DNA of 44,603 nt from Azovibrio restrictus (GTDB lineage: Bacteria > Bacteroidota > Bacteroidia > Chitinophagales > Chitinophagaceae): the NCBI GenBank assembly GCA_029255605.1, contig JANLJF010000066.1:1-44603 (forward strand), written 5' to 3'. The notes below the pieces were generated by a model. That model made no database searches and was not told the origin of the DNA. It saw only the letters and a list, made by a program, of their open reading frames with translations. Shown here in pieces: positions 1 to 44,603 of this stretch. The first letter of the stretch is position 1. Each line of letters starts with the position of its first letter. The position numbers and the translations under genes were made by a program.

Positions 1-1
1 G

Positions 2-907
2 ATACTGTGGGTGGTAGACCAATTGTTTACCCCGATGGATAGCCTGCAAAAGAACGCACAGTTTGTAACACTGGACTACGGGCTGGAAATAGATGATATC
101 CTGTTTAAATGGGGTGTGCGTGTAAACCTGGATGTAATAGAAGACCAGCAGCAATGCCTGCCCATACCCATCACGGTAGGTATGCAGGGAGACAGGCCAC
201 AAATCCAATTGCGCCCATGGATATATTACCCGGTATTCACACCAAGTGCAGACCATCCTATTGTTAAAAACATTCCGGCTATCATGAGCCGCTTTGCCAA
301 TAGCATGGATACGATAGCAGCACCGGGCATTAAGAAAACAATATTGTTACAATCATCGAAATACAGCCGTGTATCTAACTTTCCGGCACGCATCAGCCTT
401 AGTATGCTGAAGTTCCCGATGGGGCCGGAGATGTTTAATAAACCATACCGTACTGCTGCTGTATTGCTGGAAGGTAAATTCAAATCGACATTTGAAAACA
501 GGCTGGCACCTGCATTTTTGAGCATCCTGCAAGATTCGCTGAAACGCCCGTACAAATCGGCACCGGATACAGCCACGCGGATGATCGTAATATCGGACGG
601 TGAAATGTTTGAAAATGATTTTTCGCGCAGCGAAGGCCCGATGGAAATGGGCTACTGGCGCTACACACAAACCAGGTTCTCTAACAAGGAGTTCCTGCTG
701 AATTGTGTGCAGTACCTGACCGACAACAGTGGCCTGCTGGAAGCACGATCGAAAGAAGTGGTGCTGCGCAAGCTGGATGGGAAGCGCGTAATGAAAGAGA
801 AGACTAAATGGCGCATCGTGAACATAGCAGTGCCGATAGCACTGGTATTGATATTTGCTTCTGCCTATATCTTCTTCCGCAAGCGTAAGTATGAGAAAAT
901 AAATTGA
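2..907 (+). CDS. gldG: GldG, gliding motility ABC-type auxiliary protein (5' end outside window)
   Basis: This is the C-terminal 301 residues of GldG; the frame is open from base 2 and the start lies upstream of the window. GldG is known as the substrate-binding-like, membrane-anchored partner of the GldA/GldF ABC transporter linked to Bacteroidetes gliding. Visible family features are the LDDILFKWGVRVN-like block (here EIDDILFKWGVRVN), the APGIKKTILLQSS segment and the VLLEGKF segment, followed by a Rossmann-like stretch MIVISDGEMF. A single membrane segment lies about 30 residues from the end (IVNIAVPIALVLIFASAYIF) followed by a basic tail. The DUF4340 gene follows after 19 bases, a known gldF-gldG-DUF4340 order, so they are probably cotranscribed. 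Confidence 0.88.
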   Translation: MLWVVDQLFTPMDSLQKNAQFVTLDYGLEIDDILFKWGVRVNLDVIEDQQQCLPIPITVGMQGDRPQIQLRPWIYYPVFTPSADHPIVKNIPAIMSRFANSMDTIAAPGIKKTILLQSSKYSRVSNFPARISLSMLKFPMGPEMFNKPYRTAAVLLEGKFKSTFENRLAPAFLSILQDSLKRPYKSAPDTATRMIVISDGEMFENDFSRSEGPMEMGYWRYTQTRFSNKEFLLNCVQYLTDNSGLLEARSKEVVLRKLDGKRVMKEKTKWRIVNIAVPIALVLIFASAYIFFRKRKYEKIN

Positions 908-926
908 GAATAGAAAAAAGATTGGG

Positions 927-2024
927 ATGCGTAAGACTTTAATTTATGTGGTATTGCTGGCGCTGGTAGGTGCAGCCGTTTACTATTTTGTTTTTGCCGA
1001 GAAAAGCACATTCGGTGCAGGCGAAGCAGACTTTGCCGTAAAAGATAGTGCGGATGTACACAAGATATTTCTTGCCGATAAAAAGGGGCAAACGGTAACG
1101 CTGGAACGTGATGAAAAAGGTGGCTGGACGGTAAATAAAGAATATAAAGCTTTATCTACTCCGGTCATATCCCTGCTTTCAACCTTGATGAGGCAAACGG
1201 CAACTACGCCTGTGCCCGAAGCCGGGCATAACCATGTTATCAAAATGCTGGCAGGTAATAGTGTGAAGGTGGAAATATATAACCGACGTGATAAAAAAAT
1301 GCGCGTGTTTTACGTAGGCGGCGAAGCGCACGATAATGCAGGCACCTATATGCTGATGGAAGGCGCAGATAAGCCTTACATCGTGCAAATACCGGGCTTT
1401 ACAGGCTATATAGCCCCCCGCTATAGCGCCGTGTTGGCCGACTGGCGCGACAGAACTGTTTTCAATATTCCTGCAGAGCAGCTGAAAACAGCAAGCGTAC
1501 AATATGCTGATAGCAATGAAACACTTAACAGCTTCACCTTCAGGCAGGATGATAAGGGCAAAATGACTATTGATGCTGAGCCTGCATTGATAGCCGGTAA
1601 AAAACTGAATGAGCGCAGAACGCAGGTATTCAGTACGTTCTTTGAAAAGATATATTGCGAAGGCTTTATTAATGGTACGATGAAGCTGGATTCTATCATA
1701 GCATCTGTGCCAAAGCGTTGTGTGATAGAAGTGGAATCGAAAGCAGGGGAGAAGCAAAAGGTAGATGTGTACTGGATGCCGGTAAACAGGCGCAGTAAAA
1801 ACCTGCTAACACCTAATCCGGATGTAGATGATGCCTATGATGCAGACCGCTTTTATGCTATAGGGAATAATGCTAAAGACACAATGATCATTCAACGTGG
1901 TACTTTTGAAAAGATATTCAGAAAAGCCTACGAATTTTATGAAGCAGATAAAGCACGCGAACCTTTGAGGATGGAAGTGCCTAAAGGAAGTGGTGACGTA
2001 ATAAAAATGGGATCCGGTAAATAA
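927..2024 (+). CDS. DUF4340 domain membrane-anchored protein
   Basis: A 365-residue protein with an N-terminal signal anchor (residues 4-23, LIYVVLLALVGAAVYYFVF) and a periplasmic remainder rich in short beta strands. The block beginning FAVKDSADVHKIFLADK and the later VTLERDEKGGWTVN match the repeat-like DUF4340 pattern known from proteins encoded beside gldG and other ABC auxiliary genes. The molecular role is unknown; by context it probably works with the GldF/GldG transporter at the inner membrane. It starts 19 bases after gldG and ends inside a perfect terminator hairpin, so it closes the gld operon. Confidence 0.8.
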   Translation: MRKTLIYVVLLALVGAAVYYFVFAEKSTFGAGEADFAVKDSADVHKIFLADKKGQTVTLERDEKGGWTVNKEYKALSTPVISLLSTLMRQTATTPVPEAGHNHVIKMLAGNSVKVEIYNRRDKKMRVFYVGGEAHDNAGTYMLMEGADKPYIVQIPGFTGYIAPRYSAVLADWRDRTVFNIPAEQLKTASVQYADSNETLNSFTFRQDDKGKMTIDAEPALIAGKKLNERRTQVFSTFFEKIYCEGFINGTMKLDSIIASVPKRCVIEVESKAGEKQKVDVYWMPVNRRSKNLLTPNPDVDDAYDADRFYAIGNNAKDTMIIQRGTFEKIFRKAYEFYEADKAREPLRMEVPKGSGDVIKMGSGK

Positions 2025-2037
2025 CCGGATCTTTTTT
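2011..2037 (+). terminator. Rho-independent terminator of the gldG operon
   Basis: A perfect 8-bp stem (GATCCGGT / ACCGGATC) with a 5-base loop is followed by TTTTTT. The stop codon of the DUF4340 gene sits in the loop, so the hairpin is shared between the coding end and the terminator. Confidence 0.85.
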
Positions 2038-2064
2038 ATTAAATTTTGACTGACAAGCAGGAAT

Positions 2065-2496
2065 ATGAGATATGCGGTATCGATTTTAATGACAATAATA
2101 TTTATTTCCTGTAAGAATGGAAATATAACGGCTGCAAAGCAACAATTAGCAGCTGCGGGTTTTGTATTGAAGGATACGCTGAAGGAACTGGAGCTATCTA
2201 TGGGTGTAGGCGATGGTGGAAAAAAGACCACGCACATTATTGCGGTTTCTCAGGAAGATTGCAAGCGTATAGCAGAGAATATCAAAAGCCGCTCTTGTTA
2301 TAATACCAGCTACCTGAATGTAGCAGAGATAATGGAAATCAACACCCTGCACGGTTCAGGTAAAAAGGAAAATGCGTGCCGCGTCAATAACGGTTTTTTC
2401 TATGAGCGTAAAACGCCTGATGGCTATAGGTATAAGATATACATTGATACCATAGAGCAGAAGTTATACTACACCCGTATAAGTTATATTTTATAG
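2065..2496 (+). CDS. Small predicted lipoprotein, function unknown
   Basis: A 143-residue protein with a short hydrophobic N-terminus ending in the lipobox-like IFISC (Cys at residue 16), so it is probably exported and lipidated. The mature part has no domain I recognise. It contains three further cysteines (CKRIAENI, SRSCYN, ENACRV) and ends in a strand-rich segment (YRYKIYIDTIEQKLYYTRISYIL region). It lies between the gld terminator and murF-alr, 11 bases upstream of the latter, so it may be cotranscribed with it. The function cannot be told from sequence. Confidence 0.7.
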   Translation: MRYAVSILMTIIFISCKNGNITAAKQQLAAAGFVLKDTLKELELSMGVGDGGKKTTHIIAVSQEDCKRIAENIKSRSCYNTSYLNVAEIMEINTLHGSGKKENACRVNNGFFYERKTPDGYRYKIYIDTIEQKLYYTRISYIL

Positions 2497-2507
2497 TTGA
2501 GTAAAGA

Positions 2508-5021
2508 ATGGATATGAAAAGGCCGGATAAAGAGCAATTAAGGAAATGGTGCAACGGTGTCTTACTGTCGGCAGGTAATGATGCATTGATAGAAGAGCTG
2601 GCTATAGATACCCGCAAGGTAGCACAGCCTGAAAATACACTGTTCATAGCGCTGCATACCCAGCGACGCGATGGCCATAGCTTTATAAACGATGGCTATG
2701 AAAAAGGTATAAGAAACTTCCTGGTGTCGCAGGATGTGGATGTTGCAAAATACCCTGCAGCGAATTTTATAAAAGTCAATGATACACAAACGGCATTGCA
2801 GCAGATAGCTGCGGGTTACCGCAAGCCGTTTAATATACCGGTGATAGGTATAACCGGCAGCAATGGTAAGACGATAGTGAAAGAATGGCTGTATCAGCTA
2901 TTGAGTGAAGATTATAATGCTGTAAGAAACCCCAAAAGCTACAACTCACAAATAGGTGTGCCGCTTTCTGTATGGCTGATGGAAGAAGGGCAGGAGCTGG
3001 GTATATTTGAAGCCGGCATATCGCAGCCCGATGAGATGGGCAAGCTGGAACGCATCATTCATCCTACTATAGGTGTATTTACCAATATTGGCGAAGCACA
3101 TAGCGAAGGATTTTTGAATGTGCGGCAGAAGGTGAATGAAAAGCTGATGCTGTTTCGCCATGCGAAACAATTGGTGTATTGTAAAGATTACCCCGAACTG
3201 AATGAGGGCATAGCCCACTACACATCGCAGGTGCGGGGGCACGGTGATGAAGCGCTGCAATTGTTTACCTGGTCGCAAAGGCACGAGGCCGATCTGCAGA
3301 TAACAGATACAGAAGTAAAAGCCGGCAAAACACATATCCGCGCCCTATATAAAGGCAAGGAAGAAACAATAGCGATACCGTTTACCGATCCCGCATCGGT
3401 AGAGAATGCCGTGCACTGCTGGTGTGTAATGCTGCTGTTGAATGTGGCGCAGGATGCAATAGCAGAACGCATGTTGCAATTGCAGCCTGTGTCGATGCGC
3501 CTGGAGCTGAGGCATGGCATTAACGATTGTACCATCATCAACGACTCGTACAATTCAGACCTGACATCACTGCTGATTGCTATTGATTATTTAGAACAGC
3601 AGAAGCAACACCAGCATCATACCGTTATACTATCGGACATGCTGCAGATAGCCAGGCCCGATAGGGAACTGTATGAAGAAGTAGCAGAGCTGATAAGCCG
3701 GAAAAACATACAACGCTTTATAGGCATTGGTCCGGCCTTATATAAGCATAAGGATGCTTTCAAAAAACATAAGAAGCTGCGTAGCATCTTCTTCAAATCG
3801 ACAGAAGCATTCCTTAAAAAGTTTCACCTCATCAATTTTGATAACGAAGCCATATTGCTGAAAGGCGCGCGCGCGTTTACTTTCGAGAAGATAGATATAC
3901 TGCTGGAACAACAAGTGCATCAAACCGTCTTATCCATCAACCTGTCATCGCTCACGCACAATCTTAATGTGTTCCGCAGCAGGCTGAAACCGGGTGTGAA
4001 GGTGATGGCCATGGTGAAGGCATTTTCATATGGTAGCGGTAGCTACGAGATAGCACACCTGCTGCAATATTCCGGTGTCGACTATCTATCGGTTGCCTAT
4101 ACGGATGAGGGTATCGCACTGCGCCGTGCGGGCATCACAATGCCAATCATGGTGATGAGCCCCGATGCCACATCGTTCGACAGGATGATAGCCTGGAAGC
4201 TGGAGCCGGAGATATTCAATATCCGTTCTTTGGAACTGTTTACAAACATAGCGCAGACACTGCAAGTAAAGAACTACCCGGTGCATATAAAGCTGGATAC
4301 CGGTATGCACCGCCTGGGTTTTATGCCGCATGAACTGGATGCGTTGATGGAGCATTTTGACAATAATCCACACGTAAGCGTGGCTACTATATTCAGCCAC
4401 CTGGCTGCAAGTGAAGACCCTACACTGGACGGTTTTACAGAGCACCAGCACCAGCAGTTTGAACAAATGAGCCATGCTTTGCTAACAAGGCTTAATAATA
4501 AACCACTACGCCACATCTGCAATTCGGCAGCTATAGCACGCCACCCGGAACTGCATTATGATATGGTGCGGTTAGGATTAGGTCTATATGGTATAGATGG
4601 CAGCAAAAGCCTGCAAAAGGAACTGAAGCAGATAAGTACACTGAAAACCGTAATAGCGCAGGTAAAGACTATACCTGCAGGCGAAACGGTAGGCTATGGA
4701 CGCAAGGGGCATATAGACAGGGAAACGCGTATAGCTACCATATGCATAGGCTATGCCGACGGTTACCCGCGTGCACTGGGCAATGGTGTAGCCCATGTGC
4801 TGATATATGGCAAACCCGCTAAGCTGGTGGGCATTGTATGCATGGATATGTGCATGGTAGATGTAACCGATATACCGGAAGCAAAAGAAGGGGATGATGT
4901 AATTGTCTTCAGCCCGGAACTGCCTTTGATAAAACTTTCAGAATGGGCGGGAACGATACCTTATGAAATGATGACGGGCATTTCGCAACGTGTGAAGCGT
5001 GTGTATGAGAATGAAGTGTAG
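2508..5021 (+). CDS. murF-alr: Bifunctional MurF ligase / alanine racemase
   Basis: An 837-residue fusion that supplies two steps of peptidoglycan precursor synthesis in the cytoplasm. The N-terminal half is UDP-MurNAc-tripeptide:D-Ala-D-Ala ligase: the ATP P-loop GITGSNGKT is at residues 114-122, with the central-domain segments EAGISQPDEM and NDSYNSD. From about residue 470 it is a PLP-dependent alanine racemase: VMAMVKAFSYGSG holds the Schiff-base lysine, with KLDTGMHRLGF and, near the end, CMDMCMVDVTD. The racemase half makes the D-Ala whose dipeptide the MurF half attaches. This fusion is established in Bacteroidetes and its length is normal. The start ATG is 11 bases after the lipoprotein gene. 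The gene ends with TAG. Confidence 0.95.
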   Translation: MDMKRPDKEQLRKWCNGVLLSAGNDALIEELAIDTRKVAQPENTLFIALHTQRRDGHSFINDGYEKGIRNFLVSQDVDVAKYPAANFIKVNDTQTALQQIAAGYRKPFNIPVIGITGSNGKTIVKEWLYQLLSEDYNAVRNPKSYNSQIGVPLSVWLMEEGQELGIFEAGISQPDEMGKLERIIHPTIGVFTNIGEAHSEGFLNVRQKVNEKLMLFRHAKQLVYCKDYPELNEGIAHYTSQVRGHGDEALQLFTWSQRHEADLQITDTEVKAGKTHIRALYKGKEETIAIPFTDPASVENAVHCWCVMLLLNVAQDAIAERMLQLQPVSMRLELRHGINDCTIINDSYNSDLTSLLIAIDYLEQQKQHQHHTVILSDMLQIARPDRELYEEVAELISRKNIQRFIGIGPALYKHKDAFKKHKKLRSIFFKSTEAFLKKFHLINFDNEAILLKGARAFTFEKIDILLEQQVHQTVLSINLSSLTHNLNVFRSRLKPGVKVMAMVKAFSYGSGSYEIAHLLQYSGVDYLSVAYTDEGIALRRAGITMPIMVMSPDATSFDRMIAWKLEPEIFNIRSLELFTNIAQTLQVKNYPVHIKLDTGMHRLGFMPHELDALMEHFDNNPHVSVATIFSHLAASEDPTLDGFTEHQHQQFEQMSHALLTRLNNKPLRHICNSAAIARHPELHYDMVRLGLGLYGIDGSKSLQKELKQISTLKTVIAQVKTIPAGETVGYGRKGHIDRETRIATICIGYADGYPRALGNGVAHVLIYGKPAKLVGIVCMDMCMVDVTDIPEAKEGDDVIVFSPELPLIKLSEWAGTIPYEMMTGISQRVKRVYENEV

Positions 5022-5137
5022 CCCCTCCCTGCCTGCCTCCCCCAAGGGGAGGTGACTATTGTTATTATATAAAAGAATAGAGCGATACACCAGTATCGCT
5101 CTATTCTTTTATTGCAAGCCCCTTTAGGGGTTGGGGT
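5022..5137. repeat. GC-rich palindromic intergenic element flanking a terminator
   Basis: The spacer between the convergent murF-alr and E2 genes is a composite palindromic block. On the left is CCTCCCC-CAA-GGGGAGG (5036-5052), preceded by a CCTGCCTGCC run. In the centre is a long stem-loop (5069-5112). On the right is CCCCT-TT-AGGGG (5119-5130) followed by TTGGGG. The C-rich left end and the G-rich right end are roughly complementary, so the whole block could fold on itself. It resembles the REP-like intergenic elements I recall from Bacteroidetes genomes, but no second copy is in this window. Confidence 0.55.
5069..5112. terminator. Very strong bidirectional terminator
   Basis: A perfect 20-bp stem (5069-5088 paired with 5093-5112) closes on an ACCA loop. 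The outer part is AAAAGAATAG on the left and CTATTCTTTT on the right, which gives a U-tract on either strand. It serves both murF-alr (+) and the E2 gene (-), which converge here. Confidence 0.9.
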
Positions 5138-5138
5138 A

Positions 5139-6494
5139 TTATGCTTCTCTTGCAGGGTCGAATGCTTCCAGTTCATTAGCTATGGCCGTCAGGAAGCTGG
5201 CACCCAGTGAACCATCTACTATACGGTGGTCGTAGCTCAGCGACAGGTACATCATATGGCGGATAGCTATCACGTCGCCTTGTTCTGTTTCCAGTACCAT
5301 CGGGCGTTTTTTGATGCTGCCCACAGCCAGTATCGCTACCTGCGGCTGGTTGATGATAGGTGTACCCATCAGGCTGCCGAAGGTACCCACGTTGGTCATA
5401 GTGAAAGTACCACCTTGTGTATCGTCTGCTTTCAGTTTGCCACTACGTGCTGCATTGGCAAGGCCATTCACATCTTTAGTAAGGCCCAGCAGGTTTTTAG
5501 TGTCAGCGTTTCTGATAACAGGTACTATCAGGTTGCCGCTAGGCAGGGCGGTAGCCATACCTATATTGATGTCTTTCTTCACGATGATCTTATCGCCATC
5601 TACGCTGCTGTTTATCATTGGGTATTTGCGGATGCAATTCACGATAGCCTCGATGAATATCGGCGTGAAGGTGATCTTCTCGCCATATTTCTTTTCGAAA
5701 GAACCTTTTGCTTTATTCCTCCAGTTTACGATGTTGGTCACATCGCACTCTGTAAAGCTGGTAACGTGCGGAGAAGTAGCCTTGCTGCGCACCATGTGGT
5801 CAGCTATCAGCTTGCGCATGCGGTCCATCTCTATTATTTCCACATTGCCACCGTAGTTGCCTGTTGATGCTGGTGTAGCGCTAACTACAGGTTGCGCGGC
5901 AGGTGTTGCCTGTTGTGGAGCAGGTTGCGCGGCAGGTGCAGCAGGAGCCGCCTGTGGTTGTGCTACAGCACCATTGCCACGGTTGGCTACATATTGCAGA
6001 ATATCTTTTTTGGTTACGCGGCCTTCGTTGCCGGTACCCGGTATGTTTTCCAGCTCGGCCATACCGATGCCTTCTTTGGCAGCGATATTCAGTACCAGCG
6101 GAGAGTAGAAACGATTGCCATCACCTGCCGACATAGCAGGTGCAGCAGCCTGTGGTTGCGGTGCGCTTACCGGTGCAGCAACGGGTGTCGGCTGCGGTGC
6201 CGCTTGCTGCACAGGGGCAGCCGGTTGCGGGGCTGGTGCAGCAGCACCTGCACCTACGGTATCTATACGGGCTATAACGGTACCCACAGGTACTACGTCA
6301 TTTTCCTTAAACAGTATCTCTGTAATGGTACCTTCGGCAGTAGAGGGTACTTCGCTATCTACCTCATCCGTAGCTATTTCCAGTACCGTTTCATCCATCT
6401 TTACTTTGTCACCAGCGTTCTTGTGCCATTTCAAAACGGTCGCCTCCATGATACTCTCACCCATCTTGGGCATTACCAGATCAACAATTGCCAT
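5139..6494 (-). CDS. Dihydrolipoamide acyltransferase (E2), 2-oxoacid dehydrogenase complex; lipoyl Lys replaced by Glu
   Basis: A 451-residue E2 subunit, which would transfer acyl groups from a lipoyl arm to CoA in a 2-oxoacid dehydrogenase complex. Domains in order are a lipoyl domain (about 1-78), an Ala/Pro/Gln linker, a peripheral-subunit-binding domain (about 130-170, NRFYSPLVLNIAAKEGIG), a second Ala/Pro/Gln linker, and the catalytic domain (about 215-451) with its intact HxxxD motif (His423, Asp427 in DHRIVDG). The lipoyl hairpin reads IATDEVDSEVPS, where the family has TDKVDSEVPS. The lysine that carries lipoate is therefore Glu44 (GAG at 6363-6365). Without it this copy should not be lipoylated at that site. 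The acyl specificity (pyruvate, branched-chain or other) cannot be told from this window, since no E1 or E3 gene is adjacent. Confidence 0.88.
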   Translation of the reverse strand: MAIVDLVMPKMGESIMEATVLKWHKNAGDKVKMDETVLEIATDEVDSEVPSTAEGTITEILFKENDVVPVGTVIARIDTVGAGAAAPAPQPAAPVQQAAPQPTPVAAPVSAPQPQAAAPAMSAGDGNRFYSPLVLNIAAKEGIGMAELENIPGTGNEGRVTKKDILQYVANRGNGAVAQPQAAPAAPAAQPAPQQATPAAQPVVSATPASTGNYGGNVEIIEMDRMRKLIADHMVRSKATSPHVTSFTECDVTNIVNWRNKAKGSFEKKYGEKITFTPIFIEAIVNCIRKYPMINSSVDGDKIIVKKDINIGMATALPSGNLIVPVIRNADTKNLLGLTKDVNGLANAARSGKLKADDTQGGTFTMTNVGTFGSLMGTPIINQPQVAILAVGSIKKRPMVLETEQGDVIAIRHMMYLSLSYDHRIVDGSLGASFLTAIANELEAFDPAREA

Positions 6495-6533
6495 AAATAG
6501 CTAATAATTATAATGTGTTAGGAATAATCGGTA

Positions 6534-6541
6534 CAAAAATA
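6534..6541 (-). promoter_or_regulatory. Putative -7 promoter element of the E2 gene
   Basis: TATTTTTG on the minus strand matches the Bacteroidetes -7 element TAnnTTTG. It lies about 40 bases upstream of the ATG at 6494, which leaves a leader of roughly 30 bases. Confidence 0.55.
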
Positions 6542-6592
6542 ATCAAATGAAGCTCAAAAGTAGAAAAAGCTTTTGCGGGCGTTCATATTATA

Positions 6593-9295
6593 TTATAGTG
6601 CATCCCTGTAATCGCGCCTGCGTATCAGTTTCAGGTCGTTCAGCACCTGGGCTTTCACCTGTAGGGTGAAGTAGAAACTTTTTCTCTGGCCAAAAGGTAT
6701 GGTGCTAAATCTCATTTCCATGCAGTGCATATCCCGGTAGATATCAAAAGAGGAGGTTTGCAGTTGCTTAGATATCAGGTCGTAATAAGTAGTGAAACCA
6801 AACTTCCACCTGGGGGTAATATTCACATCACCCGAAAGGTTGATACTGTGTTGGGATACATATAGAGAATCCTTTTTCTGTGTTTTTGAATATTGGTTGG
6901 TCAGGTTCAGCGAATAGCTAAATGTGAGGTTGTAGGGAACAGCGAAATCTACGTAATCATTGTACCTGCCATACTGCATCATACGGCTAAATTCATCTTC
7001 CTGTCCCGGCGGTGGTGTTTTCTTGTCTTTAGGTTTGCCATTGATGCTGCCTCCAAGGCTCACGTTAGCTGTTTGCAGCCGGGCAATACCGCGGTTTGAT
7101 TCCAGCATGGTCTGTTTCAGGCGGCGACCACTTTCATAATCGAATGCGTAGGGGTCGAACACAGCACCAGCAGATATATTGATGATATTGAACAGCAGCG
7201 TACCAAAGCGCACATTGATATTCGACCAGTTGAACGAATCGGCTGCAATATCATAGGCACTGCTGAGGGTGAAATTGTCAATCAGGCGTATGTTCTTAAA
7301 CCCGGTAGTATCCTTATCTGAGCGCACTTTTACCTGCAGGTTATTATCCAGCGAGAAAGGTATGGCGCTACGGAAATCGCCAAACTGGCCCATGCCCGGC
7401 ACACCCGGTATGGATCCTTCGTAAGTAGAGCGATACGTAGGCGCTTCATTCGGTCGCAGGCGTGTTTGATACCCATAGTAAAAAGGTGCTGCGGCATAGT
7501 TAGGAATATAGCCAAAGCCTACGGATGGGGTAAGCACGTGGCGTATACCGGCAATCTTTCCTTTCTTAAACATTTTCACACCATAGATGCGGGTATTGAA
7601 ATCAATAGACGCACTAAAATCGCGCGATGTATAAAAGCCATTGTAGTCTATCGTATCTATCCTGTCGTAATTGGCATTATAATATTGATAGCGCTGGCGT
7701 GTAAGCCAGTATTCCTTATAAGCCACCCTGGGGGTCATATTAATGAACCGGAAGATATTGTAAGATGCGCTGATAGGTATATCATGCACGATACCGTTGT
7801 TGTATTCGAAATCGGGGATGTTGCTGAAGCTGAAATTGCTATCGTAAAAAGAGGTCTGGTTGATAGCTTTGAGGGTATATTGGGTAGTTATTTTATCGTA
7901 CCAATGTGTACCCACACTATTCTTGCCCTGGAATGGGTTGAAGGTATTTACAAAAAAGTTGATTTCCGGCAGTGTTACATCTACACGCCTGGTATTTGTA
8001 TTCTGGCTGTGTCGGGCAGCTACTGACAGCGAGTAGGGCTTATTGGCCCAAGTTTTAGAATAGGTAATGTTCGACTGGTACTGGTTCTGCAATATCTGGC
8101 TGGCCGTAAAAGTATTGTTGGCATTGTAGGTAGAAGTACCGAAATCTACTGAAGCCGAGAAATTCGTACCCGGACGTGATTTAGGGTCGGAGCGGTGTGT
8201 CCACTGCACATTAAAGTCTTTGGTAATGGCCGCATTCGATTCAAATTCCTCCCCGGTTTTATTGTAAGCGTATTTAAAGGCAAGGCTACCGTTGTAGCGG
8301 TACCTGTTATTATAATTACTCAGGAAGTTGGTGGCCCAGCTACCCTTTGAATACAGGTTGGTTTCTACCAGCAGGTCGGTCTTCTGGCTGAGGCTGAAGT
8401 AATAACCACCTCCTAAAAGCCCCAGGCCACGGTTCTGCTCTATAGTATAAGTAGGCAACTTGAACCCCGAACGTTGGCCTTGTGTGATGGGGAACAAACC
8501 GAATGGCAAGAACAGGGGAGTAGGTACATTTTCGATAACGATATTAGCCGGTCCTGTAGCAGCTACACGCCCCGGTATTACCTTTATCTTTTTGGCACGT
8601 ATACCATAGTGCGGTGTTTCCAGCGCGCAGGTGGTATATACATTATTAAGACCATATATGGTTTGGTCGGGGTTGCGCTTTACCTGTTCACTGTACACAT
8701 AGCCTTCGCCATATTGCGAGCGGGCATTGCGCACAATAGCGCGTTTGCTCTTAAAATTATACTGCAAGGAATCGTAGGTAAACTTTTCCTGCCCCTGCGA
8801 GAAGGTAGGCTTGCCTTTAGACTGGATAGCCGTGTCTTCAGACAGGGCGGCAGTTACGATATTAGAAGATTGTTTGTAAGTAACCTTGTATGCATCCAGT
8901 TGCATATTCTCATAATTCACTTTGGCATTCCCATACAGCTCAAAGTTATTTTCTGTCATATCCAGCACCGCCGAATCGGATGCATTAGCGGTCACTTCCG
9001 AAGGAAGCGCATCGGGTGATATGCGAATGCCCAACCTGTCTTCCAGGCTTTGGTTCGATACAGAATCTACGGTGAGGGTATCTCCGCTCAGGCTATCAAG
9101 GGCCAGGCTATCGGCAATAACCAGGCTATCTTTTATTAATGTATCAGCAGATATGGTTAAAGATGTAGATGTGTCACCTGTTTTGCGCTGAGCAAAGGCT
9201 GTGTTTGTTAAAACAAATGTAAAAATGAGCCCCATGCAAATTGCAAGGCAGCGGCTGCATGAAATTTTTAAAATAATTTTACCGCACGGGCTCAT
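6593..9295 (-). CDS. lptD: LptD/OstA-type outer membrane LPS assembly protein
   Basis: About 900 residues. LptD is the outer-membrane beta-barrel that inserts lipopolysaccharide into the outer leaflet with LptE. I see a signal peptide (basic residues, then LAICMGLIFTFVLTNTAFAQ, cleavage after AQ), a Ser/Asp/Thr-rich linker, an OstA-like beta-jellyroll (DMTENNFELYGNAKVNYENM onward, through FKSKRAIVRNARSQ) and a long barrel domain of alternating Tyr/Asn/Phe strands to the C-terminus. I chose the ATG at 9295 over the one at 9307 because the promoter element at 9305-9312 lies over the latter. An internal ATG at 9235 is less likely because it would drop the basic n-region. The gene is divergent from the amidase, an arrangement I recall from other Bacteroidetes. 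Confidence 0.85.
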   Translation of the reverse strand: MSPCGKIILKISCSRCLAICMGLIFTFVLTNTAFAQRKTGDTSTSLTISADTLIKDSLVIADSLALDSLSGDTLTVDSVSNQSLEDRLGIRISPDALPSEVTANASDSAVLDMTENNFELYGNAKVNYENMQLDAYKVTYKQSSNIVTAALSEDTAIQSKGKPTFSQGQEKFTYDSLQYNFKSKRAIVRNARSQYGEGYVYSEQVKRNPDQTIYGLNNVYTTCALETPHYGIRAKKIKVIPGRVAATGPANIVIENVPTPLFLPFGLFPITQGQRSGFKLPTYTIEQNRGLGLLGGGYYFSLSQKTDLLVETNLYSKGSWATNFLSNYNNRYRYNGSLAFKYAYNKTGEEFESNAAITKDFNVQWTHRSDPKSRPGTNFSASVDFGTSTYNANNTFTASQILQNQYQSNITYSKTWANKPYSLSVAARHSQNTNTRRVDVTLPEINFFVNTFNPFQGKNSVGTHWYDKITTQYTLKAINQTSFYDSNFSFSNIPDFEYNNGIVHDIPISASYNIFRFINMTPRVAYKEYWLTRQRYQYYNANYDRIDTIDYNGFYTSRDFSASIDFNTRIYGVKMFKKGKIAGIRHVLTPSVGFGYIPNYAAAPFYYGYQTRLRPNEAPTYRSTYEGSIPGVPGMGQFGDFRSAIPFSLDNNLQVKVRSDKDTTGFKNIRLIDNFTLSSAYDIAADSFNWSNINVRFGTLLFNIINISAGAVFDPYAFDYESGRRLKQTMLESNRGIARLQTANVSLGGSINGKPKDKKTPPPGQEDEFSRMMQYGRYNDYVDFAVPYNLTFSYSLNLTNQYSKTQKKDSLYVSQHSINLSGDVNITPRWKFGFTTYYDLISKQLQTSSFDIYRDMHCMEMRFSTIPFGQRKSFYFTLQVKAQVLNDLKLIRRRDYRDAL

Positions 9296-9304
9296 GAACG
9301 GGCA

Positions 9305-9312
9305 CAAAAATA
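9305..9312 (-). promoter_or_regulatory. Putative -7 promoter element of lptD
   Basis: TATTTTTG on the minus strand matches TAnnTTTG. It ends 9 bases before the chosen ATG (9295), so the mRNA leader would be very short or absent. Confidence 0.5.
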
Positions 9313-9375
9313 GGTATTTGGTTCGGTACGTTTATGAATTTGTATATTTAACCCCATTTGCAAGTAGTCTTAATT

Positions 9376-10221
9376 ATGTCGAAAAGGATTTTTCTCTTCA
9401 TACTGTTCATTGGTTTCTCATCATTCATTGCTAATGCTGCAAACGGTAATAAGATAACAAAAATTGTGCTGGATGCCGGCCACGGTGGTAAGGATGCAGG
9501 TGCACGCGGACAATTTTCAAGCGAAAAGGACGTGACACTGGCTATAGCCATGCGCCTGGGCAAGATGATAAATGATAGTATGAAAGGGGTGCAGGTGCTG
9601 TATACCCGTACTACCGATGTATATCCTACCCTGCCTGAAAGGCATGAAATAGCCAATAAGAACAAAGGGGATGTGTTCATATCTATACATATCAACTCGA
9701 CACCCTATCGCAAAAACAGAGAGCTGGTAGGTTACAAAACGGTGAAGAAGGGAAAGAGGAAAGTGAAGCAACCCATATATAAAGTAACCTACGACCATGT
9801 AACCAAAGCCAGCGGTACGGAAAGCTACGTACTGGGTTTGCACCGAAACTCACAAAAGGAAGGTGCCATAGGTGAATATACCGAAGAAGTAGCGGAGGAA
9901 CCGGGCTTGCTGAACGAGAACGACCCGATGACTGCCATTATCATAGCCCAATATTCGCAGGCGTTTTTAAGCCGCAGCGTATCGTTGGGCAATCATATAC
10001 AAAGCCAGTTTGTGAACCAGGGCAGGGCCAGCCGCGGCGTAATGCAGAAGGGGCTGGAAGTGCTGGCAGGTAGTGCTATGCCGGGTGTGCTGGTAGAGTG
10101 TGGTTATATCAATAACCCGGAAGAAGAGGTGTACCTGAATTCGGAACGCGGTGTGTATGAAGTAGCGCAGGCCATCTACCGCGGCATCAAGGCATACAAG
10201 ATGGAAACAGAACGCCAATAG
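9376..10221 (+). CDS. N-acetylmuramoyl-L-alanine amidase (Amidase_3 family)
   Basis: A 281-residue secreted zinc amidase that cleaves the amide bond between MurNAc and the stem peptide during cell-wall turnover and daughter-cell separation. It has a signal peptide (KRIFLFILFIGFSSFIANA). The Amidase_3 zinc motifs are intact: LDAGHGGKDAGA (His, about residue 36), a Glu-containing SSEKDVTLAIAMRLG segment, ISIHINSTP (second His) and the catalytic VLVECGYINN. An insertion rich in Lys/Arg (about 115-145, after YRKNRELVG) separates the motifs, as is usual for the AmiC branch in Bacteroidetes. The start at 9376 gives a proper signal peptide; the frame is open a little further upstream but has no better start. 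It is divergent from lptD. Confidence 0.92.
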   Translation: MSKRIFLFILFIGFSSFIANAANGNKITKIVLDAGHGGKDAGARGQFSSEKDVTLAIAMRLGKMINDSMKGVQVLYTRTTDVYPTLPERHEIANKNKGDVFISIHINSTPYRKNRELVGYKTVKKGKRKVKQPIYKVTYDHVTKASGTESYVLGLHRNSQKEGAIGEYTEEVAEEPGLLNENDPMTAIIIAQYSQAFLSRSVSLGNHIQSQFVNQGRASRGVMQKGLEVLAGSAMPGVLVECGYINNPEEEVYLNSERGVYEVAQAIYRGIKAYKMETERQ

Positions 10222-10358
10222 TCATTTTTCAGGATATATCCGTCATTGAAATCATTAGCATTACGGGCTAAAATAAAAGACAAATAGAAATTGGCACGCC
10301 AGTTGCATTTTAAAATTGTTTCTTTTATCTTTAAGCTTCGTTAAAATTATATGTGCTA

Positions 10359-10901
10359 ATGAAAGCCCGTTTTAAGACTATAATACTTTCTGCGCTCAGC
10401 GCCATTGCAGCATTCACAGCAGTTACTTATACATCTTGTAATAATGACAAATGTAAGGCGATCGTTTGCGCTTACGGTGGCGTATGTAAAGATGGCGCCT
10501 GTATATGCCCAACGGGTTATGAAGGCACGCAATGCGAGATCATTACCAGGGATAAATATAAAGGTGTTTGGAATGTAATAGAAAAAGGTACATATACCCT
10601 TACAAACCAATACCAGGTGAGCATTGAAGATGGTGCCAGCATGAATAAAATGGTTATCCGTGGTTTCTACAACAATGCTACTGCACCTGTAGATATGATC
10701 ATAAATGGTGATGAGATTACGATACCGCTGCAAACAGTAGATAACAGGTACGAAATACAAGGCACCGGTACCCTGAAATACGAAGAGTTTTATGGCAAAC
10801 ACGGTACACTGACAGTTCGTTACACTATCAAAGACAAAACCAGCAATATGGTGAATGACTTTGGTGTGAACACCGGTGAGCCTTCTATCTGGTCTAAATA
10901 A
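10359..10901 (+). CDS. Predicted lipoprotein with one EGF-like domain
   Basis: A 180-residue protein with an export signal ending in TYTSC (lipobox-like; Cys near residue 27), so it is probably a surface or periplasmic lipoprotein. Directly after it comes a compact EGF-like motif, CKAIVCAYGGVCKDG then ACICPTGYEGTQC, with spacing C-x4-C-x5-C-x4-C-x-C-x8-C, the typical six-cysteine arrangement. The remaining ~120 residues look like an all-beta domain of the lipocalin-like or calycin type (YKGVWNVIEKGTYTLT, then alternating strands); this is inference. The start at 10359 is chosen over the ATG two codons upstream, but both would work. It is probably monocistronic, with its own terminator. Ligand and role are unknown. 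Confidence 0.75.
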   Translation: MKARFKTIILSALSAIAAFTAVTYTSCNNDKCKAIVCAYGGVCKDGACICPTGYEGTQCEIITRDKYKGVWNVIEKGTYTLTNQYQVSIEDGASMNKMVIRGFYNNATAPVDMIINGDEITIPLQTVDNRYEIQGTGTLKYEEFYGKHGTLTVRYTIKDKTSNMVNDFGVNTGEPSIWSK

Positions 10902-10925
10902 ACCAATAGTTAATAAAATATACAG

Positions 10926-10952
10926 CACCCTTGCATGCAAGGGTGTTTTTTT
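10926..10952 (+). terminator. Rho-independent terminator
   Basis: A palindrome CACCCTTGCATGCAAGGGTG (10926-10945) is followed by seven T residues. It ends the EGF-like lipoprotein gene and overlaps the aroC stop codon on the opposite strand, so it may also stop aroC transcription. Confidence 0.85.
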
Positions 10953-11922
10953 ATGCCTTGAGTAATAACATATCGGCCAGCGCTATGGCTGTAGCAGCTT
11001 CGGCCACTACGGGCACGCGCAGGGCTATGCATAGGTCGTGCCGGCCTTTTACGGTAAAAGCTTCTACCGACTGTGTTTCTTTATTCCAGGTATGCTGCTC
11101 TTTAGGTGTGCTGCTGGTGGGCTTTACGGCGATGCGGAACTGCAGTTCATTACCATTGGTAATACCACCATTGATGCCACCTGCATGATTGGTACGTGTT
11201 GTGCCGTTTTTATCTATAAAGGCATCATTGTGCTCACTGCCTTTCATCTTTGTTCCGGCAAAGCCGGCGCCAAATTCAATACCCTTTATAGCAGGCACCG
11301 CAAATATCATATGGCTGATGAGTGATTCGGCACTATCAAAAAACGGTTCGCCCAAGCCTAAGGGTAGCCCCGTTGCGGAAACACTTACAATGCCACCTAT
11401 ACTATCTTGTTCGTCTACCGCTTTCTGTATTGCGGCTTCTATATCTGTATTGCCACCGGCCTCTACCAGTCTGGCATTTACGATTGAGGGTGCTATTACT
11501 TTTTTGGCCACCACGCCCGCGGCTACCAGGCATACCGTGAGCCTGCCCGAAGAGTGGCCGCCGCCGCGGTAATCATTATACCCTTTAAATTTTTCATGCA
11601 GCACAAAATCGGCATGGCCGGGGCGGGGTGTAGCTCTCAACGCATCATAGTCGGCAGAGCGGGTATTGTTGTTCCTGAAAATAATAGTGATGGGGGCACC
11701 TGTAGTATGGCCGTTGAAAACGCCACTTAATATTTCCGGTATGTCATCTTCTTTGCGTGGGGTAGTGCCGGCTGCGCCTGCTTTGCGTCGTTCAAGGTCT
11801 GCGGTAAAATCATCTGCCGTTAATGCAATACCTGCCGGGCAGCCGTCGATAGTGATACCTACTGCCGGGCCGTGCGATTCGCCGAATATACTAACCCGGA
11901 ATATGCGTCCGAAACTATTCAT
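10951..11922 (-). CDS. aroC: Chorismate synthase
   Basis: A 323-residue enzyme that converts EPSP to chorismate with reduced FMN, the last shared step to aromatic amino acids. Family signatures are SIFGESHGPA (residues 11-20), RPGHADF, GGGHSSGRLT and RTNHAGGINGGITNG. It is shorter than the ~360-residue E. coli type, and the SGRLT form of the second signature differs from the common SGRET; I regard this as a family variant rather than damage. It begins 8 bases inside the end of aroA and is the last gene of aroB-aroA-aroC, so translation is probably coupled. Confidence 0.93.
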   Translation of the reverse strand: MNSFGRIFRVSIFGESHGPAVGITIDGCPAGIALTADDFTADLERRKAGAAGTTPRKEDDIPEILSGVFNGHTTGAPITIIFRNNNTRSADYDALRATPRPGHADFVLHEKFKGYNDYRGGGHSSGRLTVCLVAAGVVAKKVIAPSIVNARLVEAGGNTDIEAAIQKAVDEQDSIGGIVSVSATGLPLGLGEPFFDSAESLISHMIFAVPAIKGIEFGAGFAGTKMKGSEHNDAFIDKNGTTRTNHAGGINGGITNGNELQFRIAVKPTSSTPKEQHTWNKETQSVEAFTVKGRHDLCIALRVPVVAEAATAIALADMLLLKA

Positions 11923-13129
11923 CTTTCAAAATACATTTAGCACCCAGTGAAGATAAGTGTTTAAAAAAATCGGGGTAAGACTTAGCTACCGCTTGTGCAT
12001 CATTTATCGTAACATCACCCGCTGCCCCCAGCGCAGCTATGGCTGCGGCCATTACTATGCGATGGTCGTTATAGCCATTTACTGTGCAGCTTTGCAATGG
12101 CCTGCCGCCTGTGACCTCAAGCGTATTGCCTTGCAAACTGTATATTATGCCAAACGCATGCAGCATAGCTGTAGTGCTTTCTATGCGGTTGCTTTCTTTA
12201 TGCATCAATCGGTTCATGCCCTGTATGGTACTTGTGCCGCTGCAATAGGCCGCATATACAGATAGTATAGGTATTAAATCGGGGCTATCTGTTGCATCAA
12301 AGTTGAAGGCAGTTCTCTGCTCGTTTGCCACCTGCAATATAGCCCTGTCTGCTTGTAGAGAATCGTAATTCAGATTGTTGATGGAAATATCATTGCCAAT
12401 TGCTTTCGCTACTATAAAGTTTGCAGCCGCACTCCAGTCGGCTTCTATATTTATTTCAATATACCCGCTCGTTGCTGTTTGCGGATTTATATAAAATTTG
12501 TGGTAATTATCATGGTGTATTTGCTTGCCAAATCTTTGCAGCAGATCCAGCGTCATATCTATATAAGGCTTGCTGTTAAGGCCATTTACGGTAATGACTA
12601 TAGGCGCTGTAGCGCTATACGCAAAAGCAAATAACAATCCGCTTAAAAATTGTGAACTAACACTGCCATCAATGGCAATGTCTTTGGCTTGCAATGGCCC
12701 GTTTACTGTCATAGGCAACTTGTTGCCGGTTACCTGCACACCCAGTTGTGGCAATACATCTTGATATACGTCAAAGGGACGTTTTAGTAAACTACCACGT
12801 CCTGTTATCTGTATGGGGCTATGATGCAGTGCGGCTATGGGTATGAAAAGCCTTGCCGACAGTCCGCTTTCACCACAGTCTATCGTGGTGGTGATAGGTT
12901 GTATGCCCTCGCTACTGATGCGTATGCTATCATCTGCAAATGAAACCTGCGCACCTAATTGCTCTATGATGCGTAAGGCCGCTTTATCATCTTCCGATGT
13001 GCCGTAATTATATATCGTAGTATGCCCATGATGCAATAATGCAGCTGCGCAAGCCCGCTGCATCAGGCTTTTCGATGCAGGCGGTGTAAGTGTCCCCATT
13101 ATCTTTCCCGGGCTAACGATTGCCTGCAT
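11915..13129 (-). CDS. aroA: 3-phosphoshikimate 1-carboxyvinyltransferase (EPSP synthase)
   Basis: A 404-residue EPSP synthase that joins PEP to shikimate-3-phosphate. The N-terminal substrate loop PPASKSLMQRA (Lys20, Arg25) and the later GESGLSARLF, GSVSSQFLSGLL, DSPDLIPILSVYAA and YNDHRIVMAAAIAALGA blocks are all present. It is close to the usual length and lacks the long inserts of some class II enzymes. It overlaps the aroB end by 17 bases and the aroC start by 8 bases, placing it in the middle of a compact shikimate operon. Confidence 0.94.
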   Translation of the reverse strand: MQAIVSPGKIMGTLTPPASKSLMQRACAAALLHHGHTTIYNYGTSEDDKAALRIIEQLGAQVSFADDSIRISSEGIQPITTTIDCGESGLSARLFIPIAALHHSPIQITGRGSLLKRPFDVYQDVLPQLGVQVTGNKLPMTVNGPLQAKDIAIDGSVSSQFLSGLLFAFAYSATAPIVITVNGLNSKPYIDMTLDLLQRFGKQIHHDNYHKFYINPQTATSGYIEINIEADWSAAANFIVAKAIGNDISINNLNYDSLQADRAILQVANEQRTAFNFDATDSPDLIPILSVYAAYCSGTSTIQGMNRLMHKESNRIESTTAMLHAFGIIYSLQGNTLEVTGGRPLQSCTVNGYNDHRIVMAAAIAALGAAGDVTINDAQAVAKSYPDFFKHLSSLGAKCILKDE

Positions 13130-14153
13130 AGCTGAAATTATCTATGGCATTCCGCACTACATCGAAACCAATCGTTTCAATAGCAGCATGGCCGATGTTC
13201 TTTAATACAATGAAATCTATTTTATCGTCATTCCGTTTCTTATCCATCGCCAATATATCCATTAGCCTGTCCGGATGCAGTGTAAGGGAATATGGCAGTT
13301 TATATTGTTGCAACACAGTAGTCAACCTATGGTAAACATGTTCGTCCAGTTGCATTACCGTTTCCGATACTTTACATGCTACCAGCATACCCAATGCTAC
13401 TGCCTGCCCGTGTGGCAATTGATATAGGGTTTCTATAGCATGCCCTACGGTATGCCCAAAGTTGAGCAGCTTGCGGGCGCCGCTTTCATGTTCATCTTCC
13501 TGCACGGTCTGGTTTTTCCACGTAGCGCAGCATTGTATCAGTTCTTTCAATGCCGTTTGCTGTTGCCGGTAATAACCGATATGGTTCACCGCCAGTTCAT
13601 CAAACAAAGGTGCATCGAAAATACAGGCATATTTTATCACCTCTGCAAATCCATTGCTCCATTCTATTTCGGGTAACGTTTGCAGGAAGGTGGTATCAAA
13701 CAATATGAACTGTGGCTGGCGTATGGTGCCTACCAGGTTTTTCTGCAGGCCAAAGTCTACCCCGTTCTTCCCCCCGATAGCAGCATCTACCATAGCTAGT
13801 AGTGTAGTGGGTACGAAGCCACAGTTAATGCCACGCATATATACAGCGGCAGCAAAACCGGCTATATCTGTTATCACACCGCCACCTACACCCACCAATA
13901 CCGATTTCCGCTGCACCTGGTGCTGCAATAACTGGCCTGTAATGCTTTCCAGTGTTTCCAGTGTTTTATAGCTTTCGCCGGCGGGTATGATGATGCTTGG
14001 GTATGCTTCCGTAAGGGAAGGGTATAGCGATGCAACGTGGCTATCGGTAAGGATGACCGGCTGTGGTGCCAATGGCTCAATGGCTTGCAGCCCTTTGCCA
14101 AATAGATACTGCACCTTGCCCGATGGGAATGCTACTTCGTATTGCATTGACAT
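13113..14153 (-). CDS. aroB: 3-dehydroquinate synthase
   Basis: About 346 residues; makes 3-dehydroquinate from DAHP using NAD and a divalent metal. Key blocks are [43 protein letters not shown], the metal-binding GFAEVIKYA (Glu), [11 protein letters not shown] (His) and HGQAVALGM (His). The frame is open to 14240, but the first ~29 residues do not fit the family. ATG at 14153 or 14147 gives the expected beginning ([20 protein letters not shown]). A -7 element directly abuts 14153, which would favour the inner ATG at 14147. First gene of aroB-aroA-aroC; divergent from mnmA. Confidence 0.93.
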
Positions 14154-14161
14154 CAAAAGTA
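14154..14161 (-). promoter_or_regulatory. Putative -7 promoter element of aroB
   Basis: TACTTTTG on the minus strand matches TAnnTTTG. It lies immediately in front of the ATG at 14153, so if it is real the transcript would begin at about the ATG at 14147 and be leaderless. Confidence 0.4.
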
Positions 14162-14254
14162 CTACACCTGCGGTTATAATGCCACTATCAGCAGTGCTGA
14201 TAAGGCGTAATCTAATATCTATCAGTACTAAAATGCCCATTTCTGCCGAATGCG

Positions 14255-14262
14255 TACCTTTG
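14255..14262 (+). promoter_or_regulatory. Putative -7 promoter element of mnmA
   Basis: TACCTTTG matches TAnnTTTG exactly, 21 bases before the mnmA ATG at 14284. This leaves a leader of roughly 15 bases. Presence of an intact promoter suggests that the gene is, or recently was, expressed. Confidence 0.6.
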
Positions 14263-14283
14263 CCGTTCTTTTTTAATAAACGA

Positions 14284-15381
14284 ATGAGCAGGAACGGAAA
14301 AGTTTTGGTGGCGATGAGTGGCGGTATTGATAGTACCGTTGCAGCGCTGATGCTTCATAACCAGGGTTATGAAGTGGTGGCTATTACCTAGAAAACATGT
14401 GACTATTCATCGTCCGGCGGTTGTAAAAAGGAGACAGGGTGCTGCAATCTCGATTCGATCAACGATGCGCGCCAGGCGGCGGTAGACCACGGTTTTCCGC
14501 ACTATGTGCTGGATATACGTGATGAGTTCGGCGACCACGTTATCAACAATTTTGTAGAAGAATACATGGCCGGCCGCACACCCAATCCGTGTGTGCTGTG
14601 CAATACACACATTAAATGGTCGGCACTGCTGAAGCGCGCCGATGCGCTCAACTGCGATTTCATTGCAACGGGCCACTATGTAAAGGTGCGCGAGGAAAAT
14701 AACCGCTTTGTAATGTCGAAAGCGAAAGACCTGACTAAAGACCAGAGCTATGTGCTATGGGGGCTGGGGCAGGACTGCCTGAGCCGCAGCATATACCCGC
14801 TGGGAGATTACCTAAAAACGGAGATACGCCAGATAGCACTGGATATGGGCTACCCCGAGCTTTCTAAAAAAGCAGAAAGCTACGAGATATGCTTTGTGCC
14901 GGATAATGATTACCGTGGCTTTCTGAAACGCCAGATACCTACGCTGGAAGCAGAAGTAGCGGGTGGCAACTTTGTATTGGCAGATGGCAGTATCGTGGGC
15001 AAACACAAAGGTTATCCCTTCTATACCATAGGCCAGCGTAAGGGCCTGGATATAGCACTGGGCAAGCCTGTGTTTGTTACCAAAATAATTCCTGAAACAA
15101 ATACTATAGTACTGGGTGAAGCGCATGAACTGCAGCAGAGCGAAATGATAGTAGGTGGGCTGAACATGATAAAGTATGATACTATGCCCGATGGTATAGA
15201 AGCCACAACTAAAATACGCTATAAAGATGCAGGCTCTATGAGCCGTATACATACCGAAGGTGATACGGTAAGGGTATCTTTCGACCACGTGGTGAATAGC
15301 ATAGCCCCCGGCCAGTCTGCTGTGTTTTATGATGGTGATGATGTGATAGGCGGCGGTATCATCCGGAAAGGATTGAATTAG
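14284..15381 (+). pseudogene. mnmA: mnmA (tRNA-specific 2-thiouridylase) interrupted by an in-frame TAG at codon 36
   Basis: MnmA puts sulfur on U34 of the tRNAs for Lys, Glu and Gln. The frame runs from ATG 14284 to TAG 15381, about 365 codons, a normal length. It carries the ATP P-loop [13 protein letters not shown] (residues 9-21), catalytic Cys103 in TPNPCVLCNTHIKW, Cys203 in SYEICFVPD, YTIGQRKGLD and GQSAVFYDGD. However codon 36 is TAG (14389-14391), where the family has Met in a T-M-K-T-W-D segment, and codon 39 is Cys (TGT) where the family has Trp. Everything downstream stays in one frame with no shift. A restart inside the gene (for example GTG at 14506) would lack the P-loop. It is either a very recent nonsense pseudogene, a readthrough case, or a sequence error; I cannot decide from the sequence alone. 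Confidence 0.85.
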
Positions 15382-15412
15382 CTATAGTTTATATTAGCAA
15401 TAATTTTTCCAA

Positions 15413-15943
15413 ATGTTTAGCATTGCTGATATTCCTAAAAGGCAACAAATATTGATGATTATTACGCTCTCTATAGGTGCGTTTTTTCTTCTTTTATCCT
15501 TTTTTACTCGGATACCCTCAATTTTAATCTTTATATATTCTTTCTGCATACCCACACTGTTGCTATGCTTTGACTTTATAATTGATTTGAATAATAAAGA
15601 AACCTTCAAAGCGTGGTATGCTATATCTATCGTTATTTTTTTGGTCAGACTATTAGGCTACAATAACGAGCAGTTTAGAATTAGCAGGTCTGCATCATTT
15701 AACAATAACGGCATTAATAGTTACATTACTTGTTATTCTGTCACCTCTCTAAAAGGATTGTTTATTTTTCTTAGTACATATTGGATAATAAACCGATTAT
15801 ATAATAAGAGAGGGCTTTTTATAATTAATACTTTTAGGCAATCCAGATGGTATCATGATGGAGTACGAAGAAAGATAACTGTGCTGGACTTCTGGATAAA
15901 CGTTATTCTGTTTTTAAGCATCATCTTGTCTTGTTTGTTTTAG
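15413..15943 (+). CDS. AT-rich integral membrane protein, function unknown
   Basis: A 176-residue protein with about five membrane segments (about 13-32, 34-57, 67-83, 114-131 and 161-176) and a polar Asn/Ser-rich loop at 85-105 (ISRSASFNNNGINS). I recognise no family. Its codons are strikingly A/T-rich compared with both neighbours, mnmA and eno, which suggests separate ancestry or relaxed selection. It starts 31 bases after mnmA and ends in a small AT-rich hairpin that includes its stop codon. Hydrophobic AT-rich frames can be spurious, but the clear start, the Cys/Trp content and the terminator favour a real gene. Confidence 0.6.
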   Translation: MFSIADIPKRQQILMIITLSIGAFFLLLSFFTRIPSILIFIYSFCIPTLLLCFDFIIDLNNKETFKAWYAISIVIFLVRLLGYNNEQFRISRSASFNNNGINSYITCYSVTSLKGLFIFLSTYWIINRLYNKRGLFIINTFRQSRWYHDGVRRKITVLDFWINVILFLSIILSCLF

Positions 15944-15963
15944 CATTATCAATGCTATTTTTT
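15941..15963 (+). terminator. Weak Rho-independent terminator
   Basis: TAGCATT-ATC-AATGCTA followed by six T residues. The TAG at the left end is the stop codon of the membrane protein gene. The stem is only 7 bp and AT-rich. Confidence 0.55.
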
Positions 15964-15981
15964 AAAATAACTACCACAGAT

Positions 15982-15989
15982 TATCTTTG
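15982..15989 (+). promoter_or_regulatory. Putative -7 promoter element of eno
   Basis: TATCTTTG matches TAnnTTTG, 24 bases before the eno ATG. This gives enolase its own promoter directly after the terminator of the preceding gene. Confidence 0.6.
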
Positions 15990-16001
15990 CACCCGAATTG
16001 A

Positions 16002-17306
<1,305 letters not shown>

Positions 17307-17339
17307 GTTTTAAATTAGTGGTGTAAAAACACAGCGTGT

Positions 17340-17624
17340 ATGAAACCTGTATTTCGTATTCTTACCAATAAGTTTTTGCTGACGGGCATTGCCTTCCTGG
17401 CATGGATGACCTTCTTCGACCAAAATGACCTGATGTCTATGAGGGAAAAGAAGCAAAATCTGCAGAATGTGAAGGATAATATCACATACCTGAATGCAGA
17501 GATAGCGAAGATGGAAAAAGAACACGAAGAAATGACGGGCAATCCGCAGCAACTGGAAAAATACGCCCGCGAAAATTTCAGGATGAAGCGCGATAATGAA
17601 GATGTTTACATCATTGAGAAATAA
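17340..17624 (+). CDS. FtsB/DivIC-like septum formation initiator
   Basis: A 94-residue single-pass membrane protein with a short cytoplasmic N-terminus, a membrane segment at about 9-24 (NKFLLTGIAFLAWMTFF), a coiled coil (about 33-65, REKKQNLQNVKDNITYLN onward, KMEKEHEEM) and the conserved C-terminal segment LEKYARENFRMKRDNEDVYIIE. FtsB/DivIC forms the periplasmic FtsQLB scaffold of the divisome. It probably shares the eno transcript (33-base gap) and ends at a strong hairpin. Confidence 0.88.
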   Translation: MKPVFRILTNKFLLTGIAFLAWMTFFDQNDLMSMREKKQNLQNVKDNITYLNAEIAKMEKEHEEMTGNPQQLEKYARENFRMKRDNEDVYIIEK

Positions 17625-17628
17625 CTAC

Positions 17629-17653
17629 AAAGCCCCGCATTGCGGGGCTTTTT
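17629..17653. terminator. Bidirectional terminator (AAAGCCCCGC hairpin)
   Basis: A 10-bp stem AAAGCCCCGC / GCGGGGCTTT with an ATT loop is followed by further T residues. It sits between convergent ftsB (+) and proline dehydrogenase (-). The same hairpin recurs at 27771-27795. Confidence 0.9.
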
Positions 17654-17657
17654 ACAT

Positions 17658-18830
17658 TTATAGCTTTCTTCTTTTCAGTTCCTTATTTATCAGCGATAGT
17701 TCGCGGCCTGTTTGCCCGGCTACGGAGGTGTTTTCCTGTGCACGGCGCATCAGGTAGGGTATCACATCTTTAACAGGGCCATAAGGCAGGTATTTGGCAA
17801 CATTATAGCCGGCATCTGCCAGGTTGAAAGATATATTGTCGCTCATGCCATATAGTTGAGAGAAATATACCGTTGGGGTATTGTGGGAGATGCCATGTTC
17901 TTCCATGTATTTGGCCGCCAGCATATTGCTGTGCTCATTGTGCGTGCCTATGAATAAAGCCATCTTACCATCTTTCAGGTGTTCCAGGCAAAACAATACC
18001 CCCGCATCATAATCCCTGTCGGTACTTTCCTTATTGGGCTGTATGGGCGATGGATAACCTTTTTCAGCAGCACGGTTACGCTCCTTTTCCATGTAGGCAC
18101 CGCGTACCAGTTTTGCCCCCAATATATAGCCTGCCTTAAGGGCCGCTTCATATTCTTTTTTCAGGTGTGCCAGTGTTGCATGCGCATACATCTGGAAGGT
18201 GTTATATATGATGGCTTTTTTCAGGTTGTATCTGGCCATCATAGCATCTGCCAGTATATCTACCGGTTTTTGTATCCATGTTTCTTCGGCATCTATCAGC
18301 ACCATTACATTATTATCATATGCAGCCTTGCATATAGTATCTATACGTTTCTCTACACGTTGCCATTCGGTTGTTTCACTTTCAGTTAATGTTTCTCCGC
18401 TATGCACTTTTTCCAGCAGGGCGAAACGTGCAAAGCCCGTTACTTTAATACTAATAAAAGGTATATTCTTCTTGGTAGCAGCGTATTGTATGGCTTTTAC
18501 AAATTCCGGCACCGCATGGTCAAACTCTGCTTCGCCTTCCTTGCCTTCCACGCCATAGTCCATTATCACGCCTACATGGTATTTGGCCAGCACATCAGCT
18601 GTTTGTGCTGCTTCTTCCATGGTTTCGCCACCGCAAAATTGTTTGAATATCGTGCGTTTGATAATGCCCTTTATAGGCAGGCTCCATGCCATGGCCAGTT
18701 TGGTAAAGCCCATGCCAATGCTGGTAAGCGTAGGGGAGCCCATAGATGCGAAAAGGAACCTTGCTTGCTTTAAGTCCTTATCACTGCGGTAACGGAAAGC
18801 TATTTCTGTATTGTCAAATTCAGGAAGCAT
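17658..18830 (-). CDS. Proline dehydrogenase
   Basis: A 390-residue monofunctional FAD-dependent enzyme that oxidises proline to pyrroline-5-carboxylate. It follows the (beta/alpha)8 PRODH fold: GVIMDYGVEGKEGE, FISIKVTGFARFALL, VLIDAEETWIQ, YNTFQMYAH, LGAKLVRGAYMEKER, FIGTHNEHS and the C-terminal substrate-binding helix PYLMRRAQENTSV. The frame is open to an ATG at 18860, but a promoter element lies at 18849-18856, so ATG at 18830 (MLPEFDNTEIAF) is the start. There is no P5C dehydrogenase neighbour here. Confidence 0.92.
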   Translation of the reverse strand: MLPEFDNTEIAFRYRSDKDLKQARFLFASMGSPTLTSIGMGFTKLAMAWSLPIKGIIKRTIFKQFCGGETMEEAAQTADVLAKYHVGVIMDYGVEGKEGEAEFDHAVPEFVKAIQYAATKKNIPFISIKVTGFARFALLEKVHSGETLTESETTEWQRVEKRIDTICKAAYDNNVMVLIDAEETWIQKPVDILADAMMARYNLKKAIIYNTFQMYAHATLAHLKKEYEAALKAGYILGAKLVRGAYMEKERNRAAEKGYPSPIQPNKESTDRDYDAGVLFCLEHLKDGKMALFIGTHNEHSNMLAAKYMEEHGISHNTPTVYFSQLYGMSDNISFNLADAGYNVAKYLPYGPVKDVIPYLMRRAQENTSVAGQTGRELSLINKELKRRKL

Positions 18831-18848
18831 AGAATGATTTAGCGGTTG

Positions 18849-18856
18849 CAAAAATA
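18849..18856 (-). promoter_or_regulatory. Putative -7 promoter element of proline dehydrogenase
   Basis: TATTTTTG on the minus strand matches TAnnTTTG, 18 bases before the chosen ATG at 18830. It rules out the upstream ATG at 18860 as a translated start from this transcript. The remaining spacer to 19013 is AT-rich and shows no gene. Confidence 0.55.
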
Positions 18857-19013
18857 GCAAGCATATGCGAGGGATTAAAATTTGCTGTTTTTTGTCATCA
18901 ATTTGTATAATATAGTAATCCGGTTGACAATTTTTTCTTTTTTGGCAGATTTTTTGAAGGTTACTAAGCAGAATTAATTATTTTTACGTCAACTATTCAA
19001 AAAAATCATTGCG

Positions 19014-20384
19014 ATGAAAAAATTATTTTTACTTATTGCAGGTAGCTGCGTCGCTTTCGGCGCGTCTGCACAATCTCAGCTGAAAGGCGTGCCTTTTAAT
19101 AAGGCTATCGGCCTGACACACAAGCAAGAAGTGATGGAAGGGAAGACTGTACTGCCTGCAACAGCATTAGGTACAGCTAACAAAACGACCAGTGCTACAG
19201 AACGTTGGTATTCTCCATTCGATGAATATGATCAACTGGCAGAACCAGGTGTTTTGACTGACAACAGGATGATCTTCCCAATCTGGTTTGACTCTACTGT
19301 TCAACAGCGTTTTAATACAGGTCTGAGCCGTATCAACTATAGTTCAGTTGGTCAGCTGATCGATCCTATTTCTTCTGAAATCGTTAACGAACCAACTGCA
19401 TTTAGCGGAGAAGTTAAAATAGGTGTGAATAACACTTATACAGTCGACTCTGTAAACATTATGGGTTCTTATGTGAAGGTTCCAAGCAGGCCAGACGGAA
19501 TTGTAGATACCCTGATCTTCTCAGTGGTTCCTGCTCCGGGCCTTTATTATTACATGAGGAAAAACGATCCGAATTATGGTGCTAAAGTTGCACAGTATAC
19601 AGACCTGGATACACTTCAGATGTTCTCATTCCTTACAGATAGCGTAAACCGTGCCGGTTTAGCTCCTGCAGGTGGCAATGCCATAACTTGGAAAGTACCT
19701 CTTTTTGATGCAGATCGTGACACGGTTAATATCGTAGGCGGTCAAAGAAGCTGGACTCTGAAAGATTTCACATTCCCGGTTCCTAATGGTGGTCTTACTA
19801 TACCAGCAGGTAACAGGTTCGGTGTCACATGTACCTTTAAATCTGGTGATACATGGGCTGCTAATGTAGACTCTGTAACTTCTCGTCACCACTTCCTGGT
19901 AATGGCTGCTGCTACAGGCGATTCTAAAAATATGCCTAACGTGCTGAAAAATTTCAAGGACAGGAGCATGTCTCAACTGATGTTCTCTTTCGATACCAGC
20001 GCTTACATCCCTTCAATGATGATCGAGATCTGGAATGCAAATACATTCAACCAGGAATTCATCAGGATCGCTGGCCATGCTAAATGTACTGGCTGCTTCC
20101 AGGTAGGTATCAACGAAACTAACGGTGGTGTTATCTCTGCTGCTAATGCTTATCCTAACCCTGCTAACGAAAATGTTACAGTTAAATTCAGCCTGTACAA
20201 TGCAGCTGATGCAACTGTTAGCATCATGAATGCAGTAGGTCAGGTAGTTGCTACACAAAACCTGAACAACGTTCGTGAAGGTAAAGCTACTTTCTCTACA
20301 GCTAACCTGAACAGCGGTGTATATTTCTACAACGTAGAAGCTAACGGTCAACGTACAACTAAACGTTTCGTAGTTGCACACTAA
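19014..20384 (+). CDS. Secreted protein with type IX secretion C-terminal sorting domain
   Basis: A 456-residue exported protein. It has a clean signal peptide (KKLFLLIAGSCVAFGASAQ, cleavage after AQ). The last ~75 residues form a type A T9SS sorting domain: AYPNPANENVTVKFSLYNA, a central VSIMNAVGQVV strand, then LNSGVYFYNVEANGQ and the basic KRFVVAH end. The middle ~340 residues are beta-rich with repeated Tyr, Asp and Ser; I recognise no enzyme domain. The cargo is probably carried over the outer membrane and attached at the surface. Codon choice leans to GCT, GTT and AAC more than in neighbours, as in strongly expressed genes. It ends at a good terminator and is likely monocistronic. Confidence 0.85.
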   Translation: MKKLFLLIAGSCVAFGASAQSQLKGVPFNKAIGLTHKQEVMEGKTVLPATALGTANKTTSATERWYSPFDEYDQLAEPGVLTDNRMIFPIWFDSTVQQRFNTGLSRINYSSVGQLIDPISSEIVNEPTAFSGEVKIGVNNTYTVDSVNIMGSYVKVPSRPDGIVDTLIFSVVPAPGLYYYMRKNDPNYGAKVAQYTDLDTLQMFSFLTDSVNRAGLAPAGGNAITWKVPLFDADRDTVNIVGGQRSWTLKDFTFPVPNGGLTIPAGNRFGVTCTFKSGDTWAANVDSVTSRHHFLVMAAATGDSKNMPNVLKNFKDRSMSQLMFSFDTSAYIPSMMIEIWNANTFNQEFIRIAGHAKCTGCFQVGINETNGGVISAANAYPNPANENVTVKFSLYNAADATVSIMNAVGQVVATQNLNNVREGKATFSTANLNSGVYFYNVEANGQRTTKRFVVAH

Positions 20385-20407
20385 TCTTTAGCGTCTTTAA
20401 TATTAAG

Positions 20408-20445
20408 AAAAGGGTAACGTTTTGTTACCCTTTTTCTTTTTTTTC
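20408..20445 (+). terminator. Rho-independent terminator of the T9SS cargo gene
   Basis: AAAAGGGTAAC / GTTACCCTTTT forms an 11-bp stem with a GTTTT loop and is followed by a T-rich tail. Confidence 0.9.
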
Positions 20446-20532
20446 AAAACAATAGTTTATTATTGCACACGTCCGAAAACCGTGTGGCATTAGGCATTGT
20501 GTTTTAATATTTGAGTAAAAGAATTTCAGAGA

Positions 20533-22872
20533 ATGGCTAAAAACCTGCTGATTGTAGAGTCCCCTGCAAAAGCGAAAACGATAGAAAAGATACTGGGTGA
20601 AGATTTTGAGGTAAGATCTTGCTACGGTCATATCCGCGACCTTGAAAAAGAGGATATGGGTATCGATATCAATAACGGCTTCAAACCTAAGTACACCGTT
20701 TCAGAAGATAAGCAAAAGGTTGTAAAGGAACTCAAATCATTAGCAAAGAAGGCAGAAGATGTTTGGTTAGCAACCGATGAGGACCGTGAGGGTGAGGCCA
20801 TATCCTGGCATTTGTGCGAAGTATTGGGCCTGGACCCGGCTACTACTAAACGCATCGTTTTCCACGAAATCACAAAGCCGGCCATTAAGAAAGCAGTAGA
20901 GAAACCACGTACGGTAAATATGAACCTGGTGAATGCCCAGCAGGCACGCCGTGTGTTGGACCGTATTGTAGGTTTTGAAATATCGCCCATCCTGTGGCGC
21001 AAAATGAGCATGCGCAACAACCTTTCTGCCGGCCGTGTGCAATCGGTAGCAGTAAGGCTTATAGTAGAGCGCGAACGCGAGATAAACCGCTTTAAAGCAG
21101 AAAGCAGCTTTAAGGTAGAAGCGTTCTTCAATGCGGCAGATATTAATAATAAGAAAGTAACCTTTAAGGCAGATGGCCCCGATAAAATGAAGGGTTCTGC
21201 TACAGCCCGCACTTACCTGCAGCGCTGCATAAATGCTACCTATACCGTAAATGATGTACAGGTGAAGCCGGGTAAAAAATCGCCGGCAGCACCATTTACT
21301 ACATCAACCCTGCAGCAGGAAGCCAGCCGCAAGCTGGGCTATTCGGTATCGAAAACCATGCTGCTGGCACAGAAGCTTTACGAGAATGGTCACATCACCT
21401 ATATGCGTACCGACTCGGTAAACCTTTCTGAAACCGCGCAGGATGCTATAAAAGCAGCTGTGGAAAATATGTATGGTGATAAATACTATCAGCATCGCAA
21501 ATTCCAGAATAAGAACGAGTCAGCACAAGAGGCGCACGAAGCTATTCGCCCTACAGAGATGGGTACCACATCTGTAGGCGATGCAGATACCCAACGCTTG
21601 TACGACCTGATATGGAAGCGCTCCATAGCATCGCAAATGGCAGATGCACAACTGGAGCGTACCATTGCTAAAATAGGGGTATCATCTCAACCCGACCCAT
21701 TGACCGCTACCGGCGAAGTGCTGCGTTTTGATGGCTTCCTGAAGGTATATACAGAAGGTAAGGACGAAGAAGATGGTGATGAAGAAAACAGCGGTATGCT
21801 GCCGCCATTAACGGTAGGCCAGCAACTGGACCTGCAGGAAATGCGTGCTACAGAACGTTTCTCGCGCCCTTCCCCAAGGTATACAGAGGCATCGCTGGTT
21901 AAAAAGCTGGAAGAACTGGGTATTGGCCGTCCATCTACATACGCACCTACTATCAGCACCGTGCAACAGCGCGGCTATGTAGAAAAGCGTGATAAAGAAG
22001 GGGTGAAACGTGAATACGAAATACTGACACTGAAGAGTGATAATATTACCGAAGTAAAAGAAAGCGAGAATACCGGAGCAGAACGGAACAAATTGTTCCC
22101 TACCGATCTGGGTATGGTAGTTACCGACTTCCTGAGCGAGCACTTCGACAAGGTAATGGACTATAGCTTCACGGCCAAGATAGAAGAAGAATTTGACGAG
22201 ATAGCACAAGGCAAGGAGCAGTGGAACAAAATGATAGAAGGCTTCTATCAACCATTCCACCAAACGGTAGAGCATACGCTGGAACATGCCGGCCGTGCCA
22301 AAGGTGAGCACGAACTGGGTACAGACCCTGTAAGCGGCAAGCCTGTAGTAGCCCGCCTGGGTCGCTTTGGCCCAATGGTGCAGATAGGCAGCACGGAAGA
22401 TGAAGAAAAACCTCGTTTTGCCAAACTGCGCACCAACCAAAGTATCGAAACCATCACATTGGAAGAAGCAATGGAGCTCTTCAAGCTGCCGCGTACACTG
22501 GGCAAGTTTGAAGGTGAAGATGTAGTAGTGAACATCGGCCGTTTTGGCCCGTATGCGCAGCACACCGGCAAATTCTATTCTTTGAAAAAAGAGATGGACC
22601 CATATACGGTAGAGCTGGAAGAAGTAGCGCCGCTGATAGAAGAAAAGCGTAAAGCTGCCGCAGAAAGTACCATCAAGATATTCGAAAAAGAAAAGATCAA
22701 AATACTGAAAGGCCCTTATGGCCCGTACATAAAACAAGGCCTGAGGAACTACAAAATACCGAAAGACAAGATTGAAACTGCCGCCGACCTTACGATAGAA
22801 GAGGTGAAAGCAATCATTGAAGAAGTGAAGGCAAATCCGCCTAAAAAAACGGCAAGGAAGAAAAAATCATAA
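20533..22872 (+). CDS. topA: DNA topoisomerase I
   Basis: A 779-residue type IA topoisomerase that relaxes negative supercoils. The TOPRIM domain (about 1-140) has VESPAKAKTIEKIL and the metal-binding DEDREGEAISWHL. The catalytic tyrosine is Tyr290 in HITYMRTDSVNLSE, followed by AHEAIRPTE and ASLVKKLEELGIGRPSTYAPTI. In place of C-terminal zinc fingers there are repeats of the Topo C-Rpt kind (ARLGRFGPMVQIG, NIGRFGPYAQHTG, GPYGPYIKQGL) and a lysine-rich end, the usual Bacteroidetes form. A SirB1-like gene follows after 41 bases and is probably cotranscribed. Confidence 0.96.
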   Translation: MAKNLLIVESPAKAKTIEKILGEDFEVRSCYGHIRDLEKEDMGIDINNGFKPKYTVSEDKQKVVKELKSLAKKAEDVWLATDEDREGEAISWHLCEVLGLDPATTKRIVFHEITKPAIKKAVEKPRTVNMNLVNAQQARRVLDRIVGFEISPILWRKMSMRNNLSAGRVQSVAVRLIVEREREINRFKAESSFKVEAFFNAADINNKKVTFKADGPDKMKGSATARTYLQRCINATYTVNDVQVKPGKKSPAAPFTTSTLQQEASRKLGYSVSKTMLLAQKLYENGHITYMRTDSVNLSETAQDAIKAAVENMYGDKYYQHRKFQNKNESAQEAHEAIRPTEMGTTSVGDADTQRLYDLIWKRSIASQMADAQLERTIAKIGVSSQPDPLTATGEVLRFDGFLKVYTEGKDEEDGDEENSGMLPPLTVGQQLDLQEMRATERFSRPSPRYTEASLVKKLEELGIGRPSTYAPTISTVQQRGYVEKRDKEGVKREYEILTLKSDNITEVKESENTGAERNKLFPTDLGMVVTDFLSEHFDKVMDYSFTAKIEEEFDEIAQGKEQWNKMIEGFYQPFHQTVEHTLEHAGRAKGEHELGTDPVSGKPVVARLGRFGPMVQIGSTEDEEKPRFAKLRTNQSIETITLEEAMELFKLPRTLGKFEGEDVVVNIGRFGPYAQHTGKFYSLKKEMDPYTVELEEVAPLIEEKRKAAAESTIKIFEKEKIKILKGPYGPYIKQGLRNYKIPKDKIETAADLTIEEVKAIIEEVKANPPKKTARKKKS

Positions 22873-22913
22873 AGAAATTGGTGTAACTTAAGGTAGTGTA
22901 AACCGGTGTTTTG

Positions 22914-23813
22914 ATGCAGGCAAATAAAGAAATATCTGCGCTGTTACAGCTTATAGACGACCCTGATAGTGAAGTGTTCGATACCGTTGCGGCTAAGTTG
23001 CTGCACTACGGTAAAGACATCATCCCTAACCTGGAACAGCTGTGGGAAGTAACGGTAGATGAAGATGTGCAGGAACGTATAGAAAGCCTCATTCACCGTG
23101 TGCATTTTCAAGACCTGCAACAGGAATTCTTCGATTGGAGCCATTCTAAGAATCCGGAACTGCTGCGCGGTGCCATACTGGTAGCCAAATACCAGTTTCC
23201 CGACCTGAACATTCCATCCATACTGAGCCAGTTCGACCAGATACGTCGTAATATATGGTTGGAGTTGAATAATTATCTGACCCCGCTGGAGCAGGTAAAT
23301 ATTTTCAACAGCATTCTTTACAATTATTACAAGCTGCAGGGTCACGAGCTTACAGAGCGCGAGCCTAAATACTTTTTCATCAACCAGGTGCTGGAAAGCA
23401 AGCAGGGTAATGCCTATTCATTAGGTGTGCTATACCTCGCCCTTTGCGAACTGCTGGATATACCCATATTTGCAGTGGAACTGCCACGCCAGTTTGTATT
23501 CGCTTACATCGATACCCTGCACCATTTCTACAAGCAGGATGATGATGAAGGTGTGCAACAGGTACAATTTTATATAGACCCGCTGAACGGTATGGTGTAC
23601 ACGCAGAAAGATGTAGATACCTACCTGAAGAAGATAAATGCATCAGGCCGTGAAAACTATTTCACGCCTATACTTTCCAAGCGTATCATCTTTAAAATGC
23701 TGGAAGAACTGGCCCTTTGCTACCGGTATAAAAGGGACGACCAGCGTGCCGACGAAATACAGCAGCTAATGCGCATGCTTGTAGATGTAAATACAGATAA
23801 TAATATAGATTAA
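22914..23813 (+). CDS. SirB1-like, transglutaminase-fold protein
   Basis: A 299-residue protein. The N-terminal ~120 residues are alpha-helical and HEAT-like (ISALLQLIDDPDSEVFDTVAAKLL), and the remainder matches the SirB1/transglutaminase-like family: YNYYKLQG, then FFINQVLESKQGNAYSLGVL where transglutaminases have the catalytic Cys, followed by LCELLDIPIFAVELPRQFVFAY. The position normally held by Cys is Ser or Ala here, so enzymatic transglutaminase activity is unlikely. The role of this family is unclear. TTG at 22911 and ATG at 22914 are both possible; ATG is preferred. It follows topA closely and converges on gldE with a 3-base gap. Confidence 0.75.
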   Translation: MQANKEISALLQLIDDPDSEVFDTVAAKLLHYGKDIIPNLEQLWEVTVDEDVQERIESLIHRVHFQDLQQEFFDWSHSKNPELLRGAILVAKYQFPDLNIPSILSQFDQIRRNIWLELNNYLTPLEQVNIFNSILYNYYKLQGHELTEREPKYFFINQVLESKQGNAYSLGVLYLALCELLDIPIFAVELPRQFVFAYIDTLHHFYKQDDDEGVQQVQFYIDPLNGMVYTQKDVDTYLKKINASGRENYFTPILSKRIIFKMLEELALCYRYKRDDQRADEIQQLMRMLVDVNTDNNID

Positions 23814-23816
23814 AGA

Positions 23817-25166
23817 TTACAGATCCTCATCGTCGGGATTGATGGTCAGCTTCACGCGCTGTATGCGCATCTTATCAATGTTCAAGACTGTAAAGTCATA
23901 TTCTTTGTAGCTCACCGTTTCATTTACCACAGGAAACTTACCTGAAATTTCCAGTATCAGCCCAGCCAGTGAATCACTCTCGCCACGTACATGTTCAAAG
24001 GTGTCTGATGGTTCGCCTATCATTCGGCATACATCATTTATCAGGGTCTTGCCTTCAAAAATATAGTTGCTGTCGTCTATCTTTTTAAAGTGCAGGTCTT
24101 CCTCGTCAAACTCATCTTTGATGTCGCCGATGATCTCTTCCATAATATCTTCCAGCGTTACAATGCCTGAAGTGCCACCAAACTCATCTACCACTATGGC
24201 AAAGTGTATGCGCTTTTGCTGAAACTCTTTCAGCAGGTCTTCTATCAGCTTGCCTTCGTGCACAAAGTAAGCAGGGCGTATCAGTTTATGCCAGTCGAAA
24301 TGGTCATCATCCGTATGCGGCAGAAAGTCTTTGGTATGTATCATACCCGCTACCTTATCCAGGCTCTCTTTGTATACCGGCAAGCGCGAATAGCCTACTT
24401 CTATGGCCAGCTTTTGCACTTCGGGAAACGTAAGCTCATTAGGAATACCACTCACATCCATACGCGTACGCATGATCTGGCGAACGGTGATATTGCCGAA
24501 TTTCAGGATGCCTTTAAAGATGTTTACCTCCTCGCGCGTGGCGGTATGCCCTACGGTCAACTCTATGGCATGCTCAAAATCTTCATTGCTGATGTTGTTC
24601 GATGGTTTGGTACCTATACGTTCTTCTATATAGTTGGTAGATGATACCAGCACACTGCTTACGGGTTTGAAGATGCCGCTCATGATCTTCAGCACCGGTG
24701 CCGAGAACAGGGCCATGCGCAGGTTATTCTGTGTAGCATATACTTTGGGTAATACCTCGCCAAACAGTACCAGCAGAAAAGTCACTACCACTACCTGTAT
24801 TAAGAATGATGCCACCTCGTTCATTTCGGGCGGCAGCAATTGTTTCACCAGCAGGTTGGTGGTGATAACAATGGCTATGTTGATGAAGTTATTGGTCACC
24901 AGTATAGTGGCCAGCAGCATTTTGGGCTGTTCCAGTAGTTGAATGGCTTGCGTTGCGCTTTGCTCATCCTTTAGCTTCAGGTAATTAATGTCTTTGGCGC
25001 TCAGGGAAAAGTAGGCAGTCTCTGCCCCTGCTGTAATGGCAGTAAGCAACAGCAATATCAAAATGATGATAATGAGTATGGTGACATTAGACGCGGAGAA
25101 AGCTTCCTGCGATGCTTGTAATAACAGGGCCAGCGTTGTCGTTTCCCCTTCAGTTGAGCTTCCCAA
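23817..25166 (-). CDS. gldE: GldE, CNNM/CBS-type gliding-associated membrane protein
   Basis: A 449-residue HlyC/CorC (CNNM) family protein. The N-terminal transmembrane domain (about 27-170) has VTILIIIILILLLLTAITAGAETAYF; then come two CBS domains (about 215-345; SRLPVYKESLDKVAGMIHTKD and FAIVVDEFGGTSGIVTLEDI) and a C-terminal CorC/HlyC domain. GldE supports gliding in flavobacteria, normally with the lipoprotein GldD. The mutY-ssb-gldE order seen here matches the known arrangement, but no gldD follows: the next gene is an unrelated convergent one. No ATG exists between the in-frame stop at 25190 and the membrane domain, so TTG at 25166 is the likely start, supported by a promoter element at 25192-25199. 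Confidence 0.87.
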   Translation of the reverse strand: MGSSTEGETTTLALLLQASQEAFSASNVTILIIIILILLLLTAITAGAETAYFSLSAKDINYLKLKDEQSATQAIQLLEQPKMLLATILVTNNFINIAIVITTNLLVKQLLPPEMNEVASFLIQVVVVTFLLVLFGEVLPKVYATQNNLRMALFSAPVLKIMSGIFKPVSSVLVSSTNYIEERIGTKPSNNISNEDFEHAIELTVGHTATREEVNIFKGILKFGNITVRQIMRTRMDVSGIPNELTFPEVQKLAIEVGYSRLPVYKESLDKVAGMIHTKDFLPHTDDDHFDWHKLIRPAYFVHEGKLIEDLLKEFQQKRIHFAIVVDEFGGTSGIVTLEDIMEEIIGDIKDEFDEEDLHFKKIDDSNYIFEGKTLINDVCRMIGEPSDTFEHVRGESDSLAGLILEISGKFPVVNETVSYKEYDFTVLNIDKMRIQRVKLTINPDDEDL

Positions 25167-25191
25167 AATGTGTCGCTTGTTTGGTGACTAC

Positions 25192-25199
25192 CAAAATTA
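25192..25199 (-). promoter_or_regulatory. Putative -7 promoter element of gldE
   Basis: TAATTTTG on the minus strand matches TAnnTTTG. It follows the ssb terminator directly, so gldE appears to have its own promoter with a leader of about 20 bases before TTG 25166. Confidence 0.55.
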
Positions 25200-25232
25200 A
25201 AAAAAGGAAAGAAATAAAGTGCTTCTTTCCTT
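25199..25232 (-). terminator. Rho-independent terminator of ssb
   Basis: On the minus strand AAGGAAAGAA / TTCTTTCCTT forms a perfect 10-bp stem with a 9-base loop and is followed by five T residues. It separates ssb from gldE. Confidence 0.8.
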
Positions 25233-25256
25233 ATATAAATATAATAGGCTTGAATA

Positions 25257-25685
25257 TTAAAAAGGCAGGTCGTCTTTAGTAGGCTCAATATTAGGGTCGT
25301 AGCTGATATCCTGATGCGTGGTATCGCCTGAATTCTGATAATCGCCATTTTCCTTACGTTTATCCAGCATTACCAGGTTATCGCCCACTATTTCGGTGCT
25401 GAAACGTTTGTTTTTGTCTTTGTCTTCCCAATGGCGGGTGCGCAGGCGGCCTTCTATGAATACCAGGCTGCCCTTGTGCAGGTACTTTTGTGCTAGCTCG
25501 GCCAGGCCGCGCCATAACACTACGGTATGCCATTCTGTTTGCGATACGAGGTTGCCGTTCTTGTCTTTAAAGGTTTCGGTAGTAGCGAGGGGGAACTTTG
25601 CCACAGCTATATTTCCTTCCAGATATTGTAAGTCCGGGTCGCGTCCAAGATTTCCAATCAACATGACTCTGTTTACGCCTCTCAT
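25257..25685 (-). CDS. ssb: Single-stranded DNA-binding protein
   Basis: A 142-residue OB-fold protein that coats single-stranded DNA in replication and repair. It begins RGVNRVMLIGNLGRDPDLQYLE, continues with WHTVVLWRGLAELAQKYLHKGSLV and GRLRTRHWEDKDKN, and ends in an acidic tip DDLPF, which recruits partner proteins. The unstructured linker is short, so the protein is at the small end of the family. mutY lies 46 bases upstream on the same strand and may share a transcript. Confidence 0.95.
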   Translation of the reverse strand: MRGVNRVMLIGNLGRDPDLQYLEGNIAVAKFPLATTETFKDKNGNLVSQTEWHTVVLWRGLAELAQKYLHKGSLVFIEGRLRTRHWEDKDKNKRFSTEIVGDNLVMLDKRKENGDYQNSGDTTHQDISYDPNIEPTKDDLPF

Positions 25686-25731
25686 AATTGTTTAATTTAC
25701 CAATTAGTTTTTTTTATAAAGCCTTATAACT

Positions 25732-26805
25732 CTAAAAATAAAATATTTTTTCTAAAAAAGAAAGTACACTTTTAGGGAAGGCATAATTCTTCAAATCGCT
25801 GCTGTCAACCCATTCGCCGCCATCAGGAGTATGTATATCCATACTTTTTACGGGTAAGGTAAAGAAGGAGAAGGTGATGTGCTGGTGAGTCAGCTTTTGG
25901 TTCATGGTATCAGTAAAGGCAGGCACGCCTGCGATGCTCAGTGCTTTGAATGCCGGTGTTTTTGCCAGCTTTTCAGCCGTCAGGGTTTCATCTGCTTCTA
26001 CCAGCAGCGGCTCGTACAGGTTTTGCCATATATCCTTGCCGGTGCGCTTGTGCAGCCACAGCTTGTTCTTATGTGTCAGCAGCAGGTAATGGAAGTAGCG
26101 TTTGCGCACCGCTTGTTTTTTACCGCGCACCGGCAGCAGTTGTATCATATCCTGCTTATAGGCTACGCATTTCTTTTGCAGCGGGCAGGTATCGCATGCC
26201 GGGTTTTGCGGGGTGCATACGGTTGCCCCCAGGTCCATAATGGCTTGGTTGTAGGTGGCGCTGTTATGCACATCCAGCAGTTGTTGGGCTAATGTTGCAA
26301 ACTGCTTTTTACCCTCGGTACTGTCAAATGGCGTATCGATGCCAAAGTAACGCGCCAGTACACGGTACACATTTCCATCTACCACCGCATGTGGCAGGTT
26401 GTAGGCAAATGAGGCAATGGCTGCTGCCGTATATGGGCCTATGCCTTTCAGCGCTATGATGTCTTCATATGTATCGGGAAATTTCCCGTTTAACTCCTGC
26501 GCTATATAGCGGGCGGTAGCCAGCATATTCTTGCAACGATTGTAGTAGCCCAGCCCCTGCCATATGCGAAAGGCAGCTTCATCGGTGCTCTTGGCAAGGT
26601 GGATAATGGTAGGGTAGGTTTCTATAAAGCGTAGATAGTAGGGCAGCCCTTGCTGCGCCCGCGTTTGCTGCAGTATTATTTCCGATAGCCATATTTTATA
26701 AGGGTCTTTTTCCGATTTCCACGGCAGCTCCCGGTCATTGTCGTTATGGTGCCAATCCATTAGCTGGCGGGTAAAATATTGCTGCTGTGCCTTTTGCATT
26801 TCCAT
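25732..26805 (-). CDS. mutY: Adenine DNA glycosylase MutY
   Basis: About 357 residues; removes A mispaired with 8-oxoguanine. The catalytic EIILQQTRAQQG segment, the helix-hairpin-helix LKGIGPYTAAAIASFAY with the catalytic Asp in HAVVDGNVYRVLAR, and the [4Fe-4S] cysteines with C-x6-C-x2-C-x5-C spacing (CTPQNPACDTCPLQKKC) are all present. A C-terminal NUDIX-like domain (about 235-357) recognises the oxidised base. The frame is open to 26853; the ATG at 26805 (MEMQKAQQQYF) better fits the family's N-terminus, but the exact start is uncertain. First gene of the mutY-ssb-gldE run. Confidence 0.94.
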   Translation of the reverse strand: MEMQKAQQQYFTRQLMDWHHNDNDRELPWKSEKDPYKIWLSEIILQQTRAQQGLPYYLRFIETYPTIIHLAKSTDEAAFRIWQGLGYYNRCKNMLATARYIAQELNGKFPDTYEDIIALKGIGPYTAAAIASFAYNLPHAVVDGNVYRVLARYFGIDTPFDSTEGKKQFATLAQQLLDVHNSATYNQAIMDLGATVCTPQNPACDTCPLQKKCVAYKQDMIQLLPVRGKKQAVRKRYFHYLLLTHKNKLWLHKRTGKDIWQNLYEPLLVEADETLTAEKLAKTPAFKALSIAGVPAFTDTMNQKLTHQHITFSFFTLPVKSMDIHTPDGGEWVDSSDLKNYAFPKSVLSFLEKIFYF

Positions 26806-26872
26806 CCACCTGCAATTTACAGAAGCAGGCCATTGTGCTATATTTTTTATCAAAAAAGTGCTGACTAAAAGC

Positions 26873-26880
26873 TACTTTTG
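26873..26880 (+). promoter_or_regulatory. Putative -7 promoter element of the transketolase subunit gene
   Basis: TACTTTTG matches TAnnTTTG exactly, 20 bases before the ATG at 26901. Confidence 0.6.
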
Positions 26881-26900
26881 CGGCACAATTTGCTTTTAAA

Positions 26901-27746
26901 ATGGATTTGAACAAGCTGACACAAACAGCAACACAGGTGCGCAGGGATATCGTACGTATGGTACATGCTATGCAAAGCGGCCACCCCGGCGGCTCACTGG
27001 GCTGTACAGAGTACATGGTGGCCCTGTATTTTCATATCATGAAGCACAATCCTGCTTTCAATATGGATGGACAAGGAGAAGACCTGTTTTTCTTATCCAA
27101 CGGGCATATTTCCCCTGTATTCTACAGTGTGCTGGCGCGTTCGGGTTATTTCCCTATCAGCGAGCTGAGCACCTTCCGTAAAATAGATTCGCGCCTGCAA
27201 GGCCACCCTACCACGCACGAACACCTGCCGGGTGTGCGCATAGCCAGTGGCTCACTGGGGCAGGGTATGAGCGTAGCAGCAGGTGCTGCACTTACCAAAA
27301 AGCTGAATGGTGATGACCGCATCGTGTATTCGCTGCATGGCGATGGCGAACTGCAGGAAGGCCAGAACTGGGAGGCCATCATGTTTGCAGCACACCACAA
27401 GATAGACAACCTGATAGCTACTATAGATGTGAATGGCCAGCAGATAGACGGCCCTACTGATAAAGTAATGAACCTAGGCTCTCTGGGTGCCAAGTTTGAA
27501 GCCTTTGGCTGGCATGTCATCGTGCTGACAGATGGTAATGATATGGAGCAGGTGGTAAAAACACTGGAAGCTGCCAAAGCGCAAACAGGAAATGGTAAGC
27601 CTATCTGCGTACTGATGAATACCATCATGGGCCGCGGTGTAGATTTTATGGAAGGTACACACGAATGGCACGGTATAGCGCCAAATGATGATCAATTGGC
27701 ATCGGCACTGAACCAACTGGTACCTGCTACTGTGGGCGATTATTAA
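26901..27746 (+). CDS. Transketolase, N-terminal (TPP-binding) subunit
   Basis: A 281-residue protein equal to the N-terminal half of transketolase, which moves two-carbon units in the pentose phosphate pathway. It shows the substrate/TPP contacts MQSGHPGGSLGCTEYMVALYF, ASGSLGQGMSVAAGAAL, and the TPP-pyrophosphate motif HGDGELQEGQNWEA followed by TIDVNGQQIDGPTD. Bacteria with split transketolase usually encode the C-terminal subunit directly downstream; here a terminator and the convergent acyl-CoA dehydrogenase gene follow instead. The partner must be elsewhere. A promoter element precedes the gene. Confidence 0.93.
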   Translation: MDLNKLTQTATQVRRDIVRMVHAMQSGHPGGSLGCTEYMVALYFHIMKHNPAFNMDGQGEDLFFLSNGHISPVFYSVLARSGYFPISELSTFRKIDSRLQGHPTTHEHLPGVRIASGSLGQGMSVAAGAALTKKLNGDDRIVYSLHGDGELQEGQNWEAIMFAAHHKIDNLIATIDVNGQQIDGPTDKVMNLGSLGAKFEAFGWHVIVLTDGNDMEQVVKTLEAAKAQTGNGKPICVLMNTIMGRGVDFMEGTHEWHGIAPNDDQLASALNQLVPATVGDY

Positions 27747-27770
27747 TACTATACTTCTTAATACGAATTA

Positions 27771-27795
27771 AAAAGCCCCGCATTGCGGGGCTTTT
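27771..27795. terminator. Bidirectional terminator (AAAAGCCCCGC hairpin)
   Basis: AAAAGCCCCGC / GCGGGGCTTTT is a perfect 11-bp stem with an ATT loop and A/T tracts on both sides. It sits between convergent genes and has the same core as the hairpin at 17629-17653. Confidence 0.92.
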
Positions 27796-27796
27796 C

Positions 27797-28939
27797 TTAT
27801 TGTGTCAGTATATCTCTCGATATTACCAGTTTCTGTATTTCAGATGTGCCTTCACCTATGGTGCATAGCTTGCTATCGCGGTAGAATTTCTCAACCGGGA
27901 AGTCTTTGGTATATCCATAGCCACCAAATATCTGTACCGCATCGGTAGATATCTGTACGCAGGCTTCAGATGCATAGTACTTAGCCATTGCAGATTCCTT
28001 GGTCATTTTCTCACCGCGGTTCTTCATGTCAGCAGCTTGGTATATCAGCATTTCGCTTACTTCTATTTTCGTAGCCATATCTGCCAGTTTAAAGGCTATA
28101 GCCTGGAAGTTGGCAATGGGCTGGTCGAACTGCTGGCGTTCTTTAGCATATTTCAAAGATGCCTCGTAAGCACCTTTAGATATACCCAGTGATAGGGCAG
28201 CTATCGATATACGGCCACCATCCAGCACTTTCATTGCCTGGCGGAAGCCATCACCAACTTCGCCCATACGTTGCGCATCAGATATACGGCAGTTATCAAA
28301 CACCAGTTCTGCGGTTTCAGATGCACGCATACCCAGTTTGTTCTCTTTTTTACCTGCGCTGAAGCCCGGTGTGCCCCGCTCCACTATAAAAGCGGTTACG
28401 TTGCTTTTAGCACGTGGTTCGCCCGTGCGCGCCAGTACTACAGCTACATCACCGCTGATGCCGTGTGTTATCCAGTTCTTAGTACCGTTCAGTATCCAGT
28501 CGTCACCATCCTTTACAGCAGTGCAGCGCATATTGCCGGCATCGCTACCGGTGTTGGCTTCGGTAAGGCCCCATGCACCTATCCATTCAGCAGTAGCCAG
28601 TTTAGGCAGGTATTTTTTCTTTTGTTCTTCATTGCCGAAGTATAGTATATGACCCGTGCAAAGCGAATTGTGCGCAGCAACAGAAAGGCCTACAGAGCTG
28701 CATACTTTTGCTATCTCGCTCACGGCGGTTACATATTCAAAATAACCAAGGCCGCTGCCGCCATATTCTGTAGGCACCAGTACGCCCATCAGGCCCAGTT
28801 CACCCAGTTTTTTAAATACTTCTACAGGAAATTTTTGGGTTTCATCCCACTCCATCATATTCGGGCGGATATGTTTGTTGGCAAAATCGCGTATCATATC
28901 TGCGATCTGCAGTTGGGTATCTGTGTACTTGAAATCCAT
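27797..28939 (-). CDS. Acyl-CoA dehydrogenase (short/branched-chain type)
   Basis: A 380-residue FAD enzyme that introduces the alpha,beta double bond into acyl-CoAs during fatty acid or branched-chain amino acid breakdown. FAD and substrate blocks are AWGLTEANTGSDAGNMRCTA and NWITHGISGDVAVVLARTGE. RQQFDQPIANFQAIAFKLADM and FGGYGYTKDFPVEKFYRD are typical of the family, and the catalytic base is Glu363 in GEGTSEIQ. This placement of the Glu fits short- or branched-chain types; the exact substrate is open. No electron-transfer flavoprotein gene is adjacent. Confidence 0.94.
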   Translation of the reverse strand: MDFKYTDTQLQIADMIRDFANKHIRPNMMEWDETQKFPVEVFKKLGELGLMGVLVPTEYGGSGLGYFEYVTAVSEIAKVCSSVGLSVAAHNSLCTGHILYFGNEEQKKKYLPKLATAEWIGAWGLTEANTGSDAGNMRCTAVKDGDDWILNGTKNWITHGISGDVAVVLARTGEPRAKSNVTAFIVERGTPGFSAGKKENKLGMRASETAELVFDNCRISDAQRMGEVGDGFRQAMKVLDGGRISIAALSLGISKGAYEASLKYAKERQQFDQPIANFQAIAFKLADMATKIEVSEMLIYQAADMKNRGEKMTKESAMAKYYASEACVQISTDAVQIFGGYGYTKDFPVEKFYRDSKLCTIGEGTSEIQKLVISRDILTQ

Positions 28940-29042
28940 GAAAGTCTATCTTAAACCGCAATTCAGGCTGCAAGTTTACGACAAATTTTCCCATCCATCA
29001 ATCTTTGTATAGCTTTTTGATGTTATGTATTGCCGAAACGTA

Positions 29043-29699
29043 TCACTTAACAGTAATAAGCTGTTTCAATCGCCTGAAAGTAGTATCGGGAAAACGATAA
29101 ACTTCCATCAGTTGGTCTGCCGATGTATAGTGCCCTATCTCTTTGCGATATTCCAGTATGCGGTGTGCCAGCTTTGCGCCAATGCCGGGCAGTGCTACCA
29201 GTTCTGCAGAGTCGGCAGTATTCAGATTAACTAACCTAAATTGTTTACTGCTTTCTTTAGGATTATGGATAACAATATATGGTGCAAGCCTTTCGTATTC
29301 CTGCGGTGTTAGTGTGTATAATTTTTTAAACTCCTCTTTACTACGGAATACCTTACCCTTATTGCGCCAGTTGAGGAAGATGGAAACGGTCTTGTCCTTA
29401 AGTCCCAGTTTTTTCAATCCTGAAGCATCTATCGTATTCGGGTCGAATTTGAAAAGGGTAGCAGATGTGCCTGATGGTTCAAATGCATATTGAGGCATGA
29501 CAACTGCGTGGCCACTTTTTTTAGCCTGCTCCCATTTTGCAGCCAGCTCTTTTTCTTTCGCTGCATCCACCTTTGGTGATACCCATAGGTGCATGCTTGC
29601 CTTTACAGCTATCAGCACTATCAGTATCAGCAGCAATGCTAAGATGCCCATACGTTCGGTGCGGGTATACTGCAGGTATGCTTTGAAAGAAGATTTCAT
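29043..29699 (-). CDS. ComEA-like helix-hairpin-helix DNA-binding protein
   Basis: A 218-residue protein with an N-terminal membrane anchor (about 17-36, MGILALLLILIVLIAVKA), a helical linker rich in Lys/Ala/Glu, a first helix-hairpin-helix-like segment (FDPNTIDASGLKKLGLKDKT), and a C-terminal ComEA HhH domain (VNLNTADSAELVALPGIGAKLAHRILEYR). ComEA proteins bind incoming DNA in the periplasm during natural transformation; here it stands alone, so a role in uptake is only inferred. It is divergent from the threonine aldolase gene. Confidence 0.85.
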   Translation of the reverse strand: MKSSFKAYLQYTRTERMGILALLLILIVLIAVKASMHLWVSPKVDAAKEKELAAKWEQAKKSGHAVVMPQYAFEPSGTSATLFKFDPNTIDASGLKKLGLKDKTVSIFLNWRNKGKVFRSKEEFKKLYTLTPQEYERLAPYIVIHNPKESSKQFRLVNLNTADSAELVALPGIGAKLAHRILEYRKEIGHYTSADQLMEVYRFPDTTFRRLKQLITVK

Positions 29700-29770
29700 G
29701 AGTGCTGCCCGAAAATACTAAGCACCAAACAATTATCGGCACTTTATTTATTCTTCCTAATATTACACCC

Positions 29771-30793
29771 ATGAAATCTTTTGCCAGCGATAACTATGCC
29801 GGTGTATTGCCCGAAGTAATGCAAGCACTTACAGCAGCCAACCAGCAACATGCCCGCTCTTATGGTGCCGATGACATTACCGAACGTGTACGCAAACAAT
29901 TTCGGGAAGTGTTGGATGCCGATGTGGATGTGTACTTCGTATTCAACGGTACGGGTGCTAATGTGCTGAGCATTAGCAGTGCTACACAGTCTTATAACTC
30001 TGTACTGTGTGCCGATATATCGCATATCTATAACGATGAATCTGCTGCGCCGGAAACCTTTACGGGTTGCCGCTTCTTTCCGCTCGCAAGCAATGAGAAC
30101 GGTAAGCTGACAACAGATGTTATCAAACAAAGACTGATACGAAAAGGCGATATACACTATGCACAAACAAAGTTGTTATCGCTTACGCAGTCTACAGAAT
30201 ACGGGACGGTATACGCCCCCAATGAAATAAAAGAACTGACCACACTTGCCAAAGCACATGGTTTATATACGCATGTAGATGGCTCGCGCTTCTTCAATGC
30301 TGCTGCCGGCCTTGGTTGCCAACTGAAAGACATCACTACACATGCAGGTGTTGATATATTATCGCTGGGTGGTACCAAAGCAGGTATGATGTTTGGTGAG
30401 GCAGTAGCGGTATTCAATAAGGATTTGAAAGAGCATATTGCCTACAAGCACAAGCAAAGCATGCAACTGGCATCTAAAACCCGCTTTATAGCTGCACAGT
30501 TTGAAGCCATGCTGCGCGATGAAACCTGGCGCAAGCATGCACTGCATGCCAATGCTATGGCGCAGCTGCTTTCCCAATCCATATCGCAATACCCGCAGGT
30601 GAGTGTTACCAAACCGGTGCAGGCCAATGCCGTATTTGCAGAGCTGCCCGTTAGCTGGAATGAAACCTTGCAGGCAAAGTATCCCTTCTATATATGGAAA
30701 GAAGCTACCAACGAGGCACGCCTCATGTGTAGCTTCGATACCGCGGACGAGGACATTATTTCGTTTGCGGCTATGATGAAAGACTTGGTGTAG
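29771..30793 (+). CDS. ltaE: Low-specificity threonine aldolase
   Basis: A 340-residue fold-type I PLP enzyme that cleaves L-threonine and L-allo-threonine to glycine and acetaldehyde. Visible are FASDNYAGVLPEVMQAL, the phosphate-binding FNGTGANVLSI, HVDGSRFFNAAAG (Asp170) and the Schiff-base Lys203 in LSLGGTKAGMMFGE. The frame is open 69 bases further upstream, but the family begins at ATG 29771 (MKSFASDNYAG). It converges on a small PPOX-type gene after 1 base. Confidence 0.93.
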   Translation: MKSFASDNYAGVLPEVMQALTAANQQHARSYGADDITERVRKQFREVLDADVDVYFVFNGTGANVLSISSATQSYNSVLCADISHIYNDESAAPETFTGCRFFPLASNENGKLTTDVIKQRLIRKGDIHYAQTKLLSLTQSTEYGTVYAPNEIKELTTLAKAHGLYTHVDGSRFFNAAAGLGCQLKDITTHAGVDILSLGGTKAGMMFGEAVAVFNKDLKEHIAYKHKQSMQLASKTRFIAAQFEAMLRDETWRKHALHANAMAQLLSQSISQYPQVSVTKPVQANAVFAELPVSWNETLQAKYPFYIWKEATNEARLMCSFDTADEDIISFAAMMKDLV

Positions 30794-30794
30794 C

Positions 30795-31301
30795 TTAAGG
30801 CCTCAATATACCTTCTACGCCCTGGTCTTGTTCTTGTCCTGTAATGGCGGCAACGCCCATTTTAATCAGTGATATAACGGCGCCGTCTTTGGTATCCCAG
30901 TAATATGCTTCCTGTGTGCGGATGCGTATCAGGGTTATTTCAGGGTCATCTTTACCTTCCGTGAACCATGCCTTTTCCACACCGTCCCATAGCTTTCTTA
31001 TCTTTTCCCTGTCCACCAACACATCTGCAAAGCCATATACAGAAAGATAGTGGCTATTGCGTATGTCGGCATACAGCAGTTGCACTTTATCATCCTGTTT
31101 TATCTCTTGGTTCTTATTGCTGGATACCCGGCTGAAGAACCAGATGTTTCCCTGCTCATCTACTTCTTGTGTAGACATAGGGCGGGTTGTCAAAGGCACT
31201 TCGTCTATATGGGTGCAGAACATGCATATATCTATACCCTCTGCCAGTTCTTTCAGTTTCCTGATGGCATCAGTTCCTGCCAGGTTTTTAACGTCGCTCA
31301 T
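30795..31301 (-). CDS. Pyridoxamine 5'-phosphate oxidase-like (general stress protein 26-type) protein
   Basis: A 168-residue split-barrel protein of the PNPOx-like superfamily: MCFCTHIDEVPLTTRPMST-like segment (here CMFCTHIDEVPLTTRPMSTQ), NIWFFSRVSSNKNQEIKQDD, VQLLYADIRNSHYLSVYGFADVL and IRIRTQEAYYWDTKDGAV. Members bind flavin or related cofactors and are often induced by stress; the substrate is unknown. The gap to the upstream GyrI-like gene on the same strand is 76 bases. Confidence 0.82.
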   Translation of the reverse strand: MSDVKNLAGTDAIRKLKELAEGIDICMFCTHIDEVPLTTRPMSTQEVDEQGNIWFFSRVSSNKNQEIKQDDKVQLLYADIRNSHYLSVYGFADVLVDREKIRKLWDGVEKAWFTEGKDDPEITLIRIRTQEAYYWDTKDGAVISLIKMGVAAITGQEQDQGVEGILRP

Positions 31302-31377
31302 AGCAATTTCAGTTTTTTACTTATAAGCTAAAAACTATGCCATGGCTTGTCTAAAGCAGAATGTGTGTTGGTCAACC

Positions 31378-31827
31378 TTAAATAATGCCTACCTGTATTT
31401 CAGTTATGTTATTTTCCGGATTTGTGAAGTCCATGTTCAGATACAGCTCCCGGGTTTCATCTGTTGTCTTCCTGCCTTGTGCAAATATTTCAGGCATGAA
31501 TTTTCCATATACCTCCGGAAACCTTTCCCAGGAACCATAATGGATCGTGCTGGCGCATTTCAGGCCCGGTAGTTCTTTGGTTTGGAACTGAGGCGACTCT
31601 ACGTTGCCATTGATAGGCAGCAATATCTCTAAAGTGAAAACAGTGTCGGGCTTGCCATCGGCACCAAGATAGCGCCATGTTATTGGCCCTGTTGGTAATA
31701 CCTGCAGCCTTGCTGCTTCCGCATATAGCTGTGCGGCTATTATGCCTGCAAATGATCCTAAGTCTTTAAGTGTAGTTTGTTTAGTTTCAAACAGTGCTGT
31801 AACGGCTGGTGATGTTTTGATTTCCAT
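31378..31827 (-). CDS. GyrI-like small-molecule-binding (AraC effector-binding fold) protein
   Basis: A 149-residue stand-alone effector-binding domain of the GyrI/SRPBCC-like fold: KTSPAVTALFETKQTTLKDL, the ligand-pocket stretch GPITWRYLGADGKPDTVFTLEI, PGLKCASTIHYGSWERFPEVYGK, and YLNMDFTNPENNITEIQVG, which fits the known pattern with an acidic residue in the final strand. Such proteins bind or neutralise hydrophobic cationic compounds, sometimes by hydrolysing them. The start at 31827 (MEIKTSPAVTALF) is preferred over a leader of eight residues upstream. It lies 43 bases after the WYL regulator gene and may be regulated with it. Confidence 0.78.
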   Translation of the reverse strand: MEIKTSPAVTALFETKQTTLKDLGSFAGIIAAQLYAEAARLQVLPTGPITWRYLGADGKPDTVFTLEILLPINGNVESPQFQTKELPGLKCASTIHYGSWERFPEVYGKFMPEIFAQGRKTTDETRELYLNMDFTNPENNITEIQVGII

Positions 31828-31870
31828 TGCTTGTAGTGTTTTACAAAGCAACGACGGGGTAGTGACAACC

Positions 31871-32845
31871 TTATGTCAGCAGGGGCTCACTTATTTTCAA
31901 ATTGTAGTGCGCTGCCAGTTCCGCCACACGCTCGGTCATTTTTTCGCGCAGTGTAAGCGGCGATATGATACGTATCTGGCTGCCAAAGGATAAGAGCCAA
32001 CTGGCAATATAGTCGAGACAAGGTACCAAGAAGGTGATTTCTACGCGGTTGCCCTTACTCTGCTCGCTGCTGAAACCGAAATAGAGCTTTTGCTGCTGAA
32101 TATATCTGGTGGCCGATTTATCGAACGAGATCACTACTTCTTCCAGCTTGTTTTCAGCCGACCATTTGGCTAAGTATTCTTTCAGCGTCAGTTCGCGCGG
32201 ACGGAATACTTCGTCTGAATGTATGATCTTATTGATTCTGTCGAGGCGGAAATTACGATAATCATTGCGCAGGCGGCACCATGCCACCATGTGCCAGTAA
32301 TTGCTGATGTAGTAAATGCCTACAGGCTCTACTATGCGTTCTGTATCCTGATCGCGGTGGCCGCTGTAGTAATATAGCTGTATGGCTTTTTTACTACTAA
32401 TGCTTTGCAGTATATCGTAAATGTGATTTGAATTGCCGGCGGGGTGGTGGTGATTGCGGCTTTTGAAAACATGGATGGCATCATCAATGTCTTCAGCAAA
32501 TCCCTTTTCGGCACTGCGCAGTACGGCCTTTACTTTATACAGTGCTGCTTTGTATTGCTCTGCAGTGGCTTTATCCGTTAGTTTGTTGATGAGTTTTTCA
32601 GCAGTGATAAATGCCGTTGCTTCTTCTTTGGTGAACATAACAGGCGGCAGCTTATAGCCATCCATAATGCTATAGCCCACACCCGCTTCTCCTATGATGG
32701 GTACACCGGCTTCTTCCAGCGACTTCACATCGCGGTACACCGTGCGCAGGCTGATGCTGAAGCGGTCGGCTATTTCCTGCGCTTTCACCACCTTTTTCGA
32801 TTGCAGTTGTATCAGGATGGCAGTAACTCTGTCTATGCGGTTCAC
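31871..32845 (-). CDS. YafY-type HTH/WYL-domain transcriptional regulator
   Basis: About 324 residues. The N-terminal winged helix (NRIDRVTAILIQLQSKKVVKAQEIADRFSISLRTVYRDVKSLE) is followed by VPIIGEAGVGYSIMDGYKLPPVMFT, and the WYL domain (about 145-225; QLYYYSGHRDQDTERIVEPVGIYYISNYWHMVAWC) senses a ligand. The family usually starts close to NRIDR, so GTG at 32845 fits best; the frame stays open to 32899 but a -7-like TATTTTTA lies between. A C-terminal WCX dimer domain completes the protein. Its target could include the GyrI-like gene downstream, but no operator is obvious. Confidence 0.85.
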   Translation of the reverse strand: MNRIDRVTAILIQLQSKKVVKAQEIADRFSISLRTVYRDVKSLEEAGVPIIGEAGVGYSIMDGYKLPPVMFTKEEATAFITAEKLINKLTDKATAEQYKAALYKVKAVLRSAEKGFAEDIDDAIHVFKSRNHHHPAGNSNHIYDILQSISSKKAIQLYYYSGHRDQDTERIVEPVGIYYISNYWHMVAWCRLRNDYRNFRLDRINKIIHSDEVFRPRELTLKEYLAKWSAENKLEEVVISFDKSATRYIQQQKLYFGFSSEQSKGNRVEITFLVPCLDYIASWLLSFGSQIRIISPLTLREKMTERVAELAAHYNLKISEPLLT

Positions 32846-32902
32846 GATGCTGTAGCTTGTGCTGTAAAAATAAGCCAACCGCGAGATACTGCCATCCAAA
32901 AC

Positions 32903-34165
32903 TTACCACTTTTTAGGTGGCCTGCTCTTATTGAAACGTTTTTTGTTTGCGGCATTACCGCTATGCACGGCATCTGGTCGCTTTACTACCTGTTTGTTTT
33001 TAGGCAGGTTTATTTTTACCAGGCCACTATCACTTGGCGGGAAGGGATGGCCTTCTACTACAGGTATCTGTTTGCCTATCAGTTTCTGAATGGCTTTCAG
33101 GTTGTCTTTTTCTTCCTCATCGCAAAAGGAAAAAGCAATACCCGCTGCACCGGCGCGGCCCGTGCGGCCTATACGGTGTACATATGTTTCAGGCACTTCC
33201 GGCAGGTCGAAATTGATAACGTGCGATAACAGGTCGATATCTATACCACGTGCAGCAATATCGGTAGCTACCAGTACGCGTATCTCGCCGGTTTTAAAAT
33301 TATTCAATGCACGTTGCCTGGCGTTCTGCGATTTGTTGCCATGTATCGCTTCAGCTCTTACGCCGTCCTTGTACAGGTCTTTTACTACTTTATCAGCACC
33401 ATGTTTGGTACGTGTAAATACCAGCGCACGTTCTATCGATTTGTCTTTCAGTATAAAGGCAAGTAGTTTTTTCTTATCCTTCTTGTCTACATATAGTATA
33501 TGCTGGTCTATCTTTTCGGCAGTGCTCGATACCGGTGTTACTTCCACTTTTTCAGGCTTGGTAAGTATGGTGTCGGCCAGTTTCTGTATCTCCGGCGGCA
33601 TGGTGGCCGAGAAGAAGAGGGTTTGCCTTTTTACAGGCAGGCGTGCTATGGTCTTTTTTACATCGTGTATAAAGCCCATATCCAGCATACGGTCGGCCTC
33701 ATCCAGCACAAATATCTGCAGGTCTTTCAGGCTGATATATTTCTGGTCTATCAGGTCCAGCAGCCTGCCGGGGGTTGCTACCAATATATCTATACCTGCA
33801 TGCAGTGCTTTTACCTGTGCGCCCTGTGGCACGCCACCAAATATCACCAGGTGTTTCAGGCGCAGGTGTTTGCCATAAGCGGCAAAGCTATCGCCTATCT
33901 GTATGGCCAGTTCACGCGTAGGCGTCAGTATCAGTGCCTTTATTGTTTTATGGCTGTTATCAACAGGTGGTTTACTCAGCAGTTGCAGTATAGGTACGGC
34001 AAATGCTGCCGTTTTGCCTGTGCCGGTCTGCGCACAGCCCAGCAGGTCTTTGCCTTGCAGTACTATTGGTATTGATTCTTCCTGTACGGGTGTGGGTTGG
34101 GTATATCCTTCAGCTTCCAGCGCTTCCAGTATGGGCGCTATTAAATTCAATTCTTTAAATGTCAT
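32903..34165 (-). CDS. DEAD-box RNA helicase (RhlE-like), copy 1
   Basis: A 420-residue helicase core with a short basic tail: Q motif [25 protein letters not shown] (Walker A), [70 protein letters not shown] and [12 protein letters not shown]. The Lys/Arg-rich C-terminus ([14 protein letters not shown]) is typical of RNA-binding RhlE proteins. A promoter element at 34221-34228 gives it its own transcript, so it is not simply the second gene of an operon with copy 2. Confidence 0.93.
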
Positions 34166-34220
34166 TATTAGTTATATAGCCGGGCTAATACAAAGAGGTA
34201 GGAACTCAGCAGATGAACTG

Positions 34221-34228
34221 CAAAAGTA
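34221..34228 (-). promoter_or_regulatory. Putative -7 promoter element of DEAD-box copy 1
   Basis: TACTTTTG on the minus strand matches TAnnTTTG, in the 96-base spacer between the two helicase genes, leaving a leader of about 50 bases. I see no strong hairpin in the leader. Confidence 0.5.
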
Positions 34229-34261
34229 GTGCATATAATTTTAATAAGTCTTATAGGGTTA

Positions 34262-35491
34262 TCAGCGCTTCTTTTTGAAATTGCGTTTTTTCTTATGGAA
34301 AGGCTTGTCTTCCCTTACCTCTGGTGTTGGGCCTAATGCTTCTGGCACGGGTAGTTTGATTACCGGGTGGCCCAGTAGTTTTTCTATCCGATGAAATTTA
34401 TACTGTTCTTTATCGCTGATAAAGGTATAAGCAGTGCCTTTGCTGGCTGCACGTGCTGTACGGCCTATACGGTGAATATAGTCTTCGCCTTCATGCGGCA
34501 CATCGTAATTGATAACAAGGTCAATATCGTCTATATGGATGCCACGGCTAAGGATATCTGTAGCTATCAGTATTTTTATCTTTTTGGTACGAAAGTCTAT
34601 CAGTACCTGTTCGCGGGCTTCCTGTTCCAGGTCGGAGTGTATTTCACCTACTGACATTTTCAGACGTTTCAAATCGGCGGTAAGGCGCTTTACACTTTGC
34701 TTGCTCGAACAGAATATCAATACACTTGCAAAGTCCTTTAACTGCAGTACGTGTTTTACCAATGGTATCTTCTGCTCATCAAAGCAAATGAAGGCACCCT
34801 GTTCCATTTTGTCGGGAGGGCGGGATATAGCGATGTTTATTTCGGCAGGGTTCACTAATATCGTATTGGCCAGCTTGCGGATGGCAGGTGGCATAGTGGC
34901 CGAAAACAGCAGGTTCTGCCGCTGCTTTGGCATAAAGGATATGATCTTTACAATATCTTCATAAAAACCCATATCCAGCATGCGGTCGGCTTCATCCAGC
35001 ACCAGGTATTTCAGGTTCTGCAGTTTTACATAACCCATATTCAGGTGCGATATCATACGCCCCGGTGTGCATACCACTATGTCCACACCCGATGATAAAG
35101 CTTTCTTTTCCGTAGCAAAAGAATCGCCGCTGCCACCACCATATACGGCTATGCAACTGATGGAGGTATAATAGGAAATGCCTTCCAGCGTCTGCACGAT
35201 CTGTATGGCCAGCTCACGGGTGGGCACTATGATCATAGCATTTACACCGTGGTCGTTGTTCGTATGGTCTAGTATGTTCTGTATCAGCGGTAAAAGAAAT
35301 GCTGCTGTCTTACCGGTACCCGTTTGTGCAGATGCTATAATGTCCCTGCCATCTAAAATGAGGGGTATTACCTGTTCTTGTACAGGTGTCGCATTTTCAT
35401 ATCCCATCGACTCTATGCCATCCAGCACATCGTTATCAAAATCAAAATCAGAAAATTTCAAAGCTGTAGTCCCTTTAATGTGAACGGGCAT
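34262..35491 (-). CDS. DEAD-box RNA helicase (RhlE-like), copy 2
   Basis: A 409-residue helicase core: ENATPVQEQVIPLIL (Q motif), [97 protein letters not shown] and DYIHRIGRTARAA, with a basic C-terminus. It shares the whole layout with the neighbouring helicase but differs in sequence throughout, so the pair is an old duplication, not a recent one. The ATG at 35491 adds about ten residues before the usual FSDFDFD start; a shorter start is possible. Confidence 0.92.
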   Translation of the reverse strand: MPVHIKGTTALKFSDFDFDNDVLDGIESMGYENATPVQEQVIPLILDGRDIIASAQTGTGKTAAFLLPLIQNILDHTNNDHGVNAMIIVPTRELAIQIVQTLEGISYYTSISCIAVYGGGSGDSFATEKKALSSGVDIVVCTPGRMISHLNMGYVKLQNLKYLVLDEADRMLDMGFYEDIVKIISFMPKQRQNLLFSATMPPAIRKLANTILVNPAEINIAISRPPDKMEQGAFICFDEQKIPLVKHVLQLKDFASVLIFCSSKQSVKRLTADLKRLKMSVGEIHSDLEQEAREQVLIDFRTKKIKILIATDILSRGIHIDDIDLVINYDVPHEGEDYIHRIGRTARAASKGTAYTFISDKEQYKFHRIEKLLGHPVIKLPVPEALGPTPEVREDKPFHKKKRNFKKKR

Positions 35492-35607
35492 AAAGATAAG
35501 GACTTGCAGCTTACCGCATTATTTTTTGAAATTCTGCAATTGCTGCTGACATAGGGTTGTCACTACCCGGTTCTTTCTTTGCTGTGTAAACTAAAAAAAC
35601 ACGAACT

Positions 35608-36105
35608 ATGTCACAGATCGAAGCACTTGTAAAAGAAATGGACCAGGAAGCGGCTACTACCCGCAAAATGCTGTCGCGCATACCTGATGATAAATATGAC
35701 TGGAAACCGCATGAGAAGAGTATGACCATCCGCCAGTTGGCCACCCATATAGCCGAGCTGCCGTCGTGGGTATCATTGGCTTTGGATACTGATGAACTGG
35801 ATTTTGCTACCAGCCCTTATAATCCGCAGGTAATAAATAACACCAACGAACTGATGGCGCTATTTGAAAAGGAATATGCGGCCGGAAAGCAGCGCCTGCA
35901 ACAGGCTACAGATGCCGATTTATTGCCAAACTGGACATTGCGCAATGGCGAAGAGATATATTCCGTAAATACCAAGGGAGAAACCATCAGGCATGCCTAT
36001 TGCCAGGTAGTGCACCACCGTGCGCAGATGGGTGTGTACCTACGCCTGCTGGATGTTCCGATACCCGGTAGCTATGGCCCAAGCGCAGATGAGATGAACT
36101 TCTGA
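35608..36105 (+). CDS. DinB/YfiT-like putative metal-dependent hydrolase
   Basis: A 165-residue four-helix-bundle protein of the DinB/DUF664 superfamily. Two or three metal ligands are recognisable: His in the second helix (IRQLATHIAELPSW), then His residues in QVVHHRAQMGVYLRLL near the end. Bacteroidetes encode many such proteins; some act in thiol-dependent transferase or detoxification reactions, but the substrate is unknown. It has its own terminator before the TetR gene. Confidence 0.83.
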   Translation: MSQIEALVKEMDQEAATTRKMLSRIPDDKYDWKPHEKSMTIRQLATHIAELPSWVSLALDTDELDFATSPYNPQVINNTNELMALFEKEYAAGKQRLQQATDADLLPNWTLRNGEEIYSVNTKGETIRHAYCQVVHHRAQMGVYLRLLDVPIPGSYGPSADEMNF

Positions 36106-36110
36106 TAATG

Positions 36111-36142
36111 AGTGTTGCCGGTTATTTTCCGGCAGCACTTTA
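36111..36142 (+). terminator. Probable terminator of the dinB-like gene
   Basis: AGTGTTGCCGG / CCGGCAGCACT forms an 11-bp stem (one T-G pair) with a TTATTTT loop and a short TT tail. The tail is weak, so efficiency is uncertain. Confidence 0.6.
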
Positions 36143-36155
36143 AAATATTTTATAA

Positions 36156-36175
36156 ATAAGTGAACATTCACTTAT
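36156..36175. promoter_or_regulatory. TetR operator O1 (perfect palindrome overlapping the promoter)
   Basis: ATAAGTGAA-CA-TTCACTTAT is a perfect palindrome with 9-bp arms. It overlaps the -7 element (36173-36180) of the TetR gene, so binding would block the gene's own transcription. A degenerate copy precedes the next operon (36796-36811). Confidence 0.75.
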
Positions 36176-36180
36176 ATTTG
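36173..36180 (+). promoter_or_regulatory. Putative -7 promoter element of the TetR gene
   Basis: TATATTTG matches TAnnTTTG. It ends only 6 bases before the ATG at 36187, so the transcript would start at or near the ATG. Confidence 0.6.
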
Positions 36181-36186
36181 CGCGCA

Positions 36187-36777
36187 ATGCGAACCCGTAA
36201 TACCGACAAGGAGCAATTAGTAAAAAGCAAAGCTATAGACCTGCTGCTGCGCGATGGCCTGGAAGGTTTCAGTGTGAACAAGCTGGCAAAAGAGTGTGGC
36301 ATATCTGTAGCTACCCTGTATATCTATTATAAGGATAAGGACGACCTTATCATGCAGATAGGACAGGAAGAAGTGAAAAACATGAGCGCACAGATGCTGG
36401 AAGGTTTTGACCCGGAAGCAAAATTTGAAGAAGGCCTGCGTGTGCAGTGGAAGAACCGCGCCAAATGTGTGCTGAATAACCCCAAAATTGCGCAACTGTT
36501 TGAGCAACTGCGTACCTCTACCTATCACGAGGCTATTATGGATGCCTTCAAAAATGAGTTTAAAGAACACATGGGCCGTTTTATGAAGAATGCAGTAGAC
36601 AGGGGAGAGATATTGGCCATGCCGGTAGAAGTGTATTGGTCTATAGCTTATGCACCGCTCTACAACCTGTTGCGGTTTCATAACGAAGGCAGGAGCCTTG
36701 CCGGTAAAAAATTTGTAATAAATGACAAGATCATGTGGCAAACATTCGACCTGGTTTTGCGAGCACTGAAGAAATAA
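36187..36777 (+). CDS. TetR/AcrR-family transcriptional repressor
   Basis: A 196-residue regulator. The DNA-binding helices occupy about 12-58 (KSKAIDLLLRDGLEGFSVNK, LAKECGISVATLYIYYKDKDDLI), with a helical ligand-binding C-terminal domain beginning near residue 65. The frame extends upstream to 36160, but ATG 36187 is the better start because O1 and the -7 element lie immediately before it. O1 and a related site upstream of the next operon suggest autorepression plus control of the HMA-like/MFS pair. A small-molecule inducer is likely; its identity is unknown. Confidence 0.92.
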   Translation: MRTRNTDKEQLVKSKAIDLLLRDGLEGFSVNKLAKECGISVATLYIYYKDKDDLIMQIGQEEVKNMSAQMLEGFDPEAKFEEGLRVQWKNRAKCVLNNPKIAQLFEQLRTSTYHEAIMDAFKNEFKEHMGRFMKNAVDRGEILAMPVEVYWSIAYAPLYNLLRFHNEGRSLAGKKFVINDKIMWQTFDLVLRALKK

Positions 36778-36795
36778 TTTTTTTCAGCGGCTTAT

Positions 36796-36811
36796 AAATG
36801 AGCATTTATTT
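36796..36811. promoter_or_regulatory. TetR operator O2 (degenerate copy of O1)
   Basis: AAATGAGCATTTATTT aligns with the central 16 bases of O1 (AAGTGAACATTCACTT) at 12 of 16 positions, all differences being transitions. It also contains its own palindrome ATAAATG-AG-CATTTAT (36794-36809). It lies 27 bases before the HMA-like gene, the expected place for an operator of the efflux operon. Confidence 0.6.
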
Positions 36812-36838
36812 ATTAACACTAACTGAAAACACACCACT

Positions 36839-37066
36839 ATGCCTTCACAACCTAAAAGCGTACTGGTTTTTAAAACCAACCTGAAAGAACAAAAAGACAT
36901 ACATGCGGTAAAAGATGTGCTGGATGCGCACAGGCATATCACCAGGTGGAGCGTAGATACAGGGGATGAAGATTGTGTGCTGCGCCTGGAAACAACTGCT
37001 AATTGCACAAATGACATTATACAATTAATAGAACAGAATGGCTACAAATGTGCCGAACTGGAATAA
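36839..37066 (+). CDS. Small HMA-fold-like protein without the metal-binding CxxC
   Basis: A 75-residue protein with a beta-alpha-beta-beta-alpha-beta pattern resembling heavy-metal-associated domains: SVLVFKTNLKEQKDIHAVKDVLDAH, ITRWSVDTGDEDCVLRLE, NDIIQLIEQNGYKCAELE. The metal-binding Cys-x-x-Cys that follows strand one in true HMA domains is absent; cysteines occur only at scattered positions. Similar short proteins are, to my recollection, common in Bacteroidetes, with unknown function. The MFS transporter gene starts 8 bases after its stop, so the two are almost certainly cotranscribed and TetR-controlled. Confidence 0.75.
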   Translation: MPSQPKSVLVFKTNLKEQKDIHAVKDVLDAHRHITRWSVDTGDEDCVLRLETTANCTNDIIQLIEQNGYKCAELE

Positions 37067-37074
37067 ATCACTTT

Positions 37075-38388
37075 ATGGAACAACAGAAACCAGCTATACC
37101 AACATTCAGTAATTACCAGAAATTCCTGGTAGCTATCCTCGCACTACTGCAGTTTACAGTGGTGCTCGATTTTATGGTCTTATCACCTCTTGGCGACATC
37201 CTGATGAAAACACTGGACATTACACCGTCCGGCTTCGGGCTGGTAGTGTCTGTCTATGCCTTCAGTGCCGGTATATCCGGCATCCTGGCGGCAGGCTTTG
37301 CCGATAAGTATGACCGGAAAAAACTATTGATGTTTTTCTACACCGGCTTTATAGCAGGTACGCTATTTTGTGCACTGGCGGCCAATTTCTGGATGCTACT
37401 GGCTGCACGCATTGTTACCGGCCTTTTTGGTGGTGTAATAGGCTCTATCTCCATGGCTATTATTACCGATATGTTTGAAGTGCATCAGCGTGGACGCGTG
37501 ATGGGGATGGTGCAAATGGCATTTGCCGCCAGCCAGGTACTGGGCATACCTATCGGTATCTGGTTTGCCAACCAATGGGGCTGGCACTCTTCCTTCCTGA
37601 TGATCGTAGCACTGGCTATAGGCATACTGGCAGCCGTATTTTTCAAAATGAAACCGGTAGATAAGCACCTGGCCTTGCAAACAGATAAAAACCCACTGCT
37701 GCACCTATGGCATACACTTTCTGATAGTCATTACCGCGTAGGTTTCACCGCCATTGCTTTGCTATCGGTAGGTGGTTTTATGATGATGCCTTTTGGTAGT
37801 GCTTACCTGGTGAATAACATTGGTATCTCTCAGCAGCAATTGCCATTAGTATTTATGTTCACAGGCATCTCTTCTATTGTCATTATGCCGCTGGTAGGTA
37901 AGCTTAGCGATAAGATGGATAAATTCATACTGTTTACAGCAGGTTCTTTACTGGCTATCACAATGGTTATTATTTATACCAATCTATCTGTTACACCATT
38001 ATGGGAGGTAGTAGTTATAAACATGATCATGTTCATGGGTATCATGAGCCGTATGATACCGGCCACTACCCTCAACACCAGCATACCTGAAATGAAAGAC
38101 CGTGGTGCTTATATGAGTATCACTTCATCGCTGCAACAGATAGCCGGTGGTTTTGCCGCGATACTGGCCGGTTTTATCATTACGCAGAAAACAAAAACAA
38201 GCCCGCTGGAGCATTATGATATTCTGGGTTATGTGGTATCGGGTGTTACGCTGCTATGTATCGCATTGGTATATCGTGTCAGCGTAATGGTGAAAAACAA
38301 AGCCGCCGCACGTGAAATAGAAAAGATAAATGCCGCCCTTGCACAGAAGCATGAAGAGCGACTGGCCGCACAGGTAATTGATAAATAA
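37075..38388 (+). CDS. MFS transporter (drug/H+ antiporter-like)
   Basis: A 437-residue inner-membrane protein with about 12 membrane segments. The motif A region between TM2 and TM3 reads AAGFADKYDRKKLL, close to the GxLaDrxGrrr pattern, and GFGLVVSVYAFSAGISGILAA and RIVTGLFGGVIGSISMAII are typical of sugar- or drug-efflux MFS proteins. The repeat half motif GKLSDKMDKFILF lies after TM7-8. ATG 37075 fits the family; the frame is open nine codons further. Probably exports the ligand sensed by the adjacent TetR protein. It ends at a strong two-way terminator. Confidence 0.92.
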   Translation: MEQQKPAIPTFSNYQKFLVAILALLQFTVVLDFMVLSPLGDILMKTLDITPSGFGLVVSVYAFSAGISGILAAGFADKYDRKKLLMFFYTGFIAGTLFCALAANFWMLLAARIVTGLFGGVIGSISMAIITDMFEVHQRGRVMGMVQMAFAASQVLGIPIGIWFANQWGWHSSFLMIVALAIGILAAVFFKMKPVDKHLALQTDKNPLLHLWHTLSDSHYRVGFTAIALLSVGGFMMMPFGSAYLVNNIGISQQQLPLVFMFTGISSIVIMPLVGKLSDKMDKFILFTAGSLLAITMVIIYTNLSVTPLWEVVVINMIMFMGIMSRMIPATTLNTSIPEMKDRGAYMSITSSLQQIAGGFAAILAGFIITQKTKTSPLEHYDILGYVVSGVTLLCIALVYRVSVMVKNKAAAREIEKINAALAQKHEERLAAQVIDK

Positions 38389-38420
38389 AAAAATCCCCGC
38401 AGCACACGCGGGGATTTTTT
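38388..38420. terminator. Bidirectional terminator
   Basis: AAAAAATCCCCGC / GCGGGGATTTTTT is a perfect 13-bp stem with a 7-base loop. It serves the convergent MFS (+) and AHSA1 (-) genes. Confidence 0.93.
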
Positions 38421-38442
38421 CTATTTATGGTTACGGCAACCA

Positions 38443-38943
38443 TTAAGCACGTGAAGCGAAGTATTCGTCCAGGTTGCCGAGTGCCATAGTGAAGCCTTCT
38501 TCGAAACCCATAGTCATGATAGTTTCAAAATCAGCTTCATTTGCAAAGTGTATCTCTATAATTACTTTAGTCTTATCGTCACCATCTGCATGAAAACTGT
38601 TGTGCCAGTTCATGCTGGGTAGCTCATTGGTAGGGTTGCCATGCTCATCGCAAAAAGCATCTGTAGCATTATAGCTTTTTTGCGGGTTGATAGCCGAGTA
38701 GCTGATCTTTGCATATTGTTTGGTACCATCCGGCCCTACCATTGCGTATAGCCAGTAGCCACCATTACGAAAATCCATTTCCTGGGTTTCTGCTTTCCAT
38801 GGTTTAGGCGCCCACCATAAGTCCAGCAGTTCGCTTTGTGTCCAGGCAGCCCATACATCTGCCACATTCGCATCAAAATACCGGGTTACCGTTACCTTTT
38901 TGTTAGGCAGGTCTTTTACCATTTCCATTTTGTTATTTGTCAT
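38443..38943 (-). CDS. AHSA1/SRPBCC-domain protein
   Basis: A 166-residue START-like protein: [34 protein letters not shown] at the N-terminus, [19 protein letters not shown], and the C-terminal helix [16 protein letters not shown]. Members bind hydrophobic ligands in a deep pocket and are very often encoded behind an ArsR regulator, as here. The gene begins 11 bases inside the end of the regulator gene, so translation is coupled. The ligand is unknown. Confidence 0.9.
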
Positions 38944-39259
38944 GACGTTTAGATTTTATGTTAGCCAATACTTTATCTAGGTTATCAAATTTGCTTTCCC
39001 ATATATTGCGGAATTGTTCCAGCCACTTATCTATCTCTTTCATCTTCTTAATATTCAGATGGTAATAAATTTCACGTCCATTTTGTTCCTGTTTCAATAG
39101 TTCGCATTCGGACAGTATTTGTATATGTTTGGATACTGCCTGCCTGCTGCTGTCAAAATGTTCAGCTATTGCATTGGGGGTCATAGCTTGTAAGGCTATC
39201 AGGGCCAGTATAGCGCGCCTCGTAGGGTCTGCTATGGCCTGAAATACATCTCGTCTCAT
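38933..39259 (-). CDS. ArsR/SmtB-family transcriptional regulator
   Basis: A 108-residue winged-helix repressor: [74 protein letters not shown]. It lacks the Cys ligands of metal-sensing ArsR proteins (no CVC motif), so a non-metal signal is likely. ATG 39259 gives the normal start; the upstream extension to 39316 runs through the promoter and operators. Two related palindromes in the promoter suggest autorepression. First gene of an operon with the AHSA1 gene. Confidence 0.9.
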
Positions 39260-39270
39260 TGATATTATTG

Positions 39271-39286
39271 GCAACTGTTCAGTTGC
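39271..39286. promoter_or_regulatory. ArsR operator O1 (perfect palindrome)
   Basis: GCAACTG-TT-CAGTTGC is a perfect palindrome with 7-bp arms, located between the -7 element and the ArsR ATG, where a bound repressor would block transcription. A related copy lies 26 bases further upstream (39297-39312). Confidence 0.75.
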
Positions 39287-39293
39287 AAATATA
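39286..39293 (-). promoter_or_regulatory. Putative -7 promoter element of the arsR-AHSA1 operon
   Basis: TATATTTG on the minus strand matches TAnnTTTG and touches O1, 27 bases before the ATG at 39259. The start of transcription would fall inside O1. Confidence 0.65.
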
Positions 39294-39296
39294 AAT

Positions 39297-39312
39297 GCAA
39301 TTATTCGGTTGC
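39297..39312. promoter_or_regulatory. ArsR operator O2 (near copy of O1)
   Basis: GCAATTATTCGGTTGC matches O1 at 13 of 16 positions. It sits just upstream of the -7 element, so the two copies bracket the promoter core. Confidence 0.65.
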
Positions 39313-39416
39313 GCAAAATTTATTTTTTGGATAGCGCATATGATGTACATATAAATTGTCGTAAAACACCCCTGTAATTAGTCGGTCAACACCCCTTCTG
39401 GATTGTGCAGAGAAAT

Positions 39417-39424
39417 TAATTTTG
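39417..39424 (+). promoter_or_regulatory. Putative -7 promoter element of the alpha/beta hydrolase gene
   Basis: TAATTTTG matches TAnnTTTG, 14 bases before the ATG at 39439. It is divergent from the arsR promoter about 120 bases away. Confidence 0.55.
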
Positions 39425-39438
39425 TTGCAAACACAACT

Positions 39439-40266
39439 ATGAGATACTTATTACCGATATTGATCATCACATTCTTATTTATGACAACCGCACAAGCTAC
39501 AGGAAGCTACGCTACCGTAAACAGCATGAAGATGTATTATGAGGAATATGGCAAAGGTACCCCGCTGGTATTGATACACGGTGGTGGTTCTACAATAGGC
39601 ACAAACTGGGGACGTGTTATAAACGATTTTGCAAAGAGCCACCGGGTGATAGCCGTAGAGCTACAGGCGCATGGACATACTGAAGATAGAGGTACGCCCA
39701 CCAGTTTCGAACAGGATGCAGATGATGTAGCTGCGCTGTTAAAACATTTGAAGATAGACAAAGCCGATGTATTTGGTTTCAGCAATGGTGCATCTACTAC
39801 ATTACAACTGGCTATCCGTCATCCGCAATTGGTAAATAAAATAATTGTTGCATCTACCTTTTACAAGAAAACAGGTGCACAACCCTGGTTTTGGGGTATG
39901 ATGGAAAAGGCAACTTTTGAAAGTGTACCGCAGCCATATATAGATGCATTTAAATCCATCAACCCCAGTGCAGATGCATTATACACGATGTATAAACGTG
40001 ATACAGATAGGATGCTGAGCTTTAAAGACATCAGTGATGCTGATATGAAGCGTATACAAGCGCATGCATTGGTAATATCAGGGGATAACGACGTGGCAAC
40101 TGTTGAACATACAGTTGAAATGTATCGTGTATTACCACATGCACAGCTTGCTATATTTCCCGGTGGCCACGGCGATTACATAGGCGAGCTGTTTACTCTA
40201 AAACCTGATGCGCCAAAGCATTATCCTGCAGTAGATATTATTGAAGCTTTTTTAAAGAGTAAATAA
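39439..40266 (+). CDS. Secreted or periplasmic alpha/beta hydrolase
   Basis: A 275-residue hydrolase with a signal peptide (LLPILIITFLFMTTAQA). The catalytic triad is visible: oxyanion strand LVLIHGGGSTIGTNW, nucleophile Ser in VFGFSNGASTTLQL, Asp in ALVISGDNDVATVEH, and His in FPGGHGDYIGEL. The family resembles BioH/haloperoxidase-like esterases; substrate unknown. ATG 39439 is chosen because the signal peptide starts there. A GlxA-type regulator gene follows after 56 bases and could be part of the same response unit. Confidence 0.87.
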   Translation: MRYLLPILIITFLFMTTAQATGSYATVNSMKMYYEEYGKGTPLVLIHGGGSTIGTNWGRVINDFAKSHRVIAVELQAHGHTEDRGTPTSFEQDADDVAALLKHLKIDKADVFGFSNGASTTLQLAIRHPQLVNKIIVASTFYKKTGAQPWFWGMMEKATFESVPQPYIDAFKSINPSADALYTMYKRDTDRMLSFKDISDADMKRIQAHALVISGDNDVATVEHTVEMYRVLPHAQLAIFPGGHGDYIGELFTLKPDAPKHYPAVDIIEAFLKSK

Positions 40267-40322
40267 ACTATGTAGCAACATTGATTGAGATATGGTAATG
40301 GCAGTTTTTGTAATTTGTCGCC

Positions 40323-41300
40323 ATGAAGCATATTTCCATTATGGTGCCTATGGGAGCCGCACTTTCGGGCATAGAAGTGTCGCGACATATTCTTACCGAA
40401 GTAAACGATTACATGGAAAGTATGGGCAAGCGTCACTTGTTTCATATTCAACTGGTAGGCGCTACAGATACCATAAAGCTGAATGGTAATTTGTTTACGA
40501 TTCAACCCGATGCTACTATACATACACTCAAGGAAACAGACCTCATCATTATACCTGCTATACATGTGAGTCTTGAAAAAAATGTGGCAGCTAATGCAGC
40601 ATTGATATCTTGGATAACAGACCAGTATTATAAAGGTGCAGAGATAGCCAGCCTGTGCGTAGGTGCTTTTCTATTGGCAAAAACAGGGTTGCTGGATGGC
40701 CGCAAATGTACTACCCATTGGAAGGCTGCCGATATATTCAAAGATATGTATCCCGGTGTAGAACTGGTGAAAGACAGGATCATTACAGACGAACAAGGCA
40801 TATACTCTAGCGGTGGGGGCATGTCGCTGCTAAACCTGCTGCTCTATATTATAGAGAAATATGCAGGACGGGAAACAGCTATTTATTGTGCTAAATTCTT
40901 CCAGGTAGATATAGATCGTACCGCTCAACTACCATTCATCATCTTCCAGGGACAGAAAAACCATGGCGATGAACACGTACGTAAAGCACAGGAGTATATA
41001 GAAATGAATTATCAGCAAAAGATGACTGCAGACCAGATAGCCAGTACGGTATCTATAGGTAAACGTAGCCTGGAACGCAGGTTTAAAAAAGCTACTGACA
41101 ATACATTGAAAGAATACATCCAACGTGTAAAGATAGAAGCTGCGAAAAAACAATTGGAAACTGGCAATAAGAAGATAAACGATGTGATGTATGATGTGGG
41201 TTATGCGGACAATAAAACCTTTCGTAACTCATTTAAGACAGTAACAGGGTTATTACCCAATGAGTATCGTAATAAGTATAACAAGCATGTAATAGCATAA
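40323..41300 (+). CDS. GlxA-type AraC-family regulator with DJ-1/PfpI domain
   Basis: A 325-residue regulator. The N-terminal DJ-1/PfpI-like domain (about 1-190; ISIMVPMGAALSGIEVSRHIL, with the elbow Cys in IASLCVGAFLLAKTGLLDG) is followed by a C-terminal AraC domain with two helix-turn-helix units (about 220-318; MTADQIASTVSIGKRSLERRFKKATD, then INDVMYDVGYADNKTFRNSFKTVTG). The first half senses a small molecule or serves a structural role; the DJ-1 Cys/His pair may be non-catalytic. It ends at a strong terminator. It probably controls the hydrolase gene or genes elsewhere; no operator is evident. Confidence 0.92.
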   Translation: MKHISIMVPMGAALSGIEVSRHILTEVNDYMESMGKRHLFHIQLVGATDTIKLNGNLFTIQPDATIHTLKETDLIIIPAIHVSLEKNVAANAALISWITDQYYKGAEIASLCVGAFLLAKTGLLDGRKCTTHWKAADIFKDMYPGVELVKDRIITDEQGIYSSGGGMSLLNLLLYIIEKYAGRETAIYCAKFFQVDIDRTAQLPFIIFQGQKNHGDEHVRKAQEYIEMNYQQKMTADQIASTVSIGKRSLERRFKKATDNTLKEYIQRVKIEAAKKQLETGNKKINDVMYDVGYADNKTFRNSFKTVTGLLPNEYRNKYNKHVIA

Positions 41301-41334
41301 ATAATAAAGCCCGGGAATCACCGGGCTTTATTAT
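41301..41334. terminator. Bidirectional terminator
   Basis: ATAATAAAGCCCGG / CCGGGCTTTATTAT is a perfect 14-bp stem with a GAATCA loop, placed between the convergent AraC-type (+) and FabF-type (-) genes. Confidence 0.93.
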
Positions 41335-41351
41335 TGTAGTATGTTCAGTTA

Positions 41352-42596
41352 TTAACCTTCAAACTTTTTGAAGATGGCCGTAGCAATATGGCCGCCAAAG
41401 CCAAAGGTATTGCTCATAGCATATTTCACATCTGCTTTTACAGCTTTGCCTGTCACCAGGTTGAATTTACCTGCATATTCAGGTTCTACGTTTTCTGTAT
41501 TGATAGTAGGTGGTATTTGCCCTTCTGTAATAGCAGTGATACAGGCGATGGCTTCTACCGCACCCGCAGCGCCTAGCAAGTGGCCGGTCATCGATTTGGT
41601 AGCACTGATATATACTTTAGGATTTTCGCCAAACACACGTTCTACTGCTTTCAGTTCGCTGATATCGCCCATGGGGGTAGATGTAGCATGCGGGTTCATA
41701 TAGTCAATATCATCAGCTGTGATGCCTGCATCTTCCAGCGCTGCCAGCATACCCAAGTAGGCACCTTCGCCTTCAGGGTGCGTGCCTGTAAGGTGATACG
41801 CATCGGCCGCCATACCGCCGCCTACTACTTCGGCTATGATGGGTGCATTACGCGCTATGGCATGCTCGTAGCTTTCCAGTACCAGTGCGCCGGCACCTTC
41901 GCCCATCACAAAGCCATCGCGAGCCACATCAAACGGGCGCGATGCTTTTTCAGGTGCTTCATTATGTGTAGACAGTGCTTTGGCAGAACTAAATCCACCC
42001 ACAGCGCTGCGTGTAATAGCCGCTTCCGAACCACCCGTGATGATCATATCGGCCTTGCCCCAGCGTATGTAGTTGAAGGCATCTATCAGTGCAGTATTAG
42101 AAGTAGCACAGGCAGAAACGGTAGTAAAGTTGACACCACGCAAGCCGTACTTAATAGAGATAACACCCGATGCAATATCCACTATCATCTTAGGGATGAA
42201 GAATGGGTTGAAGCGCGGTGTGCCATCACCATTGGCAAATTCCATTACTTGTTCTTCAAAGGTGGTGATGCCACCATTGCCCGAACCCCATATCACGCCT
42301 ATGCGGTTGCGGTTCAGTTGCTCAAAGTCTATTTGTGCATGTTCTACTGCTTCTTTTACAGCTATCAGTGCATACTGCGTATACAGGTCATATTTACGTG
42401 CTTCCGATTTTTCTATATGGTCCAGCGGGTTGAAGTCTTTCAGTTCGCAGGCAAATTTTGTCTTGAACTTCGAAGCATCAAACCTGGTTATCATGGCCGA
42501 ACCACTTACGCCTTTCAGCAGGTTGGCCTGGAATTCCTTCGTCGTGTTGCCAATGGGGGTCAATGAACCTAACCCGGTTACCACCACTCTTTTCAT
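41352..42596 (-). CDS. fabF: Beta-ketoacyl-ACP synthase II (FabF family)
   Basis: A 414-residue condensing enzyme that elongates acyl-ACP with malonyl-ACP. Catalytic Cys163 is in VSACATSNTAL; the two His are in NPHATSTPMGD (usual form NxHGTSTPxGD) and TGHLLGAAGAVEA; the N-terminus is RVVVTGLGSLTPIG. The Gly-to-Ala change beside the first His is tolerable but unusual. No acpP or rnc gene is adjacent, unlike the housekeeping fabF cluster of many Bacteroidetes, so this could be a second FabF. The frame is open to 42638, but the promoter element at 42624-42631 fixes ATG 42596. Confidence 0.93.
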   Translation of the reverse strand: MKRVVVTGLGSLTPIGNTTKEFQANLLKGVSGSAMITRFDASKFKTKFACELKDFNPLDHIEKSEARKYDLYTQYALIAVKEAVEHAQIDFEQLNRNRIGVIWGSGNGGITTFEEQVMEFANGDGTPRFNPFFIPKMIVDIASGVISIKYGLRGVNFTTVSACATSNTALIDAFNYIRWGKADMIITGGSEAAITRSAVGGFSSAKALSTHNEAPEKASRPFDVARDGFVMGEGAGALVLESYEHAIARNAPIIAEVVGGGMAADAYHLTGTHPEGEGAYLGMLAALEDAGITADDIDYMNPHATSTPMGDISELKAVERVFGENPKVYISATKSMTGHLLGAAGAVEAIACITAITEGQIPPTINTENVEPEYAGKFNLVTGKAVKADVKYAMSNTFGFGGHIATAIFKKFEG

Positions 42597-42623
42597 AAGT
42601 CTGTTTTTCTTTTGAAATGGCAA

Positions 42624-42631
42624 CAAAGGTA
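42624..42631 (-). promoter_or_regulatory. Putative -7 promoter element of fabF
   Basis: TACCTTTG on the minus strand matches TAnnTTTG, 27 bases before ATG 42596. It places the transcript start downstream of the alternative start at 42638. Confidence 0.6.
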
Positions 42632-42729
42632 CATCCATTATTTTAAATAATACCGATTGGTATATTTAAGAATACAATATGATAAATAACCTGAATTACA
42701 CCATATTTGTAATGCTAACTACCTGTAAT

Positions 42730-43149
42730 ATGTGGATATGCCCCGGTTGCAAACAGAAATTTGTACGTGATAACCAATCACATTCCTGCAACGAGAAAAC
42801 CTTGTCCGATTTTCTGAACGGAAAATCGGAACATACACGCATGCTGTTCGATTATTTTATTACCGAGTTTCGCAGCATGGGCGATTTCGACCTGCATCCG
42901 GCTAAAACCATGATCTCATTCGCTGCAGGCATCCGCTTTGGCCGCATACACCAGTTGGGCAAGAATTTTATAGATGTATGCTTTTACTTTGATAAAGCGT
43001 ATGAAGACAACCTATGTTTCCACAAAATAGCGCAGGTGCCGGGCGAACAGCAATTCAATCATTACTTCCGTATGTATCAACCCGAAGACCTGAATGAAGA
43101 AGTACGCAGCTATATGCAACTGGCATTGAAGAATGCCCGCAAGCATTAA
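42730..43149 (+). CDS. DUF5655-like protein with N-terminal zinc-ribbon-like segment
   Basis: About 139 residues. It begins MWICPGCKQKFVRDNQSHSC, a C-x2-C-x11-H-x-C arrangement that could bind zinc, followed by a DUF5655-like domain (about 30-139; ARMLFDYFITE-type region here TRMLFDYFITEFRSMG, then KTMISFAAGIRFGRIHQLGKNFIDVCFYFD). I recall such proteins as widespread but unstudied. ATG 42730 is preferred because a near-consensus -7 element (CATATTTG, one mismatch) lies about 22 bases before it; the frame is open to 42679. It converges on the PLP decarboxylase gene with a gap of 3 bases. Confidence 0.72.
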   Translation: MWICPGCKQKFVRDNQSHSCNEKTLSDFLNGKSEHTRMLFDYFITEFRSMGDFDLHPAKTMISFAAGIRFGRIHQLGKNFIDVCFYFDKAYEDNLCFHKIAQVPGEQQFNHYFRMYQPEDLNEEVRSYMQLALKNARKH

Positions 43150-43152
43150 CCA

Positions 43153-44373
43153 TTATAGCTGCTGCACAAATTGTTCCAGCGCATCCAGTTCCACGTGGTC
43201 CATCACTACTATTTTATACCACGCTGGTGCGCCGGCATGGGTATCCGGTACCAGGCCGTATTTTATAGCCACATCGTGCGATATATGTTTCGCGCGTATG
43301 GTTACGATATTCATATCGGGGTGGCGATAGTATTGTACCTTTCGTTTGTCCAGTTGTTCGCAAAGCCATTCGGTACGGTATAGCAGCTTGTTTATTTTTT
43401 CCAGCCACCCATATGGCCCGTAGGTAAAGAGTATCATCCATATAGCAATGGCATTGGTGCCGGAACGGCTGCCACTTAGGGTAATATCCATGCCATTCAC
43501 ATATTGCGCTTCTTTGGTAAATACATACTGCATCAATCCCTTGCGCACTATGAAGATGCCCGTTCCATAAGGGGCCTGCAGCATTTTATGCGCATCCAGT
43601 GTAATGGAAGATACATGCGGATTGCTGAATAAAGAGTTATTGCCGGGCTGGCTGATAGGGTAGATAAACCCACCAAATGCGCCATCCACATGTATGCGGA
43701 AGTGCACATCATAAGCTGATAAATGTTTGGCATATTCATCAGGATCGTCTACACTGCCAAACATGGTAGTGGCCATGTTGGATATAACGATGAAGTATTT
43801 GATACCATCTGATATGGCTTGTTGTATCGTATACTGCAGTGCGTCTTTAATGATTGTGCGTCTATCATAATCCACCGCTACCCTGTACGATGCCAGGTTA
43901 AGCAGGTTCGCCGCTTTGTCTACAGAATAATGGGTATCGGCAGAACTCAGCAGTGCTATTTCGTGATGCGCCGCGCCATGTGTCTGCATAAACAGGTTGC
44001 GGTATATCCATGCTGCCTGTATATTGGCCTCTGTACCTCCGGCGGCCACATAGCCATCGCAGCTGTTTTCAGCAGCTTTCAATACATCCACAGCCAGCAG
44101 CTCTATCACCTCTTGCTCCAGTTGCTGCGTACCTTTAAAAAATGACTCTGATTCCCCCAGGGTATGGCAGCCTATATGATTGGGATTCTGCACATACGCT
44201 CTTAGCAGCGGGGTGTCTTTCAGAAAAGAAGCATGCTCGTAAAACACATGCTGGTCCAGCTTGGATACCGGTATGCCCAGCGATATATTGTTCTGGTAAT
44301 CTACATTATGACTCAGTGCCCGTGTGATGATCTCATCCTGCTCGCGCGGGGTATACTTTTTCCAATATTTCAT
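43153..44373 (-). CDS. Group II PLP-dependent decarboxylase-like enzyme
   Basis: A 406-residue fold-type I enzyme. PLP contacts are His148 in SADTHYSVDKAA, Asp230 in HVDGAFGGFIYP and the Schiff-base Lys263 in TLDAHKMLQAPYGTG. The YVAAGGTEANIQAAW segment binds the phosphate, as in glutamate, tyrosine and aspartate decarboxylases. It is shorter than glutamate decarboxylase and nearer the archaeal MfnA or histidine decarboxylase size class, so the amine product cannot be assigned. No transporter gene for an amino acid/amine exchange lies beside it. Confidence 0.87.
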   Translation of the reverse strand: MKYWKKYTPREQDEIITRALSHNVDYQNNISLGIPVSKLDQHVFYEHASFLKDTPLLRAYVQNPNHIGCHTLGESESFFKGTQQLEQEVIELLAVDVLKAAENSCDGYVAAGGTEANIQAAWIYRNLFMQTHGAAHHEIALLSSADTHYSVDKAANLLNLASYRVAVDYDRRTIIKDALQYTIQQAISDGIKYFIVISNMATTMFGSVDDPDEYAKHLSAYDVHFRIHVDGAFGGFIYPISQPGNNSLFSNPHVSSITLDAHKMLQAPYGTGIFIVRKGLMQYVFTKEAQYVNGMDITLSGSRSGTNAIAIWMILFTYGPYGWLEKINKLLYRTEWLCEQLDKRKVQYYRHPDMNIVTIRAKHISHDVAIKYGLVPDTHAGAPAWYKIVVMDHVELDALEQFVQQL

Positions 44374-44519
44374 TGTCGTAAAGTTCTATCGCTATTTATT
44401 ATTGCTTCATGATAACAGTCAGTTTGAAAGCTGATGTACCATAGTTATTTATTTTAAATGGATAATTATTTATTGTTTATCAATAAATTTTAATAGCTTT
44501 ACTATAATTAATCTTTGCT

Positions 44520-44603
44520 ATGAAACCAAAGACCACTACCCAGCGCATACTGAATGTATTGCAAGTCCTTTCCTGGATCATCTTCTTAGGATTATGTGTT
44601 GAG
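44520..44603 (+). CDS. N-terminus of a membrane protein (DUF2975-like), cut by the window end
   Basis: The first 28 codons of a gene running off the window: MKPKTTTQRILNVLQVLSW then IIFLGLCVE. The start of a membrane segment after a short polar, basic N-terminus resembles DUF2975 proteins, which are often encoded beside a small Cro/C1-type regulator. That assignment is tentative because only the beginning is visible. The 146 bases before it are very AT-rich and contain a near-consensus -7 element (AATCTTTG) right at the ATG. Confidence 0.5.
   Translation, partial: MKPKTTTQRILNVLQVLSWIIFLGLCVE

Follow-up and report, generated by a model that had tools for sequence, protein, structure and literature searches.

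Gene pairs encoding an ArsR-type regulator and an AHSA1 protein (COG3832) are frequent and still unexplained. They have been regarded either as resistance modules or as possible toxin-antitoxin systems, the latter on the basis of gene-pair statistics (Makarova et al. 2009, PMC2701414). Rv2035-Rv2034 of M. tuberculosis is listed as a pair of this type (PMC3968373), and a Stenotrophomonas pair was non-toxic in the kill-rescue assays described in passages of PMC7650669. The locus analyzed here is situated in a stretch of 44,603 nucleotides (the window, meaning this whole stretch). It resembles the ArsR-COG3832 modules in the gene pair itself, in the lack of a metal-binding motif and in the presence of several copies per genome; the passages of PMC2701414 dealing with these modules describe no operators, no double-operator promoter and no helix-to-half-site code. 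Searches of the open-licence PMC literature revealed no account of such operators or of such a code either, which is not proof of absence.

The window ArsR possesses an ArsR-type HTH domain (PF01022, 30.1 bits, cut-off 22; PF12840, 47.5 bits, cut-off 27; NF033788, 76.2 bits, cut-off 55). Its best-scoring subfamily is SdpR (NF033789), which likewise comprises small ArsR-fold repressors (autorepressors by name). However, the score of the window ArsR (78.3 bits) is below the cut-off of this family (100), and the SdpR protein of a Staphylococcus plasmid record adjoins SdpI rather than AHSA1. An AF2 model of the window ArsR (pLDDT 89.0) has the winged-helix ArsR fold with residues 39-51 as the predicted recognition helix, its closest PDB match being 6j05 (Z 13.4, rmsd 1.9, 82 residues). 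SmtB and CzrA have the same fold but use metal sites, and the operators of SmtB are arranged in tandem. NolR (4OMY/4OMZ/4ON0) shares the winged-helix fold as well (Z 10.8 and 10.6), and the structural alignment of ArsR residues 1..85 with NolR residues 18..102 places the invariant R39 on NolR Gln56. Gln56 contacts bases in NolR, which reads bases mostly from alpha4 (PMC8960804). Nevertheless, the NolR target (A/T)TTAG-N9-A(T/A) differs from the GN2AN4N5-N6 arrangement found here, and the passages of PMC8960804 concerned mention no AHSA1 partner for NolR. The AHSA1 protein of the window was assigned to PF08327 with 64.8 bits (cut-off 22.1); its solved relatives are named solely uncharacterized, putative or hypothetical proteins.

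Table 1. Positions of the predicted elements of the arsR-AHSA1 locus in the window
Feature	Positions	Strand	Remarks
-33-like element TTTG	39314..39317	(-)	20 bp before TATATTTG, 1 bp from O2
Operator O2, GCAACCGAATAATTGC	39297..39312	(-)	between -33 and -7 elements
-7 promoter element TATATTTG (TAnnTTTG)	39286..39293	(-)	between O2 and O1
Operator O1, GCAACTGAACAGTTGC	39271..39286	(-)	overlaps last base of -7 box and expected transcription start
arsR, 108-aa SdpR-like ArsR repressor	38933..39259	(-)	ATG 39257-39259, stop 38933-38935
Codons of recognition-helix residues 39-44 (RQAVSK)	39128..39145	(-)	specificity residues 40, 41, 44
AHSA1/SRPBCC gene, 166 aa	38443..38943	(-)	PF08327 match

On the minus strand, the elements of the window locus follow each other in the order TTTG, O2, TATATTTG, O1, arsR and AHSA1 (Table 1). 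We take TATATTTG to be the -7 box, in keeping with the TAnnTTTG element of the Bacteroidota -33/-7 consensus. On the forward strand the two putative operators read GCAACTGTTCAGTTGC (39271-39286) and GCAATTATTCGGTTGC (39297-39312); both are 16-bp palindromes, they are identical in 13/16 positions, and their centres are 26 bp apart. With up to three mismatches to the first site allowed, the window contains three matches, two of which are one place read on both strands (0.49 expected; 0/100 shuffles reach three). The window has one pair of palindromes of this quality 23-30 bp apart, whereas 0/40 dinucleotide shuffles have any. The preliminary description had reported two matching palindromes 26 bp apart around TAnnTTTG as well as an 11-base overlap of arsR and AHSA1, and both are confirmed, the overlap comprising positions 38933-38943. 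The start of arsR was taken as the ATG given in Table 1; the TTG start at 39316 in the list of open reading frames lies upstream of the operators.

Two palindromic candidate operators within one Bacteroidota-type promoter form a layout whose conservation extends to the arsR-AHSA1 pair downstream. ArsR homologues were taken from the relatives, from 80 named genome contigs (nearly all labelled Bacteroidota, one labelled Acidobacteria) and from class and phylum samples; loci with less than 70 bases upstream, proteins below 80 aa and identical 80-base upstream stretches were dropped, leaving 323 non-redundant loci. An unbiased scan for two similar palindromes 16-60 bp apart gave a distance of 26 bp in 104/134 non-redundant loci with an identity of at least 60%, in 16/32 loci at 45-60% and in 2/13 below 45%, compared with 4/537 on shuffles. 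A narrower scan, confined to 23-30 bp and also scoring the -7 box, revealed a scored operator pair within 130 bp in 278 of the 323 loci; 44 had no pair at a score of at least 20 within 130 bp, and one had no helix motif. A pair scoring at least 20 is present further upstream in 10 of these 44 (L008, L012, L150, L165, L171, L196, L198, L220, L225, L242). About 12 loci, not counting the operator-less group described below, possess one operator only, so that two operators are not essential everywhere. An AHSA1-like open reading frame directly follows arsR in 168/190 loci, as counted with an HMM iterated on those same 190 loci.

Searches with the pattern itself led in the same direction: the exact double-operator pattern has 21 matches in 19/149 genomes and a relaxed version 43 matches in 27/59 genomes, with no match for either reversed control. 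Among the 30 relaxed matches that were fetched, 28 are located before arsR, and two are not, L366 preceding AHSA1 alone and L365 a DoxX_2 gene; the 13 unfetched ones are near listed ArsR coordinates (by-eye comparison). One of the 28, L343 (= L008), has a small open reading frame without family assignment between the double operator and arsR. L031 (G129:C204) carries, downstream of its double operator, a broken remnant of arsR and then a reading frame for AHSA1. The occurrence of the motif before orthologous arsR-AHSA1 operons, which had been named beforehand as a check, is borne out by the 278 loci, and the suggested autoregulation of the operon through two matching operators around its promoter gains support. 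The particular sequence GCAAyTrTTCrGTTGC, however, is only one of several spellings; which of them is used can be predicted from the recognition helix.

The locus is best described by what the layout and the covariation suggest together: very probably, it is a self-repressing ArsR-AHSA1 switch with two operators in a Bacteroidota-type promoter, which are read by a residue code and block RNA polymerase. That ArsR binds its own promoter we infer from operator conservation and covariation. One ArsR dimer would sit on each operator, O2 filling the -33/-7 spacer and O1 starting at the -7 element; with both dimers bound, RNA polymerase would be unable to engage -33/-7 or to start at +1. Both arsR and AHSA1 would thus stay off until a ligand or a thiol signal frees the dimers, and the code would keep the ArsR-AHSA1 paralogues of one cell off each other's promoters.

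The recognition code was an unexpected result. As shown by covariation, ArsR residues 40, 41 and 44 predict bases 2, 4 and 5 of the half-site GN2AN4N5. Mutual information peaks at the pairs residue 40/base 2, residue 41/base 4 and residue 44/base 5, and in the model these residues are placed at the start of the recognition helix. Q40 goes with C or A and P40 with T at base 2, A41 with A and T41 with G at base 4, and K44 with a pyrimidine and L44 or Q44 with G at base 5; having Q40, A41 and K44, the window ArsR is expected to read GCAAC. The half-sites of the loci are spelled GCAAC, GTAAC, GTAGY, GCAGY, GCAAG or GTAAG, and the spellings of O1 and O2 change together between loci. Counted as half-sites (four per locus), the first set had at base 2 C in 390 and A in 90 cases with Q40 (no T or G) and T in 123/124 with P40; at base 4 A in 487/492 with A41 and G in 97/100 with T41; and at base 5 C/T in 546/560 with K44, G in 20/20 with L44 and G in 17/20 with Q44. 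The later loci gave T in 129/140 (P40) and C in 20/20 (Q40) at base 2, A in 163/164 (A41) and G in 4/4 (T41, one locus) at base 4, and C/T in 124/124 (K44) and G in 16/16 (L44 or Q44) at base 5. It is plausible that Gln would read the amino group common to C and A, and Pro would touch the thymine methyl.

In its original form the rule considered inner half-sites only, and it then failed at base 2 for several Pro40 loci of the first later set (e.g., L195, L200, L204, L208, L213, L243, L247). Before the second later set was scored, the rule was revised: Ser41 was taken to give A and Arg44 a pyrimidine, and an A at base 2 was ignored unless alone. The first guess, that Ser41 reads G, had to be rejected (A 23, G 5). 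The second later set comprised 88 loci, 81 of them with a scored pair and 80 fully scorable, and the prediction was right at all three positions in 77/80. Of the three misses (L257, L291 and L328), two seem to be off-register pairs and the other a half-degenerate one; all were kept as misses. Single-operator loci fit the code as well, for instance those with GTAAC and RPAISK (L073, L077, L210) or with GCAAG and RQAISL (L228). In a related group of nine loci whose proteins start with DVFQVIADP or DAFQVIADP (L099, L101, L103-L109), no such operator was found upstream; eight of the nine carry RPAVSK (L104 is the one that was not read), and this operator-less group counts against a simple universal form of the code rule.

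The correlation could also reflect mere shared ancestry, each orthologous group having its own helix and its own operator, with no residue reading any base. Indeed, the code classes largely follow clades. In a tree of 275 proteins, built with the helix columns left out, residue 40 changed at least six times, residue 41 at least four times and residue 44 at least six times; independent changes on the well-supported (starred) branches are few, though (2, 2 and 1 pairs, respectively), all in the expected direction and too few for significance. Nevertheless, 6/8 residue combinations occur, each obeying the per-position rule, and close pairs switch residue and base together. The Mucilaginibacter proteins of L173 and L191, which share 84% identity outside the helix, are distinguished by A41T, with half-sites GCAAC/T and GCAGT, respectively; L171 and L008 (82%) differ by A41T with a base change in 3/4 half-sites; and L061 and L287 (87%) differ by Q40P with GTAGC/T versus GCAGC/T. 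Shared ancestry also fits poorly with the peak of mutual information, which falls precisely on residues 40, 41 and 44, where the recognition helix begins; we regard shared ancestry as a very improbable account of the code.

The distance between the operators is 26 bp in 225 of the 278 loci, 24 bp in 18, 28 bp in 15 and 25 bp in 12; distances of 27 bp (5 loci), 29 bp (2) and 30 bp (1) are rarer. An identical geometry (TTG, 1 bp, O2, 3 bp, TAnnTTTG, with a promoter spacer of 20 and O1 starting on the last G of TAnnTTTG) was found in 204/278 loci, and all six fixed bases of TAnnTTTG are matched in 242/278 promoters. Where the operators are 24 bp apart, the promoter spacer is 18 (13 loci), and where they are 25 bp apart, it is 19 (12 loci), together 25/30 loci. 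As the promoter spacer shortens equally in these loci, the 26 bp appears to track the promoter and not helical phase. At an operator spacing of 28 bp (10 loci) the promoter spacer is still 20, and O1 is shifted 2 bp downstream. The position of each operator is thus tied to that of its promoter box, with the spacing as a consequence, and this argues for a simple double blocking of the polymerase over a chosen helical phase. A fixed helical-phase device was rejected on the ground that spacing and promoter spacer vary together. The idea put forward in the preliminary description, that 26 bp had been chosen to set two dimers on opposite faces of the DNA, is not supported by this promoter-tied range of 24-30 bp.

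The spacing might still be functional in itself, if two dimers touched across 2.5 turns and wrapped or bent the promoter cooperatively. Apart from the predominance of 26 bp, an asymmetry of the half-sites speaks for this. Among the 137 loci of the Q40/A41/K44 class, A occupies base 2 of the outer half-sites in 60 (O2 left) and 51 (O1 right) cases but that of the inner ones only in 4 and 1, which makes the composite site mirror-symmetric. On the tree, the outer-A state switches at least 17 times, and a dimer-dimer effect would explain the asymmetry. On the other hand, the spacing follows the promoter spacer as described above, the P40 classes are devoid of the outer-A pattern, and the pattern is kept both at 24 bp, where each outer half-site has A in 7/10 loci, and in the single 29-bp locus, so that no fixed helical phase is needed for it.

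Loci with another type of promoter bear on this point as well. In a cross-phylum comparison of 15 plasmid-record loci, a pair 25 or 26 bp apart is present in three, Spirosoma L372 (itself Bacteroidota), Metabacillus L374 and Phaeobacter L378 (scanned from both candidate starts). Mammaliicoccus L381 has a single GACAC operator (by eye), and no such operator pair was found in the remaining 11/15; in L381 and L385, the scan covered the region upstream of the operon's first gene, not of arsR. In Metabacillus L374, the palindrome GACACCAATTAGTGTC occurs in two identical copies that flank TATAAT at a distance of 26 bp from each other, with an unannotated arsR and an SRPBCC gene downstream. The promoters, identified by eye, are TTAACA-N18-TATAAT in Metabacillus and TTGACA-N18-TATAAA in Phaeobacter, where the operators are 25 bp apart. 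The preservation of 25-26 bp in these two loci counts against a purely promoter-driven account of the 26 bp. On balance, a contact between the dimers is conceivable but rather unlikely, and simple double blocking of the polymerase is the reading that we follow here.

The signal to which the switch would respond may involve a thiol. The window ArsR has a single Cys (Cys52, codon 39104-39106) and no CxC motif, in agreement with the earlier statement that the regulator has no metal-binding Cys motif; Cys52 is nearly invariant, though, being present in 280/285 relatives at a position just after the recognition helix. In this respect the protein is unlike SmtB and CzrA, and a metal sensor of the CxC type, with a Cys-rich alpha3 site, was rejected. 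Exactly one Cys is found in 216/285 relatives. A second Cys at position 66 is present in 62/62 proteins of four classes (PAK 44/44, PAL 6/6, QAL 8/8, TAK 4/4) and in 2/220 of the QAK, PTK and QTK classes. The idea of a thiol signal is no more than a lead for testing.

As three residues predict the spelling of the site, separate copies of the system in one cell could be told apart. Among 20 relative genomes with at least two paralogues, the codes differ in 81/83 within-genome pairs, compared with 2166/2767 between-genome pairs; the within-genome difference comes partly from orthology, because genomes tend to hold one member per group. Up to five different codes occur in one genome. Only two within-genome pairs share a code, namely the window gene and its C49 paralogue, and the same two genes in G011. 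All of them read GCAAC, and the members of each pair may cross-regulate each other. The notion that the paralogues are mutually insulated, doubly locked switches, with a modular code, distinct signals (possibly through Cys52) and a layout older than the phylum, seems to us evenly balanced between right and wrong; the age of the layout is suggested by its presence in the Metabacillus and Phaeobacter loci. Some double operators are matched by a regulator encoded elsewhere in the genome. In G015, that of L366 reads GTAAC and corresponds to the RPAVSR of L096, and in G016, that of L365 reads GCAGY and corresponds to the RQTISK of L052. No arsR was found adjoining L365, whose DoxX_2 gene hints at a membrane or redox link.

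These loci also concern the proposal of a toxin-antitoxin module, with AHSA1 as the toxin and an autoregulating ArsR as the antitoxin, which passages of PMC2701414 derive from gene-pair statistics. A small autoregulated two-gene operon in several copies would fit such a module. However, AHSA1 stands behind a double operator with no adjacent arsR in L366, its reading frame is kept behind the broken arsR in L031, and the Stenotrophomonas pair was not toxic; we give this proposal little credence compared with a self-repressing switch. With the three-residue operator code, the cognate targets of every regulator in a genome could be identified, those in trans included, and function guessed from them. 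The code would also supply natural and apparently orthogonal repressor/operator pairs for Bacteroidota and illustrate clearly how paralogous repressors avoid interfering with each other.

In the window, positions 35608-38388 contain a DinB-family gene, a TetR regulator, a 75-aa open reading frame without Pfam match and an MFS transporter gene, whose end is 54 bases from the end of AHSA1, the two genes being in opposite orientations.
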